Position numbers and translations under genes: made by a program
In this document: positions 1-35,462 of the stretch, piece after piece
Layout of the letters: each line of letters begins with the position of its first letter
How positions within the stretch are numbered: position 1 is the first letter of the stretch
From: a virus
Direction: 5' to 3' (one strand)
IMG/VR virus record: IMGVR_UViG_3300035179_000039
Coordinates: 1-35,462 of that record
Length of the DNA stretch: 35,462 nucleotides
The notes under the pieces: model-generated
What the model was told of the DNA's origin: nothing
Database searches by the model: none
Seen by the model: only the letters and a program-made list of their open reading frames with translations

Positions 1-127
1 CTTCCAACGTGGCAAGGCATCCAGTTCGACACTGATCCAACCGTCATACTCGACCTAGACCATCCAGACCCCAACGATCCGAAGCACATCAAACAGATCA
101 TAGCTGGCAAGAAGCCTCCTCACGCCT
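1..127. repeat. Terminal redundancy, left copy
   Basis: Identical to the last 127 bases of the window (35336-35462). An exact 127-base overlap is what a de Bruijn assembler using k=127 leaves when it closes a circle, so this is most likely an assembly overlap and not a biological terminal repeat. It shows that the molecule is circular or circularly permuted. Confidence 0.95.
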
Positions 128-261
128 ATGCAATCGTGGAAGTGCCTGACGACGAAGTAGACGCCAGAGGCAAGATCAAACGCGACTATCTCAAAGTCAA
201 GTACAAGGGCTCGAAGTGGGAGAAGCATGAACCGGACATAGGGAACGAGGAATTGGTATGA
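1..261 (+). CDS. Hypothetical virion-region protein, 3' part (continues from 35270)
   Basis: This is the last 86 codons of a 108-residue protein whose start lies at 35270, across the circular junction. The full protein begins MTTKLKVKMIGSGTQSDPYR and ends at the TGA at 259-261. It is charged, with no cysteines, membrane segments or motif that I recognise. It overlaps the stop of the fibre-like gene upstream and the start of the next gene downstream (ATGA at 258-261), so the three are translationally coupled. Position between a fibre-like gene and the portal suggests a small virion or vertex component, which is inference only. Confidence 0.85.
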   Translation, partial: LPTWQGIQFDTDPTVILDLDHPDPNDPKHIKQIIAGKKPPHAYAIVEVPDDEVDARGKIKRDYLKVKYKGSKWEKHEPDIGNEELV

Positions 262-509
262 GCAAACGAAACCTGTTTGAGTACCGGAGCAGCCAAGGCA
301 CCGGCCTAGTCCTAGAGATGAGCGGCCAAATCCGAGACTGGCTTATGACCGCTTTCGTGCGAAACCTACATCTGACTGGAGAGGTTCGCAGCCAGAAGCT
401 GACCGCGACTATTCGCAGCCTCTACCTGTCTGGAGAGGTTCGCACCTTGAAGATGGATTCAAACGTACGAACCTATTATTTGGATGGAACAGTTGAAGTG
501 GTGAAATAG
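258..509 (+). CDS. Small repeat-containing structural-type protein
   Basis: An 83-residue protein starting at the ATG that overlaps the previous stop. From about residue 20 it is built from short imperfect repeats of about 16 residues, seen as FVRNLHLTGEVR, TIRSLYLSGEVR and NVRTYYLDGTVEV. The regular alternation of hydrophobic residues with G-E-V-R turns suggests stacked beta strands. No known family is recognised. The setting, just upstream of a beta-sandwich-like protein and the portal, suggests a virion accessory or decoration protein. Confidence 0.75.
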   Translation: MSKRNLFEYRSSQGTGLVLEMSGQIRDWLMTAFVRNLHLTGEVRSQKLTATIRSLYLSGEVRTLKMDSNVRTYYLDGTVEVVK

Positions 510-512
510 AAT

Positions 513-797
513 ATGCCCGTACATCCGACCGAAACGCTGGAAATCCACGAGACCATCAAGGATTTTGACCAAGAAACCCTGATCGCCCCTGACAGCCACA
601 GCATCAAAATCTACAACCCCAGCGGCACCCTGGTAACCACGATCACCAACCCGGATGAGGAAGAGCCCGGCATCTACAACGCGTACTACACGCTGGCTGC
701 CGACGCGCCTGTTGGACAGTGGTACTATGTCTGGACCGCAACCAAGAACATGTACAAAGGCGTGCACAAGAAAGTGTTCGAAGTCGAAGAGTTATGA
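513..797 (+). CDS. Beta-sandwich (Ig/MG2-like) small virion protein
   Basis: A 94-residue protein. The pattern SIKIYNPSGTLVTTI, then a Tyr-rich strand near YNAYYTL, then APVGQWYYVWTATK is typical of an immunoglobulin-like or macroglobulin-type beta sandwich in which a PxGxW turn precedes the last strands. Such small Ig-like proteins are often capsid decoration or tail accessory proteins in tailed viruses. It lies 3 bases after the preceding gene and 9 bases before the portal start. The fold is inferred from pattern only. Confidence 0.75.
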   Translation: MPVHPTETLEIHETIKDFDQETLIAPDSHSIKIYNPSGTLVTTITNPDEEEPGIYNAYYTLAADAPVGQWYYVWTATKNMYKGVHKKVFEVEEL

Positions 798-806
798 GAG
801 AAGTGA

Positions 807-3800
807 GTGAAAGTGGTTAGACCAACCTTCGCATTCGGGTCGACAAGCCGACAAAGAGCCCACGACCTGCGAGACACTGCAGTCAGCAGCAAAGCCTACA
901 TCGACTCCATCTACCCATGGTGGTGGGACGAACGAGAGTTTCCCCGAAGAGCGGTCATGACCGAATGGTTCTACAATCCGCTCAAAGGCCAGCCCCGCTA
1001 CGTCGACGTCTACCATCTCCGAAACATGGCCGCAAGCGAATGGGTCCACATGTGCACAAGCACCATCATCGAAGAAGTGTGTCAAGTCCCCTGGGAGCTG
1101 GTGCCCAAACGCCCAGAGCTACGTGAGTCGCCGCCCGAACAACTCCTCTGGCAGATAGAGGATCAGACCGAATTCTTCAACCGCTGCAACGAGAACAAGG
1201 AAACCCTGACTCACATCTTGCGAGCCCTGCTTCGAGACAGCCTGGAGCTGGACGCAAGCTGCCTCGTGAAAGGCTTCAGCGAACGCAGCTATGAACGGGT
1301 GCCAGAGGGCGGCTTTATCCTCAGACCCCGAGGCCAGCGAGAACTTGTGGAGCTGTTCGCTCGAGACGGCGGCAGCTTCATGAAGGAAACGGACGTGAAC
1401 GGCATCGAGCGCCGCTTCTGGCAGTACTCGTACCTGCACCCGGCCGTCGCCCCGATCGAGTTCGACACAGATGAGATCGCCTACGGCACGCGATATCCCC
1501 GCAGCTACAGCGTCTACGGCTGGTCCGAGCTGCAGAGCATGGAGACGATTCTGAACTGCCTCATCAACAGCGCTTTCACCAACGCCACCATGTTCCAAGA
1601 ATACGCCGTGCCCTCGGGCGTCATCAGCTTCCAAGGCTCTCTCGAGGACGAACGTAGGCTCAAAGAGTATTTCACCACCGAGATCAAAGGCCGCTTCCAC
1701 AAAGTGGCCGTGCTCAACAAGGACGCCACCTTCACGCCCATCACCATGTCGAACCGAGACATGGACTTCATCAACATGCAAAAGTGGTTTAGCAGGCTTT
1801 GCTGGGCTCTGTACAAGCTGACGCCGACCGAGCTGGGCTTCCAAGACGAGATCCGAGAAACCGGCAAGGCGATGGCTGCGCAAAGCAAACTGCAGAAACG
1901 GAAGGCCGTGATGCCTGCGCTCAAGCTGATCGAGATCGTGATCAACACGCAGGTCCTCAACGAGTTCACTGACGACCTGATCTTCCAGTTCCAGTACACA
2001 GACAAAGAAGAGGAATACGCGTGGGACGAGCTGTCACTCCAGCAGCTTGACCGAGGACTCGTCACAATCAACGAGCTGCGCAAGCGCCGGAAAATGGGTG
2101 CGCCAGTCGGCTGGGGAGACCTGCCTTTCCAGCTCACCCTTGCAGGAGCTCGGCCGCCAGCCATGGGCGCACCGCCTGGGCAGCAGTCTCTCGGAGAAAC
2201 CGACATGCAGGACAACGACATGGGCAAGCAGGTGTGGGGCGGCCGCAGCACCGAAGAATACGACTTCCGAACAGACATTCCTCAGAACGTTCGCGCGTTG
2301 AACCCGTCCAGCGGTCGCTACGAGCCAGTGAAGATAGGTAACAAGTTTGACAAACGTGAACTTGAGAAAGCCGTGAGCCTCATCGAGAAGAGCTTTCAGT
2401 ACCGTCTGCAGGCGCCCCGAAAGAAGCCGCTTGACCCCTACGAAGTGCACCTAGTGCAAAACCAGATCGCCAGGCTCAAAGCGGCGATCGGAAAGATCCG
2501 CTACCCCATGGGCGCCCTAGGACCGATGGGCACCAAGCCCGACCCGCCCAGTCGAGACGGCATGCTGCTGCCGGGCGAACAGAAGCCTCGCGACGTCGAG
2601 AAGCCTCTTGGACCGAACCAGACTCCAGCGCCTTACCGCACCGGACCCTACGATCGATACCGGGGCGGAGAACAGCCAAGTAACGAGTTTGCAGGCGGAC
2701 ACGGAGCGCACAGGTGGGAAAGAGACAACACGAACATGCGAGTCAAGCCTAGCGAACGAACGGATCCACGTGGCCTAGCACCGCCTCGGAAGCCCACAGT
2801 GCCTTATCTTGACGCAGAATACCAGATCGTGCCCACGCCGAAGATTCCAGTCGGACCCAAGTACCCCCGAGACGTGCCCCCAGTGCACGGCGCCACAGGC
2901 ATGCCTCGCAAGCCTCTCACAGACGAGGAAGAAGGCGACCAAGTGGATGAGTTCACTCCTGAGGGTGTGAGGCCGAAGGGATGGGTAACTATTGGCGGTC
3001 GGCCTGTGCTCATCGGAGAAGAAGATGAAGACGGAGCGGAAGCAGGAAAAGCGCCAAAAGGCACCAAGCTGGAAGGCACCTATTACCGAGGCAGCACCGA
3101 TGGCAAATATCGAGAGTTCAGCTACTTCACCAAGGAGCAAAGGGAAGCGCAGGTGTACGCTGAGGCGAAGGGCGGCAAGGTGTCCGAACACGATATCAAG
3201 GCGCAGAATGCTTTGAAGGCAAACGACATCTGGCACGCGGGAAAGAAGCTGGGCATTCCATTCGACCGAGACAAAGATGACCCTACGAAGGTGCGGCTGC
3301 AAATTCTGAATACCGCTAAGAAGCAAGGCTACGATGCCATCGATATGGACACTTGGACTGTCGCTATCAAACCTGATGTGGTGAAAGAAACTCGAATCTT
3401 GAAGACCAAGATGACTCCGCCTCTGCCGAGCATGGGCGGCAGCAAGTACCGTCAAGTCAAATTTCTTCGTTCAATCATGCCTGAGAAGCTGGGGCTGTAC
3501 GTGGAGCCTTTCGCAGGCGGCGCCGCCCTGTTCTTCGGGCTGCCTGAGAAGCCTGCGCAGGCGGTGCTGAACGACAAGGACCCGTCTTTCCCTACGTTGT
3601 GGCGATGGATCCAGCAAGCCACACCGGAGCAGATCGAGGACCTAAAGAAGCGTCCATGGACGGCTGAGCGAGACGACTTCTTCCGGGCTAAGGACGAGTT
3701 CAAGCCCCGCAGCCTTCTTGACCGGATCTGGCAGATCCTGTACGTTACGAGACATAGCTTCAGGAACAGCAGGCGCACTTGGCGAGGCGAAGACCGAAAA

Positions 3801-4544
3801 GGCACTCACAGAAACGGCATGCCGCAATGGATCAACAGGATCGACCAGTACCGGGAGCGGTTGCAAGGCGCCACGATTGAAAACAAGGACTGGAAAGAAG
3901 TCATGCAAGAGCACGATGGGCCGGACACGTTCTTCTACATTGACCCGCCCTATGAGCAGGAGTTTGCTAGGCAGCTGCCGGCGGTGCTGGACCGAACCAA
4001 GGGCAAGTGGCTGCTCAGCTTCGGAGAAGACGAGACGCTGCAGCGAGAGCTGGAGAAACGAGGCTTCCACGTCAAGGCGCTGAACGTCACCAACATGATC
4101 AACAAGCCTGATGCAGCCACACGCACCATGCGCCAGGAGATGCTGGCCGCCAACTACCCGCTCGAGTTCGATGGCGACGTCACCTTCAAGTTCGTGGACA
4201 CCGACGTCAGCATGAAACAGCTGTTCTTCTCTGAGGGACGCGTGGTGACCAAAGGCGTGCATGACCATGAGCAAGCCCTCTCAGACAGATTGAAGCTGCT
4301 GATCCGACAGGTGCACACCGGCGCCCTAGGAAAAGAGCAAGCAGCCATCGAAGCCAAAGCAGCGATCGACCACCACATTCTGCAGGGCGTGAAAGAGGCG
4401 ACTGAAAGCGCCGTCGCCCGACAGCTCAAGAAGGAGCAAGTGACCTTGCCGCCGGAAGCCATGGCTCGAATAGAACGCCAGGCGGCGCAGCACATGGAAG
4501 ACTTCATGCGAATCTTGGGAGATGCAGAGAATGCCCAAAAGTAG
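807..4544 (+). CDS. Portal fused to ART-like domain, D12 adenine methyltransferase and helical tail
   Basis: A 1245-residue protein starting with GTG at 807 (MKVVRP). Residues 1-440 look like a portal protein: the stretch FSRLCWALYKLTPTELGF followed by a long helix KAMAAQSKLQKRKAVMPALK is the usual portal stem and crown signature. Residues about 440-745 are a Pro/Gly-rich linker. Residues about 750-865 resemble the ADP-ribosyltransferase-like domain of phage polyvalent proteins (TYYRGS, FSYFT, a conserved-looking QNAL, KKQGYDAIDMD). Residues about 875-1130 are a D12-class DNA adenine methyltransferase, with EPFAGGAALFFG (SAM binding) and YIDPPYE at 3939-3956 (catalytic DPPY). The last 95 residues are helical and may be the N-terminal part of a MuF protein. 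An ordinary portal is roughly 400-550 residues. No frame break is seen, so this is either a true fusion or a precursor cut by the prohead protease. Confidence 0.88.
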   Translation: MKVVRPTFAFGSTSRQRAHDLRDTAVSSKAYIDSIYPWWWDEREFPRRAVMTEWFYNPLKGQPRYVDVYHLRNMAASEWVHMCTSTIIEEVCQVPWELVPKRPELRESPPEQLLWQIEDQTEFFNRCNENKETLTHILRALLRDSLELDASCLVKGFSERSYERVPEGGFILRPRGQRELVELFARDGGSFMKETDVNGIERRFWQYSYLHPAVAPIEFDTDEIAYGTRYPRSYSVYGWSELQSMETILNCLINSAFTNATMFQEYAVPSGVISFQGSLEDERRLKEYFTTEIKGRFHKVAVLNKDATFTPITMSNRDMDFINMQKWFSRLCWALYKLTPTELGFQDEIRETGKAMAAQSKLQKRKAVMPALKLIEIVINTQVLNEFTDDLIFQFQYTDKEEEYAWDELSLQQLDRGLVTINELRKRRKMGAPVGWGDLPFQLTLAGARPPAMGAPPGQQSLGETDMQDNDMGKQVWGGRSTEEYDFRTDIPQNVRALNPSSGRYEPVKIGNKFDKRELEKAVSLIEKSFQYRLQAPRKKPLDPYEVHLVQNQIARLKAAIGKIRYPMGALGPMGTKPDPPSRDGMLLPGEQKPRDVEKPLGPNQTPAPYRTGPYDRYRGGEQPSNEFAGGHGAHRWERDNTNMRVKPSERTDPRGLAPPRKPTVPYLDAEYQIVPTPKIPVGPKYPRDVPPVHGATGMPRKPLTDEEEGDQVDEFTPEGVRPKGWVTIGGRPVLIGEEDEDGAEAGKAPKGTKLEGTYYRGSTDGKYREFSYFTKEQREAQVYAEAKGGKVSEHDIKAQNALKANDIWHAGKKLGIPFDRDKDDPTKVRLQILNTAKKQGYDAIDMDTWTVAIKPDVVKETRILKTKMTPPLPSMGGSKYRQVKFLRSIMPEKLGLYVEPFAGGAALFFGLPEKPAQAVLNDKDPSFPTLWRWIQQATPEQIEDLKKRPWTAERDDFFRAKDEFKPRSLLDRIWQILYVTRHSFRNSRRTWRGEDRKGTHRNGMPQWINRIDQYRERLQGATIENKDWKEVMQEHDGPDTFFYIDPPYEQEFARQLPAVLDRTKGKWLLSFGEDETLQRELEKRGFHVKALNVTNMINKPDAATRTMRQEMLAANYPLEFDGDVTFKFVDTDVSMKQLFFSEGRVVTKGVHDHEQALSDRLKLLIRQVHTGALGKEQAAIEAKAAIDHHILQGVKEATESAVARQLKKEQVTLPPEAMARIERQAAQHMEDFMRILGDAENAQK
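1910..1931 (+). repeat. 22-bp direct repeat, copy in portal gene
   Basis: These 22 bases, coding for the portal segment MPALKLI, recur exactly and in the same orientation at 33643-33664, upstream of the fibre-like gene. A match of this length is not expected by chance in 35 kb. Confidence 0.85.
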
Positions 4545-4635
4545 GAACCTATGGACGCGCATCAAGCGATGGTTTCATGAGCGCAGATTCAAGGCGGTCT
4601 ATCCTTGGTGGTGGGATAGGCCTACTTCGCAGTGA
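4531..4635 (+). CDS. 34-residue basic peptide with a YPWWWD motif shared with the portal N-terminus
   Basis: Begins at an ATG inside the last codons of the portal gene (14-base overlap) and encodes MPKSRNLWTRIKRWFHERRF followed by KAVYPWWWDRPTSQ. The portal N-terminus contains the closely similar IDSIYPWWWDERE, and the DNA of the two motifs is also alike (GGTGGTGGGA core at 918-929 and 4605-4616). It may be a duplicated portal peptide that binds the same partner, or a decayed fragment. No strong ribosome site is visible, as it would be translated by coupling. Confidence 0.5.
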   Translation: MPKSRNLWTRIKRWFHERRFKAVYPWWWDRPTSQ

Positions 4636-4682
4636 CCTGACTCAACTCGTCTGGGAAGGTCAAAGGGGGTGAATCAAGCGAA

Positions 4683-4805
4683 ATGTCAGTTGAAAACCAA
4701 GTCGGAGAACTCGCCAAGATACTTACGCAGGGCTTCTTCGGATTAGTTGGTCTTGCGTTCACTGTTCGGGCGGTGGTTCGGGCTTTCTACCCACGGGGCA
4801 AGTAA
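4683..4805 (+). CDS. 40-residue single-pass membrane peptide
   Basis: An ATG preceded by AAGGGGGTGAATCAAGCGAA, a good GGGGGTGA ribosome site. The peptide starts MSVENQVGELAKILTQ, has one hydrophobic segment (GFFGLVGLAFTVRAVV) and a basic end. It lies between the portal fusion and the MuF gene. The function is unknown; small membrane proteins in head modules are unusual. Confidence 0.6.
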   Translation: MSVENQVGELAKILTQGFFGLVGLAFTVRAVVRAFYPRGK

Positions 4806-4838
4806 GCCTAGCGCCATGCCTGTTGAGCATCCCCCTTT

Positions 4839-6020
4839 TTGAGGAACCGCCGTGAAAGGGTGCCTTGGAGTGTGCTACATATAGCTGAAGAACCGGATTT
4901 CTGGAAGAGCCTAGATGGGCTGCTGATGCGCATAGATCTGCTGGCGCAGAACCTCGCCTGGAAGTCCTACAACGAAGCCATGCAGGAAACCCTGCGCTTC
5001 GAAGGCGTCACCTGGGTGGAATGGGTCTCAGACTACACGCAGGACCCGGCGAGAGGACCATGCCTCTACTGTGATTCGCAGTCCGGACGCCGCTACCGCC
5101 TAGGCCAGTTTCTGCCTTCGCTGCCTCATCATCCGAACTGCCTACCGGGGAACGCTCTTGTATCGTCCAGTCACAGGATCACGGGTGCTACGAAACGGGC
5201 ATACGATGGAAATGTTCTCATCATCCAAACAGCCACGGGTGACCCTCTTTCCGTCACGCCAAATCACCCTATACTCACACCGCATGGATGGGTTCCTGCC
5301 AGCTTCCTGAATAAAGGCAGCTACGTAGTCTGCCAGCGCAGAAGTGAGTCTATCTTGTCCAGTAATGGGAATCATCAACAGATGCCAACCCCTATTGAGA
5401 ATGTAGCGAATGCGTTTCTCATGATGCCGACGACGCTTCGCAGCAAAGTGCCAACCGCCGCCAAAGATTTCCATGGCGACGGACGGAACGGCGAGGTCGC
5501 AATTGTAGGGACCAATCGCCACTTGATGCCTAACAGAGATGCCTCGGTCAACAAGCATCTGCGCAAATTGGCGTTCATGGAGAGAGATGCCGCTCTGATG
5601 GGTCTCCACAGTCTTGGCCAATTGCAGTTTCTCAGAAAGACTCTTCTTTCGACCACGAGTAGCATCATGAGCCGCACGAACCTGTGCAGCTCGTTGCTCG
5701 GGATTCATCTGGCGCCATTTCAGGAGTCCTGCTTCATGGCGACCACGGATCGGTACGTTGGCTTGAATCAGACGCGCTCGAACCGTTCCTCGGTCGACCT
5801 TGAAGTGCTTCGAAACCTTCTTCTCCGAGATGCCGGAAACATATTCTTTGATGAGATTGTCGATGTCGGCTGGAGAAAGTTTCATGGTCACATCTACAAC
5901 TTAGAAACATCGGCGGGCTATTTTAACGCTTCCGACATAATCGTCTCTAACTGCAAGTGTGACTGGGCTCCAATTCTTCCGACAGAAGAGGAATATGTTC
6001 GCAAAGGCATATTTCCCTAA
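4839..6020 (+). CDS. MuF-type minor head protein interrupted by an intein
   Basis: The 393-residue precursor carries a 271-residue intein (5139-5951). The spliced product would be 122 residues ending in the MuF/SPP1-gp7 signature: CLYCDSQSG, then LPSLPHHPN joined to CKCDWAPI. In this family the HPNCxC motif closes the fold of the minor head protein that sits at the portal vertex. The start is uncertain: TTG at 4839, or GTG at 4860 preceded by a GAGG at 4841. The ordinary family N-terminal helices are not here; the end of the portal fusion may supply them. No membrane segments. The antisense strand of the intein encodes a nuclease (5142-5885). Confidence 0.88.
   Translation: MRNRRERVPWSVLHIAEEPDFWKSLDGLLMRIDLLAQNLAWKSYNEAMQETLRFEGVTWVEWVSDYTQDPARGPCLYCDSQSGRRYRLGQFLPSLPHHPNCLPGNALVSSSHRITGATKRAYDGNVLIIQTATGDPLSVTPNHPILTPHGWVPASFLNKGSYVVCQRRSESILSSNGNHQQMPTPIENVANAFLMMPTTLRSKVPTAAKDFHGDGRNGEVAIVGTNRHLMPNRDASVNKHLRKLAFMERDAALMGLHSLGQLQFLRKTLLSTTSSIMSRTNLCSSLLGIHLAPFQESCFMATTDRYVGLNQTRSNRSSVDLEVLRNLLLRDAGNIFFDEIVDVGWRKFHGHIYNLETSAGYFNASDIIVSNCKCDWAPILPTEEEYVRKGIFP
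5139..5951 (+). other. Intein (Hint-domain protein-splicing element), 271 residues
   Basis: Cys1 is at 5139-5141, opening block A (CLPGNALVSSSHRITG). Block B contains TPNH at 5256-5267 followed by PILTPHGWVPA. The C-terminal blocks are FHGHIYNLETSAGYFNASD and IIVSN, with Asn at 5949-5951, followed by the +1 extein Cys at 5952. The penultimate residue is Ser and not the usual His. There is no LAGLIDADG domain in the sense frame. The central region holds KDFHGDGRNGEVAIVGTNR, which I recall as characteristic of inteins in phage MuF proteins; that recollection was not checked against a database. The endonuclease appears to be supplied by the opposite strand. Confidence 0.9.
5142..5885 (-). CDS. 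Vsr/DUF559-like homing endonuclease encoded antisense within the intein
   Basis: About 247 residues from ATG at 5885 (a GTG two codons upstream, at 5891, is possible); a GTGA sits just upstream as a weak ribosome site. Residues about 8-50 form a helix-turn-helix (GISEKKVSKHFKVDRGTVRA), followed by a basic linker. Then comes a PD-(D/E)XK/Vsr-like core: SLHERQFAQMLVDRG, HQVAIGPYNCDLAV and SVAMEIFGGGWHF, with candidate catalytic Glu in LHERQ, Asp at 5496-5498, Glu at 5469-5471 and a following His, and a basic helix (KRRRHHEKRIRYILNRGW). The C-terminal YRVIWRDGKRVTRGC is a further strand pair. The whole gene lies inside the intein, its codons exactly opposite intein codons. Vsr-like (EDxHD) nucleases are known homing enzymes. 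Confidence 0.85.
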   Translation of the reverse strand: MKLSPADIDNLIKEYVSGISEKKVSKHFKVDRGTVRARLIQANVPIRGRHEAGLLKWRQMNPEQRAAQVRAAHDATRGRKKSLSEKLQLAKTVETHQSGISLHERQFAQMLVDRGISVRHQVAIGPYNCDLAVPSVAMEIFGGGWHFAAKRRRHHEKRIRYILNRGWHLLMIPITGQDRLTSALADYVAAFIQEAGRNPSMRCEYRVIWRDGKRVTRGCLDDENISIVCPFRSTRDPVTGRYKSVPR

Positions 6021-6076
6021 GACATCTCTCAAGTGAGTTTCCGGATGCCTCTCCAAGAGAGAAACAGAAACCACAG

Positions 6077-6340
6077 GTGCCATATCCATCCGCCGTCCCT
6101 GTGAACGGACAAGAAGTCTCCGTGGGCGGGGTACAGGTGAGGCTCCCAGCCAAAGTTTATGCCGATCTCAAGTCGCTCAAAGGTGAAGTGCATCGAGAAA
6201 GGCTTATGCAGAATGACCAGCTTCATTTGATTTCAAGCAGCTCCCTACTCAAGGCGAGGAGAGTTAAGGCAGTTGCGATCGCAGGCAAGGCGGCCCAGAG
6301 AAAGGCGGCGACAAGGTACAGCGGCAAAGGCACTGCGTAG
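6077..6340 (+). CDS. Hypothetical protein after the MuF gene
   Basis: An 87-residue reading frame from GTG at 6077, ending 3 bases before the convergent minus-strand block. It has a Gly/Val-rich start (VNGQEVSVGGVQVRLPAKVY) and a strongly basic C-terminus (KARRVKAVAIAGKAAQRKAA). It might be a DNA-binding head protein, but I recognise no family. The start is weakly supported, as there is no clear ribosome site; the end position, just at the strand switch, makes it credible. Confidence 0.5.
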   Translation: MPYPSAVPVNGQEVSVGGVQVRLPAKVYADLKSLKGEVHRERLMQNDQLHLISSSSLLKARRVKAVAIAGKAAQRKAATRYSGKGTA

Positions 6341-6343
6341 GGC

Positions 6344-6436
6344 TCAAGCCCGGTCAAACCTTGTGCCCCCACAGTAGCTGCAACGCGGCTGAGCATACAC
6401 GTAGTGAGTGCCACAACGCCTACACTTGAAAACCAT
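6344..6436 (-). CDS. 30-residue zinc ribbon
   Basis: Encodes MVFKCRRCGTHYVYAQPRCS and then YCGGTRFDRA, a minimal CxxC-n-CxxC zinc ribbon. Its ATG overlaps the stop of the upstream gene (TGATG), so it is the last gene of the minus-strand operon. It may be a protein- or nucleic-acid-binding module. Confidence 0.7.
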   Translation of the reverse strand: MVFKCRRCGTHYVYAQPRCSYCGGTRFDRA

Positions 6437-6603
6437 CAAACTTCACCTGTGTGAAACGGCGGGAAGAGCCGTTTCAGAAGCTGGTCAAACTCACGCACCG
6501 CATCCTTGGCCTGAGTCAAACAATCTTGGTAGTACTGGCAGGGTTGGCATTCGGTGAGACCAAATTCCTTGCAGCCCACAATTTCCTGCGGCGTCCTTTT
6601 CAT
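6436..6603 (-). CDS. 55-residue four-cysteine protein
   Basis: Begins at ATG 6603, seven bases after an AGGTGA ribosome site that includes the stop of the ASCH-like gene. The cysteines in VGCKEFGLTECQPCQYYQDC could bind zinc or an iron-sulfur cluster. The remainder is a helix ending KRLFPPFHTGEV. No family recognised. Confidence 0.65.
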   Translation of the reverse strand: MKRTPQEIVGCKEFGLTECQPCQYYQDCLTQAKDAVREFDQLLKRLFPPFHTGEV

Positions 6604-6610
6604 CACGCTT

Positions 6611-6964
6611 TCACCTTGCCTGTTCCTTGCCCCGCGGGGTCCTTATGGGCTGTTGTGTGTCACCGCCAGACAGACAAGCCTCTTCTTTCGCAAGCCGAAG
6701 TAGCACAAAATCGTCAAAGTCTGGGCCGTACCACTTCTCCAGCAGGGCGATCACCTCTTCCCGGGAACACTCACCATCGCTCCTAGCTAGGTCCTCAGTG
6801 ATGTCCGCCTTTCGGATAGGTGTGCGCTCAATCACCATTGTGCGGAAGCGCTGTTTGGGGCTACGAATCTTCGGACGAGCGCCAAGCTGATAGAGGCGAG
6901 TGTTCTTGCGGATAGTGGTGAACACGGGCCGGGAGAGCTTGGCGTACTCTCGAGTGAACCTCAT
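6611..6964 (-). CDS. ASCH/PUA-like domain protein
   Basis: A 117-residue protein. The start chosen is the ATG at 6964, which follows directly on the stop of the preceding gene (TGAGATG). The N-terminal part (RFTREYAKLSRPVFTTIRKN) followed by a beta-rich stretch and ADITEDLARSDGECSREEVI matches the layout of ASCH domains, in which a short helix-rich end follows an RNA- or modified-nucleobase-binding barrel. The C-terminal 20 residues are a disordered basic tail. ASCH proteins are common small genes in viruses of archaea and bacteria; some act on modified nucleosides. Assignment is by pattern only. Confidence 0.65.
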   Translation of the reverse strand: MRFTREYAKLSRPVFTTIRKNTRLYQLGARPKIRSPKQRFRTMVIERTPIRKADITEDLARSDGECSREEVIALLEKWYGPDFDDFVLLRLAKEEACLSGGDTQQPIRTPRGKEQAR

Positions 6965-6965
6965 C

Positions 6966-7151
6966 TCAGGAAGCCTCTTCAACCTCAATTTCCAAGATGA
7001 AGAAGGGATATCGCTTCCCTTGTTCTTTCCGCATTTCAGTCATCTCTGCCAACTTCTTTTCTGCCAACTCTTTCGTAGAGTAAGTGCCCATCAAATAGGT
7101 AGGATCGCCAGCGAAATGCGGTGATTCACGAATCTGGTAGACCTTGAACAT
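6966..7151 (-). CDS. 61-residue hypothetical protein
   Basis: Begins MFKVYQIRESPHFAGDPTYL and continues with an amphipathic helix (TKELAEKKLAEMTEMRKEQG) and a closing strand (PFFILEIEVEEAS). The alpha/beta pattern resembles small proteins that report a measured or displayed value, as seen in many phages, but no function can be assigned. It sits within the minus-strand operon, 2 bases before the ASCH-like gene. Confidence 0.7.
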   Translation of the reverse strand: MFKVYQIRESPHFAGDPTYLMGTYSTKELAEKKLAEMTEMRKEQGKRYPFFILEIEVEEAS

Positions 7152-7156
7152 CTATC

Positions 7157-7471
7157 TCAAGCCTCTTTGTCAACGGTGAAGTGGAACTTGTCTGAGTAGC
7201 CGCACTCCGCAACCTTCCTACGCAGCTTGAGCCACTGCCATCGAAGCCACTCCAGCATCTGGAGAAAGCGCAGCCGCCAAATCAGGCGTCGCCACCAAGA
7301 CTTGCTGTCGTACCAGTACCGGCCGAACCGGGTGGCAGGGTCGCCCCAACTGCACGCCAAAGCCGCCCTGCCGAAAGGAACGCCCTTCAGAAGGTCCCGC
7401 TGGAAAGCTCGTTCAGCGTCTGCGCGGAGCTTGATCTTTCGGCACAGATCCTTCCTTCGCTGCCTGCTCAT
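7157..7471 (-). CDS. Basic Trp/Arg-rich hypothetical protein
   Basis: A 104-residue protein starting at an ATG that overlaps the stop of the preceding gene (ATGA at 7468-7471). It is highly basic and tryptophan-rich in the middle (WWRRLIWRLRFLQMLEWLRW), which could form an amphipathic membrane-associating or nucleic-acid-binding helix. A longer frame exists upstream to 7489, but the ATGA junction supports the start given here. No family recognised. Confidence 0.65.
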   Translation of the reverse strand: MSRQRRKDLCRKIKLRADAERAFQRDLLKGVPFGRAALACSWGDPATRFGRYWYDSKSWWRRLIWRLRFLQMLEWLRWQWLKLRRKVAECGYSDKFHFTVDKEA

Positions 7472-7704
7472 TCCTTCAAGAACCCCCATCTCTCCATAAT
7501 TCTGTTGACTACGCCGCTCACCAAGTGCTTCATGCGGTCATAAAGGGATGCTTGATGTCGGCAGCGCTGGACATGGCTGAGAAATATGCCACAAGGCGTG
7601 TCTCGAGGAAAGACTTGTCCGCAGGTTCTGCAGGAGCGGTCCTTCTCGAGTTTCCATTTACTCGGCAAACCCCATCTGTACTCCGTCCAGCCGCTCCGCA
7701 TCAA
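7468..7704 (-). CDS. C2H2-type small zinc-finger protein
   Basis: Up to 78 residues. Contains CRTCGQVFPRDTPCGIFLSH followed by VQRCRH, that is CxxC with downstream His and Cys/His ligands, a zinc finger likely to bind nucleic acid. The start is uncertain. ATG 7704 would overlap the previous gene by 47 bases; a TTG further in ([12 protein letters not shown]) would give a short overlap. Confidence 0.65.
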   Translation of the reverse strand: MMRSGWTEYRWGLPSKWKLEKDRSCRTCGQVFPRDTPCGIFLSHVQRCRHQASLYDRMKHLVSGVVNRIMERWGFLKE

Positions 7705-8368
7705 TCTTCTTCAGGTGACGCCGGCGCTCATAGTCCTCTAGAAAGCGCACATGGTTGACCTGTGTATCTCCCGGCGTGATGGCTTTGTCCAGCTGCACCT
7801 TCCGGTAGCCAATCGTCCACTTTCCTTCTCCCGCAGAAATCGGGTCCACGGGGTAGAAGCGTCCGCCCATGAACCACTTCAGCTTCAGCCGGTGCTTCTC
7901 CGCCACCAGTTCGGCTTTCACAACTGCCTGGGTGATGGAGTCTCGAACTTCATATCCGCCGCCGAGAGTGTAGCTGCCGCACGCACGCTGCACCGATCCG
8001 GATGCTTCCACGGTTCCAGCTACGTCTAGGCCGTCCACGAATTCCTTGTGAGCTTCCTCGCTGAAGCCTTCTGGAATGATGGTGTCGACCGTGAAGTATG
8101 CAAATACTTCAAGGCTGCCCTCGGGCGCCAAGGTGACAGGCTTCTTCAGCTTCTGTCCAGTGTTCACATTGTCTCGCTGGAAGATCCTGCGGATACCTAT
8201 GTGGTCGCCTAGCAGCACCGAATCTTTCCAGCAGAGCTCTTTCAGGATGCCCGCTGGGACGGTGCGATTTACGCCAAGGCGCCCAGCTTCCTTGCTGAAG
8301 CGGTCCCTTGTGTAGATGCGGCTGGTCACAATGGTCAGCCAATACTCGTATGTCTGAGAGTCCATCAT
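7658..8368 (-). CDS. 236-residue conserved-looking protein of unknown function
   Basis: Starts at ATG 8368, which overlaps the AbrB stop (ATGA) and is preceded by GGTGACCGC. The N-terminal half contains [30 protein letters not shown] and [15 protein letters not shown], which look like a small beta-barrel, perhaps of ASCH/PUA type. The middle has a Gly-rich segment with two Cys-adjacent turns ([15 protein letters not shown]), and the end is charged. It is the longest gene of the minus-strand block and is directly coupled to the AbrB regulator. I cannot assign a function. Confidence 0.75.
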
Positions 8369-8538
8369 GCGGTCACCATTCCGACGCAGGCCCCGATCCA
8401 CACGTCGCCATCCTTCAAGACAAAGGCGATCTTGTCTCCGGTCTTCAGCTTCAGCCGGTCGCGCACGTCCTTGGGGATGGTGACTTGGCCCTTGCTCGTG
8501 AGCTTTGCCAGCCCAATCACTTTCTGCTTCTCAGTCAT
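8365..8538 (-). CDS. AbrB/SpoVT (MazE-like) swapped-hairpin regulator
   Basis: A 57-residue protein with the hallmark [19 protein letters not shown] and then [17 protein letters not shown], the complete AbrB-family DNA-binding domain, which dimerises to bind DNA. Such proteins act as stand-alone regulators in archaea and their viruses or as antitoxins. The next gene is not toxin-like, so a regulator is more likely. It overlaps genes on both sides (start overlap with 8531-8644, ATGA stop overlap with 7658-8368). It may act on the promoter region at 8789-8817. Confidence 0.88.
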
Positions 8539-8644
8539 GGTCCCGCCCCCGCAACATCAGAAGCTCATCAGCCCACCACTTCGCCTGCTGCGCAGCCCAA
8601 TCTTGCACAGCTCGGCGAATTGTCAGCTGCATCAAAGCACCCAT
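8531..8644 (-). CDS. 37-residue helical peptide upstream of AbrB
   Basis: ATG 8644 lies seven bases after a GGTGA. The peptide is [20 protein letters not shown] then [17 protein letters not shown], essentially one long amphipathic helix. Its stop overlaps the AbrB start. No function is apparent. Confidence 0.55.
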
Positions 8645-8651
8645 CTTTCAT

Positions 8652-8774
8652 TCACCGGTCTCCATGCCAACTCAAGTCGGGCTTTCGGCTGTTCGGACAC
8701 TTTGAGTTCAAGCAGTGTGGTGGGGGCGGCTCTTCAAATAAGACCCAGCCGCAAGAACATCTTTGTTTGCTCAT
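8652..8774 (-). CDS. 40-residue zinc-finger peptide, first gene of the minus operon
   Basis: ATG 8774 is about 35 bases from the minus-strand TATA box. The sequence MSKQRCSCGWVLFEEPPPPH and CLNSKCPNSRK has a CxC...C...C arrangement fit for one zinc. It ends in the GGTGA that serves the next gene. First of the rightward-to-leftward operon. Confidence 0.6.
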   Translation of the reverse strand: MSKQRCSCGWVLFEEPPPPHCLNSKCPNSRKPDLSWHGDR

Positions 8775-8788
8775 TTCAGTCGCCGAAA

Positions 8789-8806
8789 GTAAGGAGAGTA
8801 AGGAGA
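8789..8806. repeat. Tandem 9-bp repeat between promoter and first minus-strand gene
   Basis: GTAAGGAGA occurs twice without a gap (8789-8797 and 8798-8806), directly beside the palindromic TATA box and about where minus-strand transcription should begin. It is a candidate operator, possibly for the AbrB protein of the same operon. Confidence 0.7.
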
Positions 8807-8807
8807 G

Positions 8808-8817
8808 CCTTATAAGG
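8808..8817. promoter_or_regulatory. Palindromic TATA box, probable divergent promoter
   Basis: CCTTATAAGG is a perfect palindrome containing a TATA element readable on both strands. On the minus strand it lies about 25 bases before the tandem repeat and 34 before ATG 8774. On the plus strand the first well-placed start, ATG 8843, is about 26-30 bases away, which would give a leaderless transcript as is common in archaea. Confidence 0.6.
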
Positions 8818-8842
8818 ATTTGTGAGTAACAATGATACAGCC

Positions 8843-9172
8843 ATGTTTCCCGACCAAGCGCGATACGCAGGGCGCACAGAAGCGCCCGTCCACATCTACC
8901 GGTGGGAATGCTTCAGCTGCCCAGAGTACCGCATTAACCTGTTCGGCGGCCTCAGGCTTGACGACGACCCTACCCCTGTCCCCGCCTGGACCTGCCTTCT
9001 CCAAGCCGCCGGCAAGCCCTGCAAATTCGATAAAGTCCCTGAACGGCGACCGTCGCAGGAAGCTGTCGAGCCGAGACTGCCTGCTGATAAAGCTGTGCTC
9101 AAAGACGGCGAGTTTAGGCTACCTGGCAAAGTCCTTTCAGATAAGCAGCAAACACGTCCAGACAATCCTTAG
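8843..9172 (+). CDS. Small cysteine-containing regulator-like protein, N-terminal frame
   Basis: A 109-residue frame. ATG 8843 was chosen because it sits at the predicted leaderless start from the TATA at 8808-8817; GTG 8822 is an alternative. The cysteines in IYRWECFSCPEYRINLF and AWTCLLQAAGKPCKFDK could form one zinc site. The last 45 residues (after about 9040) look less protein-like, and a second frame with clear helix-turn-helix and zinc-ribbon features begins there, so the real product may be joined to that frame. Confidence 0.55.
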   Translation: MFPDQARYAGRTEAPVHIYRWECFSCPEYRINLFGGLRLDDDPTPVPAWTCLLQAAGKPCKFDKVPERRPSQEAVEPRLPADKAVLKDGEFRLPGKVLSDKQQTRPDNP

Positions 9173-9284
9173 GCGCCCCGGCGGGCTCTGCAGGACCTGC
9201 CAAAAGTGGCGGGAGAAAGGCGACATCGTGCTCTCTCAAGACGGACAGGACATAGAGTGGGAATGCGACGGCTGCATAAAATAG
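9063..9284 (+). CDS. Helix-turn-helix plus zinc-ribbon protein (start or frame uncertain)
   Basis: About 73 residues: DCLLIKLCSKTASLGYLAKS followed by FQISSKHVQTILRR is a convincing helix-turn-helix, and CRTCQKWREKGDI with WECDGC closes a zinc ribbon. There is no ATG, GTG or TTG between 8835 and the domain; CTG 9063, after GCAGGAAG, is the nearest possible start. Alternatively the ribosome shifts +1 from the upstream frame, whose stop context is CCT-TAG. Likely an early transcription regulator. Confidence 0.5.
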   Translation: MSSRDCLLIKLCSKTASLGYLAKSFQISSKHVQTILRRPGGLCRTCQKWREKGDIVLSQDGQDIEWECDGCIK

Positions 9285-9390
9285 GTAACGATTCAGCCTC
9301 TTTTTGTGGGTAATTCGCCCAAAAACAGTTCAGATATGGCCCCTAGGCCCATTACTTCTCTGTTCAAGTCATAGAAGGAGAGGAAACGCT
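9285..9390 (+). promoter_or_regulatory. Leader region of the head-tail operon
   Basis: A non-coding stretch with a TATA-like CATAAAATA just before it, two short inverted repeats (GGGTAATTCGCCC at 9308-9320 and GGCCCCTAGGCCC at 9338-9350) and a strong ribosome site, GGAGAGG, at 9378-9384. It probably holds the promoter and leader of the structural genes. A related GGGCCCTAGG occurs at 26494-26505. Confidence 0.4.
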
Positions 9391-10404
9391 ATTCCTGAAA
9401 GACCGCCCAAACGGTGGTTCCGACAGACTCTGCGTGACGTCAAGCAGAGCCTGCGCGAGGCTCATCCTGACTGGAAGCCTGATACGGTTACGGAGCGTGC
9501 TCAAGCCACAGTCGGCGATGTCTGGCACAACAAGCTGGACGAAAAGAAGAAGCGAGAGATTCTCCGGCGAGAAGAGAAAGGAATCGGAGAGGCCCAGGTG
9601 GCGGTCGTTCGAATGCTCATGAGCCTGAAAGGGCTGCAGGAAGAGTTCGAGAAAGAGCGCCGAGAACACATGACCATGAGCGACCAACAGGTCGCGCAGA
9701 TAGTGCGGGACCACGCCACTCGAGCGGGCATGGGCCGTGAGGCAGCGGAATGGTCGCCGGCCCGAACCAAGAGCTTTCGCCCCATGGTCTCGAGACGATA
9801 CGCGCTCTTCATGCCTGCCAGACTCAAGACGGTCGGGGATCCACACACCGGCCAAGTCTACGTCGAGGGGTACATCAACATGCCTGTCAAAGACTTGCAG
9901 GGGGACCTTCTTGAGCTGCCGGCGCTGCATCAAGCCCAAGTGGCCATGATTCAGCCGCCTCACAACCTTGTCTGGCTGGACCACAAGTCGCCCTATGCAA
10001 GCCCGATGTACAATGATGCTCCACCGATCGGCCGATTCATCAAATCCAAGATCGTGAAGATAGGGTCGACGCCGGCGCTTTGGGCCCGCATGCTCATGAA
10101 CAAGGCGCACCCCGACTTCCAGCGCACCTTCTACGAACTCAAAAACAAGTTCCGCAATGCCTTCTCGATGGAGTTCATTCCTCTTCCTGGCTGCGAAGTG
10201 CTGAAAACCGTGGGCGACAAGATCGTGAACGCCATCAGCGGCATCAAGTACTTCGCAACTTCACTCGTGCGGGCGCCTGCCAACGAGGGCGCGACTACGA
10301 CTCGCGTCTATGTGAAGGCGTTCGCTAATTCATCCAAGTTCTGTCCAGTGCTGCTCAAGGGAGTGGGCTGGACCGGACAAACTGTAATGAAAAGGAGAAA
10401 ATAA
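9391..10404 (+). CDS. Prohead maturation protease
   Basis: About 337 residues. A Trp-containing N-terminal domain (KRWFRQTLRDVKQSLRE, ATVGDVWHNKL) precedes a protease core: YVEGYINMPVKDLQGDLLEL, then NLVWLDHKS with the candidate catalytic His, and FRNAFSMEFIPLPG with the candidate catalytic Ser. This order (His strand, then Ser in an SxEF-like motif) fits HK97-type (S78/XkdF-like) prohead proteases that cleave scaffold and capsid precursors. No ATG, GTG or TTG is well placed. ATT at 9391 lies seven bases after the strong GGAGAGG, so an ATT start is proposed; GTG 9304 is the farther alternative. It directly precedes the scaffold-like and capsid genes. Confidence 0.8.
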   Translation: MPERPPKRWFRQTLRDVKQSLREAHPDWKPDTVTERAQATVGDVWHNKLDEKKKREILRREEKGIGEAQVAVVRMLMSLKGLQEEFEKERREHMTMSDQQVAQIVRDHATRAGMGREAAEWSPARTKSFRPMVSRRYALFMPARLKTVGDPHTGQVYVEGYINMPVKDLQGDLLELPALHQAQVAMIQPPHNLVWLDHKSPYASPMYNDAPPIGRFIKSKIVKIGSTPALWARMLMNKAHPDFQRTFYELKNKFRNAFSMEFIPLPGCEVLKTVGDKIVNAISGIKYFATSLVRAPANEGATTTRVYVKAFANSSKFCPVLLKGVGWTGQTVMKRRK

Positions 10405-10406
10405 CT

Positions 10407-11147
10407 TTGAAAACCTTTCGATTCCGAAGAAAGGACCCAGATCCAGACCCTGACCCGGACCCTGATCCGGATCCCGATCCCGATCCCGATCCTGACCCTG
10501 ATCCTAGCTTCCCTGCTGAAAGACGGGACTTCGACCGCCAAACAGGCACCACCGCAGCCGAGCGGGCTTCAACCGGCTTGGGCGAGTGGGGAGATCCCAT
10601 CCAGCGAAGGGGGGGCAAGGTACCAGGAGAGGAAGAGGAAGAGGAGCTGGAAGAACGAGTCAAAGGACTGGAGACAATGATGGCAACAGTAGCAAAGAAC
10701 ATGGCAGTCATGGGTAAAGGACTCGGAGTGATAGGCAAGGCACTGGGCGTGCCGATCGATGTCAAAGGCATCGATGAGGACACGCTGGAAATCTTGGGCG
10801 AGAAAACCGCCTCAACAAGTCTTGAAGAGCAGGACTTTGGAGAGGTTGTGTACGGCCCCATGGGCAAGCCCAAGAAGCAGCGCGTCATCACCGCCATAGA
10901 GTCAGACGACCCTGGGGTTGACGAAGTGGACACGCAGGAAATCGGAGCCAAAAGCCTCGGACGATTCGTCGTGAAACTCGTCAGGAAGACGATAGGCGAC
11001 GAATTGGCTAGGCAGCGAATACTCCGGAAAGGATTCAACGAGGAATCCGGACCTATGCCTGAAGGCATCAGAGCAGCTCAACGCATCGCTAACGATGACG
11101 GCTCAATCGAGAGCCAGCTTGACATCATCGACGCATACAGAGGTTGA
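10407..11147 (+). CDS. Scaffold-like acidic protein with an Asp-Pro repeat
   Basis: A 246-residue protein from TTG 10407, with GGAG upstream at 10395. After a basic start (MKTFRFRRK) there are twelve Asp-Pro dipeptides in a row, then an acidic coiled-coil-prone region (EEEEEELEERVKGLETMMAT), a hydrophobic helix (KNMAVMGKGLGVIGKALGVP) and a charged C-terminus. Acidic, coiled proteins between protease and capsid genes usually act as scaffolds that are degraded during maturation. That role is inferred from position and composition. Confidence 0.65.
   Translation: MKTFRFRRKDPDPDPDPDPDPDPDPDPDPDPDPSFPAERRDFDRQTGTTAAERASTGLGEWGDPIQRRGGKVPGEEEEEELEERVKGLETMMATVAKNMAVMGKGLGVIGKALGVPIDVKGIDEDTLEILGEKTASTSLEEQDFGEVVYGPMGKPKKQRVITAIESDDPGVDEVDTQEIGAKSLGRFVVKLVRKTIGDELARQRILRKGFNEESGPMPEGIRAAQRIANDDGSIESQLDIIDAYRG
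10434..10505. repeat. Hexanucleotide tandem repeat (GAYCCN x 12)
   Basis: Twelve units of GAY-CCN encode the Asp-Pro run of the scaffold-like protein. The third codon positions vary (GAC/GAT, CCA/CCT/CCG/CCC), so the peptide repeat is kept while the DNA has drifted, which argues for selection on the protein. Confidence 0.85.
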
Positions 11148-11153
11148 TGAAAG

Positions 11154-12515
11154 ATGGCAGCTACAGATCTAAGTGAGCAGGCTTTGAGAATGCAACTGGC
11201 GCACCCCGCGTACCGCGACAAACACATGTCGCCTCAACAGGTCGCTCAGCTGAGAGAAGCGTTCCAATTCAAGCCCGTTCAAGTCGCTCAGCCAGGCTTC
11301 TCGCCCACCCTCAAACAAGTGAGGGCGGTGGGCTTCGGCCCAGACGAGTCAGCCCGCTGGGAGCAGATGGCCCGTCTCATGGTGGGTCCCGCGGCTGTGC
11401 CAGACGGCACACCGATCTATTTGGGACTCAACGGACGATGGGTCAAGGACCCTCTGACGGGCCGCATTGTCACTCGAGACGACTTCCGTCAAGGCTTCTG
11501 GAAGTGGACTAGAAACGGCATTCAGGCGCCTCAGCTACGCACCAAAGGCTACCTTGACTCCACGGCAGCCATAGTGCACACCACGACCGACCAGGAGATC
11601 ATCGACACGACTCGGAAGGAATGTCCGATCATGGAGCTTGTTCCGCAGGAAACTTCCCGGGGCAAGGTCGCATCATACGACATTCTGACGGCTCGTGCCG
11701 CAGCCATATTCACCACGGAGACAGTCAGCACCATCACGCCGGGAGATGACACGTACAAGAACGCCACGAAGACCATCGGCATCTTGATCTCGCCAGGCGG
11801 ATGGACCGACGTCGCCATAGCCACGATGGGCAGCCAGTACCCGAGCCGAGATGCGAGGGCGCTGGAAGTCCGGAACAAGACTTGGAGCTTGAACGAAGCG
11901 TGGGAGAACGAGATCCTGAACGGGTCTTCAAGCCTGGGAGCCTCTTCGAACGGCTTCGTAGGCATCCGTGCGGAGATCTACACCACGCAGACCGTGGCAG
12001 GCTTGCCTTCTGGTGAGGCTGATCAGAACTACGACAAGAACAACAGCGACATTGACGACACGGATATTGACAAGGCGATTGCAGACGGAGCATCTCGAAA
12101 CGTGAAATACAACCTGTGCATAACTGACCTGTGGACTTGGCAGAAAATCAAGCAATTCATGATGGGAGTCCTCATGTATGTGAATCCGGAAACGGAGATC
12201 GCGTGGGGACTGAAAGCGCTGGCTTGGCATACGCCCTACGGCACAATGCCGATAGTGGCAAGCAAGTTCATGCCTGTGACAGCGGCCGCTCGTGAAGTGC
12301 TTTTCTTGGACACCAAGTTCCTCGCCCAAAGAATGCTGTTGGACTCGACCATGGAGATGCTTCCGAAAGCAGCTTTGAGTCAGCCGTTTGTCATCAAGAA
12401 GTTCGCCAACATCATCGATAAGACTCAGGCATACGCGCAGACATACAACAACAACAGCTGGCCCGTCACAACGACCGGGACCTCGAAGATGGCCCGGATC
12501 TACGGGATCGCATAG
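11154..12515 (+). CDS. Major capsid protein, HK97 fold
   Basis: A 453-residue protein. The N-terminal about 150 residues are a helical, Gln-rich segment (MSPQQVAQLREAFQFKP) of the kind cleaved or used as an internal scaffold. The core contains IVHTTTDQEIIDTTRKECPI, a strand-rich middle with WTDVAIATMGSQYPSRDARA and NEAWENEILNG (spine helix), and a C-terminal P-domain with MPIVASKFMPV and EVLFLDTKFLAQRMLLDSTM. This layout is that of phage and archaeal-virus HK97-like capsids. It lies between the scaffold-like gene and the connector genes, as expected. Confidence 0.85.
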   Translation: MAATDLSEQALRMQLAHPAYRDKHMSPQQVAQLREAFQFKPVQVAQPGFSPTLKQVRAVGFGPDESARWEQMARLMVGPAAVPDGTPIYLGLNGRWVKDPLTGRIVTRDDFRQGFWKWTRNGIQAPQLRTKGYLDSTAAIVHTTTDQEIIDTTRKECPIMELVPQETSRGKVASYDILTARAAAIFTTETVSTITPGDDTYKNATKTIGILISPGGWTDVAIATMGSQYPSRDARALEVRNKTWSLNEAWENEILNGSSSLGASSNGFVGIRAEIYTTQTVAGLPSGEADQNYDKNNSDIDDTDIDKAIADGASRNVKYNLCITDLWTWQKIKQFMMGVLMYVNPETEIAWGLKALAWHTPYGTMPIVASKFMPVTAAAREVLFLDTKFLAQRMLLDSTMEMLPKAALSQPFVIKKFANIIDKTQAYAQTYNNNSWPVTTTGTSKMARIYGIA

Positions 12516-12538
12516 CATAGGCAAAGGAGAGGCTGAAT

Positions 12539-13537
12539 TTGACCGGAACCGCAGATCTCTGGTATAGAAGCGTTCAGATGCGTGCAGGGCAAACCTTCGG
12601 CTCACTCGTGAGAGCCGAAACCGCCATGCTATTCGACAAGGTCATCTACATTGACACGGAGCGCGGCGCAGACGGCAACCCGGGAACCACGCTGAAGAAA
12701 GCCTGTAAAACCATCAACGGAGCGGTGGACAGGTGCTACGGCGGAGACAATGACTCCGCCAAAGGAAGGCACTTCGCTCTAGTGCTTCAAGGCAGAACCA
12801 CAACCGGCCTAGCTCAAACAGCGATGCAATCCCTAGACGTAGAAGGGCTGCACCTGATTGGAGCAGGCTCATGGTTTGGACACGGCGGGGGCGGAGACTC
12901 CTGTCTTGTCTGTGGGCCTTCAACTGGCTATGCCAGCAAGACCGCCCTCAAAATCACGCGCAGCAACTGCAGCGTGGAAGGCATCAAGTTCTACATGCCC
13001 TCAGAATACGCCTTGGGCTCAGAAGAGTCCTACATCTACTCCACGAACCCGACCGACCTGGCGATCGTGAACAACCAGTTCATCGGAGCCAACGCTAACG
13101 GAGACATCACCGGCATGTACAGCAACGGCATCCTAATCGAAGGAGCCGAGGCACCAGTCATCCTCAGAAACCAGTTCCTCTACTGCTACAGAGCAATCAA
13201 GGCAGGTGCAGGATCCAGCCGATACTTCCACAAAGCCATCATCGATGACAACCGCATGTTCAGCTGTGGCAAAGGCTTCTATGCCTACGATACCTACACG
13301 CTTGAGTGCGACATAAACCGCAATGCGATTCTGCAGAAGTCACCAGGCGGAGTAGGCTACGGACACACTCTGACAGGCGGCATAGACTTGGGTGGAAATC
13401 CGAGCGGAAACTTCATTCGCAACAACGATGTGGGGCACGCAACCTCGACCACAGCCTACGTCAAAGGCTCAGGAACCAACTACTGGAGCAACAACTACTA
13501 CGCGCTGTCGGGTGGAACCAAGTACGCTGAGGAGTAG
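12539..13537 (+). CDS. Parallel beta-helix virion protein
   Basis: A 332-residue protein from TTG 12539, with the ribosome site GGAGAGG seven bases upstream. From about residue 40 it has the pectate-lyase-type pattern: IDTERGADGNPGTTLKKACK (a common opening of beta-helix spike proteins), then rungs such as NCSVEGIKFY, LAIVNNQFIGAN, GILIEGAEAPVILRNQFL and HKAIIDDNRMFSCG, each with N-x-F or N-x-I turns. Such folds form tail spikes or capsid surface decorations that bind or cut glycans. Its location right after the capsid gene, and not with the tail-tip genes, suggests a capsid decoration. Confidence 0.8.
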   Translation: MTGTADLWYRSVQMRAGQTFGSLVRAETAMLFDKVIYIDTERGADGNPGTTLKKACKTINGAVDRCYGGDNDSAKGRHFALVLQGRTTTGLAQTAMQSLDVEGLHLIGAGSWFGHGGGGDSCLVCGPSTGYASKTALKITRSNCSVEGIKFYMPSEYALGSEESYIYSTNPTDLAIVNNQFIGANANGDITGMYSNGILIEGAEAPVILRNQFLYCYRAIKAGAGSSRYFHKAIIDDNRMFSCGKGFYAYDTYTLECDINRNAILQKSPGGVGYGHTLTGGIDLGGNPSGNFIRNNDVGHATSTTAYVKGSGTNYWSNNYYALSGGTKYAEE

Positions 13538-13543
13538 ATCGAA

Positions 13544-13738
13544 ATGCCACCTAAACCAAGAGCCACAAACGATGAGCCGGATGAGCAGCCAACAAAGCGG
13601 ACGAAGGCCGTTGAGCATGTGTTCACGGAGTACGCCTGCGACTGCGGCGCCAGTTGGCCTAAGAGCCAAGGCCCAGTCTGCCCCGAATGCCATCCGAAAC
13701 CAGCAACACCGGCGCCTGCAAAGACGCCGCCTGCATAG
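13544..13738 (+). CDS. Small zinc-ribbon protein with disordered flanks
   Basis: A 64-residue protein. Charged N-terminus, then YACDCGASWPKSQGPVCPEC (CxC...CxxC zinc ribbon) and a Pro/Ala-rich tail. Read through its TAG stop, the frame continues open for 23 more codons to 13810 (SKVSETDIPPFFGIRIDPTA). Located in the head operon between the beta-helix and connector genes. Confidence 0.7.
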   Translation: MPPKPRATNDEPDEQPTKRTKAVEHVFTEYACDCGASWPKSQGPVCPECHPKPATPAPAKTPPA

Positions 13739-13806
13739 TCTAAAGTCTCAGAAACTGATATCCCGCCTTTCTTTGGGATCCGTATCGATCCGACCGCGAG
13801 AGATGA

Positions 13807-13950
13807 GTGAAAGTAATGGGAGAATACAAGGCTGAAATCGTACCTTCACCGGACGACGCAGCCAAATTCCTCAACAAGCATGATCCGACCAGCATCATCG
13901 CAGTATTTCCATGGTCGGATAAAGGAATAGCAATCATCTATGAGAAGTGA
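13807..13950 (+). CDS. Small alpha/beta hypothetical protein
   Basis: Starts at GTG 13807 (MKVMGEYK) or ATG 13816. About 44-47 residues: KAEIVPSPDDAAKFLNKHDP then TSIIAVFPWSDKGIAIIYEK. The beta-alpha-beta-beta pattern recalls small Cse60-like phage proteins, an uncertain comparison. The leader GAGTGAAAGTAATG is shared with genes at 24358 and 31982. Confidence 0.65.
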   Translation: MKVMGEYKAEIVPSPDDAAKFLNKHDPTSIIAVFPWSDKGIAIIYEK

Positions 13951-13955
13951 AATTG

Positions 13956-14099
13956 ATGACGACCACATACGGTCAAATCTCAAATTCAACCGTCGCAGGC
14001 CTCATCACCGCCCTGAATGCACTGGCCCCCACCGGGGTCACAAGCATAGTGTATGCGAAGGGCCGAGGCTACACGGCGTTCTACTACGTTACCAGTTAG
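13956..14099 (+). CDS. 47-residue hypothetical protein of the head operon
   Basis: MTTTYGQISNSTVAGLITAL followed by a turn and two strands (VTSIVYAKGRGYTAFYYVTS). A small alpha/beta protein with no family recognised, 6 bases after the preceding stop. It is overlapped by the possible N-terminal extension of the connector gene. Confidence 0.65.
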   Translation: MTTTYGQISNSTVAGLITALNALAPTGVTSIVYAKGRGYTAFYYVTS

Positions 14100-14823
14100 G
14101 GGGTTCAAACCCACGGTCACAGGCGACTACTGCTCCATAGCAGAGGTTCAGGAGTACCTGACCGATCTGGACCTCGAAGATGTTAGCGATGAGCCTGAGA
14201 TTCAGAAGCTCATCAACCGAGCCATGGACCACATTGAACGGTTCTGCAGAAACAAGTTCAGGTCCACCCCGCTGACAGAGAGATATGATGGAAGCGGCCA
14301 ACAGAAGCTGATCCTGCGCCACTGGCCGATCATCTCTGTGACTTCGGTGAAAATCTACAACTACAACAATCAGCTTGTCAGGACTGCTGCGGAAGCGGAT
14401 TTGATTTTGGATAAGGAGATCGGCACGATCGCGCTGCCCCCCATCAGCTATTGGTTAAGCCCTCGCTGGCCCTCAAGCGCCTTCTCTTGGCCTTATCTTA
14501 GCACCTCAGGGTATTTCCTGCGAGGAAGCGAGTTTGACTACTACAACACGTTCGGCAAAGGCATCAGCAACATCGAGGTCGTGTACACCTACGGCCATGA
14601 GACCACGCCCGAGTCAATCAAAGATGCATGCATCAAACTTGTGGTCATAGACCTGCTTCGGAAGAAAGGGGTCGCAGTCGCCCAGGGCACCACGGCCACC
14701 ACGCTTGCAGGAGTCTCAGAAACTTATCAGTCGAGCCCCTATGAGAACCTGATCCGGCAGCTGCAGGAAGACATAAAGCGGGATCTTGCAGGATACGTCT
14801 CGAGGCCGGTGGGAGTGGTATGA
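14053..14823 (+). CDS. Head-tail connector (HK97 gp6-like)
   Basis: Up to 256 residues. The segment GDYCSIAEVQEYL, then EPEIQKLINRAMDHIERFCR, then LRHWPIISVTSVKIYNYN with later DACIKLVVIDLLRKKGVAVA, is the all-helical-plus-strand-loop layout of connector proteins that dock on the portal. The start is unclear: ATG 14053 overlaps the previous gene by 47 bases without a ribosome site and gives a poor N-terminus. The recognisable protein begins near 14110, after the previous stop, where only non-standard starts exist. Confidence 0.75.
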   Translation: MRRAEATRRSTTLPVRGFKPTVTGDYCSIAEVQEYLTDLDLEDVSDEPEIQKLINRAMDHIERFCRNKFRSTPLTERYDGSGQQKLILRHWPIISVTSVKIYNYNNQLVRTAAEADLILDKEIGTIALPPISYWLSPRWPSSAFSWPYLSTSGYFLRGSEFDYYNTFGKGISNIEVVYTYGHETTPESIKDACIKLVVIDLLRKKGVAVAQGTTATTLAGVSETYQSSPYENLIRQLQEDIKRDLAGYVSRPVGVV

Positions 14824-15275
14824 CGCTGCTGCAGCCGGACATGGTGCAGGAGTTCTATGACGACCTTAAGGCAGACGCAACCCTAAGCGCCATCCAAGGC
14901 CTGCTGATCGAGAAGCGTCGCCGCCAGGGCGCCATTGACAAGACGGGGCGGCTTCAACCGAACCAGCTGGTCATCATCAGAAAGGAACGCTGTGGCACTT
15001 CACAGTGGTGCAATGGCGGCGCCATTCTCTCAAACCTAGACTATATCGGAATCGACATAATCTGTAAGACGGGGAAGAATGAGGACACTGATGCCCGGGA
15101 CCTCTGCAAGGTTATCCACGACCGAATTAACGCCTACCTGTTCTCCGCCAGCTTCAATGGCACAGGCTGGAAGGAGCATAAGCTGGTGAGCGACCGATAT
15201 CCAGTTCCGCCCACGAAGATGCTGGCGTACAACACGCTCACCTTTGAGTGCCTAGTCATGTCCGGAGAAGCATGA
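14820..15275 (+). CDS. Tail terminator / neck-type protein
   Basis: A 151-residue protein overlapping the connector stop (ATGA). Helix VQEFYDDLKADATLSAI is followed by strands with NQLVIIRKER and IGIDIICKTGKNEDTDARDL and a closing strand LTFECLVMSGEA. The alpha/beta pattern and its position between connector and tail tube match tail-terminator proteins. A short six-codon frame (MKVISL) follows and leads into the next ATG. Confidence 0.65.
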   Translation: MTLLQPDMVQEFYDDLKADATLSAIQGLLIEKRRRQGAIDKTGRLQPNQLVIIRKERCGTSQWCNGGAILSNLDYIGIDIICKTGKNEDTDARDLCKVIHDRINAYLFSASFNGTGWKEHKLVSDRYPVPPTKMLAYNTLTFECLVMSGEA

Positions 15276-15288
15276 AAGTGATATCGTT

Positions 15289-15735
15289 ATGACGACGACA
15301 ATAGGATCCGCAACGAAGACTGCGACAGGCAAGGTTGCGAAACTCTACGTGACGCTGGGCATGACCGAGTATTTTATCGCGGCAGGTAAGAACTGGACCA
15401 TGGATATGGGCTACCAAGAAATATTGGACTATGTGAACGGTAGCCAGGTTCCATGGGTGCTCACTGGCGGACTAGACGGTCGGTTCGAATTCGAGTGGCT
15501 GTTCACTACGGATGCGCTTCTCGCCCTCATATCGCCAGATAACACCACGTACGAGCTGCCTGAAGTCACGATCAAGGCAGATGATGTGGACACGCAAGCC
15601 AGCCCGGTGATCAAACGCGTCACCGTGACCGCTAAGATTTTCAGGCTGCGAAGAGTAGGAGAATCCGGCGGCGACGGCTCAGTCAAACTTACCGGAAGCG
15701 GCAGATTAACCTCAAAGCCACAGTTCGGTCCCTAA
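15289..15735 (+). CDS. Major tail tube protein
   Basis: A 148-residue, mainly beta protein. It begins with Thr-rich strands (ATKTATGKVAKLYVTLG), contains KNWTMDMGYQEILDYVNGSQ and a tube-like core with GGLDGRFEFEWLFTTDAL, then VTIKADDVDTQASPV and a Gly/Ser-rich end. The size, strand content and position next to neck proteins and tail chaperone support a tail tube subunit of a non-contractile tail. No sheath gene is present. Confidence 0.65.
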   Translation: MTTTIGSATKTATGKVAKLYVTLGMTEYFIAAGKNWTMDMGYQEILDYVNGSQVPWVLTGGLDGRFEFEWLFTTDALLALISPDNTTYELPEVTIKADDVDTQASPVIKRVTVTAKIFRLRRVGESGGDGSVKLTGSGRLTSKPQFGP

Positions 15736-16212
15736 GTGATACACTTGTCTGTGCAGCTTGAGATGAGTGGCGTAGACGAGGCAATCGCTGTCTACGGCAC
15801 AGCCGAGCCTGAGATTCATGACGCCATCGCAGAGGAATTCCAAGCCTTAGCGCCAGAGATTGAGCAGTACGCAAAGCTACTGGCTCCGGTGCGCACCGGC
15901 GCCTACCGAGACAGCATCTACTGCTGGGCAGACGACACCACACTGGAGCTAGGCACCTTAAGCGAGTACGGACACATCATAGAGGGCGGCAGCCTGCCCC
16001 ATGTGATTGAACCGGTCCGAGCCAAAGCGCTGCACTTCTTCACGCCGGAAGGCAAAGAAGTGTTCGCCAGGCGAGTGCTTCACCCGGGCACCTTGCCGTA
16101 CCCAGTGTTACATAATACATTTATGGCAAAGATGTTTGACATCATGCTGGCGGTCGATCGGGCGATTGAAAACGTGCTGGATCGATATCCCAGCCCATAT
16201 TACGAGCCGTAG
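15736..16212 (+). CDS. HK97 gp10-like head-tail joining protein
   Basis: A 158-residue protein starting with GTG immediately after the previous stop. The signature LLAPVRTGAYRDSIYCWADD, followed by SEYGHIIEGGSLPHVIEPV, ALHFFTPEGKEVFARRV and HPGTLPYPVLHNTF, is the family hallmark (V-[RD]-TG-x-[YL]-R-x-S, a Y-x-x-x-x-E-x-G turn, HPGT..P). These proteins help complete or join tails to heads. Confidence 0.85.
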   Translation: MIHLSVQLEMSGVDEAIAVYGTAEPEIHDAIAEEFQALAPEIEQYAKLLAPVRTGAYRDSIYCWADDTTLELGTLSEYGHIIEGGSLPHVIEPVRAKALHFFTPEGKEVFARRVLHPGTLPYPVLHNTFMAKMFDIMLAVDRAIENVLDRYPSPYYEP

Positions 16213-16225
16213 GGGGTGAGATTCC

Positions 16226-16687
16226 TTGGGACCACCTAAACTTGACATTGAGAAGGAACAGGCCAAGATTCTGGCTGCGCTGGAGAAGTCGGACAAAGAG
16301 CTGGCGGAAGAGTCTGAAGCCATGCAAGGGCTCTTGAAGAGAATAGTCATTATTGATTTGAAGATGCTGGATCAGGAAGAGCCGGTGTCGGTTAAGGCTC
16401 GGCGGCTGCTTGACCCGCAGCTGAGTGAGCTTCGAAGCATGGCTCGGAAGATAAGCCCCGACTTGACTGATATGGAGAAAGCGTGGACGGTGCAGCTGTC
16501 TGAAGAGCAGCTGGCGCAGTTCGGAGAAGTAATGGACCGATGCATCCTACTGGCTACGGGCCACACGGCTGAAACAATGCCTCTCAGCGAAGCCTTGAAA
16601 CGCACCCTGTTCATGAAGATCCTTGAACTCAGCCAGGTGAGTGACAGCCAGCTGGAAGACATCAGAAAATTTCGTCCAAAGCCCTAG
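16226..16687 (+). CDS. Tail assembly chaperone, upstream (G-type) frame
   Basis: A 153-residue protein from TTG 16226, preceded by GGGGTGA. All-helical and acidic (EKEQAKILAALEKSDKELAE and further helices), as for tail chaperones that coat the tape measure. It ends CCA-AAG-CCC-TAG, and the +1 frame is open across the stop and continues with a second helical segment, so a frameshifted 201-residue product is likely. It stands directly before the tape-measure candidate. Confidence 0.7.
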   Translation: MGPPKLDIEKEQAKILAALEKSDKELAEESEAMQGLLKRIVIIDLKMLDQEEPVSVKARRLLDPQLSELRSMARKISPDLTDMEKAWTVQLSEEQLAQFGEVMDRCILLATGHTAETMPLSEALKRTLFMKILELSQVSDSQLEDIRKFRPKP

Positions 16688-16832
16688 AGGCTTCCTGAAA
16701 TGCGCCATAGCGTTCGAGGTGTTCCATCGGTCCCTGAATGAGCTCAGCCACCTTTCAGAGCAAGAATGGGCGCTGGCTGCAGAGTACCTTAGAGAGAAAT
16801 TGGAAGTGATCAAACCTGTCAGCAGGACCTGA
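16641..16832 (+). CDS. Tail assembly chaperone, downstream (T-type) frame reached by +1 frameshift
   Basis: Open in the +1 frame relative to the upstream gene. Its 48 residues after the proposed shift (RGFLKCAIAFEVFHRSLNEL and SEQEWALAAEYLREKLEVI) are helical, like the T half of tail chaperones. An in-frame GTG at 16641 exists but has no ribosome site and would encode a poor N-terminus, so fusion to the upstream frame is the better reading. Confidence 0.65.
   Translation: MTASWKTSENFVQSPRGFLKCAIAFEVFHRSLNELSHLSEQEWALAAEYLREKLEVIKPVSRT
16682..16687 (+). other. Candidate programmed +1 frameshift site (CCC-TAG)
   Basis: The Pro codon CCC is followed by the stop TAG. A P-site tRNA slipping from CCC to CCT would let the ribosome skip T16685 and read AGA-GGC-TTC in the open frame. 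CCC followed by a stop is the kind of site reported for +1 shifting in Listeria phage PSA structural genes. Most tail chaperones use a -1 shift instead. Confidence 0.6.
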
Positions 16833-16839
16833 ACGAATA

Positions 16840-16855
16840 CTGCGGGTCACCGCAG
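16840..16855 (+). other. RNA hairpin at the tape-measure start
   Basis: CTGCGG-GTCA-CCGCAG forms a perfect 6-bp stem with a 4-base loop. It begins just after the chaperone stop, and its last base is the G of the GTG start at 16855, so it may limit translation of the next gene. Confidence 0.5.
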
Positions 16856-17259
16856 TGGCTTCAAGAATGGCTGGTCTCACTGAAGTCGCTCAAGCCTTGA
16901 GCATGGTTCGGCTTGGTATGATGGCGACTCGAGTAGCTGGCGCAGCCTTGGCCACTCAGAACGCGGCCACAACAGCCAGCTTTCACGCCATGAACCTTGC
17001 AGCGCTAGGTGGACCTTTGGGAATAGCAGCCATCGCCGGAGCAGCCCTGATCGGTGGCTTAGTGGGCTACGCGGCTGCAGGCGGCTTCAGTCCCAAGGCT
17101 GCGGCCGCAGCCAAACCCGAACCCAGCACCTTCGGGCCCTACCGCACAGGCGGCGGCACCTACATCTCGGTTCGAGCCAACGAAATCAGAACTCGGGCGG
17201 ACGAGGAAGAGCTCCTGGACGATCAGCCTTATCGGAGATATCGCAAGTATAGAGCGTGA
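16855..17259 (+). CDS. Very short tape-measure-like protein
   Basis: A 134-residue protein from GTG 16855 (ATG 16867 is possible). Helical, alanine-rich N-terminus (LTEVAQALSMVRLGMMATRV), then a glycine/alanine hydrophobic segment (LGIAAIAGAALIGGLVGYAA) as in the membrane-inserting part of tape measures, then a soluble tail with RANEIRTRADEEEL. It lies exactly between tail chaperone and distal tail genes. Tape measures span the tail at about 1.5 angstrom per residue, so this one would specify a tail of only about 20 nm. Identification rests on position and composition. Confidence 0.6.
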   Translation: MASRMAGLTEVAQALSMVRLGMMATRVAGAALATQNAATTASFHAMNLAALGGPLGIAAIAGAALIGGLVGYAAAGGFSPKAAAAAKPEPSTFGPYRTGGGTYISVRANEIRTRADEEELLDDQPYRRYRKYRA

Positions 17260-17263
17260 AAAC

Positions 17264-17665
17264 ATGGCTGCCACAACCACCATTGCGCATACACTTGTCT
17301 CCTCTCTCACCTTGACTCATCCAACTAATCTGCAGCGGGAATCCCCAAGCCGCATCATTGCAAGGCACGAGATTGTGAACAGGGAAGGCGATGAGGGGCA
17401 GGACATGGGCAGCGAGTCTCCCCCCTGGCTTCTTCAGGGGCGCTGCACCGACGCTCAGAAAGATACTTTGAGAAGTTTCTTTGATCAAGTGCAGATTGAC
17501 ACCAGCAACAACGGCTATGTGACCCTGACCCAAACGGACGATAACGATGCCACGATAACCAGCGTGGATAAGTTGGCGATTGAAAGCATGACCTTCGACT
17601 ATGTGGGTGGCCTTCCCCATGTCTGGAGCTTCAGCATCGAGCTAAGAAGATATGTAGCTGCGTAG
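17264..17665 (+). CDS. Distal tail protein candidate
   Basis: A 133-residue beta-rich protein. Strand pairs include HTLVSSLTLTHP and SRIIARHEIVNREG, the segment SPPWLLQGRCTDAQKDTLRS, and GYVTLTQTDDNDATITSVDK ending VWSFSIELRRYVAA. The final strands with a conserved-looking aromatic and ELRRY resemble small baseplate proteins that connect the tube to the hub. It lies between the tape measure and the hub gene, 4 bases after the former and 5 before the latter. Confidence 0.6.
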   Translation: MAATTTIAHTLVSSLTLTHPTNLQRESPSRIIARHEIVNREGDEGQDMGSESPPWLLQGRCTDAQKDTLRSFFDQVQIDTSNNGYVTLTQTDDNDATITSVDKLAIESMTFDYVGGLPHVWSFSIELRRYVAA

Positions 17666-17670
17666 CATAC

Positions 17671-19371
17671 ATGGCTGGAAACCGACCTACCATAAACACG
17701 CTGACTCTCGGCGGCGCAAACGTGAAGAACGACTTCATCAGTCTTGATGTAGAGCAATCGGTTAGCCAAGTCATACCGAACGCCGTTTTGATCCTGAGCA
17801 ATCGAGGCGACAAATACAGCACTGTGGACTGGCATGATGAGCTAATTGCCATCGTGAACGGCGTGAACCTTTTCAGCGGATACATTGACACCCCGCGCAG
17901 GCCGCGTAGCAAGCGGGAAGGAGTCAAGCTGGAAGTGGTGGCGCGAGGCTACATCGCCTCTATGGCGGACGTCGTTGGCAACCTGCATTTTGTCAACAAC
18001 AAGGCAGACTACGCAGTGGCTGAAATTGTGCAAAGCTATAATGCGCTGAAAGGCTCAGCGGATCCAACTATCTCCATTGGTAGCAACCGAGCGCCCAGCA
18101 GTCAGCCGCCCTACGTCACCATGCAGCAGGAAGGCAAATCTCATATTCGCATGCTGCAGGAGCTGGGTGAGCTTCTAGGCCTGCCTGAGGCTTTCAGCGG
18201 CTACGACACCTTCTTCGACTATTATGTGAACAGCTCGAAGCAGCTCTACTTTGAGGAGATAGGGTACCGGAGCAGCGGCGTAGCCTTACTCACCGGCGAC
18301 TGCAAACGAATTGTGCCAGTGATAGATTCGCTTCCGGTACGCACTATGTTTGTGGTCTTTGGAGACCAATACTGTGGCTCGCTTCCTCTTGAGATGGAGC
18401 TTGGCTACGGCGCCCAGCATAACGGAGCCCCATGGCGTGAGGATCCATGGAGCGAGCTGAACACTGAGGACTACCTTGAGGGACCTAACTGCGTCGATGT
18501 GCAAGCCGACGCAGGGTACTATGTGACGCTGGAAGCCATCCAAAGCACGCGAGCCATATTCGCCTCTTTTGAGGACCCGTGGACCGGATACTTCTACATG
18601 CGTTTTCCTCTCGCCTCAGGCAAGTGGCCCGGGCAGGACCCGGCAGGCGGCTTCAACACCTACAACATCACCAACATCGCAGACTACCCTGACGACGACT
18701 TGGAGTACCAGGGAGAAATCAACAAGATAGGACTCTATGTGGGTTATCGCCCGGGGGTCGAACAGAACATTACCTTCAGGCTTGAAGTGGTCACCACAGA
18801 GCCCAAACTGGGAGTCGACACGGTCACCATCAAAACAGACGAGAAAAGCATTGCACCTTTAGGCGACATACCGGGCACCTGGACATGGTTCGAGCACCCG
18901 TTCGGCCCCGGCAGCGCCGTAGGCACGGGAGACGAGCAGTGGCGCCTAGTCAGCCCAACCGAGGATGCGGCGCCCTACTGGGAGAACGTGTCTGAGCTCA
19001 GGTTCTGCTTCAACTTTCCCGCATCCGGACCACTCGACAGCATCTTTTATGGAGAGATAGATGGGCTGCGGTTCGTGAAGCCTCTCGTCGTCAAGCACAT
19101 GGATGCGGCAGATACGATCGTGAAGTCGAAGCACCTGTTTGAGCCATGGGCGAAAGCCTACAGCTGGGCAAAGGCATGGGCGGCTTGTCAAGCTGAGAAT
19201 GAGCGCATGCCTCAGAAATACACTGACATCGAAACCGTGGGCAAAGTGGATATTCCGATCGCTCAGACATTCACTTTGAACGGTACAGAGATGGTGGCAA
19301 GAACCATTAAGCATAGCATATCAAAGAGAAGAGGCTGGACCAGAAGCATCAAAGGATGGGAAAAAACTTGA
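17671..19371 (+). CDS. Baseplate hub / tail-tip protein with a carbohydrate-binding-like insertion
   Basis: A 566-residue protein. Residues 1-130 resemble the gp27/gpD-type hub: SVSQVIPNAVLILSNRGDKY, IVNGVNLFSGYIDTP and KLEVVARGYIASM. Residues about 130-260 continue the hub fold. The insert at about 270-490 (VDVQADAGYYVTLEA through EIDGLRFVKPLVV) has a jelly-roll pattern like carbohydrate-binding modules. The end returns to hub sequence (PIAQTFTLNGTEMVARTIKH). The insert could give glycan binding at the tail tip. It overlaps the next gene by 16 bases. Confidence 0.7.
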   Translation: MAGNRPTINTLTLGGANVKNDFISLDVEQSVSQVIPNAVLILSNRGDKYSTVDWHDELIAIVNGVNLFSGYIDTPRRPRSKREGVKLEVVARGYIASMADVVGNLHFVNNKADYAVAEIVQSYNALKGSADPTISIGSNRAPSSQPPYVTMQQEGKSHIRMLQELGELLGLPEAFSGYDTFFDYYVNSSKQLYFEEIGYRSSGVALLTGDCKRIVPVIDSLPVRTMFVVFGDQYCGSLPLEMELGYGAQHNGAPWREDPWSELNTEDYLEGPNCVDVQADAGYYVTLEAIQSTRAIFASFEDPWTGYFYMRFPLASGKWPGQDPAGGFNTYNITNIADYPDDDLEYQGEINKIGLYVGYRPGVEQNITFRLEVVTTEPKLGVDTVTIKTDEKSIAPLGDIPGTWTWFEHPFGPGSAVGTGDEQWRLVSPTEDAAPYWENVSELRFCFNFPASGPLDSIFYGEIDGLRFVKPLVVKHMDAADTIVKSKHLFEPWAKAYSWAKAWAACQAENERMPQKYTDIETVGKVDIPIAQTFTLNGTEMVARTIKHSISKRRGWTRSIKGWEKT

Positions 19372-20321
19372 CCAAATATCGTCTCCAAACCAGACCGGGC
19401 TTAGGAAAAATGGTGGCTGACGTACAGGACGACATAGACGACTTGATGCGGAGAAAGGTGGGAAGAAGCGGCTCTGTGCCCGTGGTGGTAGTTGGTGCTG
19501 GTGCAGTTGGCGGTGCAGTAGCTACGTTCAACAAATATGTCTTGATTCCTAACAATTATCATGAGGAGTTTGGTTTTGATGATGCACTAGTGTCATGTAT
19601 TGATGAGCAGGGCCGAGCGTGGGGGCGTGGCGCATCAGGATCTTATCCCGGCCCATTCTACGAACACCTTTTCAGAGAGAACTTATCGACAAAGACCTTC
19701 GAGAAGGTTCTTGACATAGAAACCGACTATATGACCCCCCCAGGCGAAATCATACAACTCTGCTGTGCAAAAGACGGAACTCTCTGGTGCTTCGGCAACT
19801 ACGGCTACTATGGTGGCGACGACACGTATGTGGTGTACAAGTTAGGCACAAGCGACGATCCAGAAGCGACGGGTGAAGTGGAACATACCCTCGTCCCCTC
19901 ATCCAACGTATATGTAGACGGCTTGGCAATGGACAGTGAGAGCAGACACTGGATTGGTCTAACCAACTACAATTTGTTTCCTAATGTTTATGCCTTCTTT
20001 TGTCTGGATGGCGACATTAGTCTCGAAGTTCCCGCCCTTGACCGGCCAATATCTACAGGAATCACTTCCAGCGATTGGTTAGTTTGCTCATGGGGGCAAA
20101 GGCAAGTGGTGTTCGCAAAAATAGGAAACGACCACCAGCTTGGAAATTTCGGCATGATACTAAACGACATATCGTACTTGGGGGCTGGCCGTTTCTGTCT
20201 GGATCCTTTAGATAATAAACTCAAAGCACTGGCCACGAATGACAATTTCAACAGATACTTTGTAGACAATGAGTATGCCTATGTGATCTACGTAATAAAT
20301 GATAACTACCTTCCGAGTTGA
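19356..20321 (+). CDS. Receptor-binding / tail-fibre candidate
   Basis: A 321-residue protein. Residues 1-60 are an anchor (KYRLQTRPGLGKMVADVQDD, then a Gly/Ala-Val-rich segment). The rest shows repeated strands with aromatic and Asp turns (LVSCIDEQGRAWGRGASG, CCAKDGTLWCFGNYGYYGGD, LAMDSESRHWIGLTNYN), a pattern like beta-propeller blades. The DNA of this body is visibly richer in A and T than neighbouring genes, which suggests replacement by recombination, as is frequent for host-recognition genes. It is the last gene of the tail block. Confidence 0.6.
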   Translation: MGKNLTKYRLQTRPGLGKMVADVQDDIDDLMRRKVGRSGSVPVVVVGAGAVGGAVATFNKYVLIPNNYHEEFGFDDALVSCIDEQGRAWGRGASGSYPGPFYEHLFRENLSTKTFEKVLDIETDYMTPPGEIIQLCCAKDGTLWCFGNYGYYGGDDTYVVYKLGTSDDPEATGEVEHTLVPSSNVYVDGLAMDSESRHWIGLTNYNLFPNVYAFFCLDGDISLEVPALDRPISTGITSSDWLVCSWGQRQVVFAKIGNDHQLGNFGMILNDISYLGAGRFCLDPLDNKLKALATNDNFNRYFVDNEYAYVIYVINDNYLPS

Positions 20322-20326
20322 TTGAA

Positions 20327-20491
20327 ATGAGCAAACCTGAATCACAGAAGAAGCTCTGCGCCTACGACAAGACGCGAGAATGCAACGAGCAATGCGCGGC
20401 CTTCCTGCAAGGCCGAGAGGCACGTTTTGGTCCAAGTGCATCGCTGTCTTGTCGACGCATGCTGACGGAAAGAGAAAGTCGCCGCCTTTGA
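20327..20491 (+). CDS. 54-residue cysteine-rich protein
   Basis: MSKPESQKKLCAYDKTRECN then EQCAAFLQGRE and later LSCRRML: four cysteines spaced as in small phage proteins that bind one metal. Its last codons fall in the 28-bp inverted repeat. It follows the fibre candidate after 5 bases. Confidence 0.65.
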   Translation: MSKPESQKKLCAYDKTRECNEQCAAFLQGREARFGPSASLSCRRMLTERESRRL

Positions 20492-20512
20492 TTTGCAGTG
20501 TCGGCAAGTCTG
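20485..20512. repeat. 28-bp inverted repeat, copy A
   Basis: An exact 28-base reverse complement of 27698-27725, which lies inside the membrane caspase-like gene. Plus-strand RNA from here would be perfectly complementary to that mRNA. The flanks contain short inverted sequences (GAAAGAG at 20468-20474, CTCTTTC at 20518-20524), so the repeat would lie in the loop of a hairpin. Confidence 0.85.
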
Positions 20513-20540
20513 CGGACGCTCTTTCTGCCTAGCTGCGCAC

Positions 20541-20557
20541 TTTTCGGCGCCCGAAAA
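20541..20557. other. Perfect hairpin in the intergenic region
   Basis: TTTTCGG-CGC-CCGAAAA is a 7-bp stem with a 3-base loop. It could be a terminator of the tail operon, though no T-run follows, or part of an origin. Confidence 0.6.
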
Positions 20558-20568
20558 TTCACGGAAAT

Positions 20569-20592
20569 GAGGCAAAATCAGAGGCAAAATCA
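20569..20592. repeat. Two tandem 12-bp repeats (iteron-like)
   Basis: GAGGCAAAATCA occurs twice with no gap in the non-coding region at 20492-20707. Such short direct repeats are typical binding sites for a replication or transcription protein. Confidence 0.65.
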
Positions 20593-20631
20593 GCCAGTGG
20601 GATAGATGCTAGAGGGCTTGTTCTTGAAGCT

Positions 20632-20657
20632 CCTTATGTGTGATCCTTATGTATGCG
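20632..20657. repeat. Two imperfect 13-bp repeats upstream of the TATA box
   Basis: CCTTATGTGTGAT is followed directly by CCTTATGTATGCG. They lie 9 bases before the TATA box at 20666 and may bind a regulator. Confidence 0.5.
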
Positions 20658-20665
20658 CAAAATCG

Positions 20666-20674
20666 TTTTATATA
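20666..20674 (+). promoter_or_regulatory. TATA box of the early-looking operon
   Basis: TTTTATATA, with an A/G-rich stretch (GCAAAAT) upstream as a possible BRE. Transcription should start near 20697, giving a leader of about 10 bases before ATG 20708. A short inverted repeat, CCGC-GTCTA-GCGG (20681-20693), lies between TATA and start and may be an operator. Confidence 0.7.
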
Positions 20675-20707
20675 CTTTGACCGCGTCTAGCGGAGCTTGA
20701 CAGAACT

Positions 20708-21331
20708 ATGAGCGACGGGACGCTTGACGGGCCGGTGAAGGTAGACATGAACCGTGCAAGGCATAGCTCGAAAAGACAGGTCTATGATGCTTGGAGAGCC
20801 AAATATCAGGGCGATTGGGTTGAAGGAAAGCGCAGAGTCGACATTGTCAAGAAGGTGCTGCAGGACGCGGGGCACGCCGTTTGCGGCTTCGGCTTCTATG
20901 CGGAAAGCACCCGCAAGGCTCAAGAGATGCCGTCCGAGCCCGGGATTCCGGATCTGCAAGTTCTAGGTCTGAGCCGAGAACTCTTCTTGGAAGTGACGGG
21001 CACATCGAAGCCTTTAACGTTCGATTCTCCCCTGTGGATTCGACCTGACAAGTTCGGCTGGGCCCTGAAGCACCTGGACAAAGAAACATGGGCCGCTCAC
21101 GTCTTGCCTGACCTGAGATTAGTGCGCTTCATTCTCCTTGATGATCCGTACCGATACGGAACAGTCAAGGTGTCAATTCGAGGCGGCCCTGAAACCTATC
21201 TCGAGATCCCCTCGGAGCAGGCATGGTCAGCTGACCGCTTCCTGATCTACCTGGACTCTCTTCGGCCGCTGTTGTCGACAGAAACAAAGCGCGACCCCGA
21301 GAAAAGTAGAGTTCTCAGCCAGTTCATGTAG
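20708..21331 (+). CDS. PD-(D/E)XK-like nuclease candidate
   Basis: A 207-residue protein, first gene behind the strong TATA box. The pattern KVLQDAGHAVCGFGFYAES, then PGIPDLQVLG and ELFLEVTGT, fits the core of PD-(D/E)XK enzymes (Asp, then Glu-x-Thr in place of the usual Glu-x-Lys), followed by IRPDKFGWALKH. The replacement of Lys by Thr makes activity uncertain. The remainder is alpha/beta without motifs. It may process viral DNA (resolvase-like) or be a non-catalytic relative. Confidence 0.5.
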   Translation: MSDGTLDGPVKVDMNRARHSSKRQVYDAWRAKYQGDWVEGKRRVDIVKKVLQDAGHAVCGFGFYAESTRKAQEMPSEPGIPDLQVLGLSRELFLEVTGTSKPLTFDSPLWIRPDKFGWALKHLDKETWAAHVLPDLRLVRFILLDDPYRYGTVKVSIRGGPETYLEIPSEQAWSADRFLIYLDSLRPLLSTETKRDPEKSRVLSQFM

Positions 21332-21344
21332 CCATCAAAAGCAG

Positions 21345-21351
21345 TTATATA
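21345..21351 (+). promoter_or_regulatory. Second TATA box, leaderless start expected
   Basis: TTATATA lies 29 bases before ATG 21374, so transcription should begin at or next to the start codon. Confidence 0.65.
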
Positions 21352-21355
21352 GGGC

Positions 21356-21373
21356 GTCCGTAGCTTAACGGAC
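21356..21373 (+). promoter_or_regulatory. Inverted repeat between TATA and start (operator candidate)
   Basis: GTCCGT-AGCTTA-ACGGAC is a perfect 6-bp inverted repeat ending one base before ATG 21374. Position over the transcription start suggests a repressor site. Confidence 0.55.
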
Positions 21374-21478
21374 ATGGCGACTGAGATGAGCGAAGACAGT
21401 CGACCGGAACCACCTCACCGGCTCAGCCGGGAAGGTGTCCGAGACAACGACCAAGAGGGGAGCGAGGAGCAGGAATGA
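21374..21478 (+). CDS. 34-residue charged peptide
   Basis: MATEMSEDSRPEPPHRLSRE followed by GVRDNDQEGSEEQE; fully hydrophilic and probably disordered. Starts at the expected leaderless position and overlaps the next gene by four bases (ATGA). Function unknown. Confidence 0.5.
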   Translation: MATEMSEDSRPEPPHRLSREGVRDNDQEGSEEQE

Positions 21479-21606
21479 ATAGACTTCTGTTCGCTCTCCG
21501 GAAAGGAATCTGCTTGCTGCAAATAAAACTGCGCCCTCGAGGCGCGATTCTTGCGGTTAATGCAGACGAGATCCGTGTGATCCGAACCAAGCGAGGTAAG
21601 GCGTGA
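21475..21606 (+). CDS. 43-residue basic hypothetical protein
   Basis: MNRLLFALRKGICLLQIKLR then PRGAILAVNADEIRVIRTKR. Overlapping starts and stops on both sides (ATGA, TGATG) mark it as part of the operon. Basic beta-rich peptide without recognised family. Confidence 0.55.
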   Translation: MNRLLFALRKGICLLQIKLRPRGAILAVNADEIRVIRTKRGKA

Positions 21607-22169
21607 TGGGTCATCCAGAAGCCTTTGAAGAACTCAAGAAGTACATGGATGAGGTTATAGCGAAGAGTCATCTGACACGCGTAGTCCATGTGGGAAGAAC
21701 GATTCCTGTTCCTAGCCAAGTGGCGCCAGGTGAGTTTGAGTATGTGAAAGTCGGCTTCTTCGAAGAGACGCCCATAGGCAAGAAACGACTGGATTTTGCG
21801 CACGAACTTCAAACCGACCTGAACGTGCTGATCGGAGAAGCCAAAGCTGCCTATGTGGAGAATGCGCAGAAGCAACCGGATGTGCAGCCCCCATCGCGCA
21901 CATCGAGTGCGCCGCCTACACGGACCGCACCGGCCAAGCCGCCCGAGAGCAAAGATCTGGAACAGCTTCTGAATGGGCTGCAATGGAGCGTGCCGAACGA
22001 GAAAGGCTACCAGTGGTGCTACCGCGACGAAGCCGAGGCCAATCCCTCAATCAAACAATTCATCGCAGAGATGGGCGGCAAATGGAAACGCTATGGAGCG
22101 TACAGCTACATTGTGAGCGGCGAAGGAGACACGTTGCTGGGGCGCATACCGATCAGGGGGAGCAAGTGA
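21606..22169 (+). CDS. Two-domain hypothetical protein of the early-looking operon
   Basis: A 187-residue protein starting at the ATG of the TGATG overlap. N-terminal domain, residues 1-90: helix EAFEELKKYMDEVIAK, then strands EFEYVKVGFFEETPIGKKRL. A Pro/Thr/Ser linker (residues about 95-118) leads to a C-terminal domain with LLNGLQWSVPNEKGYQWCYR and FIAEMGGKWKRYGAYSYIVS. The second part resembles small modules for binding nucleic acid, rich in exposed aromatics. No family assigned. Confidence 0.7.
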   Translation: MGHPEAFEELKKYMDEVIAKSHLTRVVHVGRTIPVPSQVAPGEFEYVKVGFFEETPIGKKRLDFAHELQTDLNVLIGEAKAAYVENAQKQPDVQPPSRTSSAPPTRTAPAKPPESKDLEQLLNGLQWSVPNEKGYQWCYRDEAEANPSIKQFIAEMGGKWKRYGAYSYIVSGEGDTLLGRIPIRGSK

Positions 22170-22400
22170 ATGGTCGACAGGCGTTTCTGCGATTGGTGCG
22201 GCAAAGACATCACCGACCAGCCTCAGCGCCTTCTCAACATGAAGGCAAAAATGAAGAGGAGCGATGACTTCATGGAATGGTTTGAGGAACAGCTTTGCGA
22301 ACCCTGCGGAGTCGACGCCGAACTTGCCTTGAACGGGTTGAAGGAAAAGAAGCGTGCTCTGGCGGGTCTGGAAGCGGTGCGAGGAAATCAAAATGAATGA
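22170..22400 (+). CDS. Zinc-ribbon protein with C-terminal helix
   Basis: A 76-residue protein. FCDWCGKDITDQPQ and LCEPCGVDAELALNGLKEKK supply CxxC pairs separated by about 30 residues. Follows its neighbour with no gap and overlaps the next gene by 8 bases. Probably a nucleic-acid or protein-binding zinc module. Confidence 0.7.
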   Translation: MVDRRFCDWCGKDITDQPQRLLNMKAKMKRSDDFMEWFEEQLCEPCGVDAELALNGLKEKKRALAGLEAVRGNQNE

Positions 22401-22725
22401 GAAGTGCGACTATCCTGGCTGTATGCATGATTCGACCTACGTGTCAGAGTCAGGCGTCAGGACTTGCCCCCGGCACCGAGCCCGTCTGATCCTCATGACT
22501 AAAACGACTAAAACTGTCAAGGAAGGCTGGGGTAAGCCTCTGCTAGCCAACACACGACACTACTTTGTGGACTCCAGGTCCCTCTGCGGATCTTGGGGAG
22601 TCTACCATGGACGTCTTGAGCAAGGCGGAGATGATTCGCCAAACAACTGCAAGGAATGCGCGAGGCGCCTCAAAGGGCGCAGGGCGGGGCAATGGTTCAA
22701 GGAGAAACGAAACCATGACCCTTGA
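22393..22725 (+). CDS. Double zinc-site protein
   Basis: A 110-residue protein from ATG 22393. First site: CDYPGCMHDSTYVSESGVRT and CPRH. Second site: HYFVDSRSLCGSWGVYHG with NNCKECARRLKG, a form often seen in phage proteins of unknown role. Overlaps the next gene at 22715. Confidence 0.7.
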   Translation: MNEKCDYPGCMHDSTYVSESGVRTCPRHRARLILMTKTTKTVKEGWGKPLLANTRHYFVDSRSLCGSWGVYHGRLEQGGDDSPNNCKECARRLKGRRAGQWFKEKRNHDP

Positions 22726-22894
22726 TTCTTTGCTGATCACTTCCGCAGCCCTGATGGGAATAGGAGTCGGCGGATACTACCTGTGGAAATGGTGGGGCGG
22801 ATTTGCAGCATGGGCGCACACCGCACGCGTGCTCGTTCAGCTTGGACGCAGGCTGGATCGCGTTGAAGAAGAAATGAAGAGGAGAAAGCTATGA
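22715..22894 (+). CDS. Single-pass membrane protein with C-terminal coiled coil
   Basis: A 59-residue protein: SLLITSAALMGIGVGGYYLW is one membrane span, followed by an amphipathic helix RVLVQLGRRLDRVEEEMKRR. This is the layout of small phage membrane peptides. The ATGA overlap at the end couples it to the next gene. Confidence 0.65.
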   Translation: MTLDSLLITSAALMGIGVGGYYLWKWWGGFAAWAHTARVLVQLGRRLDRVEEEMKRRKL

Positions 22895-23082
22895 GGCGCC
22901 AGTATCGAGGGCTTCTTCCCAGAAACTTGACCATGTATGTACGGCGGTATATACGCGGCGGCCGCTACGACTCCAGAAAGCACTATGAGCTGAAGCAGCG
23001 CCTACTTTCGGGCCGGTTGGACTTCGACCTGCTTGAAAAGTATCTGCGAGCCGTCAACAAGAGGCGAGGCAAGAAACCATGA
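22891..23082 (+). CDS. 63-residue very basic protein
   Basis: Rich in Arg, Lys and Tyr (RRQYRGLLPRNLTMYVRRYI, ending RAVNKRRGKKP). Likely binds nucleic acid. ATGA overlaps on both sides. Confidence 0.65.
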   Translation: MRRQYRGLLPRNLTMYVRRYIRGGRYDSRKHYELKQRLLSGRLDFDLLEKYLRAVNKRRGKKP

Positions 23083-23276
23083 GCCACCGTGAACAAGCTG
23101 AAAAACATAGAGTGCACAAAGCGAGGCACTTGAAGCTGCACCACGCCCTAGATGAGCTTATCGCCGACTTTATCCTTCATGTGGACAAGTGGCCATCAGA
23201 AACCACCCTCTTCGAGCTGATGCAGTGGTCCTATCAACAAACCATTGAGCCTACGGAGAAGGCGAAGCAGACATGA
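23079..23276 (+). CDS. 65-residue helical hypothetical protein
   Basis: His/Lys-rich start (HREQAEKHRVHKARHLKLHH) followed by acidic helices (ALDELIADFILHVDKWPSET). ATGA overlaps both neighbours. The pattern of a short helical protein with a Trp-Pro turn is common for virus proteins of unknown function. Confidence 0.65.
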   Translation: MSHREQAEKHRVHKARHLKLHHALDELIADFILHVDKWPSETTLFELMQWSYQQTIEPTEKAKQT

Positions 23277-23626
23277 GTGAGTCAAGCTACCAGCAGGAGT
23301 TCCTAATGTCGCCTGAAACTTTCGCACGCCGAATCCGCCGCCACTGCTTCAGATGCACCGACCTGATTCATACAGATCAGCCTTGCGAGATCTGCGGCCG
23401 GCCAGTCAAAACCAGATGCCACTGGCTCTTTCACCTGTCTCTGCACTGCGAGTGCTGCCAGAGCTACATGAAACGGATAGAGCGTGAGGAGAAGTATCGG
23501 CGGTTTGTGGATCCGCCTTGCGTCAACCGGGGAGAGCCAGGCTCGGCGCCTCAGTCGTCGCCAAGTCAATTCTCTGAGACACGTGATCCCCTTCTTGGCA
23601 GCCCCGAGCCGGCCCCTAAAACCTGA
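23273..23626 (+). CDS. Zinc-binding protein with disordered tail
   Basis: A 117-residue protein. FRCTDLIHTDQPCEICGRPV, then RCHW and HCECCQSYMKR provide two clusters of metal ligands. The last 40 residues are Pro/Ser-rich. Its ribosome site is within the preceding gene (ATGA overlap). Confidence 0.7.
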   Translation: MSESSYQQEFLMSPETFARRIRRHCFRCTDLIHTDQPCEICGRPVKTRCHWLFHLSLHCECCQSYMKRIEREEKYRRFVDPPCVNRGEPGSAPQSSPSQFSETRDPLLGSPEPAPKT

Positions 23627-23641
23627 AGCGAGGCTGCCGAC

Positions 23642-23824
23642 ATGACTCAACCCAAGATTCACTGCATGGCCGACTCCCAGTGTCCAAGACATCACAGGGG
23701 CTTCCGAATCACGAGCAAGGAAAGGTGCACAGGATGCCCCGACGCCATGGTCAAGAAGTGGGATTGGTCCGAGGGAAGAACTCTCTTGGCGGCGTATGAA
23801 GGAGAGGTGCCGGCGGAATGGTAA
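23642..23824 (+). CDS. Small Cys/His protein
   Basis: A 60-residue protein: IHCMADSQCPRHHRGFRITS then RCTGCPDAMVKKWDW. The ligands C, C, H, H, C, C suggest one zinc site. Sits 15 bases after the previous gene and overlaps the next. Confidence 0.65.
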   Translation: MTQPKIHCMADSQCPRHHRGFRITSKERCTGCPDAMVKKWDWSEGRTLLAAYEGEVPAEW

Positions 23825-24012
23825 CTTTGATTCGTCCGCATTGCCCTGATCCAAGCTGCCACAAAGCCCTTCGAATGAACCCCCACGACCACAAAGAGCG
23901 CCGACCCCATCAACGAGTCGGCGTCAGCAAATACGACCGACACTTCCTTTGCGTGCCTTGCCACACGTGGCTCAAGCCCAGTGAAGCGGTGACCCGGATG
24001 AACGGCCAGTGA
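23818..24012 (+). CDS. Small zinc-ribbon protein
   Basis: A 64-residue protein: PHCPDPSCHKALRMNPHDHK then YDRHFLCVPCHTWLK, a zinc ribbon with distant pairs of cysteines. Overlaps the preceding stop. Confidence 0.65.
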   Translation: MVTLIRPHCPDPSCHKALRMNPHDHKERRPHQRVGVSKYDRHFLCVPCHTWLKPSEAVTRMNGQ

Positions 24013-24070
24013 GTGCCTTACCTGCAAGCCTTAGCGGCCCAGACCCCTCTACTTCCACTGCAACTTGTGA

Positions 24071-24083
24071 GTGTGTGTGTGTG
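24071..24083. repeat. (GT)n tract
   Basis: Thirteen bases of alternating G and T just upstream of ATG 24089. The reverse-complementary CA tract lies at the other end of the same gene (24327-24340), so the transcript could form a 13-bp stem enclosing the gene. Confidence 0.8.
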
Positions 24084-24088
24084 CGAAA

Positions 24089-24361
24089 ATGAGACTTAGC
24101 AACATTGCGTTGATGAACCGTATTGTGGCTCATGTGCGCGACAAGGGTGGCGATGTCAGCATGGGCGAAATAGAGCTGGAAGTTCATGTGCCTGTCTGGA
24201 AGCAGTATTGGTTGGCTCGGGCCTACCGAGACTACTTCCTTGATGTTCGGTTGGAAGAGAGTAGGTGGGTGATTAACGCCGTTAACGAGAATGGCATAGT
24301 GCCCCCACAAACACAAGACATTCTGTCACACACACACACAAAGAAAGAGAGAGAAGAGTGA
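24089..24361 (+). CDS. Winged-helix-like hypothetical protein
   Basis: A 90-residue protein from ATG 24089. RLSNIALMNRIVAHVRDKGG and SMGEIELEVHVPVWKQYWLA followed by strands (FLDVRLEESRWVINAV) resemble a winged helix. The C-terminal tail is encoded partly by the CA repeat (SHTHTKKEREE). Its stop overlaps the GTG of the next gene (GTGA). A long G/A-rich run at the end supplies that gene's leader. Confidence 0.6.
   Translation: MRLSNIALMNRIVAHVRDKGGDVSMGEIELEVHVPVWKQYWLARAYRDYFLDVRLEESRWVINAVNENGIVPPQTQDILSHTHTKKEREE
24327..24340. repeat. (CA)n tract
   Basis: Fourteen bases of alternating C and A within the coding end of the 24089 gene; complementary to the GT tract at 24071-24083. Confidence 0.8.
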
Positions 24362-24804
24362 AAGTAATGGCAAGTCCGTATAAGACAATGATCGACCCCC
24401 ATCTTGAAGAAGTTCTGATCCAGAAGCTGGCCGTAGTGGCTGAAGAATCCATGGCTGACCTGACCCAACTCAAGCATGACTTGAAGCTGAGCACGTACTA
24501 TCACATACTGCTTCGGCAGATGGTTCTAAGCCTGAGAAGCTGCGTGCTGGCTGAGGACTTGGGGCCGGAAAGCTACGACGTCACCTTTCCCTTTGAGTAC
24601 CCGGACGGATGGTGGCAAGCCTTCAAACGCCAGTACTTTCCCGCCTGGCTGTTGGTTCGTTTCCCGGTGCGCATGAAGACTGTCACAGGCCGAAGGATGG
24701 TGGTGCTGGAGAAGTACGCAGTGTACCCCAAACTCAACAAGGTCTTTCCTAAGCCGGGGCCGCTCGTCCTGAAGTACATGGTGAGAGAAGATGAGCGCAC
24801 CTAG
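24358..24804 (+). CDS. Hypothetical protein with an FPxxYPDGWWQAFK-type core
   Basis: 148 residues from GTG 24358 (MKVMASPY; ATG 24367 is possible). Helical N-terminus, then VTFPFEYPDGWWQAFKRQYF, PAWLLVRFPVRMKTVTGRRM and VVLEKYAVYPKLNKVFPKPG. I have the impression of having seen this aromatic/basic core in other phage proteins of unknown role, but cannot name a family. It overlaps both neighbours. Confidence 0.7.
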   Translation: MKVMASPYKTMIDPHLEEVLIQKLAVVAEESMADLTQLKHDLKLSTYYHILLRQMVLSLRSCVLAEDLGPESYDVTFPFEYPDGWWQAFKRQYFPAWLLVRFPVRMKTVTGRRMVVLEKYAVYPKLNKVFPKPGPLVLKYMVREDERT

Positions 24805-25075
24805 CTGGGCGCATCAGGAAAACCGAGGACGCTGCCCAAAATGCGGAGATCTTCTGGATGCGCATACCTCTGTGAGTGGAGAGATGGAAGCCAAGCCGGC
24901 CGAAGGCGATCTTTCAGTCTGCTTCTCCTGCACCGCACTGTTAGTGTACACCAAAGACGGGCTTCGGCTCATGACTGATCAAGAATATGCTGAGCTAACC
25001 TCGCAGGAAAGAGCATACTTGGACTTTGCCAAGGCCAAGATTGGGAAGCTCCATGAGAGGAACCAACAGCCATGA
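24791..25075 (+). CDS. Zinc-ribbon protein
   Basis: A 94-residue protein. GRCPKCGDLLDAHTSV and LSVCFSCTALLVYTKDGLRL form a CxxC-n-CxxC ribbon, followed by a helix EYAELTSQERAYLDFAKAKI. Ribbons of this kind occur in small proteins that contact ribosomes or RNA polymerase; no specific role can be given. Confidence 0.75.
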   Translation: MSAPSWAHQENRGRCPKCGDLLDAHTSVSGEMEAKPAEGDLSVCFSCTALLVYTKDGLRLMTDQEYAELTSQERAYLDFAKAKIGKLHERNQQP

Positions 25076-25263
25076 TCTACCAACTGTGGCTGCGCCTGAA
25101 GTACTGGATCGCCCGGCGCCTGTACTGGCGAGGACTCGCAGACTATGATGCACGATGGTGGCACCCCGATCTGGACGATGGACAACAAGGGCTCGCATAC
25201 GTCCTGATCAAGTGGAGACTGCGCCGGCAAGCTGGTGGAAAAAGAAATGAAGAGATATCGTAG
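25072..25263 (+). CDS. 63-residue Trp/Arg-rich protein
   Basis: MIYQLWLRLKYWIARRLYWR is a basic amphipathic helix that could lie on a membrane, followed by an acidic turn (HPDLDDGQQG) and a second basic helix. ATGA overlap with the preceding gene. Function unknown. Confidence 0.65.
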   Translation: MIYQLWLRLKYWIARRLYWRGLADYDARWWHPDLDDGQQGLAYVLIKWRLRRQAGGKRNEEIS

Positions 25264-25633
25264 AAGATATTGGCTCATCACAGAAATCAAGCGTACCCAA
25301 GCACACGACGACCCGAAACCCACCTACACAACCACAGGCATTCCTTGTGACCATGCTCGAGTGAGCGGCGGCCTGCACAGGGCAACGAAGAACTTGGGCG
25401 ACTGCATGGTCTGCCACAAGCCCATCATGAAAGGCCAGCTGTACGTGCAGCCCCACAGTCTCTGGGCGAACAGGGTGCACGCCAGCTGCCACCACTACCC
25501 CTGCTACCTGGCTGTTCGAGTGAAGTCCCGAACCCTTCTGAGAGGCGCCACAGTCTACGTCAAGGAATTCAAAGAGGCACCGAAAGATGAGGAAGATCAG
25601 AAGGAAGCGTCGGTTTCTCAAGGGCAAGTCTAA
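25247..25633 (+). CDS. Zinc-finger-type protein
   Basis: A 128-residue protein from ATG 25247 (GTG 25235 possible). Basic start (KRYRRRYWLITEIKR), then NLGDCMVCHKPIMKGQLYVQ, and RVHASCHHYPCYLAV: ligands C-C-H and H-C-H-H-C form a treble-clef or PARP/LIM-like zinc site. The C-terminus is acidic. It overlaps the methyltransferase gene by 47 bases. Confidence 0.65.
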   Translation: MKRYRRRYWLITEIKRTQAHDDPKPTYTTTGIPCDHARVSGGLHRATKNLGDCMVCHKPIMKGQLYVQPHSLWANRVHASCHHYPCYLAVRVKSRTLLRGATVYVKEFKEAPKDEEDQKEASVSQGQV

Positions 25634-26183
25634 GGAGTCGTATCGGCCCGGCTGGCGCTTCCCTCAGCTGATTGAACATGAAATTATCAAGTGGATCCTG
25701 CATCCCTGCCTTCATGTCTGCAGCGGTCAGAGTCCTCTTGGAGACATCAAACTAGACCTATATGAGAGGGCCGATATCAGAGCAGACCACTGCTGGCTAC
25801 CGATCCGGTCAGGTCACTTCAGATCTATCATTTGGGATCCACCCTATGAAGGTGTGACCCTCTGGAACACCAAACCCGCACTAATTCAGATGAAAGAGGC
25901 CTTGCCGACTGGCGGCCGCCTTATCTCTCTGCACTACTTGGATCCTTCGCTCTACCTCAAACGCAGCATGCGTCTCATCGCCAAGTTCTTTTTTGAACCG
26001 GCTGAGTTTCGGGGCCTTCGAGTTCTGACCGTGCTCGAAAAGTTGTCAAGCCCTCGGATTTCACCCCGCCGAATGCCTCGCCTTATTTCCATGCCCATCC
26101 GCATGTGGGAGCCTGATCTGCTAGATGACTGTTCCAGAAAGCAAGCGCCCTTTCAGCCACGACAGATATCAGAGCAAGGGTGA
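25587..26183 (+). CDS. DNA methyltransferase (N6A/N4C-type)
   Basis: A 198-residue protein. After a basic start, HVCSGQSPLGDIKLDLYERA corresponds to the SAM-binding motif and SIIWDPPYEG (at about 25830-25859) to the catalytic DPPY motif, followed by ALPTGGRLISLHYLDPSLY. The order motif I then IV is standard. It is small, without a target-recognition domain, like many orphan viral methyltransferases that protect viral DNA from restriction or mark it. Overlaps the next gene by 59 bases. Confidence 0.78.
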   Translation: MRKIRRKRRFLKGKSKESYRPGWRFPQLIEHEIIKWILHPCLHVCSGQSPLGDIKLDLYERADIRADHCWLPIRSGHFRSIIWDPPYEGVTLWNTKPALIQMKEALPTGGRLISLHYLDPSLYLKRSMRLIAKFFFEPAEFRGLRVLTVLEKLSSPRISPRRMPRLISMPIRMWEPDLLDDCSRKQAPFQPRQISEQG

Positions 26184-26505
26184 AGTGGACCAGCTCATCT
26201 TTCTGGAAAAGATGCGCGTGCATCCCGACTTCATCAACCACCCTATCTTCCGCCTGATCACAAGCGCCGACCAGTACTATGAGCTGGACCCGCCGAAAGA
26301 CGACTGGGTCGCAGTCGCCGTCTTCATGGATGGGCCGATCCACGCTCGGTCAGAGAAGCAAAAGGAGAAAGATGCTTGGGTCGACCGGCAGCTGCGTGAA
26401 ATGCACATCTATCCTCTCCGGCTGCCGTACCGTCGCCTGACCGAGCGGAACATGCGTGCCTTTGCCGCAAGGGTGTGCAAAGCGATAAATAACCCCGGGC
26501 CCTAG
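26125..26505 (+). CDS. Vsr/DUF559-like small endonuclease
   Basis: A 126-residue protein. DDWVAVAVFMDGPIHARSEK followed by KDAWVDRQLREMHIYPLRLP matches the end of the Vsr/DUF559 core (V-x-V-F-x-DG-x-x-H, then K-D-x-x-x-D-x-x-L). An N-terminal helix EVDQLIFLEKMRVHPDF supplies the first part. Next to a methyltransferase it could form a modification-linked pair or a repair or homing nuclease. It overlaps the methyltransferase by 59 bases. Confidence 0.65.
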   Translation: MTVPESKRPFSHDRYQSKGEVDQLIFLEKMRVHPDFINHPIFRLITSADQYYELDPPKDDWVAVAVFMDGPIHARSEKQKEKDAWVDRQLREMHIYPLRLPYRRLTERNMRAFAARVCKAINNPGP

Positions 26506-26569
26506 GCTTCTCCCGCAAAATAGCGTGGAACGTTGCGTAAGGCTCTCTTAAGGAGCTGTCTCTTTAGCC

Positions 26570-26872
26570 ATGCAACTCTGGTTTGAACTCCGGAATCAGC
26601 CGATCGCGCAGTCTACCAGCAGAAAGCATCGCGGATACGCCAGCCGACGCAGACATGAAATGCGCCGGCAAGAACGTCTGCAGAAAGCTCTTTCTCCCTA
26701 CGCTATGGTTCAAGGCATCATTCGCGGCGCCATGTGGCAATCTTCTTTCCGGGACCGTGAGCGGGCTGAAACCGTGAGCCTCAACAGTTACCCGAGCGTA
26801 GGCGTGGCGAAAGGAGACGTGTTGACGCAACGCGACCACAGCTATGTGCACCCAAGTTTAAGAAGGAATTGA
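26570..26872 (+). CDS. Basic hypothetical protein
   Basis: A 100-residue protein. Rich in Arg and Gln (STSRKHRGYASRRRHEMRRQ), probably binding nucleic acid. Preceded by a 64-base gap that holds CTTAAGGAGCTG, whose AAGGAG lies somewhat far from ATG 26570. No family recognised. Confidence 0.55.
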   Translation: MQLWFELRNQPIAQSTSRKHRGYASRRRHEMRRQERLQKALSPYAMVQGIIRGAMWQSSFRDRERAETVSLNSYPSVGVAKGDVLTQRDHSYVHPSLRRN

Positions 26873-26878
26873 GAAAGA

Positions 26879-27127
26879 ATGAAAGGACCACCTTGTTTCT
26901 CGCCGGACTGCAATCGATGCGGCCTCGGCGGGATCTGCAGAAACCATCCAGCTAATCAACCCGCGGCGCCTCAGGCAGCAGACATATTGCAGGCTCTGTT
27001 CAGCCAGCAGGCGCCACCCACCATCCGTCAGGGACCCCTCATGTTTCTGTGGGACGGCACCGTGCTCACGAGTTCAGGTGAACGCATGCCTCTTCAAGAG
27101 TTTCTGGCGAAGGCACGAGGCGAATAG
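26879..27127 (+). CDS. Small Cys-cluster protein
   Basis: An 82-residue protein. FSPDCNRCGLGGICRNHPAN at the N-terminus is a compact Cys/His cluster, then an Ala/Gln-rich helix (ADILQALFSQQAPPT) and a strand pair (GPLMFLWDGTVLTSSGERMP). A GAAAG precedes the ATG. Adjacent to the caspase-like gene by 2 bases. Confidence 0.65.
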   Translation: MKGPPCFSPDCNRCGLGGICRNHPANQPAAPQAADILQALFSQQAPPTIRQGPLMFLWDGTVLTSSGERMPLQEFLAKARGE

Positions 27128-27129
27128 TC

Positions 27130-28671
27130 ATGGATCCACAACTAACCGCGCTTTTGATTGAACTGTGCGCAGGTATCTTGGGCGGAGTCGCCTACATGAT
27201 CCTGCCGCCTGAAAGCCACGATGTGCTCACCGACGCAAAACAGTGGTTGCGCCACCTGTTCGCAGGCGGCCTAGTCGGCCTGCTCGCCTACCTGAGCGGC
27301 GTCAAACCTGATCTAGTCTCTCTCGCTGGCATCATCGGATCTGGCTACTGGGGCATCGACGTGATCAAGTATGCGTTTAACCACTTCCGGCCGAAAGAAG
27401 GCTTGTCGCAGAAGGAACTTGAGCAGCTTGACCCGACCACGCAGCTAGCCATCAAAAACCTTGAAGAAGCCACCCGAAAAGACTTCAGCAAGCACCCCGT
27501 CAAGTTGGGCGACAAAGAGTTCGAGAAGAATGAAGGCGACCGCCTCACAAGCCTCAACGCCGGCCTATTCGGATCCGTGTGGCCCGCCCGAGGCGTCACT
27601 CGAGCGGAACAGTACGAGCACATGGTGCAGGGCACACCGCTTGGCAAGAAGCTGGTTCGCATCTTCAGCAAAAAGCCGCCAGTCGCCCCTTTGTTCACAG
27701 ACTTGCCGACACTGCAAATCAAAGGACGCGTTCTTCCAGAAGAAATACAGATCCTCACGATTCCTGACGGCGACTGGGGCGACACTGCATGCCGCTTCGG
27801 CCAATACTGGAACAAGAAGATGATAGGCGAATACGCTAGGCAGCTTGGATTCTCAGTCGTAGAGCTTGATGGCGACCAAGCGAAGCGAACTCAGTTTGAA
27901 GCAGCCACCGCTGCCACCTCGCTAGTCCGAGGAATAGAAGGTACCGGCCACGGAGACTCCACAAGGTACACGGGATACCGACAAGATGTGCTACTTGAAC
28001 CTGTGAACTACGGCAACATGAGAAACCGGATCGGCAGCTTCCTCAGCTGCCAGTTCGGCGACTCTTTCCAGCAGCGCCTCAGCCAAGGAGAGCTCGCAGA
28101 GCACTCTTACATAGAGGACTTTGTGTTCAGCATCGACAACGAAGATCCGACCATGGACTCGCACAGCAAGTACTTTTTCTGTCCGCACAGCGACTACTTC
28201 CGAGCGCTCTTGGAAGGGCTGCTGCACGGCCCCGCCACCGTAGCCTGCATCACGTCATGGAACACTTGGCTTAGCAAGGCGCCGTACACCATCCAGTACT
28301 ACATGCAGTGGGACATTGATGCGCAGCAGTTTCCGGGAGACGATGCCGCAGGCCTAGGCGGATCACCCGCTGAGAAAGTTGACAAGGTAGAATTCTATCT
28401 AGACGACGCTTTGGCGGACACAAAGACGCAGCCCAAGACCGGCAACCTGTACGAGTCCATTCAGACCCTTGAACCCGGAACCTACACATGGTGGAGCGTG
28501 CCCTACTACAAAGGCGTGCGCGGACAGGAGAGTGCACACATCACGTTCGAAGTTGAAGAAAGCTCAACAGATACATCGAAAGCTATCGCAGTGAGCCCCA
28601 AGCAAGGAGACAAAGTGCCCGCCGGACCCGTTCCCCTGCAAGCAGAGGCCGTGATCGTAAAACAAACATAG
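27130..28671 (+). CDS. Membrane-anchored caspase-like (clan CD) protease with Ig-like C-terminus
   Basis: A 513-residue protein. Residues 1-85 contain two or three membrane segments (LIELCAGILGGVAYMIL, HLFAGGLVGLLAYLSG, LAGIIGSGYWGIDVIKYA). Residues about 200-380 look like a caspase/gingipain (C25)-type fold: a Rossmann-like start (ILTIPDGDWGDTACRFG), GIEGTGHGDSTRY with the candidate catalytic His274, and GSFLSCQFGDSF with the candidate nucleophile Cys307. The last 150 residues form a beta-sandwich (KVEFYLDDALADTK, SIQTLEPGTYTWWSVPYYKG) and a second Ig-like start. It may open the host cell envelope or S-layer at exit, or act in the virion at entry. It carries copy B of the 28-bp inverted repeat. 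Confidence 0.7.
   Translation: MDPQLTALLIELCAGILGGVAYMILPPESHDVLTDAKQWLRHLFAGGLVGLLAYLSGVKPDLVSLAGIIGSGYWGIDVIKYAFNHFRPKEGLSQKELEQLDPTTQLAIKNLEEATRKDFSKHPVKLGDKEFEKNEGDRLTSLNAGLFGSVWPARGVTRAEQYEHMVQGTPLGKKLVRIFSKKPPVAPLFTDLPTLQIKGRVLPEEIQILTIPDGDWGDTACRFGQYWNKKMIGEYARQLGFSVVELDGDQAKRTQFEAATAATSLVRGIEGTGHGDSTRYTGYRQDVLLEPVNYGNMRNRIGSFLSCQFGDSFQQRLSQGELAEHSYIEDFVFSIDNEDPTMDSHSKYFFCPHSDYFRALLEGLLHGPATVACITSWNTWLSKAPYTIQYYMQWDIDAQQFPGDDAAGLGGSPAEKVDKVEFYLDDALADTKTQPKTGNLYESIQTLEPGTYTWWSVPYYKGVRGQESAHITFEVEESSTDTSKAIAVSPKQGDKVPAGPVPLQAEAVIVKQT
27698..27725. repeat. 28-bp inverted repeat, copy B
   Basis: An exact reverse complement of 20485-20512. Here it is coding, for about residues 190-199 of the caspase-like protein (TDLPTLQIKG). 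Confidence 0.85.
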
Positions 28672-28691
28672 CCTCGGCATGGGACCGGATC

Positions 28692-28928
28692 TTGACTGTT
28701 GACCCTGACGTTAGATCACTGCCCGACCGAGAGCTTCTAATCCTCGTCGCAGAGAGAGTGCGCACCCTCAGCGAACAGATCAAGCCCATGTGCGACAGCT
28801 ACCCCCGCTACCAGGAGCGCGTCGACACGCACATAGAGAACCACCGCACCAACACTGCCACCATCCTTGTAATCGCAGGGATTATAGCCACCCTCATCGC
28901 AGCCATAGTCCCAAGGTTCGTGAAATGA
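28692..28928 (+). CDS. Holin-like small membrane protein
   Basis: 78 residues from TTG 28692. A soluble helix (LVAERVRTLSEQIKPMCDSY) and a charged hinge (RVDTHIENHRTNTA) precede one membrane segment (TILVIAGIIATLIAAIVPRF) with a basic end. The same plan is found in XhlA-type holin partners. Directly behind the membrane protease, it may form a lysis unit with it. Confidence 0.65.
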   Translation: MTVDPDVRSLPDRELLILVAERVRTLSEQIKPMCDSYPRYQERVDTHIENHRTNTATILVIAGIIATLIAAIVPRFVK

Positions 28929-29278
28929 CTGAGGAAGGGCCGCTCTGGCGTCCAGGCTCCCGCGCCCGACAAGCACTAGGTCTCCCCACCAGCTACACTC
29001 GCACCTCTGAGCTTACACCTAAAGCTGTACCTCTTCCGGCGATAACCCCCCTCTGCTACTTCTGCGGAAACACACTCACCGAAGAGACACGCTGCACCTG
29101 CGATGCTTGCCCCAAAAAACACTGCACCGCTTGTCACACTCTCCTAGAACGAAAAGGCTGGCTACACCTATCAGAGAAAGCGCTTCACGAATCAATCACG
29201 CTGGAGACTCGTCAACAGATCGGTTTGATCACCTACTTCTTCTCACACATGACCTTGGTTTCGGAGATGTTTGGATAA
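28925..29278 (+). CDS. Zinc-binding protein
   Basis: A 117-residue protein, ATGA-coupled to the holin-like gene. Proline-rich start, then PLCYFCGNTLTEETRCTCDA and CPKKHCTACHTLLERKGWLH: eight cysteines in CxxC/CxC spacing make two zinc sites. The end is helical (ESITLETRQQIGLITYFFSH). Function unknown. Confidence 0.65.
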   Translation: MTEEGPLWRPGSRARQALGLPTSYTRTSELTPKAVPLPAITPLCYFCGNTLTEETRCTCDACPKKHCTACHTLLERKGWLHLSEKALHESITLETRQQIGLITYFFSHMTLVSEMFG

Positions 29279-29304
29279 CGCAATATACAGCTTCACTAAG
29301 CCAT

Positions 29305-29412
29305 GTGCAGCAGCTTCTCACCCTCTTCGCCCTGCGCTGCCTCATCCACGGTCAGCCCCTGCTACTCCAGCGCCGAGACGGCTCCATGCTCTTCTGGTGC
29401 GGCTGCTCATGA
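29305..29412 (+). CDS. 35-residue Leu-rich peptide
   Basis: GTG 29305: VQQLLTLFALRCLIHGQPLL then LQRRDGSMLFWCGCS. A hydrophobic helix followed by a beta hairpin and CGC. Its stop overlaps the next ATG. A longer frame is open upstream through the preceding gene, so the start is uncertain. Confidence 0.4.
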   Translation: MQQLLTLFALRCLIHGQPLLLQRRDGSMLFWCGCS

Positions 29413-29576
29413 CAAACTCCCCGCACCATCCCCTGAGTTGGTGGGACCCCAAGGACGGTCCTATCAGCTTCATCCACTTTCTAGGCTGGAAGACGAGCCG
29501 ACTAGACAAACCTGTCGAAACCCGTAAAGCACAGCCTTCATATCCCCAAAGCAAGGAAGAACCCCCCCATGTCTAA
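29409..29576 (+). CDS. 55-residue hypothetical protein
   Basis: MTNSPHHPLSWWDPKDGPIS then FIHFLGWKTSRLDKPVETRK; a Pro/Lys-rich tail. Starts in an ATGA overlap and overlaps the following gene by 8 bases. No family recognised. Confidence 0.55.
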   Translation: MTNSPHHPLSWWDPKDGPISFIHFLGWKTSRLDKPVETRKAQPSYPQSKEEPPHV

Positions 29577-29787
29577 CGCTCCCCCTGAAACAAACCTGCC
29601 CAACATAGAGCGGTCAAAGCGACGCATATTCGACCAATACACCGTCCTAAGAGTGTCAACGCAGAACCTGGGAGAAGCAATCGTAGCATACATCCAAGAC
29701 GTCGAACGCCGACAAGCCCTACTCACCCTCAAAGAAAAAGACAAGAAGCCAAGCCCCCCAAAGGAAGCCCCCCATGACAAAGAATGA
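29569..29787 (+). CDS. 72-residue helical protein preceding the terminase
   Basis: PNIERSKRRIFDQYTVLRVS and TQNLGEAIVAYIQDVERRQA are helices, followed by a Lys/Pro-rich tail. It overlaps the terminase small subunit by 14 bases. The coding strand here and in the next 150 bases is unusually rich in C and A, with runs of CCC. Confidence 0.6.
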   Translation: MSNAPPETNLPNIERSKRRIFDQYTVLRVSTQNLGEAIVAYIQDVERRQALLTLKEKDKKPSPPKEAPHDKE

Positions 29788-30364
29788 CGCACCCCCGACA
29801 AAAACCCCCACAAAAGATGACGGCAAAAAAACCACCCCGCCACTCCGAACCAGACAAGACAGAGCCTACCGAGCCTGGCAACTCCACCTCACAGGCACCC
29901 CCGCCCACATCATAACCCAAAACCTCAAAACCCTAGGCTTCAAATGCAGCCAACGAACCATAGAACGCGACCTCTCCGACATGCGAGCCAAACGCCAAAT
30001 CGATCAGGCTACGAAACCCGACCTGTACAAGCGTGACCTGGCTCAAAGCGTGGACGAAAAGAAAGGCCTGTTCAAGAAGCTGCAGGAAATTGTTGAGAAG
30101 CCTGCGCGGTTCGATGAGGAAGGCAACGAAGAGGACCGAAGCTTTGTGCAGGTCCACGCAATCAGAGCGGCCACGGTGCTCTCTCGGGATCTGGACCGCC
30201 TGTACGGATTAGACCTGTCAGCCGTGAGGATGAAACTAGATGAGCATGAGGCAGCAATCGCAAGTCTCCAACAGGCTCTTGCAGCAAGAAAAGGACCTGC
30301 AGCAAATCAAGGAGCAGATAGCGCGAAGCCAAGCTCTGGAAGCCCTGCACCAGGACCCAGTTGA
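29774..30364 (+). CDS. terS: Terminase small subunit
   Basis: A 196-residue protein. After a Pro/Lys-rich start, residues about 35-75 form a helix-turn-helix (RAYRAWQLHLTGTPAHIITQ, then LGFKCSQRTIERDLSDMRAK) that would recognise the packaging site. A central coiled region (YKRDLAQSVDEKKGLFKKLQ, VHAIRAATVLSRDLDRLYGL) fits oligomerisation, and the C-terminus, rich in Ala, Pro and Ser, would contact the large subunit. It overlaps the large-subunit gene by 125 bases. Confidence 0.8.
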   Translation: MTKNDAPPTKTPTKDDGKKTTPPLRTRQDRAYRAWQLHLTGTPAHIITQNLKTLGFKCSQRTIERDLSDMRAKRQIDQATKPDLYKRDLAQSVDEKKGLFKKLQEIVEKPARFDEEGNEEDRSFVQVHAIRAATVLSRDLDRLYGLDLSAVRMKLDEHEAAIASLQQALAARKGPAANQGADSAKPSSGSPAPGPS

Positions 30365-31856
30365 GTGGGCCCTGCGCTGCCGCATCCTGAAAGGCGCAGC
30401 GTTCACCTTCCAAGACCGCGACTATCTCCTGCCGATCTACCGGGATCCGCACCGGCGAGTAGTGGTGGCCAAAGCCCGGCAGATGGAGATGACGGAGTGG
30501 ATCGTGAACTGGCTGCTCTACCAGCTGACCACGAACCCCAACACCACGGCGATCTACACGGCTCCCAGAATGGATCAGGTCAGCCGCTTCAGTCGAGACA
30601 GGCTCAGAAAAGCGATCTGGGACAGCCCCGTGCTCAGGCATGTGGTGATTGAGTCTAAGGACGTGGAAGGGCAACCGGCCATCAGCCGCATACCCTTCGA
30701 CAACGGCTCCCTCTGCTACATGTACTCAGGCTGGGGAGACTTCAGCGCCATAAGAAACATACCGGCAGACTTCGCAGCCGTAGATGAAGCCCAAGACGTT
30801 TCAAGCGAAGCCTTACCAGTCCTGACAGAAACTATGGCTCACAGCAGCTTCGGCCGCATGGTCATAGTGGGCACATCTTCAGACGCAGGCTCACAGTTCG
30901 ACCAGCGCTGGCAGGAAAGCGACATGAAGGAATGGGACTCAGACGCTAAGGCGTGGGTTCCTCAAAAACCCCAAAACCGCAGCTACAGCGGCTACCACAT
31001 GACGCAGGAGATGGCCGTGTGGATCACAAAGCTGCCGCCCGAAGACGTCAACAGCATTCCCTACAAGCGTGCGCACTACTTGCCCCGCCTCTTCCAAAAT
31101 GAAGTGCTCGGCCTGTTCTACCGAGGCTTAAGGAAACCTTTGATCACGCAGGACCTGATGGAGTGCCGAGACTTTGAGTCAACCATGTTCCAAGCCCTCA
31201 ACGCGCCCTATGTCTCGTATGCCGGGATCGACTGGGGCGGCGGAGAATTCTCCTTCACCCTGATCTGGATCATGGCGATGGACGAGCTGGATCGATGGCG
31301 CCTGCTCTATGTGCACAAGTTTGACGAGCGCGACCCAATGAAACAGGTCGCCACGATCGGCAACCTGATCAACCTGTTCAACGTCAAGCAGGCCGTAGCT
31401 GACATGGGTTATGGCGCTGTGCAAGTCTCGGAGCTGCAGAAGAAGTTCGCGGATCGGGTCTTGGGCTGCCACTACATCAGGCGCCCCGAGCTCCCGCTCG
31501 AAATGAAGCACCGGGACGAAGCTGGAGAAAGAATCGCCCAAATGATCCTGCTCGCAGACCGCAGCTTCTGGATCGAAACCGCTCTGGACGTGATCAAACG
31601 CACCGGCCCAGACGGCAAACCTACGCCTCGCCTAGTCCTGCCATGGCAGCGGCCGGAAGAAGTGGAGTGGCTCATCGACCACTTCACGTGCCTAGAAATG
31701 GAAGAGCAGGAAACCGTCGCCGGCAAGAAATATCACCACTACACGCATCCGGAAGGCCAACCGGACGACGCTTATCATTCATTCGTTTATGCTCTGATTG
31801 CATACCACGCCAGGAAGATGGGTCATGAGCTAGGCGTGGTGGATCTGTTCGGATAG
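30240..31856 (+). CDS. terL: Terminase large subunit
   Basis: A 538-residue protein. The ATPase has a deviant Walker A (VVVAKARQMEMTEW, about residues 74-87), Walker B FAAVDEAQDV (residues 178-187, Asp182-Glu183) and a coupling motif MVIVGTSS. The nuclease half has VSYAGIDWGGGEF (Asp331), AVADMGYGA (Asp388) and QPDDAYHSFVYALIA near the end, the acidic triad of RNase H-like terminase nucleases. The Walker A lacks the usual GK(T/S), as in a subset of RQ-x-E terminases. ATG 30240 overlaps the small subunit by 125 bases; the conserved-looking part begins near residue 35. Confidence 0.92.
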   Translation: MSMRQQSQVSNRLLQQEKDLQQIKEQIARSQALEALHQDPVEWALRCRILKGAAFTFQDRDYLLPIYRDPHRRVVVAKARQMEMTEWIVNWLLYQLTTNPNTTAIYTAPRMDQVSRFSRDRLRKAIWDSPVLRHVVIESKDVEGQPAISRIPFDNGSLCYMYSGWGDFSAIRNIPADFAAVDEAQDVSSEALPVLTETMAHSSFGRMVIVGTSSDAGSQFDQRWQESDMKEWDSDAKAWVPQKPQNRSYSGYHMTQEMAVWITKLPPEDVNSIPYKRAHYLPRLFQNEVLGLFYRGLRKPLITQDLMECRDFESTMFQALNAPYVSYAGIDWGGGEFSFTLIWIMAMDELDRWRLLYVHKFDERDPMKQVATIGNLINLFNVKQAVADMGYGAVQVSELQKKFADRVLGCHYIRRPELPLEMKHRDEAGERIAQMILLADRSFWIETALDVIKRTGPDGKPTPRLVLPWQRPEEVEWLIDHFTCLEMEEQETVAGKKYHHYTHPEGQPDDAYHSFVYALIAYHARKMGHELGVVDLFG

Positions 31857-31868
31857 AGAGGTGAGAAA

Positions 31869-31985
31869 ATGCACTTGATCTTGGATATGGTTGTTGGCTA
31901 TGCGCTTGTGCGAATCCTGCCTGCGTTGCTGATCTTGGGCGCCTACGAGCTGATTCGACGCGTTCTCACACAGAGAGGTAGATGA
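31869..31985 (+). CDS. 38-residue single-pass membrane peptide
   Basis: Preceded by an excellent GAGGTGA. MHLILDMVVGYALVRILPAL then LILGAYELIRRVLTQRGR: one membrane helix and a basic end. Its stop overlaps the next ATG. Confidence 0.65.
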   Translation: MHLILDMVVGYALVRILPALLILGAYELIRRVLTQRGR

Positions 31986-32278
31986 AAGTAATGGACGAAT
32001 ATCAACCTGGAGATGTCGACAAACTGTACGACTACCACCGAAGGCGCAGCTGGCATCAAAAGCTCCTAGAAGAACACAACCGAAACCGAATCATCGAAGC
32101 ATGCTTCTGGATCGGGCTCGTCATGATGATCTGGGACTTCTGGGAAGAAGTCCTGCACCTACATGAGCCGCTCTACTGCTTGCTCAGCCCCACCGGGCTG
32201 CCGGGCCTACACCACTTCTGGTACGGCGCCATCCTTGTGGCAGTCGCATGGTTCCTCTACGGCTGGCGAAAGAAATGA
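31982..32278 (+). CDS. Two-span membrane protein
   Basis: 98 residues, MKVMDEY start in an ATGA overlap. Charged helix (KLYDYHRRRSWHQKLLEEHN), membrane segment CFWIGLVMMIWDFW, and a second one FWYGAILVAVAWFLYGW followed by RKK. Basic end suggests a cytoplasmic tail. A holin or membrane-remodelling role is possible but unsupported. Confidence 0.65.
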   Translation: MKVMDEYQPGDVDKLYDYHRRRSWHQKLLEEHNRNRIIEACFWIGLVMMIWDFWEEVLHLHEPLYCLLSPTGLPGLHHFWYGAILVAVAWFLYGWRKK

Positions 32279-32526
32279 ACAAATATATGCCGGATCATGG
32301 CCCCCCTACCCGAGTGGCTGAGCAACCAATCCCAAAGAGTCTGATCTGCGATCGATGCAAGAAACCGTTCCTGCCCGAAAAGCACTATCAACCCACAAAA
32401 TCATCCTGCTACATAGGCACACGGGCACTCAAGCATCTTATCGTAACGGAGCATCTTTGCTCTGACTGCCGAGCCAAGCAACCCTACTGGCGCTTCAATG
32501 TTCCTGAAAAGATGATGGTTCGATGA
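32275..32526 (+). CDS. Zinc-finger protein
   Basis: An 84-residue protein from ATG 32275 in an ATGA overlap. LICDRCKKPFLPEKHYQPTK, then EHLCSDCRAKQPYWRF: a CxxC pair on each side of about 35 residues. Followed, again by ATGA, by the next zinc-ribbon gene. Confidence 0.7.
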   Translation: MNKYMPDHGPPTRVAEQPIPKSLICDRCKKPFLPEKHYQPTKSSCYIGTRALKHLIVTEHLCSDCRAKQPYWRFNVPEKMMVR

Positions 32527-32639
32527 GCGAGCAGGAATGCGAAGCCTGCGGCGACCCCATCCCTGAAGGAGAAGACGAATACATAGATGGCAAGGGTCCT
32601 TACTGCTACCACTGCTGGAAGAAAAGGCGAACAGACTGA
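32523..32639 (+). CDS. 38-residue zinc ribbon
   Basis: MSEQECEACGDPIPEGEDEY then GPYCYHCWKKRRTD: CxxC and CxxC joined by an acidic loop. ATGA overlap with the preceding gene; its stop overlaps the CTG start proposed for the next. Confidence 0.7.
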   Translation: MSEQECEACGDPIPEGEDEYIDGKGPYCYHCWKKRRTD

Positions 32640-32752
32640 AAAGCAGAGCGACAGAGAGATGTGTTCGCTGCGGCAAACCCCGAGGACGCAAGCTGCTGCT
32701 CTGCAAAGCCTGCGCCCGAGAAGACATGGAGCGAATGAAACGTGAGCGTTGA
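32636..32752 (+). CDS. 38-residue zinc ribbon with a probable CTG start
   Basis: The frame reads (M)KSRATERCVRCGKPRGRK then LLLCKACAREDMERMKRER, a clean CxxC...CxxC ribbon. No ATG, GTG or TTG precedes it in frame; CTG 32636 overlaps the upstream stop as CTGA, mirroring the ATGA junctions of its neighbours. Its own stop overlaps the GTG start of the next gene. Confidence 0.6.
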   Translation: MKSRATERCVRCGKPRGRKLLLCKACAREDMERMKRER

Positions 32753-33035
32753 AGATCCTAAGCTGCCGGCCAAAGTCACATCGGCACCCCTCGCCGAAAC
32801 CTCAGCCAAGAAGCGACGCGGCCGCCTGCTCATGTCAAGCCTCGCCTGCCCCCGCTGCCACAAGCTAGGCACCACCTACCGGATCCCAGAGCAGCTCGAC
32901 ATGGGTCCCTGGAAGCTGGACCTGCCTTTCTTCGAGTGCTCAGGCTGCGCCATGAAGTGGTACGACTACACGGAAATGCTGGCGTACATCCTTGCCAGAA
33001 ATGAATCCGACCGAATGACGAGGAAGCCCACTTAG
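32742..33035 (+). CDS. Zinc-ribbon protein
   Basis: A 97-residue protein from GTG 32742. Disordered basic start, then SLACPRCHKLGTTYRIPEQL and FFECSGCAMKWYDYTEMLAY, a zinc ribbon with a C-terminal helix. Its stop TAG shares bases with the stop of the convergent HNH gene. Confidence 0.7.
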   Translation: MSVEDPKLPAKVTSAPLAETSAKKRRGRLLMSSLACPRCHKLGTTYRIPEQLDMGPWKLDLPFFECSGCAMKWYDYTEMLAYILARNESDRMTRKPT

Positions 33036-33475
33036 ATGCGCCAATTCTTGTTGTTGATGATGAGAAAAATTTGGTGTTGACTGACCCCGAACTGCTTCGC
33101 TAACTTGCGTTGGCTCCCAATAATAGGATAACTTGCTCGAATTTCATTCACTTCCTTCCAAGTCAGCTTTGCCTGACCATGCTCTTCTCCCTTCAAGAAG
33201 ACACCGCGTCCTTTATTGATCATATCCCGCATATTGTCGATATGTTTACCGAGGAACAGGTGTGCAGGATTCACACAGCGTTTGTTGTCGCAATGATGCA
33301 GAACATCCATGCCTTGAGGGATCGCGCTGAAAATCAGTTCGTAAGCGACTCGATGAGCATATTCGGGGCCGCCATTACGCCAAAACCAGCCATAGCCACC
33401 GCCCGCTGTGCATCCTAACCAAAACCAACAATCAGGTGTTTTCTTGACTTTTGACCAAAATCGTTTCATAATCAT
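33032..33475 (-). CDS. HNH homing endonuclease
   Basis: A 147-residue protein, minus strand (ATG 33475; ATG 33469 gives the more usual MKRFWSK start). DCWFWLGCTAGGGYG and YAHRVAYELIFSAIPQGM lead to VLHHCDNKRCVNPAHLFLG, the HNH_3 catalytic motif, then IDNMRDMINKGRG and a helix-turn-helix (GSQRKLAKQFGVSQHQIFLI) for DNA recognition. This is the phage-type free-standing homing nuclease. It is visibly richer in A and T than the flanking genes and is the only minus-strand gene within a plus-strand operon, both signs of acquisition. Confidence 0.9.
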   Translation of the reverse strand: MIMKRFWSKVKKTPDCWFWLGCTAGGGYGWFWRNGGPEYAHRVAYELIFSAIPQGMDVLHHCDNKRCVNPAHLFLGKHIDNMRDMINKGRGVFLKGEEHGQAKLTWKEVNEIRASYPIIGSQRKLAKQFGVSQHQIFLIINNKNWRI

Positions 33476-33642
33476 GATGGGTACAGCATATCAAATAAGC
33501 CTTTGGCGAGAAACGAGGCGGACCGAAGAACTCAAACCTCGCCTCAACCTTCATAGTTACGCAGGCATCCCCGAATCGTCTGAAGCTCTGGCGATTCCCT
33601 GTCTGAGATTATAGCTCATCTCGGCAGTCGCCAAACGGGAAA

Positions 33643-33664
33643 GATGCCTGCGCTCAAGCTGATC
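33643..33664 (+). repeat. 22-bp direct repeat, copy upstream of fibre-like gene
   Basis: Exact copy of portal bases 1910-1931. Here it opens a ten-codon frame (ATG 33644, MPALKLINNE) that runs into the next start region; the reading frame is the same as in the portal. Confidence 0.85.
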
Positions 33665-33668
33665 AACA

Positions 33669-35273
33669 ATGAGTGAGACACAGGTCGACGTTACCAAAGT
33701 CAAGGGCGCCGCCCTGAAAACCCCAACGGTGACCGCTGCGCTTCCCATAAGCGTAGAGAACCCTGCGCTCGCCTACGACTCCGCCAAGGATCGCTTCAAG
33801 ATTGACATAGAAGCGATTGCTGGCGAAGACCAATCAGCTCGGGACTGGAGCCTTGACCTAGCGAAGCTGCAGAACCTTCCCACAGATCCGGCGAAAGAAT
33901 CCGGCAAACTCACCACCATTGACAGCACCCTCACCGCAATCGACTCAGTGCTTGATGACGTCAAGGCGCTGCTGGCAGGCGGTTTACCGGCCGCCCTAGA
34001 CGGCGAAGCCCTGAAAGTGAGTGAGCAGAACTGGCCTGCAAGCTACGTGGTCGAAGCCACCAACCTAGACATTCGCGATCTCACGGAAACAGAGCGCACG
34101 CCTCTCGGTTCTAAAGGCGTGGCGCTGCAGCAGAAAACGACCAGCAATGATCTCATCGTCACCTTAGACGGAGAAACCATCACGGTTCAGGCTACGCATC
34201 TGGATATTCGAGACCTCACCACGACGGAGCGCACCCCTCTTGGCTCCAATGCTGCACCCTTGCAGCAGGTCGCTGGAGATAATGCACTCAGAGTCAGAGA
34301 GCAGGAATTTCCCAGCGACTACCCTGACGCAGCCACCCTCGCCATCTTGGTAAGCCTACTCGCAGGCGGCCTTCCAAGCACACTCACCGCAGACAAGCTC
34401 AAGGTTCGAGCCACAGAAATAGAAACCCTGCTGGCGGCCGGGCTTCCCAGTGCGCTGGATGGCGACGCTCTCAAGGTGAGCGAGCAAAGCCCTCTCTCCA
34501 CCATTGAAGTGAGCAACTTTCCCGCAGACTACCCGGACTCAGCTGTCGCCACACTACTGGCCGCCGGTCTACCGACGGCCCTAGACACAGATGCCTTGAA
34601 GACTCGGGAGCAGAACCCAATAACGGGGTTCGCAACCCAGACAACCTTAGCTTTGATCGCTGGCTACGTGGACGGACTTGAAGCACTCTTAGGCGGCGGC
34701 CTACCAAGCGCCTTAGCCACAGACGCTTTGAAAATTAGAGAGCAGGGTACGCCTACGGTCACCGTGGGCACCTTCCCTGACAACGAACCTTTCAACCTCA
34801 ACCAAGTCGGCGGCACAGCTCAAACAGCCGCAGACTGGACGCCGCTACTGCAGAAGCTAGACGCTGCTCTGAGTACGATGGCGAGGCTTCAACCATGGTA
34901 TCAAACAAACTTTACGCGAGTCAATCGGGGCTATTCAGCAGCATTGATTGCGCCTCACGAATTCACAAACCGCTGGACCTACACGATTCCAGCTTCACGC
35001 ATCGGACGTGTGATGATGGCAGAGGTTGAATTAATGAGGGATGCAGCCCCAGTAGCGGCAGGCACAGCATACTGCTACATCACTATCGGAGCAGTTTTCG
35101 GACCAGACATGAGAGAGATTACCGCGACTGTGGGCGTTCCAAGGGTTCTATTCACAAGTGAGGGTAGTATTGCGATTGCGGATGACGTGATAACGTGCAC
35201 AACGGCAGACGGAAGCAACGGGGGCACCTATACATACGTGAACTGCGCGAACATCATGGTGTTCAACACATGA
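33669..35273 (+). CDS. Fibre-like virion protein with internal repeats
   Basis: A 534-residue protein. Residues about 100-380 consist of two repeat types: (V/T)LLAxGLPxALDxDALKxxEQ, about five copies, and LDIRDLTxTERTPLGS, two copies. These alternate with N-x-P-x-x-Y linkers. A coil follows (DWTPLLQKLDAALSTMARLQ), and the last 120 residues form a beta-sandwich (HEFTNRWTYTIPASRIGRVM, AYCYITIGAVFG) such as ends many fibres. This is probably a trimeric spike or head fibre; its position beside the portal and terminase genes and not the tail tip favours a head or neck fibre. Confidence 0.65.
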   Translation: MSETQVDVTKVKGAALKTPTVTAALPISVENPALAYDSAKDRFKIDIEAIAGEDQSARDWSLDLAKLQNLPTDPAKESGKLTTIDSTLTAIDSVLDDVKALLAGGLPAALDGEALKVSEQNWPASYVVEATNLDIRDLTETERTPLGSKGVALQQKTTSNDLIVTLDGETITVQATHLDIRDLTTTERTPLGSNAAPLQQVAGDNALRVREQEFPSDYPDAATLAILVSLLAGGLPSTLTADKLKVRATEIETLLAAGLPSALDGDALKVSEQSPLSTIEVSNFPADYPDSAVATLLAAGLPTALDTDALKTREQNPITGFATQTTLALIAGYVDGLEALLGGGLPSALATDALKIREQGTPTVTVGTFPDNEPFNLNQVGGTAQTAADWTPLLQKLDAALSTMARLQPWYQTNFTRVNRGYSAALIAPHEFTNRWTYTIPASRIGRVMMAEVELMRDAAPVAAGTAYCYITIGAVFGPDMREITATVGVPRVLFTSEGSIAIADDVITCTTADGSNGGTYTYVNCANIMVFNT

Positions 35274-35462
35274 CAACCAAACTCAAAGTCAAGATGATAG
35301 GCTCAGGCACACAGAGCGACCCATACCGTGTTGATCTTCCAACGTGGCAAGGCATCCAGTTCGACACTGATCCAACCGTCATACTCGACCTAGACCATCC
35401 AGACCCCAACGATCCGAAGCACATCAAACAGATCATAGCTGGCAAGAAGCCTCCTCACGCCT
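35270..35462 (+). CDS. Hypothetical virion-region protein, 5' part (continues at 1-261)
   Basis: ATG 35270 overlaps the stop of the fibre-like gene. The frame is open to the end of the window, and bases 35336-35462 repeat 1-127 in the same frame, so the full 108-residue protein is read across the circular junction. Confidence 0.85.
   Translation, partial: MTTKLKVKMIGSGTQSDPYRVDLPTWQGIQFDTDPTVILDLDHPDPNDPKHIKQIIAGKKPPHA
35336..35462. repeat. Terminal redundancy, right copy
   Basis: Identical to 1-127; see the left copy. The unique circular length is 35,335 bp. Confidence 0.95.

Follow-up and report, generated by a model that had tools for sequence, protein, structure and literature searches.

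In the window, a 35,462-nt stretch of viral DNA (IMG/VR record IMGVR_UViG_3300035179_000039), a phage portal protein is fused in one reading frame to a complete D12/Dam-type DNA methyltransferase, and the fusion recurs in related viruses. From N to C terminus, the 1245-aa product contains a portal, a proline-rich linker, a weak ART-like segment, the methyltransferase and a helical bundle (Table 1). We propose, with a probability of roughly one half, that the portal arm provides a slot for cargo inside the head and that the methyltransferase it carries modifies viral DNA to protect it from restriction, most likely ahead of packaging or in its course. The initial annotation described a single 3.7-kb frame with portal, ART-like and D12 modules. 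Its portal and D12 modules score above their profile cut-offs and its ART-like module below; its portal-methyltransferase architecture stands, though it overlooked the helical bundle at the frame end and the adjacent MuF gene with an intein. As in polyvalent-type proteins, at least two domains of disparate activity, portal and methyltransferase, are combined in one virion-linked polypeptide; ART as a second effector is insecure.

Table 1. Coordinates of the fused gene, its parts and the neighbouring head genes in the window.
Feature	Position	Strand	Basis
Whole fused gene	807..4544	+	GTG start; 1245 aa (1245 codons); stop-free inside
Portal domain, residues about 1-460	807..2186	+	PF04860, residues 169-427; phrog_2662, residues 44-515
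Pro/Gly/charge-rich linker, residues about 461-742	2187..3032	+	Composition; alignment gaps
ART-like segment, residues 752-847 (weak assignment)	3060..3347	+	PF18760 below cut-off; weak relatives L098-L100
D12/Dam-type DNA methyltransferase, residues 869-1128	3411..4190	+	PF02086; phrog_56; motifs; fold
Motif I VEPFAGGAAL	3501-3530	+	Methyltransferase SAM-binding motif
DPPY	3942-3953	+	Methyltransferase catalytic motif
C-terminal three-helix bundle, probable MuF N-terminal half	4251..4541	+	AlphaFold2; alignment of 8 relatives
MuF-like head gene, intein-interrupted	4839..6020	+	phrog_15127 head protein, E 1.9e-47; PF14890, E 2.9e-5
Intein at HHPN|C site of MuF domain	5139..5951	+	Sequence matches
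Probable head maturation protease and scaffold	9304..11147	+	Two frames here (9304-10404, 10407-11147); single gene in L001 and L005
Major capsid protein (SU10_MCP)	11154..12515	+	Profile match
Large terminase (GpA_ATPase)	30240..31856	+	Profile match

The portal domain matches PF04860 at E 5.8e-19 (68.9 bits against a cut-off of 39.1), phrog_2662 at E 5.4e-33 and the PDB portal 8q7d_p at E 2e-12. It is 68–72% identical to the portals of relatives over 415 aa. The score above cut-off and the setting among terminase and capsid genes identify it as a phage portal. Residues 461-735 of the linker contain 13.5% Pro versus 5.6% in the portal, and gaps in the alignment reveal strongly variable linker length across relatives. 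A pattern scan of the window found the repeat-like linker motif in no other gene.

The methyltransferase matches PF02086 at residues 878-1051 (E 1.8e-20, 74.2 bits against a cut-off of 22) and phrog_56 at residues 866-1129 (E 8.9e-47). EPFAGGAAL and DPPY are invariant in the three aligned sequences (window, L001 and L005). Structure prediction, proposed as a check by the initial annotation, matched this segment to the Dam fold and the ART-like segment to no solved fold. The predicted methyltransferase aligns to E. coli Dam with a VIA-align Z of 21.5 over 224 residues (rmsd 2.5 Å) and to 7m6b with a Z of 22.8 over 233 residues. Fold and catalytic motifs are shared with the Dam, DpnM and T4 Dam family, but the window enzyme misses the TIGR00571 dam subfamily cut-off (70.2 versus 114.85 bits). 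The motif that we take to be Dam's GATC contact was not seen in the window methyltransferase.

Relatives in IMG/VR comprise nine distinct viruses on ten contigs; L006 is 99.99% identical to L005, comes from a second sample and was omitted from alignments. The window, L005/L006 and L001 all encode the enzyme within the portal frame, and L013 does so with the frame broken. L005 encodes a 1513-aa single frame in the same order as the window (portal, methyltransferase, helical region), and L001 encodes a portal-methyltransferase frame of 1113 aa. The methyltransferase precedes the bundle in the window and L005/L006 and follows it in L001 and L013. Six relatives lack it (6 of 10 distinct viruses), which marks it as dispensable and, like the break in L013, counts against the proposed role. 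A PF02086 search of 11 contigs placed every D12 match in the portal frame or its broken continuation in L013, returned nothing from six contigs, and found no stand-alone D12 methyltransferase gene. The search for the same fusion in related contigs thus found it, and the result named beforehand as refuting the fusion, portal and methyltransferase always in separate genes, was not seen among these 11. A frame error, also so named, is not needed to account for it. It is practically untenable that an assembly or frame artefact joined separate genes: the window contig has a frame switch near 10404 in the protease-scaffold gene, but 807-4544 reads through with none, and the fusion is shared by independent contigs L005, L006 and L001, which refute this reading in substance.

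Close pairs differ in the enzyme. L004 and L005 share 94.8% identity across 3146 nt of portal and linker, and L001 and L002 share 91% across 1661 nt; of these four, L005 and L001 alone carry the enzyme, which therefore resembles an exchangeable cargo module. In a tree with 35 other viral enzymes, taken from 79 fetched besides L018, the portal-borne methyltransferases, four in number, group as a single clade (support 100/100). For L013, only the methyltransferase part after the frame break entered the tree and structure alignments; the structure alignment used excludes L098, L099, L015 and L029 (an L024-like near copy). Identity to the window methyltransferase is 49% for L001 and 53% for L005. 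Codon differences between L001 and L005 are 80/48/155 over 263 codons in the methyltransferase and 88/54/198 over 411 in the portal. Third positions dominate in both, which indicates purifying selection on the methyltransferase protein. GC3 is alike in methyltransferase (0.78) and portal (0.76), which argues against recent acquisition of the window copy from a foreign source. It is highly improbable that the enzyme is an insertion that has no function in the virion, is accommodated by a flexible site and is disappearing. The patchy distribution would fit such a cassette, as would the L013 frame break, which falls in a stretch of nine G within motif I, and the short repeat FQRI(I/L)DDAR flanking the insert on both sides in L001, but the single clade, long divergence and purifying selection argue against it.

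The L005 methyltransferase, used as a query, hit 32 loci. When 2420 frames from 155 sources were checked against profiles, 15 records combined the two domains in a single frame, and each was the window, L001, L005/L006, L013 or one of these contigs again; the survey of viral methyltransferases rests on 80 of 411 confirmed loci, and portal-borne copies may exist outside it. Searched alone against the phage collection, the methyltransferase matched 232 records, each at <60% identity. Of 55 viral D12 frames that were extended and complete (64 extended frames minus L018 and 8 open at an end), 33 also carry an XkdF capsid protease, and L090 carries a MuF domain. These comparable fusions, and the portal frame shared by every carrier, suggest that the location matters. 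They count against the quite unlikely reading that the place is irrelevant, with unassembled subunits or a product from an internal Met acting in the cytoplasm of the producing cell like an ordinary phage Dam. Each of the four copies retains a Met at the methyltransferase start, in the context KM.PP or KM.SP, as that reading would predict, but a Shine-Dalgarno-like run before it was found in none of the four.

Palindrome counts in 10 contigs gave no pattern splitting enzyme-bearing from enzyme-less viruses. Observed/expected ratios were 0.33–0.37 for GTAC in the L014 and L016 contigs and 0.52 for CGCG in the window; palindromes of the restriction type are thus avoided by some of these viruses, which speaks for the proposed role. 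Clear avoidance of GATC or GTAC was seen in two of the six contigs without the enzyme.

The ART-like segment matches PF18760 at E 0.0018 (19.5 bits, under the cut-off of 31.2) and is found in the window only (1 of 10 distinct viruses). ART catalytic residues H, Y and D sit in strands 1, 2 and 5, according to the accessible part of PMC5512222. In a four-row alignment, R replaces H, Y is kept and the acidic residue is not clear. Folded alone from these four rows, the segment reached pLDDT 61.5, and no solved ART structure was among its fold matches; so poor a model means that the lack of a match excludes nothing. The segment alone had no match in the phage collection and three weak loci in viral contigs (L098-L100), and its alignment matched one locus in viral contigs, on the contig of L098. 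The suggestion that an ART domain is an injected effector is accordingly poorly supported. The segment may be a remnant or an accessory domain beside the methyltransferase cargo.

The C-terminal bundle is conserved in relatives; AlphaFold2 blocks of this region have pLDDT mostly 83–96, and 56 in the final residues. A family search with the bundle returned nothing at E below 0.01. In the layout of phrog_2662, the window portal covers positions 30-455, and the next gene of L001 (L001:9371-9667), which is homologous to the MuF-like gene and matches PF04233 below cut-off, covers 622-703. This layout, in place of a direct match, points to the bundle as the N-terminal half of MuF. With the bundle ending one frame and MuF with its intein in the next gene, the portal is probably of the portal-MuF kind, split across two genes with cargo inserted. 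A classic portal-MuF has MuF in the same chain; this portal frame holds the bundle only.

The L001 protease-scaffold protein has a partial match to phrog_1028 (E 2.2e-5), and the alignment extends to the window. In relatives roughly 2 kb separate the portal from the terminase upstream of it. The record is from an uncultivated, tailed virus that infects bacteria or archaea. Portal matches in haloviruses, and matches of the intein to IF-2 and Tes models that contain inteins, hint weakly at an archaeal host. Neither the portal alignment nor the terminase alignment picked up a relative in a scan of genome contigs.

Portal-MuF proteins of haloviruses (HSTV-1 gp3 and HRTV-28 gp9, of the phrog_2662 kind) and of Microbacterium phage clusters EA and EB have an N-terminal portal and a C-terminal MuF beside terminase and head genes, a setting found likewise here (PMC7302621, in part). 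In contrast, the window has MuF proper as a separate gene, and this group carries enzymatic cargo between portal and bundle or after the bundle. Iyer and colleagues (2017, 2022; PMC5512222, PMC9503650) described ART, Nudix, 2H, InPase or PBECR domains fused to head proteins, and MuF-VIP2 is present in Microbacterium phage Percival and missing in Floof (PMC7302621). In these fusions, as here, an enzyme is joined to portal, MuF or capsid protease and is optional among close relatives; D12 DNA methyltransferases are not named as cargo in the accessible parts of these papers. Fusions of ART, Nudix, 2H and InPase to portals are already in print; D12 portal cargo was not found in the literature as far as accessible, and appears new. 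The DarB and methylase-helicase dyad of P1 also places a methyltransferase in the phage head, where its proposed role is to shield DNA in cis (PMC5512222, PMC12810830, in part). DarB-type proteins pair the methylase with a SWI2/SNF2 helicase rather than a portal. The window protein is a portal without a helicase; no helicase family was detected in it at E up to 0.5.

Portals are 12-subunit rings whose C-terminal crown points into the capsid, so that as many as 12 enzymes could be placed at the DNA entry. In the proposed mechanism, a long flexible C-terminal portal arm would form a cargo slot, with the portal core on one side and the helical half of the divided MuF protein on the other, here holding a complete Dam-type methyltransferase and the ART-like remnant or accessory domain. 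The enzyme would be produced late, alongside head proteins, and would methylate progeny viral DNA prior to or while it is packaged; such DNA would be restriction-protected on entering the next cell. An enzyme in the head could mark viral DNA while packaged or be delivered with the genome, and it may also exit the particle with the DNA after a cut by the neighbouring head protease. That the methyltransferase, together with the ART-like part, is cut from the arm, ejected with the DNA and acts in the new host is possible but doubtful. A probable head maturation protease-scaffold gene adjoins, ART, Nudix and 2H domains joined to portal or MuF proteins are taken as injected in the accessible parts of PMC9503650 and PMC5512222, and a similar proposal exists for P1 DarB and polyvalent proteins. 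However, the portal remains in the particle, release would require cleavage at a site that is not shown, and protease activity is inferred from a single partial match. Protection would also not require injection should progeny DNA already be methylated when packaging begins. An unlikely, more specific form of the cargo-slot reading is that portal-tethered methyltransferases modify the genome as it passes, marking only encapsidated viral DNA and not the host chromosome, with the arm as a general, quickly exchanged slot for enzymes against host defence throughout this group of viruses.

If the enzyme works in place, anti-defence DNA modification would be tied to packaging, unlike that by free phage methyltransferases or P1-type internal proteins. 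L004, which lacks the enzyme, and the near-identical L005, which has it, make its effect testable through methylation of their reads. The fusions of D12 enzymes to capsid proteases suggest that head-borne DNA methyltransferases may be common, and little noticed, in uncultivated viruses.

A single open frame of 1,245 codons (window 807–4544, plus strand, GTG start) runs without interruption from a portal to a D12-class DNA methyltransferase, as the initial annotation had proposed. The linker between them is proline-rich (13.5% Pro versus 5.6% in the portal), and a helical tail lies C-terminal of the methyltransferase. Residues 735–1245 were modelled with AlphaFold2 from a 22-row alignment, a check of the kind that the initial annotation had called for. 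The methyltransferase was modelled confidently (blocks mostly 89–98, dips 61–65), as was a C-terminal three-helix bundle (blocks mostly 83–96, last residues 56). Fold comparison of the predicted methyltransferase gave matches to E. coli Dam (Z 21.5) and 7m6b (Z 22.8).

Table. Domains of the fused protein and features of the MuF gene.
Feature	Position	Remarks
Portal	residues 169–427 (PF04860), 44–515 (phrog_2662)	PF04860 match above Pfam cut-off
D12-class DNA methyltransferase	residues 878–1051 (PF02086), 866–1129 (phrog_56)	PF02086 match above Pfam cut-off
MuF gene	window 4839–6020	carries intein
Intein	window 5139–5951	at HHPN|C site of MuF gene, exactly before conserved Cys of MuF motif

An ADP-ribosyltransferase (ART) module had also been proposed in this frame, and the segment between portal and methyltransferase does match ART-PolyVal, below threshold (E 0.0018), but its residues are atypical. 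Aligned to the ART catalytic residues described in the available part of PMC5512222, the conserved His is Arg and the last strand has no evident acidic residue. The segment has low confidence in the AlphaFold2 model, and modelled alone (pLDDT 61.5, a poor model) it gave no fold match. For these reasons "ADP-ribosyltransferase-like" is as far as sequence and model can take the label. The segment is confined to the window among ten distinct viruses compared. Its nearest relative found is a 1,484-aa frame in another viral locus (L098, 4918–9372) with a DnaJ-like match and a weak ART-PolyVal match.

IMG/VR was scanned twice, with the full protein and with a portal alignment, yielding ten contigs, mostly fragments, from nine distinct viruses (L001–L006 and L013–L016), or ten distinct viruses with the window. 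The portal-methyltransferase fusion recurs in L005, its near-identical copy L006, and L001, and is frame-broken in L013. Portal frames of L002, L003, L004, L014, L015, and L016 have no methyltransferase, and a PF02086 search of these six contigs, which may be fragments, gave zero D12 matches. Across all eleven contigs, again possibly fragments, the one D12 match outside the portal frame is the part of the L013 copy beyond its frame break; the separate genes that would have argued against a fusion were thus not found. L004 and L005 share 94.8% identity across 3,146 nt of portal plus linker; beyond this they diverge, with the enzyme present only in L005. L001 and L002 are 91% identical over 1,661 nt of portal, and the enzyme is missing from L002. 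Relative to the helical bundle, the enzyme is N-terminal in the window and L005 and C-terminal in L001 and L013. The L013 break falls in a nine-G run inside motif I (about 9430–9445) and may reflect an error in the sequence, decay of the gene, or switching by phase variation. In translation, the L015 portal frame (5199–8432) has a Cys-rich insert (CATCPYMK...CTEIK...CCDHW) before the helical bundle, at the site of the methyltransferase in the window and L005, possibly another cargo. In L014 and L016, the sequence for the portal N-terminus is scrambled near 6980–7075, which breaks the frame near IYPWW or MTEWF.

In a maximum-likelihood tree with 35 other viral D12 enzymes, the four portal-borne enzymes form one clade with full support, so a single acquisition with later moves and losses would be the simplest account; several gains from one common source may also give this clade. 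Codon differences among the enzyme copies are mainly third-position, as for the portal, and in the window the enzyme and the portal have similar GC3 values, which argues that the enzyme has been constrained and retained for a long time. A possible trace of rearrangement is seen in L001, where FQRI(I/L)DDAR is encoded in a short stretch on each side of the enzyme.

Viral D12 enzymes were fetched by alignment (80 loci listed of 411 confirmed; 64 in extended frames), and domains were counted in the 55 complete extended frames, leaving out locus L018. Among these listed matches, 33 of 55 contain an XkdF (Peptidase_S78_2) capsid protease domain, five a DNA ligase, four a metallo-beta-lactamase (Lactamase_B_2), and one each an inorganic pyrophosphatase, Tad3, and MuF; with an E threshold of 0.001, none of the 55 matches a portal. 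The MuF case, a 589-aa frame (L090, 818–2587) with an N-terminal D12 methyltransferase and a C-terminal Phage_Mu_F domain, is an independent D12 fusion to a head protein. The XkdF and MuF partners indicate that fusions of D12 enzymes with head-assembly proteins are a recurring pattern, the portal being one further anchor. One-frame D12-XkdF examples include L020, L026, L034, L049, L050, L053, L054, L057, L060, L061, L064, L069, L070, L072, and L088. The L034 frame (1162–5628, 1,488 aa) encodes four D12 stretches and the XkdF domain together with the Thoeris defence inhibitor Tad3. Frames in L019, L021, L022, L025, L053, L063, and L068, most of them very long, combine D12 with an ATP-dependent DNA ligase domain, a metallo-beta-lactamase domain, or both. 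For the D12-XkdF protein of L045, the phage collection holds no record covering 80% of the protein, a hint that such fusions lie mostly outside isolated phages.

The window portal spans positions 30–455 of the 717 in phrog_2662, and a small gene after the L001 portal (9371–9667, 98 aa) covers positions 622–703 and also has a sub-threshold Phage_Mu_F match. Halovirus records annotate HSTV-1 gp3 and HRTV-28 gp9 as single chains, portal with C-terminal MuF domain, whereas in the window group MuF is on the following gene. The chain has likely been split here, leaving the helical half of MuF on the portal gene; because the helical bundle gave no match in family searches, we infer this from the layout. 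The intein matches models of intein-bearing IF-2 and Tes. L001 and L005 each encode a probable head maturation protease-scaffold protein in a single frame; in the window this gene (9304–11147) switches frame at a (DP)n-encoding run (10386–10420), through error, slippage, or a real break. A motif like ERKEHPxFxxxQIxQIVxDH, perhaps a shared docking element, occurs in the portal linkers of L002, L005, and L015, in the window protease-scaffold gene at 9649, and on the L013 contig (L112, minus strand, 2114).

Portal-MuF fusions were known, as the initial annotation stated; PMC7302621 describes them, and halovirus records agree. In the parts available, PMC5512222 describes PBECR, 2H, and InPase, and PMC9503650 ART, Nudix, and 2H, fused to portal, MuF, or capsid protease; a MuF-fused ART is present or absent between related phages Percival and Floof (PMC7302621). 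These texts, in the same parts, do not name a D12 methyltransferase, the cargo in the window, and searches of the text of open-licence PMC papers turned up no case of D12 as portal cargo. Further relatives of the idea, in the parts available, are P1 DarB, a methylase in the phage head (PMC5512222, PMC12810830), and MuF toxins of temperate phages (PMC5576092). The cargo is new, and the kind of scaffold, an enzyme-bearing portal or MuF, is already known.

GTAC is strongly avoided in two contigs without the enzyme (O/E 0.37 in L014, 0.33 in L016), GATC mildly (0.73 and 0.75), and CGCG is avoided in the window (0.52). The avoidance of GTAC and CGCG suggests restriction pressure on the virus group and is given little weight because avoidance does not track enzyme presence cleanly across the contigs compared. 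Portal rings contain twelve copies, with the C-terminal crown inside the head. Sequence and model together establish an intact enzyme anchored to the portal, optional among relatives and under constraint. In a rival reading, the enzyme may be cut loose from the portal and ejected. The protease-scaffold gene nearby (L001 protein to phrog_1028, E 2.2e-5) and the way in which the literature reads head-protein fusions favour this, but ejection would depend on a hypothetical cleavage step. The portal-borne enzyme probably methylates viral DNA against restriction, and we infer the mechanism throughout. The portal arm would position the enzyme where DNA enters, viral DNA would be methylated before or during packaging, and the methylated DNA would be protected from restriction in the next cell.

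Follow-up and report, generated by a model that had tools for sequence, protein, structure and literature searches.

Canonical inteins such as PI-SceI comprise the Hint blocks A, B, F and G, with the DNA for the nuclease lying between the two Hint halves. Among group I introns, homing endonuclease genes in antisense orientation are known, e.g., in Dsq.L2066 (PMC9548176). Out-of-frame HNH insertions have been described on the same strand as the host gene and without a splicing domain (PMC11855218), in a report that cites a preprint on actinobacteriophage inteins of non-canonical architecture (10.1101/2025.01.02.630785). For phage homing endonucleases, an added DNA-binding module has been described (PMC3943268), and the antisense protein reported here is alike in this respect. 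The individual parts, i.e., inteins, EDxHD endonucleases, and antisense intron nucleases, are therefore known. A nuclease encoded antisense to an intein is apparently undescribed, since no description was found in the searchable literature; the preprint may cover examples from Gordonia.

The window analyzed here is the complete IMG/VR virus record IMGVR_UViG_3300035179_000039 (35,462 nt). Judging from sequence comparisons and predicted structures, its MuF gene very probably contains a mobile intein whose own homing endonuclease gene is carried on the other strand of its DNA. The features of the locus are:

4839–6020, plus strand: ORF of a MuF-type minor head protein gene, split by an intein (the exteins of relatives are annotated as minor head or MuF protein)
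up to 5138 and from 5952, plus strand: N-extein and C-extein, respectively
5139–5951, plus strand: class-1 intein of 271 aa, with Cys1, TPNHP (block B), GHIYNLET (block F), Ser-Asn271 and Cys+1
5139–5339, plus strand: N-terminal half of the Hint domain (blocks A and B), opposite the C-terminal tail of the nuclease; sense wobble constrained
5340–5828, plus strand: sense middle, open, poorly conserved and mostly predicted to be disordered
5829–5951, plus strand: C-terminal half of the Hint domain (blocks F and G); in relatives this DNA is also the putative antisense promoter, ribosome-binding site and start codon
5142–5891, minus strand: predicted homing endonuclease gene, 249 aa (stop 5142–5144; start GTG 5889–5891 or internal ATG 5883–5885)
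5757–5873, minus strand: helix-turn-helix, antisense residues 7–45
5292–5585, minus strand: Vsr/EDxHD-like nuclease domain, antisense residues 103–200
5920–5949, minus strand: weak sigma-70-like promoter candidate, TAGAGA-18-TAAAAT, 9 of 12

The sequence-only reading of this DNA had described the sense frame as a complete Hint intein open over 271 codons, and each of its hallmarks (Cys1, TPNHP, GHIYNLET, Asn271 and Cys+1) was found. The sense translation matches Pfam Intein_splicing (PF14890; E value 2.9e-5, under the Pfam gathering score), and its profile matches the solved inteins 2jmz (E value 6.6e-11) and 2imz (E value 1.5e-10). Inteins were also the best Foldseek matches of the sense model, with a probability of 1.00 but E values of just 1e-3 to 1e-2. 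In the AlphaFold model (pLDDT 68), residues 1–70 and 235–271 form a confident Hint domain, and the middle is uncertain and mostly disordered. The description of a complete sense Hint domain is thereby upheld, but it does not extend to the middle, where approximately residues 110–230 include no folded conserved domain. Nor did Pfam reveal a nuclease family match in the mostly low-confidence sense middle, and a sense-frame nuclease of the kind present in inteins with an in-frame endonuclease was rejected for want of such a match. The sense middle is probably a mere translated linker facing the nuclease gene, leaving a mini-intein as the contribution of the sense strand and the nuclease as that of the antisense strand. 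Among 105 distinct inteins (identical copies removed), the terminal Asn and Cys+1 are present in all 105 and residue 1 is Cys in 104, as it is in the window; within the block B motif TPNHP, H43 is invariant in 67 sequences. Direct reading of the sequence indicates that the codons of the sense DFHGDG motif, taken on the other DNA strand, encode the catalytic strand of the antisense protein.

The host gene was assigned through its relatives. The Pfam domain PF04233 is present in an intein-less relative (L128), while the spliced extein of the window, which is short, gave no Pfam match. Upstream, positions 807–4544 encode a single 1245-aa ORF with matches to phage portal (PF04860), a weak ART-PolyVal (PF18760), and D12 adenine methyltransferase (PF02086), apparently an unusual portal-ART-methylase fusion.

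The sense (4839–6020) and antisense (5142–5891) ORFs are both open, and their codons face each other exactly. The antisense product matches the Pfam MTES_1575 nuclease (E value 7.8e-6), again under the gathering score; because this holds for both Pfam matches, the case rests on the family rather than on these two matches. The proposal that the antisense frame encodes a helix-turn-helix and a Vsr-like nuclease is borne out by its AlphaFold model (pLDDT 91.7; 81 sequences), in which a helix-turn-helix and a helical linker are joined to an alpha-beta nuclease with the Vsr/EDxHD fold. Using VIA-align, Vsr (PDB: 1cw0) ranked first (Z 11.2, rmsd 2.5, 113 residues) and I-Bth0305I (PDB: 3r3p) third (Z 10.1, rmsd 2.9, 94 residues), and the antisense profile matches 3r3p with an E value of 1.3e-4. 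Across 97 sequences, Y129, D132, E141, and R160 are invariant, and conservation reaches at least 90% for both E106 and H148, the latter being a candidate for the His of the EDxHD motif. Both E106 and D132 align with the motif region of 3r3p (E, N-x-D, A-x-E).

Both translations have many database relatives. Using tblastn, the antisense protein alone identified 122 phage records and the sense protein 125, nearly all at the same places on opposite strands, and a 187-aa antisense core, trimmed of the Hint-N overlap, recovered the same set. The exact codon-facing register noted in the window recurs unchanged in all intact intein loci that were compared. Since separate tblastn searches with each frame find nearly all the same loci, and the register is constant among the intact ones compared, the arrangement is more than chance. 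From phages and prophages, 105 distinct inteins (identical copies removed) have each of the two frames intact; the phages with matches have hosts such as Salmonella, Escherichia, Klebsiella, Pseudomonas, Vibrio, Gordonia, Mycobacterium, and Rhodococcus. A single peptide pattern retrieved 302 relatives from IMG/VR, and no match was returned when viral contigs were scanned with the antisense protein as the only query. The arrangement also occurs in bacterial genomes or bins, among them Gemmatimonadales, Rubellimicrobium, Chitinophaga, Micromonospora, Ornatilinea, a Firmicutes bin, and Scytonema. These sets of related loci favor those carrying the core motif, and as the loci share ancestry, locus counts do not equal independent events; disjoint pairs in the codon-position comparison and, in the final comparison of regulatory signals, representatives with <60% identity were used to lessen this effect. 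A sequencing artefact was rejected, given recurrence in more than 100 loci.

No homologous intein with an intact sense frame and an antisense frame broken by stops was found. The sole broken case, GE_vB_HIL (L025), is an UNVERIFIED record in which both frames are frameshifted, and Gordonia phage Keitabear, which was picked as likely to lack the antisense frame, possesses it. At three loci (L018, L019 and L125) the antisense frame is short or N-terminally truncated and the intein is still open; these are possible stages of nuclease decay. In Salmonella phage sam (L130:1718–2119), an antisense ORF43 is annotated within the intein, and gene callers choose pieces of either strand.

We propose that the sense strand is translated together with the capsid protein, and that the two Hint halves assemble into one fold that would splice out, with the stretch between them a passive linker. 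The antisense strand would serve as a separate gene for the helix-turn-helix and EDxHD (Vsr-like) nuclease, which would cut an intein-less MuF gene near the HPN^C codons, whereupon repair would copy the intein into the break. Expression, splicing, cleavage, and homing of the intein and nuclease are what we infer from the sequences. In many relatives a putative promoter (an extended -10 in block G), a ribosome-binding site, and a start codon (in block F) all lie inside the intein, so that the unit would be self-contained.

Comparison of occupied and empty sites is in keeping with mobility. The Jersey-type N-extein is present in 303 phage records, and two relatives that were fetched, JNS02 and TS3, are intein-less and differ from S55 by an insertion of exactly 816 bp at HPN^C. 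JNS02 (L127, around 2140–2160) has the variant target CATTTTGGCTGT in place of CAYCCTAACTGY, which is possibly a resistant site. The inteins of Salmonella phage S55 and Escherichia phage Snoke share 95% DNA identity, compared with 67% over the 485 aligned bases of the 5' part of the gene, and the intein moves horizontally between phages. The exteins of Gordonia phages Vivi2 and ViaConlectus share 84% identity and their nucleases 32%; thus, more than one intein has occupied this site. In three Acinetobacter phages, the nuclease has a free-standing copy, labeled a hypothetical protein in the annotation, that is convergent with an intein-less MuF gene and overlaps its end (L014:1306–2199). This copy retains a C-terminal tail like the one which faces Hint-N elsewhere, and its sense register has 12 stop codons. 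It constitutes a natural control, in which the constraint on the sense strand vanishes when there is no intein.

Homing endonucleases that cut the DNA of competitor phages are known, and matches to the nuclease core are confined almost entirely to MuF inteins or sites adjoining MuF. The antisense protein might accordingly serve another role, e.g., that of excluding competitor phages through cuts in their genomes at MuF, with the intein sheltering it. Exclusion and homing would share one and the same cut and are inseparable by sequence, but the transfers observed are what homing predicts, and we regard a role of this kind as unlikely.

The expression signals bear on whether the nuclease is still active. 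In most relatives, the putative antisense start codon lies directly opposite the His codon of block F, and this His is encoded by CAT in 57 of 73 cases (31.8 expected). The Leu of YNL is CTC in 57 of 86 (20.6 expected; z 10.4), which on the antisense strand reads as GAGGTT ahead of the ATG. In block G the codons spell the extended -10 TGNTATAAT at 20 of 94 loci, as against 0.8 expected from synonymous resampling, and on a promoter reading the antisense transcript would start approximately 7 nt after TGCTATAAT. Of the 38 perfect TATAAT boxes, 27 share one and the same distance from the end of the intein; TATAAT, a Shine-Dalgarno sequence, and a start follow one another at 18 of 81 loci with <60% identity (0.58 expected). 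A perfect TATAAT is absent from about two thirds of loci, mainly in GC-rich genomes, and for these loci promoter use is putative. The promoter scan of the window returned one promoter-like site, with 0.8 expected by chance in the scanned region; neither a clear Shine-Dalgarno sequence for the antisense gene nor the strong extended -10 of its relatives was found there.

With its weak promoter and ribosome-binding site, and with truncated versions in some relatives, the antisense gene of the window's phage could be a dead or dying relic, left by an old invader of a mini-intein that has lost homing. Against this, the window frame is intact and retains the catalytic-type residues E106, D132, E141, and H148, and both purifying selection across the family and recent transfers favor activity in the family; a relic seems quite improbable. 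Our preferred reading is still that of an intein with its own antisense homing endonuclease gene.

To see which frame is under selection, codon positions were compared in disjoint locus pairs, every locus being used once. In the intein middle, sense position 1, i.e., the antisense wobble, is more variable than sense position 3 (36 of 36 pairs; Wilcoxon p 2.9e-11), whereas the exteins have the pattern of an ordinary gene, with position 3 more variable than position 1 in 31 of 36 pairs. Thus, the intein middle evolves as an antisense gene, and the purifying selection on the antisense frame that the sequence-only reading would predict is present in homologous inteins. Both wobbles are constrained in the N-terminal half of the Hint domain: at 55–70% sense identity, 37% of Hint-N codons differ at position 3 against 60% of extein codons, the extein value coming from three pairs. 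This fits real dual coding of Hint-N, including the C-terminal tail of the nuclease. No sense stops were found at 81 loci gathered by the antisense frame (313 expected from extein codon usage) and no antisense stops in a 24-locus panel mixing loci found by either frame (154 expected), both versions being less biased than stop counts made within the antisense HMM match, which are partly set by construction. Within the 50–70% band, the antisense protein is 57% and the sense protein 38% conserved. It might be argued that the antisense frame is a mere shadow of sense conservation, because codon-facing frames are often open in GC-rich genes, where their stops arise only from the rare codons TTA, CTA, and TCA, but this can be dismissed as extremely improbable: the codon-position pattern of the middle is the opposite of that left by sense selection and refutes it there, the antisense protein is the better conserved of the two, is modeled with the higher confidence and matches independent nuclease families, and its frame is intact in low-GC phages as well (GC down to 0.39).

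Taken together, selection on both frames, the predicted folds, the intein-less alleles, and the horizontal movement largely support the two-strand selfish element that was proposed from the window. It is likely, with somewhat less assurance than for the element itself, that such elements are widespread, and that the DNA of the splicing motifs doubles as promoter, ribosome-binding site, and start of the antisense nuclease within a fully overlapping unit of 0.8 kb. As proteins the intein and nuclease are unlinked; as DNA they are inseparable. A possible reason why the nuclease is hard to lose is that stops or deletions in one frame tend to strike the other. The locus provides a clear and comparatively testable case of a long, fully antisense gene overlap, in which both folds are identified and the functions are likely, and which is retained across many divergent lineages. 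Many deposited phages of Salmonella, Klebsiella, Pseudomonas, and Gordonia carry the nuclease gene unannotated; therefore, surveys which translate only the sense strand will label these inteins as endonuclease-less. The capsid morphogenesis protein of Escherichia phage Snoke (MK931441) contains an intein of the same family; in this record the sense intein is annotated and the antisense nuclease is not.

In comparison with known systems, the antisense protein resembles I-Bth0305I and Vsr in its catalytic fold and motif region, but I-Bth0305I is encoded by an intron, and the antisense nuclease gene instead faces an intein with which it shares all of its DNA. The insertion in ShiLan likewise hides an endonuclease while keeping the host frame open; it is, however, an HNH enzyme that shares the strand of its host gene and lacks a splicing domain, whereas the MuF nuclease is Vsr-like, on the opposite strand, and accompanied by a Hint domain. 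In Dsq.L2066, as here, a homing endonuclease gene lies opposite a self-splicing host element. Group I introns, however, splice as RNA and their sense strand need not be open, while the MuF intein needs both strands to be open. The MuF intein also has the Hint blocks and the nuclease DNA between the Hint halves in common with canonical inteins, but where their nuclease is a domain of the intein polypeptide, that of the MuF intein would be a separate protein encoded by the other strand.

Follow-up and report, generated by a model that had tools for sequence, protein, structure and literature searches.

The window, that is the whole stretch of viral DNA analysed here (35,462 nucleotides), carries on its plus strand an open reading frame (ORF) for a MuF-like phage head protein (4839–6020, start codon uncertain), which is interrupted by an intein of 271 amino acids (5139–5951). 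The N-extein extends over 4839–5138 and the C-extein over 5952–6020, while the intein itself starts with Cys1, terminates with Ser-Asn and is followed by Cys+1. On the opposite strand lies a gene for a predicted nuclease of 249 amino acids (5142–5891, minus strand), and since the two ORFs share an exact codon register, every codon of the sense frame pairs, as its reverse complement, with a single codon of the antisense frame. The FHGDG motif of the intein (residues 111–115, plus strand 5469–5483, TTC CAT GGC GAC GGA) reads on the other strand as TCC GTC GCC ATG GAA, that is S137-V138-A139-M140-E141 of the nuclease, and GEVAIVG (plus strand 5490–5510, GGC GAG GTC GCA ATT GTA GGG) is the complement of antisense PYNCDLA, with its Asp codon opposite 5496–5498. 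Both pairings, and the place of the Asp, had been proposed in a preliminary description of this DNA, and on reading the sequence they are exact to the nucleotide. The window also contains (807–4544, plus strand) an ORF of 1245 amino acids in which the domain of a phage portal protein is fused, in one frame, to a D12-class adenine methyltransferase and to a stretch resembling ADP-ribosyltransferases (ART-PolyVal, with a score below the Pfam cut-off).

Homologues of the sense ORF are annotated as head morphogenesis or MuF proteins, and the junctions of the insertion (HPN/C...SN/CKC) resemble the MuF site HPxCRC. Within the intein, block B (TPNHP) corresponds to residues 40–44 and block F to GHIYNLET; C1, T40 and H43, and likewise the terminal Asn, are invariant across 81 family sequences, and most of 151 inteins show HNC or SNC at the C-terminal junction, in frame with the host gene. 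The copy in the window matches the Pfam family Intein_splicing (PF14890) with an E-value of 1e-5, below the Pfam cut-off, and 77 of the 81 family members match it too. The sense profile matches solved inteins in the PDB (E-value 4e-11), and a Foldseek search with the AlphaFold2 model of the sense protein retrieves inteins with a probability of 1.0. In this model both Hint halves and residues 81–100 are confidently predicted, residues 131–220 have a pLDDT near 50, and FHGDG (pLDDT about 57–70) falls in a part of moderate confidence, within a loop that is predicted to join two strands, flanked by a helix (residues 86–95) and by strands 100–105 and 120–125. By its Cys1, block B, C-terminal Asn, profile and predicted fold, the sense insert is thus assigned to the Hint inteins. 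A mild second stretch of sense constraint is seen at intein residues 85–92 (5391–5414, plus strand; Ile86, Glu87 and residue 90), in a confidently predicted helix.

The antisense frame had been taken in the preliminary description to encode a nuclease, and several lines of analysis bear this out. A tblastn search with the antisense protein finds matches in 122 phage records, in 105 of them over 80% or more of its length (the lowest E-value being ~1e-34), and its AlphaFold2 model has a mean pLDDT of 92.6. The best structural matches of this model in Foldseek are Vsr (1vsr) and the catalytic domain of I-Bth0305I (3r3p), both with a probability of 1.0, and profile searches retrieve 3hrl (E-value 1.5e-6) and 3r3p (E-value 2.5e-6); among 70 members of the nuclease family, the Pfam domains MTES_1575 and DUF559 are recognized in 40 and 14, respectively. 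In the nuclease core an Asp, an Asn and a Glu are invariant in 182 of 182 non-redundant overlapping relatives, and a Tyr is found in 180. The predicted catalytic residues are Glu141 (codon GAA, minus strand 5469–5471, opposite sense Phe111; E in 182/182) and Asp132 (codon GAC, minus strand 5496–5498; D in 182/182), which in the model lie on the adjacent core strands 138–144 and 129–135, at the places expected for an active site, as had been anticipated. The check then suggested, following the antisense Asp and Glu through aligned relatives, gave the same count for both.

Two further residues stand out: the nearly invariant Arg160 (minus strand 5412–5414), at whose column R or K is present in 182/182, and the acidic Glu106 (minus strand 5574–5576), on the helix that precedes the core strands, which is nearly invariant in alignments A1 and A9 and aligns with a Glu of I-Bth0305I. 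In the alignment to 3r3p, which carries the EDxHD set, the first Glu and the core Glu align, and an Ala stands opposite Asp132. The N-terminal part (residues about 6–45, minus strand 5757–5876) is a helix-turn-helix region. A scan with the nuclease of the window as a single protein gave no match; A1, the full diverse antisense alignment, holds no conserved stretch usable for searching, and sub-alignments were used instead. Matches from class-wide genome searches were mostly to the helix-turn-helix only. By homology and modelled fold, the antisense frame is a real gene, encoding a protein with helix-turn-helix units and a nuclease domain of the Vsr/DUF559/MTES_1575 type (PD-(D/E)xK-like), whose activity is predicted.

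The nuclease starts with GTG at 5891–5889, the usual start position of the family, with an ATG also available at 5885–5883, and this start codon lies in the complement of Hint block F (GHIYNLETS, plus strand 5886–5912). Many relatives have GGAGGTTATAAACATG as the complement of their block F (GHVYNLQT), which provides a start codon preceded by a Shine-Dalgarno sequence; the ribosome-binding sequence of the window copy is weak (TAAGTTGTAGATGTG). Codon choice in block F is skewed accordingly, the His codon being CAT in 88 of 103 sequences (vs 48% elsewhere) and the Leu codon CTC in 86 of 117 (vs 34% elsewhere). At the other end the stop codon, TAG at 5144–5142, adjoins the Cys1 codon of the intein, and the commonest stop position in relatives is the codon directly after Cys1. 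Scanning the DNA ahead of this start for promoters gave one weak minus-strand site and was uninformative.

The same arrangement recurs throughout the family. The opposite in-register frame is open over the whole nuclease domain in 291 of 294 nuclease loci, the 182 overlapping copies being what is left after reduction to 60% identity, with a median pairwise identity of 0.30. When inteins were selected by their sense sequence instead, 80 of 80 matched the nuclease in the complementary strand, and with a second sense-based search the set came to 105 distinct inteins, all with a nuclease, one of them clearly dead. The hosts include phages of Proteobacteria and Actinobacteria, together with contigs assigned to other phyla, and full-length copies in bacterial genomes overlap likewise. 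In phage records the relatives of the nuclease typically lie inside head-morphogenesis genes, on the opposite strand; annotators usually call the sense gene alone, and one Acinetobacter phage record annotates a free-standing antisense copy as a CDS. Because the frame is open in almost all loci, the active-site residues are invariant in the 182 copies, both sense-based selections yield nuclease-bearing inteins and several host phyla are represented, the two-strand arrangement is old and widespread, as had been surmised from this single sequence.

The selection acting on each strand can be read from the codons. Interior codon changes in related pairs occur at a rate of 0.304 at the first sense position (p1, the antisense wobble position), 0.182 at the third (p3) and 0.103 at the second (p2), and p1 exceeds p3 in 22 of 22 independent pairs. 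The codon tests count sequences below 60% identity, approximately, as independent, and the position test was made on distinct sequences, since duplicate contigs inflate its result. This order, with p1 ahead of p3 in every pair, is what a gene translated from the complementary strand would show; across from the N-terminal half of the Hint domain, p1 and p3 change about equally. For each column, the sense residue frequency to be expected was then computed from the antisense residues and the codon usage of each sequence. His112, Gly113, Asp114 and Gly115 are observed at frequencies of 0.88, 0.93, 0.92 and 0.65, compared with 0.26, 0.44, 0.46 and 0.26 expected, and the excess of His, Gly and Asp resembles that of splicing block B; a strong excess is also present in the N-terminal Hint half (residues 17–61) and at residue 90. 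Residues 119–147, including EVAIV opposite the Asp (119–123), match the expectation from the antisense frame, in agreement with the earlier proposal; the antisense frame alone accounts for the conservation of GEVAIVG, and the antisense Asp for that of EVAIV. The codons of the antisense residues opposite HGDG, in contrast, speak for selection on the sense motif, V being GTG in 152/162 (vs 24%) and GTC in 116/119 (vs 46%), A being GCC in 169/175 (vs 46%) and I being ATC in 52/52 (vs 57%). Residue 111 is Phe in 148 and Leu in 34 of the 182 copies, as the antisense Glu codons GAA and GAG permit, with some preference for Phe (148/182 vs 47% expected).

Natural variants separate the two constraints. 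In one locus (L362, 2001–3000, plus strand), the only such case in the 105 inteins, the splicing blocks and FHGDG are intact and the antisense nuclease frame is broken. Its motif AEAFHGDG is encoded by GCC GAG GCG TTT CAC GGG GAC GGG, where TTT and GGG turn the antisense Glu into Lys and the Ala into Pro, and the stretch opposite the Asp has drifted. An FHGDG intein that has lost the antisense Glu and Asp, the very case named beforehand as evidence against a motif kept only by the nuclease, thus exists, as a single instance (n = 1). The reverse situation is found in L289 (1794–2660, plus strand), a free-standing nuclease convergent with, and adjoining, an uninterrupted MuF gene: VAVE (GTT GCG GTT GAA) is kept, the sense peptide opposite is FNRNR, SSKVAVVWAD opposite the Asp is retained and a decayed intein reading frame is still visible on the other strand. 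A second free-standing nuclease, L009 (1264–2196, plus strand; GTG GCG CTG GAA), is likewise convergent with and adjacent to an uninterrupted MuF gene; in the tree, where depth is poorly resolved, it is nested inside the overlapping copies, so that the free-standing state looks derived there. These two are the only convincing free-standing nucleases among the gathered loci. A further candidate, L090, was dropped, as it matches through the helix-turn-helix only; this locus (840–3056, plus strand) encodes a phage protein of 739 amino acids with a nuclease-related helix-turn-helix and an end that, by eye, resembles a DNA methyltransferase.

Taken together, the excess of conservation and the natural knock-outs dissociate the motif into a Phe/Glu position common to both proteins, an HGDG held by the intein and an EVAIV held by the nuclease, and FHGDG would thus be a point of dual constraint, maintained jointly through the intein and through the active site of the nuclease. 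The preliminary description had suggested that it may be kept for the catalytic site and not for splicing. This stands for residue 111, where the Glu is absolute and Phe varies to Leu just as GAA and GAG allow (148/34), and the conservation of the neighbouring EVAIV is fully accounted for in the same way. It fails for HGDG, whose four residues are conserved far above what the antisense strand requires, which persists in L362 with the antisense Glu destroyed and which is lost in L289 with VAVE intact; that pairing with the active-site codons is all that conserves the motif, and that the intein makes no use of it, is therefore very improbable. The nuclease side requires just [VIL]-A-[VMI]-E, which many codons would satisfy. 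One 12-nucleotide codon set, GTCGCCGTGGAA, is by far the commonest (89/182), as might be expected if the HGDG codons were fixed by a signal in the DNA or RNA, such as a protein-binding site, a regulatory element or the recognition sequence of the nuclease, and not by the sense protein. However, GAC and GAT for the Asp, and CAC and CAT for the His, are both in use across the family, as selection on a sense protein predicts, and in L362 TTT and GGG replace the usual TTC and GGC with the peptide unchanged. On account of these L362 codons a DNA-level signal was rejected, and we give it hardly any credence.

The sense protein might also keep HGDG for a purpose other than splicing or folding of the Hint domain, for example to bind DNA or the head protein. 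The insert that separates the two Hint halves is an add-on, in which a helix and strands flank the motif, but this would be an odd job for a product that is thrown away once splicing is complete, and such a role is unlikely, if still worth considering. Finally, the whole antisense ORF could be no gene at all but a consequence of codon bias on the strand that faces a constrained intein, given that in-register antisense frames are often open, and commonly long in GC-rich DNA, and that most annotators ignore this one. Against this, the frame encodes a recognizable nuclease with an invariant active site and a confident fold, substitutions cluster at the first position of the sense codons, the start signal is retained and free-standing copies, one of them annotated as a CDS, persist without the sense frame, which leaves this explanation practically no weight. 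The dual-constraint reading is thus preferred: what lies at the locus is, with high probability, a mobile MuF intein with a homing-type nuclease as a full-length gene on its opposite strand, and with FHGDG constrained by both.

As for mobility, a MuF query with joined exteins finds uninterrupted alleles, with 91–96% protein identity, in other Salmonella phages, beside interrupted ones, so that the conserved insertion site HPxC/xC is polymorphic for presence and absence of the intein. This polymorphism, together with the nuclease fold, supports a homing element, with presumed cleavage and homing; the insertion site and the polymorphism also suggest the target specificity of the nuclease. From the homology, the two open frames, the selection on each strand and the presence/absence polymorphism, all computed here, the following mechanism may be proposed. 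The sense strand would make a Hint splicing domain in two parts, one from Cys1 to block B and one from block F to Asn, along with an insert, and the antisense strand, if expressed, N-terminal helix-turn-helix units and a Vsr/DUF559-type core (Asp132, Glu141), from a start (in relatives also a Shine-Dalgarno sequence) in the complement of block F to a stop adjoining the Cys1 codon. The nuclease would cut intein-less MuF alleles at HPxC/xC, and repair of the cut allele would copy the intein together with the antisense gene. Phe/Leu111 would be tied to the catalytic Glu and EVAIV downstream kept by the nuclease Asp, while His112-Gly-Asp-Gly115 would be kept by selection on the intein protein, presumably for folding or splicing.

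These elements probably form a widespread class of phage inteins, a generalization in which we place considerable confidence, with a complete homing nuclease gene on the opposite strand, about 250 codons serving two unrelated proteins in register, the nuclease start inside a splicing block and the catalytic Glu opposite an intein motif, whereby the two activities would be tied and decay of the nuclease almost prevented (one clearly dead in 105). This bears on the decay of homing nucleases in general: in this family almost every nuclease is intact, perhaps for the reason that the strand facing it has to remain open and shares key positions. Deep natural alignments of dual-coding genes that are fully antisense to each other are rare, and the family provides one, in which the selection on each strand is readable codon by codon. 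It also brings the questions of how antisense overlapping genes arise, and of what an intein minimally requires, within reach of ordinary mutagenesis.

MuF inteins have been noted in the minor head or capsid morphogenesis protein of Salmonella and E. coli phages (PMC8425127, PMC11162368), and the inteins in these passages and in the Snoke record (MK931441) are apparently the same as those described here; the passages dealing with MuF inteins, and the annotations of the record, make no mention of an antisense nuclease. A literature search, mostly of open-access papers, did not turn up any intein described as carrying an antisense nuclease, and an intein with a homing-type nuclease gene on its antisense strand is likely an undescribed architecture, and apparently an undescribed way of building a mobile intein, in phages of several bacterial phyla; it escaped notice since annotation pipelines assign genes to just one of the strands. 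The homing-endonuclease inteins PI-MtuI RecA, PI-PfuI and PhoVMA share with it the Hint Cys1, block B TxxH, terminal Asn and Cys+1, as well as an allele-dependent presence and a linked nuclease, but their nuclease, of the LAGLIDADG or HNH kind, is a domain translated in frame with the intein, whereas the one described here is of the Vsr/DUF559 type and has its own gene on the opposite strand of the same bases. I-Bth0305I (EDxHD, Vsr-like) has in common the core profile and fold, the DNA-binding units and the location in a phage mobile element; it is, however, intron-encoded (a mobile intron protein in the PDB) and its residue aligned to Asp132 is not an Asp, while the nuclease described here is intein-linked and has its DNA-binding region in an N-terminal helix-turn-helix. 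Antisense homing endonuclease genes are known from nuclear rDNA group I introns, namely I-DsqI and D. iridis S956 (PMC9548176), where, as here, a homing gene lies opposite its own self-splicing element; in those introns the gene is inserted in a peripheral RNA segment, with no dual protein coding (PMC9548176), whereas in the MuF inteins about 250 codons are common to two proteins, in register.

Follow-up and report, generated by a model that had tools for sequence, protein, structure and literature searches.

The gene at positions 16226 to 16832 of the window, i.e. the whole stretch of 35,462 nucleotides analysed here (IMG/VR record IMGVR_UViG_3300035179_000039), appears to be a two-product gene of the tail assembly chaperone type, in which a +1 slip at UUU_C would join a G frame to a downstream T frame. 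Comparison of sequences leads us to assign this reading a probability of about 0.87. Its main support comes from the relatives of the window: T occupies the +1 frame in all seven lineages compared (window, L004, L010, L013, L014, L015 and L024), and AAA_TTT_C is the sole element common to the seven G-frame ends.

Organization of the region and identity of the gene

The features of the region are collected in Table 1. The G ORF, with GGGGGTGAG upstream of its TTG start, ends in CCC-TAG, and the +1 frame is open from 16641 to 16832, with a TGA at 16638-16640 before it; both traits had been described correctly in an earlier, sequence-only reading of the window. The same reading had proposed a +1 rather than a -1 shift, which is borne out by the -1 frame, shut around the window's G/T junction, as well as by the position of T in all lineages. 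The GT fusion is predicted to be 201 aa long.

Table 1. Features of the G/T region and of its neighbours in the window.
Feature	Position	Strand	Remarks
Probable tail tube protein	15289..15735	+	assigned by position and size alone; L004 and L014 have a homologue
Tail completion / Neck1 (HK97-gp10-like)	15736..16212	+	phrog_5, E=2.7e-7; PF04883 below cut-off
G ORF (unshifted product, 153 aa)	16226..16687	+	TTG start; stop TAG 16685-16687
GTG, sole possible T-frame start before the junction	16641..16643	+	without ribosome site
AAA_TTT_C, putative +1 slip site	16667..16673	+	invariant in 7/7 lineages; TTT_C once per tabulated +1 overlap
T domain (52 aa after the shift)	16674..16832	+	+1 frame; stop TGA 16830-16832; kept in all relatives
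CCC-TAG	16682..16687	+	unconserved; most likely G terminator only
Short tape-measure-like protein, 134 aa	16855..17259	+	putative function; follows G/T

Position and architecture fit a G/GT tail assembly chaperone, as the sequence-only reading had supposed. The two overlapping frames are flanked by neck/tail genes on one side and a tape-measure-like gene on the other, in an order found also in L004, L010, L013, L014 and L015, and the C-terminal half of the tape-measure-like protein aligns with homologues in five relatives (about 198-232 aa there). The tail tube candidate matched no family in Pfam or PHROGs. The tape-measure-like proteins of the window and of the five contigs just named measure only 134-232 aa; at ~1.5 angstrom per residue the corresponding tails would be 20-35 nm long, unusually short for G/GT viruses.

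A pair frameshifted by the same mechanism might serve a function other than tail assembly, which we consider unlikely. Such a reading draws on the searches with the window-family proteins: G and T found nothing convincing in Pfam or PHROGs, and the GT fusion, modelled by AlphaFold with moderate confidence (pLDDT 67), had no significant Foldseek match in the PDB. Among the BFVD viral models, however, the Foldseek matches include named chaperones and a 'Pre-tape measure frameshift protein G', with probabilities of 0.77-0.93 and weak E-values of 0.035-0.11 (best Foldseek E-value overall, 0.0025). Moreover, the location of the pair between neck/tail genes and the tape-measure-like gene and the sizes of the products fit a chaperone, and the +1 G/T architecture is that of the annotated chaperones of HSTV-2 and HF2.

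Relatives and conservation of the putative slip site

Relatives were sought among viral contigs by capsid-protein and tape-measure-protein scans, which yielded the six further divergent lineages, all with the region intact. The G proteins share 29-48% identity with that of L015, taken as the reference. An additional contig, L003 (IMGVR 3300035660_000060), is 98% identical to the window and has the same junction, with 1 base differing across 607 bp, while L025 was rejected as a relative, its tape measure being unrelated. A DNA pattern search for the T motif, in which the pattern was picked without regard to the slip site, gave no new members, only those already found and three chance matches (L027, L029, L030); similarly, a second capsid-protein scan returned the same contigs again and nothing further. 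Comparison with related viruses had been suggested by the sequence-only reading as a check, and the relatives do keep the +1 overlap, a -1 arrangement being present in none of the seven lineages.

Within the 16-codon overlap of the window, CCC_T is expected by chance with a probability of ~0.06 and TTT_C with one of ~0.05. Since neither is rare, the window alone cannot settle the slip site; it is settled by the relatives, because the +1 relation and TTT_C are common to every relative found, and CCC_TAG is not. The G-frame ends are aligned in Table 2. The G stop falls exactly four codons past TTT in six of the seven lineages, and the G frame of L004 runs 24 codons more. In the codon alignment of G/T the same residue is present in at least six of the seven lineages at 37 columns; among these, only the Lys-Phe pair is written with identical codons, AAA TTT, in all seven. 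In these genes TTT makes up 13% of the Phe codons and AAA 39% of the Lys codons, and outside this pair synonymous positions of the gene have been thoroughly scrambled among the lineages. The codon that would occupy the A site after TTT is CGT or CGC in the window, L004, L014, L015 and L024, and CAT in L010 and L013.

Table 2. G-frame ends of the window, its relatives and other archaeal tailed viruses.
Virus or contig	G-frame end	Remarks
Window	AAA TTT CGT CCA AAG CCC TAG	preceded by AGA
L015	AAA TTT CGC CCT ACT CCC TGA	
L010	AAA TTT CAT CCA GAC ACC TGA	
L013	AAA TTT CAT CCT CGA TCC TGA	
L014	AAA TTT CGC GGA AGC GAG TGA	
L024	AAA TTT CGC TCA GAT GAA TGA	
L004	AAA TTT CGT GAA AAG CAA CCA	no stop there
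HSTV-2	AAG TCC TTT CGC AGA GAC GGG GGC GGC GAG TAG	T in +1
Drs3 (MH674343)	AAA TTT CCT GAA GAC GGA TGA	unannotated +1 T, 23644-23793
PhiF3 (MN737622)	CAA TTT CAT CCG GAG CGA TGA	T in +1, unannotated
vir075 (BK068243)	GAC TTT CCT GAA AAC AGC TGA	T in +1, unannotated
MSTV1 (PP537965)	GAA TTT CGT GAA GAA GAA TGA	T annotated separately, GTG directly after TTTC

The relatives also limit where the shift can take place. In L010 a TGA is present in the T frame immediately 5' of the site, and the shift is therefore confined to ATC AAA TTT CAT CCA GAC ACC TGA. The T frame of the same contig has no ATG, GTG or TTG before T residue 38, nor before the conserved T helix, and in L004 these codons are absent from the T frame before the site.

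The sequence-only reading had placed the slip at CCC-TAG, where tRNA-Pro would move from CCC to CCU with TAG waiting in the A site, and had expected the junction PKP-RGFLK. We regard this as improbable. A CCC codon followed by a stop occurs as CCC_TAG in the window and its 98% identical twin and as CCC_TGA in L015, and CCC_UGA has been proven as a +1 site in Listeria phage PSA and in pheL (PMC5009743); the combination is, however, missing from the five other lineages, L004 being without any stop there, against an AAA_TTT_C which is invariant four codons upstream, and the CCT is explained by a T-frame proline preceding E/R-G. The precedent invoked, phage PSA, is valid for a +1 shift at CCC before a stop and does resemble CCC-TAG, but its sites are in capsid and tail-shaft genes, not in this gene (PMC5009743), and the conserved element of the window family is not CCC. 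CCC-TAG may still see minor use as a slip site. With the shift at AAA_TTT_C the expected junction is RKF-VQSPRGFLK, and PKP-RGFLK is probably wrong.

The TTT_C motif in other archaeal tailed viruses

Exactly one in-frame TTT_C was found per overlap in all 18 tabulated +1 pairs, and CCC_T in two of them; the +1 overlap of MSTV1, added to the 18, again holds an in-frame TTT_C. For 11 GC-rich lineages, with codon usage taken from the window and HSTV-2, the joint chance of this is ~5e-15, a figure that assumes independence and whose significance is inflated by shared ancestry. In HSTV-2 the late genes contain a single in-frame TTT_CG in 8569 codons, at the G/T site. HRTV-5, HF2, Serpecor1, HJTV-2, HRTV-14, HRTV-25, HRTV-27 and HCTV-6 likewise have an in-frame TTT_CG(C/T) and T in +1, and in the Hafunaviridae this motif sits 2-7 codons ahead of the G stop.

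Four viruses of methanogens (Drs3, PhiF3, vir075 and MSTV1; Table 2) share with the window a TTT_C that is followed, exactly four codons on, by the G stop. Their T in the +1 frame, of ~50-80 aa, is located directly 5' of the tape measure gene and begins with NF or TF, usually with a G seven to eight residues on; the window-family T has a comparable junction pattern, NF, few residues and then G. The methanogen viruses differ in their A-site codon, CCT or CAT in three of them, and in a T that cannot be significantly aligned to that of the window family, although junction and spacing look alike. Methanogen-virus T is homologous to Hafunaviridae T (hhalign 94.9%, E 4.8e-8; tblastn 5e-4), and the Hafunaviridae gene carrying this T bears the annotation tail assembly chaperone, which is also the function given for phrog_344, the family matched by Drs3 G (E 4.9e-6).

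The HSTV-2/HF2 type (Hafunaviridae, haloarchaeal myoviruses) resembles the window in having G and a +1-frame T just 5' of the tape measure gene. It differs by a longer T (77-112 aa) and contractile tails; the G and T profiles of the window family gave no significant match to those of either Hafunaviridae or methanogen viruses. As controls for the opposite direction, HATV-2, annotated as -1, and psiM2, a putative -1 user, have A_AAA_AAC and A_AAA_AAG, respectively, and the -1 frame is open in both.

Two further explanations of the overlap are each very improbable. The first is a -2 shift, which leads into the same frame and cannot be told from +1 by frame arithmetic. Mu-type tail chaperones are known to use a -2 shift. 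Five Hafunaviridae records (NC_062755, NC_062759, NC_062760, MZ334492, MZ334519) are labelled 'putative programmed translational -2 frameshift'; at AAA_TTT, however, a -2 shift would put tRNA-Phe on AAT with two mismatches, versus a perfect UUC for +1, the overlaps have no conserved homopolymer stretch that would suit a -2 slip, and the conserved in-frame TTT_CGN of these viruses indicates a +1 shift instead. Reviews, moreover, call the shift in this gene of HSTV-2 'very likely +1', and give HVTV-1 and HCTV-1/2/5 as -1 (PMC5009743, PMC8211752). The sequence-only reading had thus overstated the rarity of a +1 shift in this gene and in archaeal viruses; forward shifts account for 350 of the 2718 annotated phage shift sites in the PRFect training set (PMC10885494).

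The second is that no frameshift occurs, T being translated either from the GTG at 16641 or through re-initiation downstream of the TAG, or the overlap being a relic: that GTG does exist, and the MSTV1 depositors describe T as a separate gene with a GTG start, but in the window the sequence 5' of the GTG (...CCTTGAACTCAGCCAG) has no Shine-Dalgarno-like run, as the sequence-only reading had seen, so that it offers no credible independent start for T, the T frames of L010 and Drs3 have no ATG, GTG or TTG until deep within T or near its end, and in all lineages both frames are open and the junction codons frozen.

Proposed mechanism

Under the preferred reading, a +1 slip at UUU_C, most ribosomes would terminate at the TAG at 16685, yielding the 153-aa G. 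A minority would pause while UUU (16670-16672) is bound by tRNA-Phe in the P site and CGU occupies the A site; the tRNA would then slip by one base, from UUU to UUC (16671-16673), take GUC at 16674 as the next codon and read on in the +1 frame to give GT, with the junction ...EDIRKF-VQSPRGFLK.... tRNA-Phe, with anticodon GAA, would exchange a G-U wobble on UUU for perfect Watson-Crick pairing on UUC, and a slow A-site codon would give it time to re-pair. We infer the slip itself, its efficiency, the contribution of A-site pausing and the re-pairing. By analogy with lambda gpG/gpGT, G would coat the tape measure protein, with recruitment of tail tube subunits left to the T domain, the expected division of labour if the gene does act as a chaperone.

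UUU_CGN is a known +1 motif of influenza PA-X and of plant amalgaviruses, for which the same re-pairing has been proposed; influenza A PA-X (UCC_UUU_CGU) and the amalgaviruses share with the window the P-site codon and a CGN A site, and differ in being eukaryotic RNA viruses using eukaryotic ribosomes, in the gene concerned and in an E-site codon which is UCC rather than AAA (PMC5052127). In the window, too, UUU_C is in frame, inside the overlap and followed by a +1 downstream frame. The E-site codon of PA-X recurs in HSTV-2, where the site reads TCC TTT CGC. Chaperones that shift by -1, such as those of lambda, HATV-2 and psiM2, have the same two-product logic and gene position; the lambda type differs in slipping by -1 at X_XXY_YYZ, and is not matched by the window, whose -1 frame is closed. 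In fourteen 60-nt stretches scanned for a downstream stimulatory RNA, z ranged from -1.8 to +1.2, with no consistent structure and no stimulator detected.

Implications

A single old UUU_C +1 element, with no obvious RNA structure, may set G:GT across haloarchaeal, methanogen and uncultured-family viruses; we hold this to be slightly more probable than its opposite. The part of interest is the apparent generality of TTT_C, judged from the sequences compared: it recurs in three virus groupings, of which two have known archaeal hosts. A +1 shift in HSTV-2 had already been suggested. To our knowledge, no +1 frameshift has been demonstrated on archaeal ribosomes. Little of archaeal recoding has been mapped: in a 2021 review the proven cases amount to a single -1 shift, and those listed for viruses are all putative (PMC8211752). 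As the site is common to several groups of viruses, some with culturable hosts, archaeal +1 frameshifting becomes directly testable. If the reading is true, the UUU_C re-pairing rule would hold on archaeal as well as eukaryotic ribosomes, and the '-2' labels of the Hafunaviridae and the missing T genes of the methanogen viruses would need correction.

Virus, host and additional observations

The window, an IMG/VR virus record, comes from a tailed virus and encodes a major capsid protein of SU10 type, a gpA-type terminase and a head-tail adaptor. The sequence-only reading had taken it for an archaeal virus, a plausible assignment that is not proven in the case of this contig: the relatives encode proteasome-like and HerA-like genes, which are only suggestive of an archaeal host. 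No MCM helicase, sought as an archaeal marker, was found in six relatives, and no provirus of the window family in 84,980 genomes. In L055 a proteasome-subunit-like protein is encoded at 7582-8286 on the minus strand (PF00227, E 6.7e-9), with no match in the phage collection.

In the window, one ORF of 1245 aa (807-4544) combines a portal, a D12-class adenine methylase and a weak ADP-ribosyltransferase-like segment. A REase_MTES_1575 (EDxHD-like endonuclease) ORF, at 5142-5891 on the minus strand, lies antisense within 4839-6020 (plus strand), where intein motifs (PF14890) are found; the latter is apparently an intein into which an endonuclease gene has inserted in the opposite orientation, with the sense frame still open. 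In L014 an ORF recognized by eye as a DUF559/EDxHD-like endonuclease (18704-19080) is located between T and the tape measure gene. The tape measure ORF of this contig contains, relative to L015, an out-of-frame insert with stops (GTC TTA AGA TGA ... ATC GAT ATT GAG), which is either a broken gene or a bypass-like element of the T4 gene 60 type beside the endonuclease gene.

Follow-up and report, generated by a model that had tools for sequence, protein, structure and literature searches.

The relevant portion of PMC11724301 documents, at DNA breaks in yeast, templated insertions that are inverted and very short (mostly about 5-34 bp) as well as insertions templated at distant sites, while the part of PMC8604942 that deals with template switching describes the homogenisation of short inverted repeats by this process as widespread. 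The window analysed here, meaning the whole stretch of DNA, is a complete-looking circular viral record of 35462 bases (G000) with a 127-nt end overlap, and it carries an inverted pair of sequences that can be compared with both systems. Like the insertions presented in that portion of PMC11724301, the pair spans tens of bp, is inverted, appears to be copied from elsewhere in the genome and lacks extended homology. Unlike them, it lies in a tailed virus; in the yeast cases the recipient junction is known. In common with the template-switch repeats in the cited part of PMC8604942, it is an imperfect inverted repeat with a perfect core, although the scan described there covered spacers of <=70 nt and the arms here are 7.2 kb apart. 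The features concerned are as follows:

20327..20491, + strand: small cysteine-containing ORF of 54 aa, the last gene of the tail block, with its stop codon within copy 1
20485..20512, + strand: copy 1 of the 28-nt repeat, covering the end of the small ORF and then its 3' flank
20667..20674, + strand: TATA-like element before gene 20708 (consensus match only)
27130..28671, + strand: caspase-like ORF of 513 aa, containing copy 2
27698..27725, - strand: copy 2, inverted relative to copy 1, within the caspase-like ORF

Identification of the inverted pair

The bases at 20485-20512 are the exact reverse complement of 27698-27725, as the initial annotation had claimed with the right coordinates. Every other inverted match in the genome is 17 nt or shorter, and the longest inverted match obtained in third-order Markov simulations (n=60) was 20 nt. 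The simple expectation for inverted matches of at least 28 nt is 9e-9, and a chance origin of the pair is excluded. An imperfect extension brings the match to 38 nt (20480-20517 / 27693-27730; 89%, 4 mismatches), where all similarity ends, leaving a short inverted copy beyond chance with no extended homology. One of the four mismatched positions reads in the sequence as a G-U wobble in RNA. All four mismatches fall in the outer 10 positions of the 38-nt pair (P 0.003 if evenly spread, a post hoc value), which could mean that the core is under constraint, or the outer matches may simply be chance. A search with the 23-nt core found two places in viral_contigs, both in the relative G001 described below, and no match in genome_contigs. 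The possibility that the 28-mer is the remnant of a longer inverted gene copy was rejected, as no similarity extends beyond 38 nt, and a tRNA-type attachment site and a part of a diversity-generating retroelement were also considered and dropped. Scans of the whole stretch for tRNAs and Rfam families gave no matches.

Copy 1 starts inside the small ORF, a point on which the initial annotation was silent. Within its first 7 nt (C CTT TGA), the ORF completes its penultimate sense codon, adds a last one (CTT) and stops at TGA; the remaining 21 nt form the 3' flank. The small ORF is preceded by tail gene 19356-20321 and has no match in PHROG, PADLOC or the phage collection. It is probably a real gene, since G001 keeps its frame despite an N-terminus that differs in sequence and length. 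In the intergenic stretch downstream of copy 1, the motif YTTAWAWW is matched for the only time in the genome, at 20667-20674. Just upstream of this site are two tandem pairs of 12-13-nt units (20569-20592 and 20631-20655; GAGGCAAAATCA twice and TCCTTATGTRTG twice), which are possible regulator sites of gene 20708.

On the + strand, copy 2 encodes DLPTLQIKG-type residues at about codons 190-199 of the 513-aa ORF, which consists, in order, of N-terminal hydrophobic helices, a linker that includes the repeat, a GTGHGD...SCQFG domain and a weak Ig-like stretch. Pfam analysis assigned no significant family (Big_7 scored E 0.022, below the cut-off), and residues 5-86 gave a weak PHROG holin match (E 0.021). 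The GTGHGD/SCQFG domain is 27% identical over 137 aa to a 249-aa protein of an archaeal (Methanofastidiosa) virus (L042:19902-20648); the matching part begins at residue 237, so the repeat lies outside it. The caspase-like core had no match among solved structures, PADLOC returned nothing for the caspase-like protein or a 207-aa protein, and a structure predicted for the 513-aa protein with no alignment had a mean pLDDT of 33. The original description of this protein as membrane caspase-like is weakly supported. "Lysis candidate" and "caspase-like" are reasonable as labels for the predicted product, and the GHG and SC motifs may mark a membrane-linked caspase-like protein of tailed viruses of archaea. 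As to the host, the TATA-like site and the weak Methanofastidiosa virus match are no more than hints of an archaeon; a terminase-alignment search of genome_contigs for the host found no relative, and a literature search on Methanofastidiosa viruses gave no match.

Distribution in related viruses

Ten records related by terminase were taken whole for comparison, and several of the nine besides G001 are fragments. The caspase-like ORF, the small ORF and the 28-nt inverted pair each occur in one of the ten, always G001, and the other nine lack both genes. Four of these (G005, G007, G009 and G010) extend through the long tail gene 17671-19371 according to the synteny table, and none has the small ORF. 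G001 was the only record recovered from viral_contigs by the small ORF, the caspase-like core, the 207-aa gene or the tail gene. Both copies are unchanged in G001 and have the same relative orientation, with no substitution in either copy, a comparison that involves this one carrier only. Around copy 1, the similarity between the two genomes takes the form of a discrete block:

20356..20560, + strand: near-identical block in this genome and G001 around copy 1, with diverged sequence on both sides

One flank of this block is diverged tail-gene sequence and the other comprises about 45 diverged bases. Over 23.6-29.0 kb, the block that holds the target gene, the two genomes differ by ~0.7%. At 99.3% identity around the target gene, a 28-nt stretch is expected to contain about 0.2 changes, so the kept complementarity proves nothing either way. 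Conservation of the complementarity in relatives had been suggested as a check; it is retained in G001, the sole carrier, but this genome is too close to reveal constraint. Exact direct and inverted repeats of 17 nt (7877-7893/8443-8459 and 7766-7782/11731-11747) are also present in both genomes and are within the chance range.

Both records are metagenome assemblies, and the inverted pair could in principle be an assembly artefact. We regard this as extremely improbable: the same pair is found in two records that differ in many places, and the 127-nt end overlap suggests that a long assembly word was used, with which no misjoin could arise from a 28-nt repeat.

The shared orientation also bears on whether a protein such as a recombinase uses the two copies for binding or crossover, with the inverted sites flipping the segment between 20.5 and 27.7 kb. 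Tyrosine-recombinase core sites consist of arms around a short centre, and copy 1 has a similar layout, being quasi-palindromic: its 7-bp arms, which include one G-U in RNA, enclose a 7-nt centre. The segment nevertheless has the same orientation in both records that carry it (this genome and G001), and a flip would break the caspase-like ORF in two, its C-terminal part then having a stop 15 codons upstream. Furthermore, a Pfam scan of 18 distinct ORFs, a subset of those in the genome, identified no recombinase or invertase family beyond a weak resolvase-type HTH (E 0.074) in an antisense endonuclease described below. A role as recombination sites is therefore quite improbable.

Evaluation of antisense pairing

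Trans-encoded antisense RNAs, of which phage OOP and CopA/CopT are examples, provide a different precedent for the pair. Copy 1, carried in read-through of the late transcript or at its 3' end, would pair with the caspase-like mRNA and block its translation or stability, through a duplex of 28 bp, or as many as about 38 if mismatches are allowed, that is perhaps begun by kissing of complementary 7-nt hairpin loops. The locus resembles the OOP or CopA/CopT type in its long perfect complementarity and complementary hairpin loops. It differs in that it is known from sequence alone, the target is mid-gene and no promoter of its own was found around 20.3-20.6 kb. The 28 base pairs are perfect, the complementarity extends beyond them, and both RNAs would be made from the + strand; copy 1 sits where the last late gene ends, it folds by itself into a 7-bp hairpin that is better than about 96% of shuffles, and the complementarity is intact in G001, although this genome is too similar for a test of constraint. 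The duplex energy is -78, compared with -68 for the best other genome segment sampled, as would hold for any 28-bp match.

The surroundings of copy 1 offer less. The region folds at -42.3 kcal/mol against -37.8 kcal/mol for shuffles (z -1.23; 23/200 shuffles as good), so the surrounding structure is no better than shuffled sequence. The initial annotation had also proposed that a short flanking inverted repeat would present the match in a loop. A flanking stem of ~9 bp including wobble does exist, but 14 of the 28 bases pair within the 28-mer, which is not an open loop, and no inverted pair of at least 10 nt flanks copy 1. No sigma-70-like site was found in 20000-21000, the sole TATA-like site lies downstream at 20667, the single terminator-like site is at chance level and the Rfam scan revealed no known RNA family in the whole stretch. 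The target site is about 570 nt inside the ORF rather than at its start, and late silencing of a lysis-type gene reverses the expected timing. A direct-orientation repeat of the same type is also present in the genome, as set out below. Overall, we consider trans antisense pairing unlikely. If true, it would be an unusual case of mid-gene, 28-bp trans pairing within one virus. The fuller proposal, that the 3' end of the late tail transcript pairs with the virus's own holin-like/caspase-like exit-protein mRNA and so feeds back on cell exit, is slightly more doubtful again.

A virus-borne CRISPR-like unit, with copy 1 as a spacer against the caspase-like gene, was also considered. The virus-borne mini-CRISPR arrays in the part of PMC6858448 that describes them share with copy 1 a spacer-sized match in a viral intergenic place, but copy 1 lacks flanking repeats and a leader, and its match is to the virus's own genome. 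Copy 1 is not bracketed by a pair of repeats, it would target the very virus that carries it and it overlaps a coding end; there is next to nothing to recommend this explanation.

Short templated copying as the probable origin of the pair

The pair had originally been attributed, tentatively, either to antisense timing control or to a recombination scar. The scar is better supported, and the antisense alternative has no positive evidence beyond the match itself. We propose, with a probability of roughly 0.6, that the pair arose by short, non-reciprocal, inverted templated copying, as a scar of DNA repair or replication. Before the split of this genome and G001, ~28-38 nt of the caspase-like gene would have been copied, in reversed orientation, to 20.5 kb, where the recipient was the end of the small ORF or the intergenic gap; copying in the opposite direction is less likely. 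The copied patch would now give the small ORF its stop codon and otherwise be passenger sequence. That copying took place, which way it went and that the patch has no function are inferences.

A second repeat in the genome has a comparable layout, with one copy in coding sequence and the other in a gap, although this pair is direct:

1910..1931, + strand: coding copy of a 22-nt exact direct repeat, in the portal ORF
33643..33664, + strand: non-coding copy of the 22-nt direct repeat, in the gap just before gene 33669

Its expectation is 5e-5 and the longest direct match in 60 simulations was 20 nt; the 22-nt repeat is beyond chance. Antisense pairing cannot explain it, as it is in sense orientation. 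G001 has the gap copy, and its contig stops short of the portal. Given this second copy in direct orientation, one general process of short templated copying is the simplest reading of both repeats. Random copying followed by survival would be expected to leave recipients in gaps and donors in coding DNA, which fits both pairs. The genome also has two homing-endonuclease-like genes, which are possible sources of breaks. One of these, near the 22-nt repeat, is an HNH homing endonuclease gene (33032-33475, - strand; PF13392, E 2.6e-12). It is absent from G001, where its flanks are contiguous, and is best regarded as a recent insertion.

In line with such copying, dispersed direct exact repeats of at least 20 nt without local tandem structure are found among the nine other relatives in G005 (24 nt), G007 (38 nt) and G003/G004 (26 nt); in G009 and G010, the repeats that are larger or local represent end overlaps or tandem-like structures. 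The 26-nt repeat of G003/G004 sits within a longer, diverged duplication of the portal gene: in G003 (17631-17924; L022), a 97-aa ORF before the portal gene contains a diverged duplicate of part of that gene, with a 26-nt exact core. Dispersed inverted matches of at least 20 nt are present in none of the nine (0/9), and this weighs against a copying scar, since it makes inverted copies of this kind uncommon in the group. Two further observations also count against it: no relative with a single copy was found (the one record of ten that has the small ORF also has the 28-nt copy), and the position of copy 1, across a stop codon where a gene block finishes, would equally suit a regulatory 3' element. 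In addition, the precedents, as far as the cited portions of PMC11724301 and PMC8604942 extend, come mainly from yeast and not from tailed viruses.

If the pair is a copying scar, it documents the way in which gaps in compact viral genomes take up short coding pieces, twice in this one genome and in both orientations, with one of the pieces supplying a stop codon. More generally, a long perfect complement alone does not make a regulator, which calls for caution when genomes are read.

Additional genes in the window

The second homing-endonuclease-like gene lies in an ORF at 4839-6020 (+ strand) that features an intein splicing domain (PF14890, E 2.9e-5, below the curated cut-off). Inside it, on the opposite strand, a 249-aa ORF (5142-5891, - strand) matches an endonuclease fold (MTES_1575, E 7.8e-6, below the cut-off) and has an N-terminal HTH-like stretch. 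The arrangement suggests that the intein keeps its own frame open while a homing endonuclease is encoded on its antisense strand, which no title among the matches listed by a literature search describes for inteins. The capsid protein had no match in the phage collection. A 1245-aa ORF (807-4544, + strand) combines portal, ADP-ribosyltransferase-like (weak) and D12 adenine methyltransferase domains in a single chain.

Follow-up and report, generated by a model that had tools for sequence, protein, structure and literature searches.

Genes at the locus

The IMG/VR virus record IMGVR_UViG_3300035179_000039, taken here as a single window over its whole length of 35,462 nt, carries its likely genes mostly on the + strand. 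The gene on which we focus encodes a protein of 513 amino acids and starts 2 nt past the stop of the ORF at 26879-27127. The genes that bear on its interpretation are the following:

9304-11147, + strand: two ORFs immediately preceding the capsid gene, candidate prohead protease and scaffold
11154-12515, + strand: major capsid protein (phrog_25898, E 7.6e-10)
27130-28671, + strand: 513-aa fusion of a holin-like membrane region, a clan-CD-type cysteine protease and an Ig-like domain
28692-28928, + strand: small protein of 78 aa with a polar N-terminal region and one C-terminal membrane helix (residues 55-73)
29774-30364, + strand: probable small terminase subunit, assigned by position only; downstream boundary of the slot discussed below
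30240-31856, + strand: large terminase subunit, the anchor for finding relatives and host

The 513-aa gene is real: a near-identical copy (99%) is present on a second contig, and the protein has homologues. The two copies differ by 2 silent and 4 changing codons, too few for a selection test, and no Pfam or NCBIfam family claims the protein at 1e-4. A sequence-only reading of this DNA had described a small one-span membrane protein after the protease, which agrees with the 78-aa product and its single helix.

Two of the structural genes have unusual features of their own. A portal protein, an ART-PolyVal-like region and a D12-type DNA adenine methyltransferase are combined in a single 1245-aa protein (807-4544). 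The head morphogenesis protein (4839-6020) has a sub-threshold intein-type match at residues 113-370, and a tblastn alignment to Salmonella phage head proteins crosses this region.

The same reading had allowed that the 513-aa protease acts on capsid proteins. This is now less likely, since the capsid gene has a candidate prohead protease of its own next to it. The two ORFs at 9304-11147 have no profile match and owe their candidate assignment to position and a motif; both match one 771-aa protein that precedes the capsid gene in L029, and a candidate prohead protease and scaffold are found before the capsid gene in G007 as well as in L029. The ORF at 10407-11147 opens with a long Asp-Pro repeat, and the matching linker is Glu-Pro rich in relatives. 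Archaeal proviruses can use unusual maturation proteases, as in the Nvie-Pro1 provirus, where a chymotrypsin-like maturation protease is fused to the capsid protein (PMC6563490). However, a membrane anchor is ill-suited to head assembly and, with a separate candidate at hand, we consider it scarcely credible that the 513-aa protein is a capsid maturation protease.

A predicted protease domain with a clan-CD-type dyad

The following features can be placed within the 513-aa gene:

27148-27378, + strand: hydrophobic N-terminal region, residues 7-83 (hydropathy; weak holin profile match)
27742-28329, + strand: protease domain, residues 205-400
27949-27951, + strand: codon of H274 (G-H-G), predicted catalytic His (11 of 11 homologues; C25 register)
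28048-28050, + strand: codon of C307 (L-S-C), predicted nucleophile (11 of 11 homologues; C25 register)
28372-28557, + strand: Ig-like domain, residues 415-476, sub-threshold (Big_7)

H274 and C307 are 33 residues apart and stand in the two motifs of a clan CD dyad, 'LVRGIEGTGHG' for the His and 'IGSFLSC' for the Cys, each after a hydrophobic strand. The sole match of the protease in the phage collection is vir519_00054 of the Methanofastidiosa virus BK063666 (pairwise E 7e-10), which keeps the GHG and LSC motifs. A two-sequence profile recovered a Methanoperedens homologue (E 1.3e-5), and a three-sequence profile recovered 8 more in 256 genomes of the Bathyarchaeota class (E 2.6e-21 to 8.5e-6). 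Because of the pairwise match to BK063666 and the best of these profile matches to archaeal genomes, chance similarity is excluded.

The dyad proposed from the sequence alone, a clan-CD-type His-Gly (H274) and Cys (C307), was to be doubted if the two residues proved poorly conserved in relatives. Both are invariant in all 11 rows of an alignment of the 513-aa protein with its homologues from the Methanofastidiosa virus, the Methanoperedens genome and the 8 genomes of the Bathyarchaeota class. In an hhalign comparison, the family aligned to genuine C25 peptidases of that archaeal class with a probability of 68% and P 4.7e-5, its His and Cys falling in register with the catalytic residues of C25; a terminase used as control gave P 0.85. 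The curated Peptidase C25 model (PF01364) has no match in the 513-aa protein and matches its viral relative from BK063666 below threshold (14.6-15 bits, cut-off 23; E 0.015). From these sequence comparisons, clan-CD-type homology of the protease domain appears well supported, and membership of C25 fails the curated cut-off.

Sequence and profile searches of the PDB gave no significant match, the best for the 11-row profile being 3bij (E 1.2), and AlphaFold2 models built without an alignment were unusable (pLDDT 33 for the full protein, 31 for the domain alone). Viral contigs were scanned for protease relatives four more times, which brought up only the near-identical contig or unrelated proteins, and a search of plasmids found none.

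The homologues on archaeal chromosomes have no membrane helix and conserve the His and Cys. One of them, at L173:1252-1890 in a Methanoperedenaceae genome, has an apparent histidine kinase gene and an apparent response regulator gene as neighbours, and this may be a signalling or defence locus. A group of bathyarchaeal caspase-like proteins (L185-L188 and L190) has the motifs YDHGS and STVSC and neither a membrane helix nor, in this analysis, a family assignment.

Membrane region and Ig-like domain

The membrane helices attributed to the 513-aa protein stand in part. Residues 7-25 form a clear helix (mean hydropathy 2.13), and the two further candidates, in windows from residues 51 and 61, are moderate only (1.44 and 1.23). 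The N-terminus matches the holin profile phrog_6384 weakly (E 0.021), a match that is to be read with the caveat that small hydrophobic proteins match by composition. It also bears a weak resemblance to a stand-alone 103-aa membrane protein whose gene precedes that of the subtilisin in L010; 3 of 300 shuffles scored equally high, and kinship between the two sequences is suggestive only. The charges flanking the hydrophobic region point to an N-out, C-in topology, which is that of class I holins.

Downstream of the catalytic domain, Big_7 reaches 21.7 bits against a cut-off of 24.1 (E 3.2e-4 for the C-terminal piece), and residues 484-513 look like the first half of a second Ig-like domain. The "Ig-like domains" first described are therefore one sub-threshold domain and a second that is only half-like, and the plural was somewhat generous.

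Proteases of four folds upstream of the terminase genes

The slot upstream of the terminase genes is visible in nine contigs, namely the present record, L007, L008, L010, L012, L013, L015, L020 and G007; L009 is similar to L008, and L011 begins at the terminase. All nine encode a protease there, its stop separated from the large terminase gene by about 0.9-4.1 kb, and these enzymes represent four unrelated folds: the clan-CD type of the present record, chymotrypsin-like, subtilisin and papain. The proteases of the relatives are:

L008: phrog_20754, chymotrypsin-like (4.6e-13)
L013: phrog_20754, chymotrypsin-like (4.9e-24)
L007 and L012: close homologues of the L008 protease
L010: subtilisin, Peptidase S8 (6.7e-18)
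L015: papain, Peptidase C1 (1.3e-4)
L020: papain, Peptidase C1 (1.2e-7)
G007: papain, Peptidase C1 (1.4e-22)

We read phrog_20754 as chymotrypsin-like because of the motifs GGSSGS/GGDSSS and because the L013 enzyme matches the serine protease of Aeropyrum virus ACV (E 8e-6), its sole match among 50,697 records of the phage collection. A 5-kb slot holds just 5-7 of the 34-45 coding-strand genes and, since it is so small, the recurrence of a protease within it is unlikely to be due to chance; the slot had been noticed before it was tested.

Membrane proteins recur there too. Helices are part of the protease itself in the 513-aa protein and, at the C-terminus, in L008, L012 and L015; in L010 and L013 the protease gene has a 4-nt overlap with a hydrophobic multi-helix gene. 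The pairing with holin-like membrane proteins that was first noted in this virus is seen around the slot in its relatives. Small proteins with a C-terminal helix, similar in shape to the product of 28692-28928, are encoded in L007, L008, L010, L013, L015, L020 and G007; in sequence, the similarity of the 78-aa protein is clear only to its L008 counterpart (z 6.8) and weaker to that of L013 (z 3.7). The L010 subtilisin ends in an Ig-like region. The Methanofastidiosa-virus homologue of the 513-aa protein has no membrane-protein neighbour and does not lie close to the terminase.

Several other genes in and near the slot deserve mention. The proteases at L008:3528-5177 and L012:4434-6083 are cysteine-rich and carry CBM_14 (peritrophin-type) repeats and two C-terminal helices; such repeats on a slot protease are unusual for an archaeal virus. 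In L007, a tubulin/FtsZ-type GTPase (1548-2540; E 8.1e-10) immediately follows the slot protease; it may have a bearing on lysis or on division of the host. Near the slot, relatives also have a PLD-type gene and 'PhageMetallopep' metallopeptidases (L039:14391-14990; L020:8564-8998; L039:16401-16886).

A peptidoglycan or pseudomurein hydrolase had been reported missing from this virus, and the wider search agrees: in Pfam scans of 210 proteins of the virus and its relatives, none occurs among the families listed, which are those ranked above a further 7 in the Pfam scan and 2 in a second family scan. The genomes scanned include G007, a probably complete one with an end repeat.

These observations bear on two other roles for the protease. 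If it were part of the particle or mounted on the tail, it could cut the S-layer during entry; the substrate logic would be the same, the Ig-like domain could be virion-bound, and structural genes are close by. However, the slot lies upstream of the terminase and distant from the tail genes, and the membrane proteins that keep recurring around it are holin-like or small and C-terminally anchored, which makes a virion or entry protease distinctly unlikely in our judgement. Alternatively, the enzyme could remodel the host surface or mediate superinfection exclusion by acting on host surface proteins, with no part in lysis. A membrane anchor and an Ig-like domain would suit surface display, but the slot directly precedes the terminase, relatives have holin-like proteins next to it, and no other lysis gene was found among the families listed; we hold this surface role to be very improbable.

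Host of the virus group

The terminase group has 10 viral-contig members besides the near-identical one, mostly at 60-68% identity, and its best named phage match is to the terminase of a bacterial phage (35% identity). When genomes were first scanned with the terminase alignment, no relative turned up. Contig C16 of genome G064, from the Bathyarchaeota class, encodes a terminase with 64-71% identity to members of the virus group, and this contig also carries TBP, RadA, GatE and NFACT genes:

L178:1786-4707: terminase pair of the virus group in a provirus fragment near the end of an archaeal chromosome contig (G064)

The fragment belongs to a group that has no close named virus in the phage collection. 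The group terminase was found in a single genome among 256 from the Bathyarchaeota class and in none of 339 Thermoplasmata genomes. Because it sits on an archaeal chromosome contig, the host clade is, on this sequence evidence, archaeal; the archaeal host first proposed holds in this sense, as an assignment of the clade and not of the individual virus. Relatives also encode an Hjc-type resolvase and a HerA-like ATPase, which are only suggestive as an archaeal sign, as bacterial controls match too. A 43-nt match in G148 was considered as a CRISPR spacer and dropped; it has no flanking repeats and lies inside an apparent gene.

A candidate protease-based lysis cassette

Altogether, we think it probable that 27130-28928 supplies a tailed archaeal virus with the part of a lysis cassette that attacks the host wall, and that the target of the protease is probably the S-layer. 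The strongest support is comparative and comes from sequence: a slot protease is predicted in the relatives as well. A broader proposal is that the slot is a lysis cassette of viruses with Bathyarchaeia-type hosts in which proteases (clan-CD, subtilisin, papain or chymotrypsin-like) are swapped to match the S-layer of the host and work with holin-like partners, the clan-CD member being a holin-protease fusion; for this wider claim we see the case as evenly poised.

We imagine a sequence of events in which the holin-like part would build up in the cytoplasmic membrane and open lesions late in infection. With an N-out, C-in topology, the protease would therefore begin on the inside and meet the S-layer once the lesions open. 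The tethered enzyme could then reach and cut the protein S-layer, possibly held there by its Ig-like domain, and the cell would burst. The whole would resemble a holin-endolysin pair, with proteolysis taking over the task of the muralytic enzyme. The chitin-binding-type repeats of the L008 and L012 enzymes and the Ig-like region of the L010 subtilisin fit enzymes that act outside the membrane.

The main rival to this model is an intracellular one, in which a membrane-tethered caspase-like protease cleaves host defence, division or membrane proteins for host takeover or death and lysis is brought about otherwise. The family is caspase-like, the positive charges after the hydrophobic N-terminus suggest that the protease is cytoplasmic, and the homologues in archaeal cells, one of them beside the apparent histidine kinase and response regulator, recall signalling or defence. 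Yet the presence of four folds in one slot fits bulk proteolysis of a wall more easily than cleavage of one specific intracellular target, and the L008 and L012 enzymes, with their many cysteines and chitin-binding-type repeats, look like typical extracellular proteins. We judge the intracellular role unlikely and favor the lysis model.

How most archaeal viruses exit from hosts that have no peptidoglycan is the question to which these findings speak. A 2015 review suggested holins "possibly combined with proteolytic enzymes" that degrade the S-layer, enzymes that were "currently unknown" (PMC4456609), and in a 2025 survey of 129 archaeal dsDNA viruses only 10.9% had recognisable lytic proteins (PMC12596118). 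The main text of a survey of Bathyarchaeia viruses names no protease, holin or endolysin and mentions a polysaccharide lyase that possibly acts on S-layer sugars (PMC10848311). In the literature searched, which was largely open-access, we found no report of a protease slot in archaeal viruses. A conserved slot filled by differing proteases supplies named, expressible candidates and makes the S-layer-protease hypothesis directly testable. If the model is true, the slot would represent the missing S-layer endolysin system of archaeal viruses, provide a rule for spotting lysis genes in uncultured archaeal viruses and yield tools for opening archaeal cells.

Comparison with known systems

Several known proteins share parts of this arrangement. 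Like the C25 gingipains, the 513-aa protein has a GHG and Cys dyad in register and an Ig-like domain after the catalytic domain, and the His-Cys spacing of 33 residues is the same in gingipain R; unlike them, it is sub-threshold to Pfam and has a shorter catalytic region and a membrane anchor. The archaeal caspase-like proteins (8 of 256 Bathyarchaeota-class genomes, and Methanoperedens) have a homologous domain with invariant His and Cys, but they are found in cellular genomes and have no membrane helix. Closest in setting is vir519_00054 of BK063666, also from a tailed archaeal virus, which combines a homologous protease domain with a membrane anchor; in contrast to the 513-aa protein, its anchor is C-terminal, it has no holin-like or Ig part, and its gene occupies another genome position.

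Among wall enzymes of archaeal viruses, the pseudomurein endoisopeptidases PeiW and PeiP also use a Cys nucleophile. They differ in that their substrate is pseudomurein and they belong to another family, of which no member was seen among the families listed here. A putative PET_C39-like endolysin has been proposed in Methanophagales virus GBV302 from structural similarity alone (TM-score 0.556; PMC12596118). Its papain-like fold is reminiscent of the slot enzymes of L015, L020 and G007, but neither a slot nor an exchange of proteases has been connected with it.

The arrangement as a whole is most reminiscent of the holin-endolysin cassettes of tailed phages, with small membrane proteins and a candidate wall enzyme encoded just before the terminase. 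The lysis cassette of lambda likewise lies just upstream of its terminase genes. Here, by contrast, a predicted protease stands where those phages have a muralytic enzyme, the 513-aa protein joins it to the membrane part, and the host clade is archaeal. The idea of an S-layer protease is already in print; the candidate cassette would be a variation on the familiar holin-endolysin principle, in which wall degradation is left to a protease.
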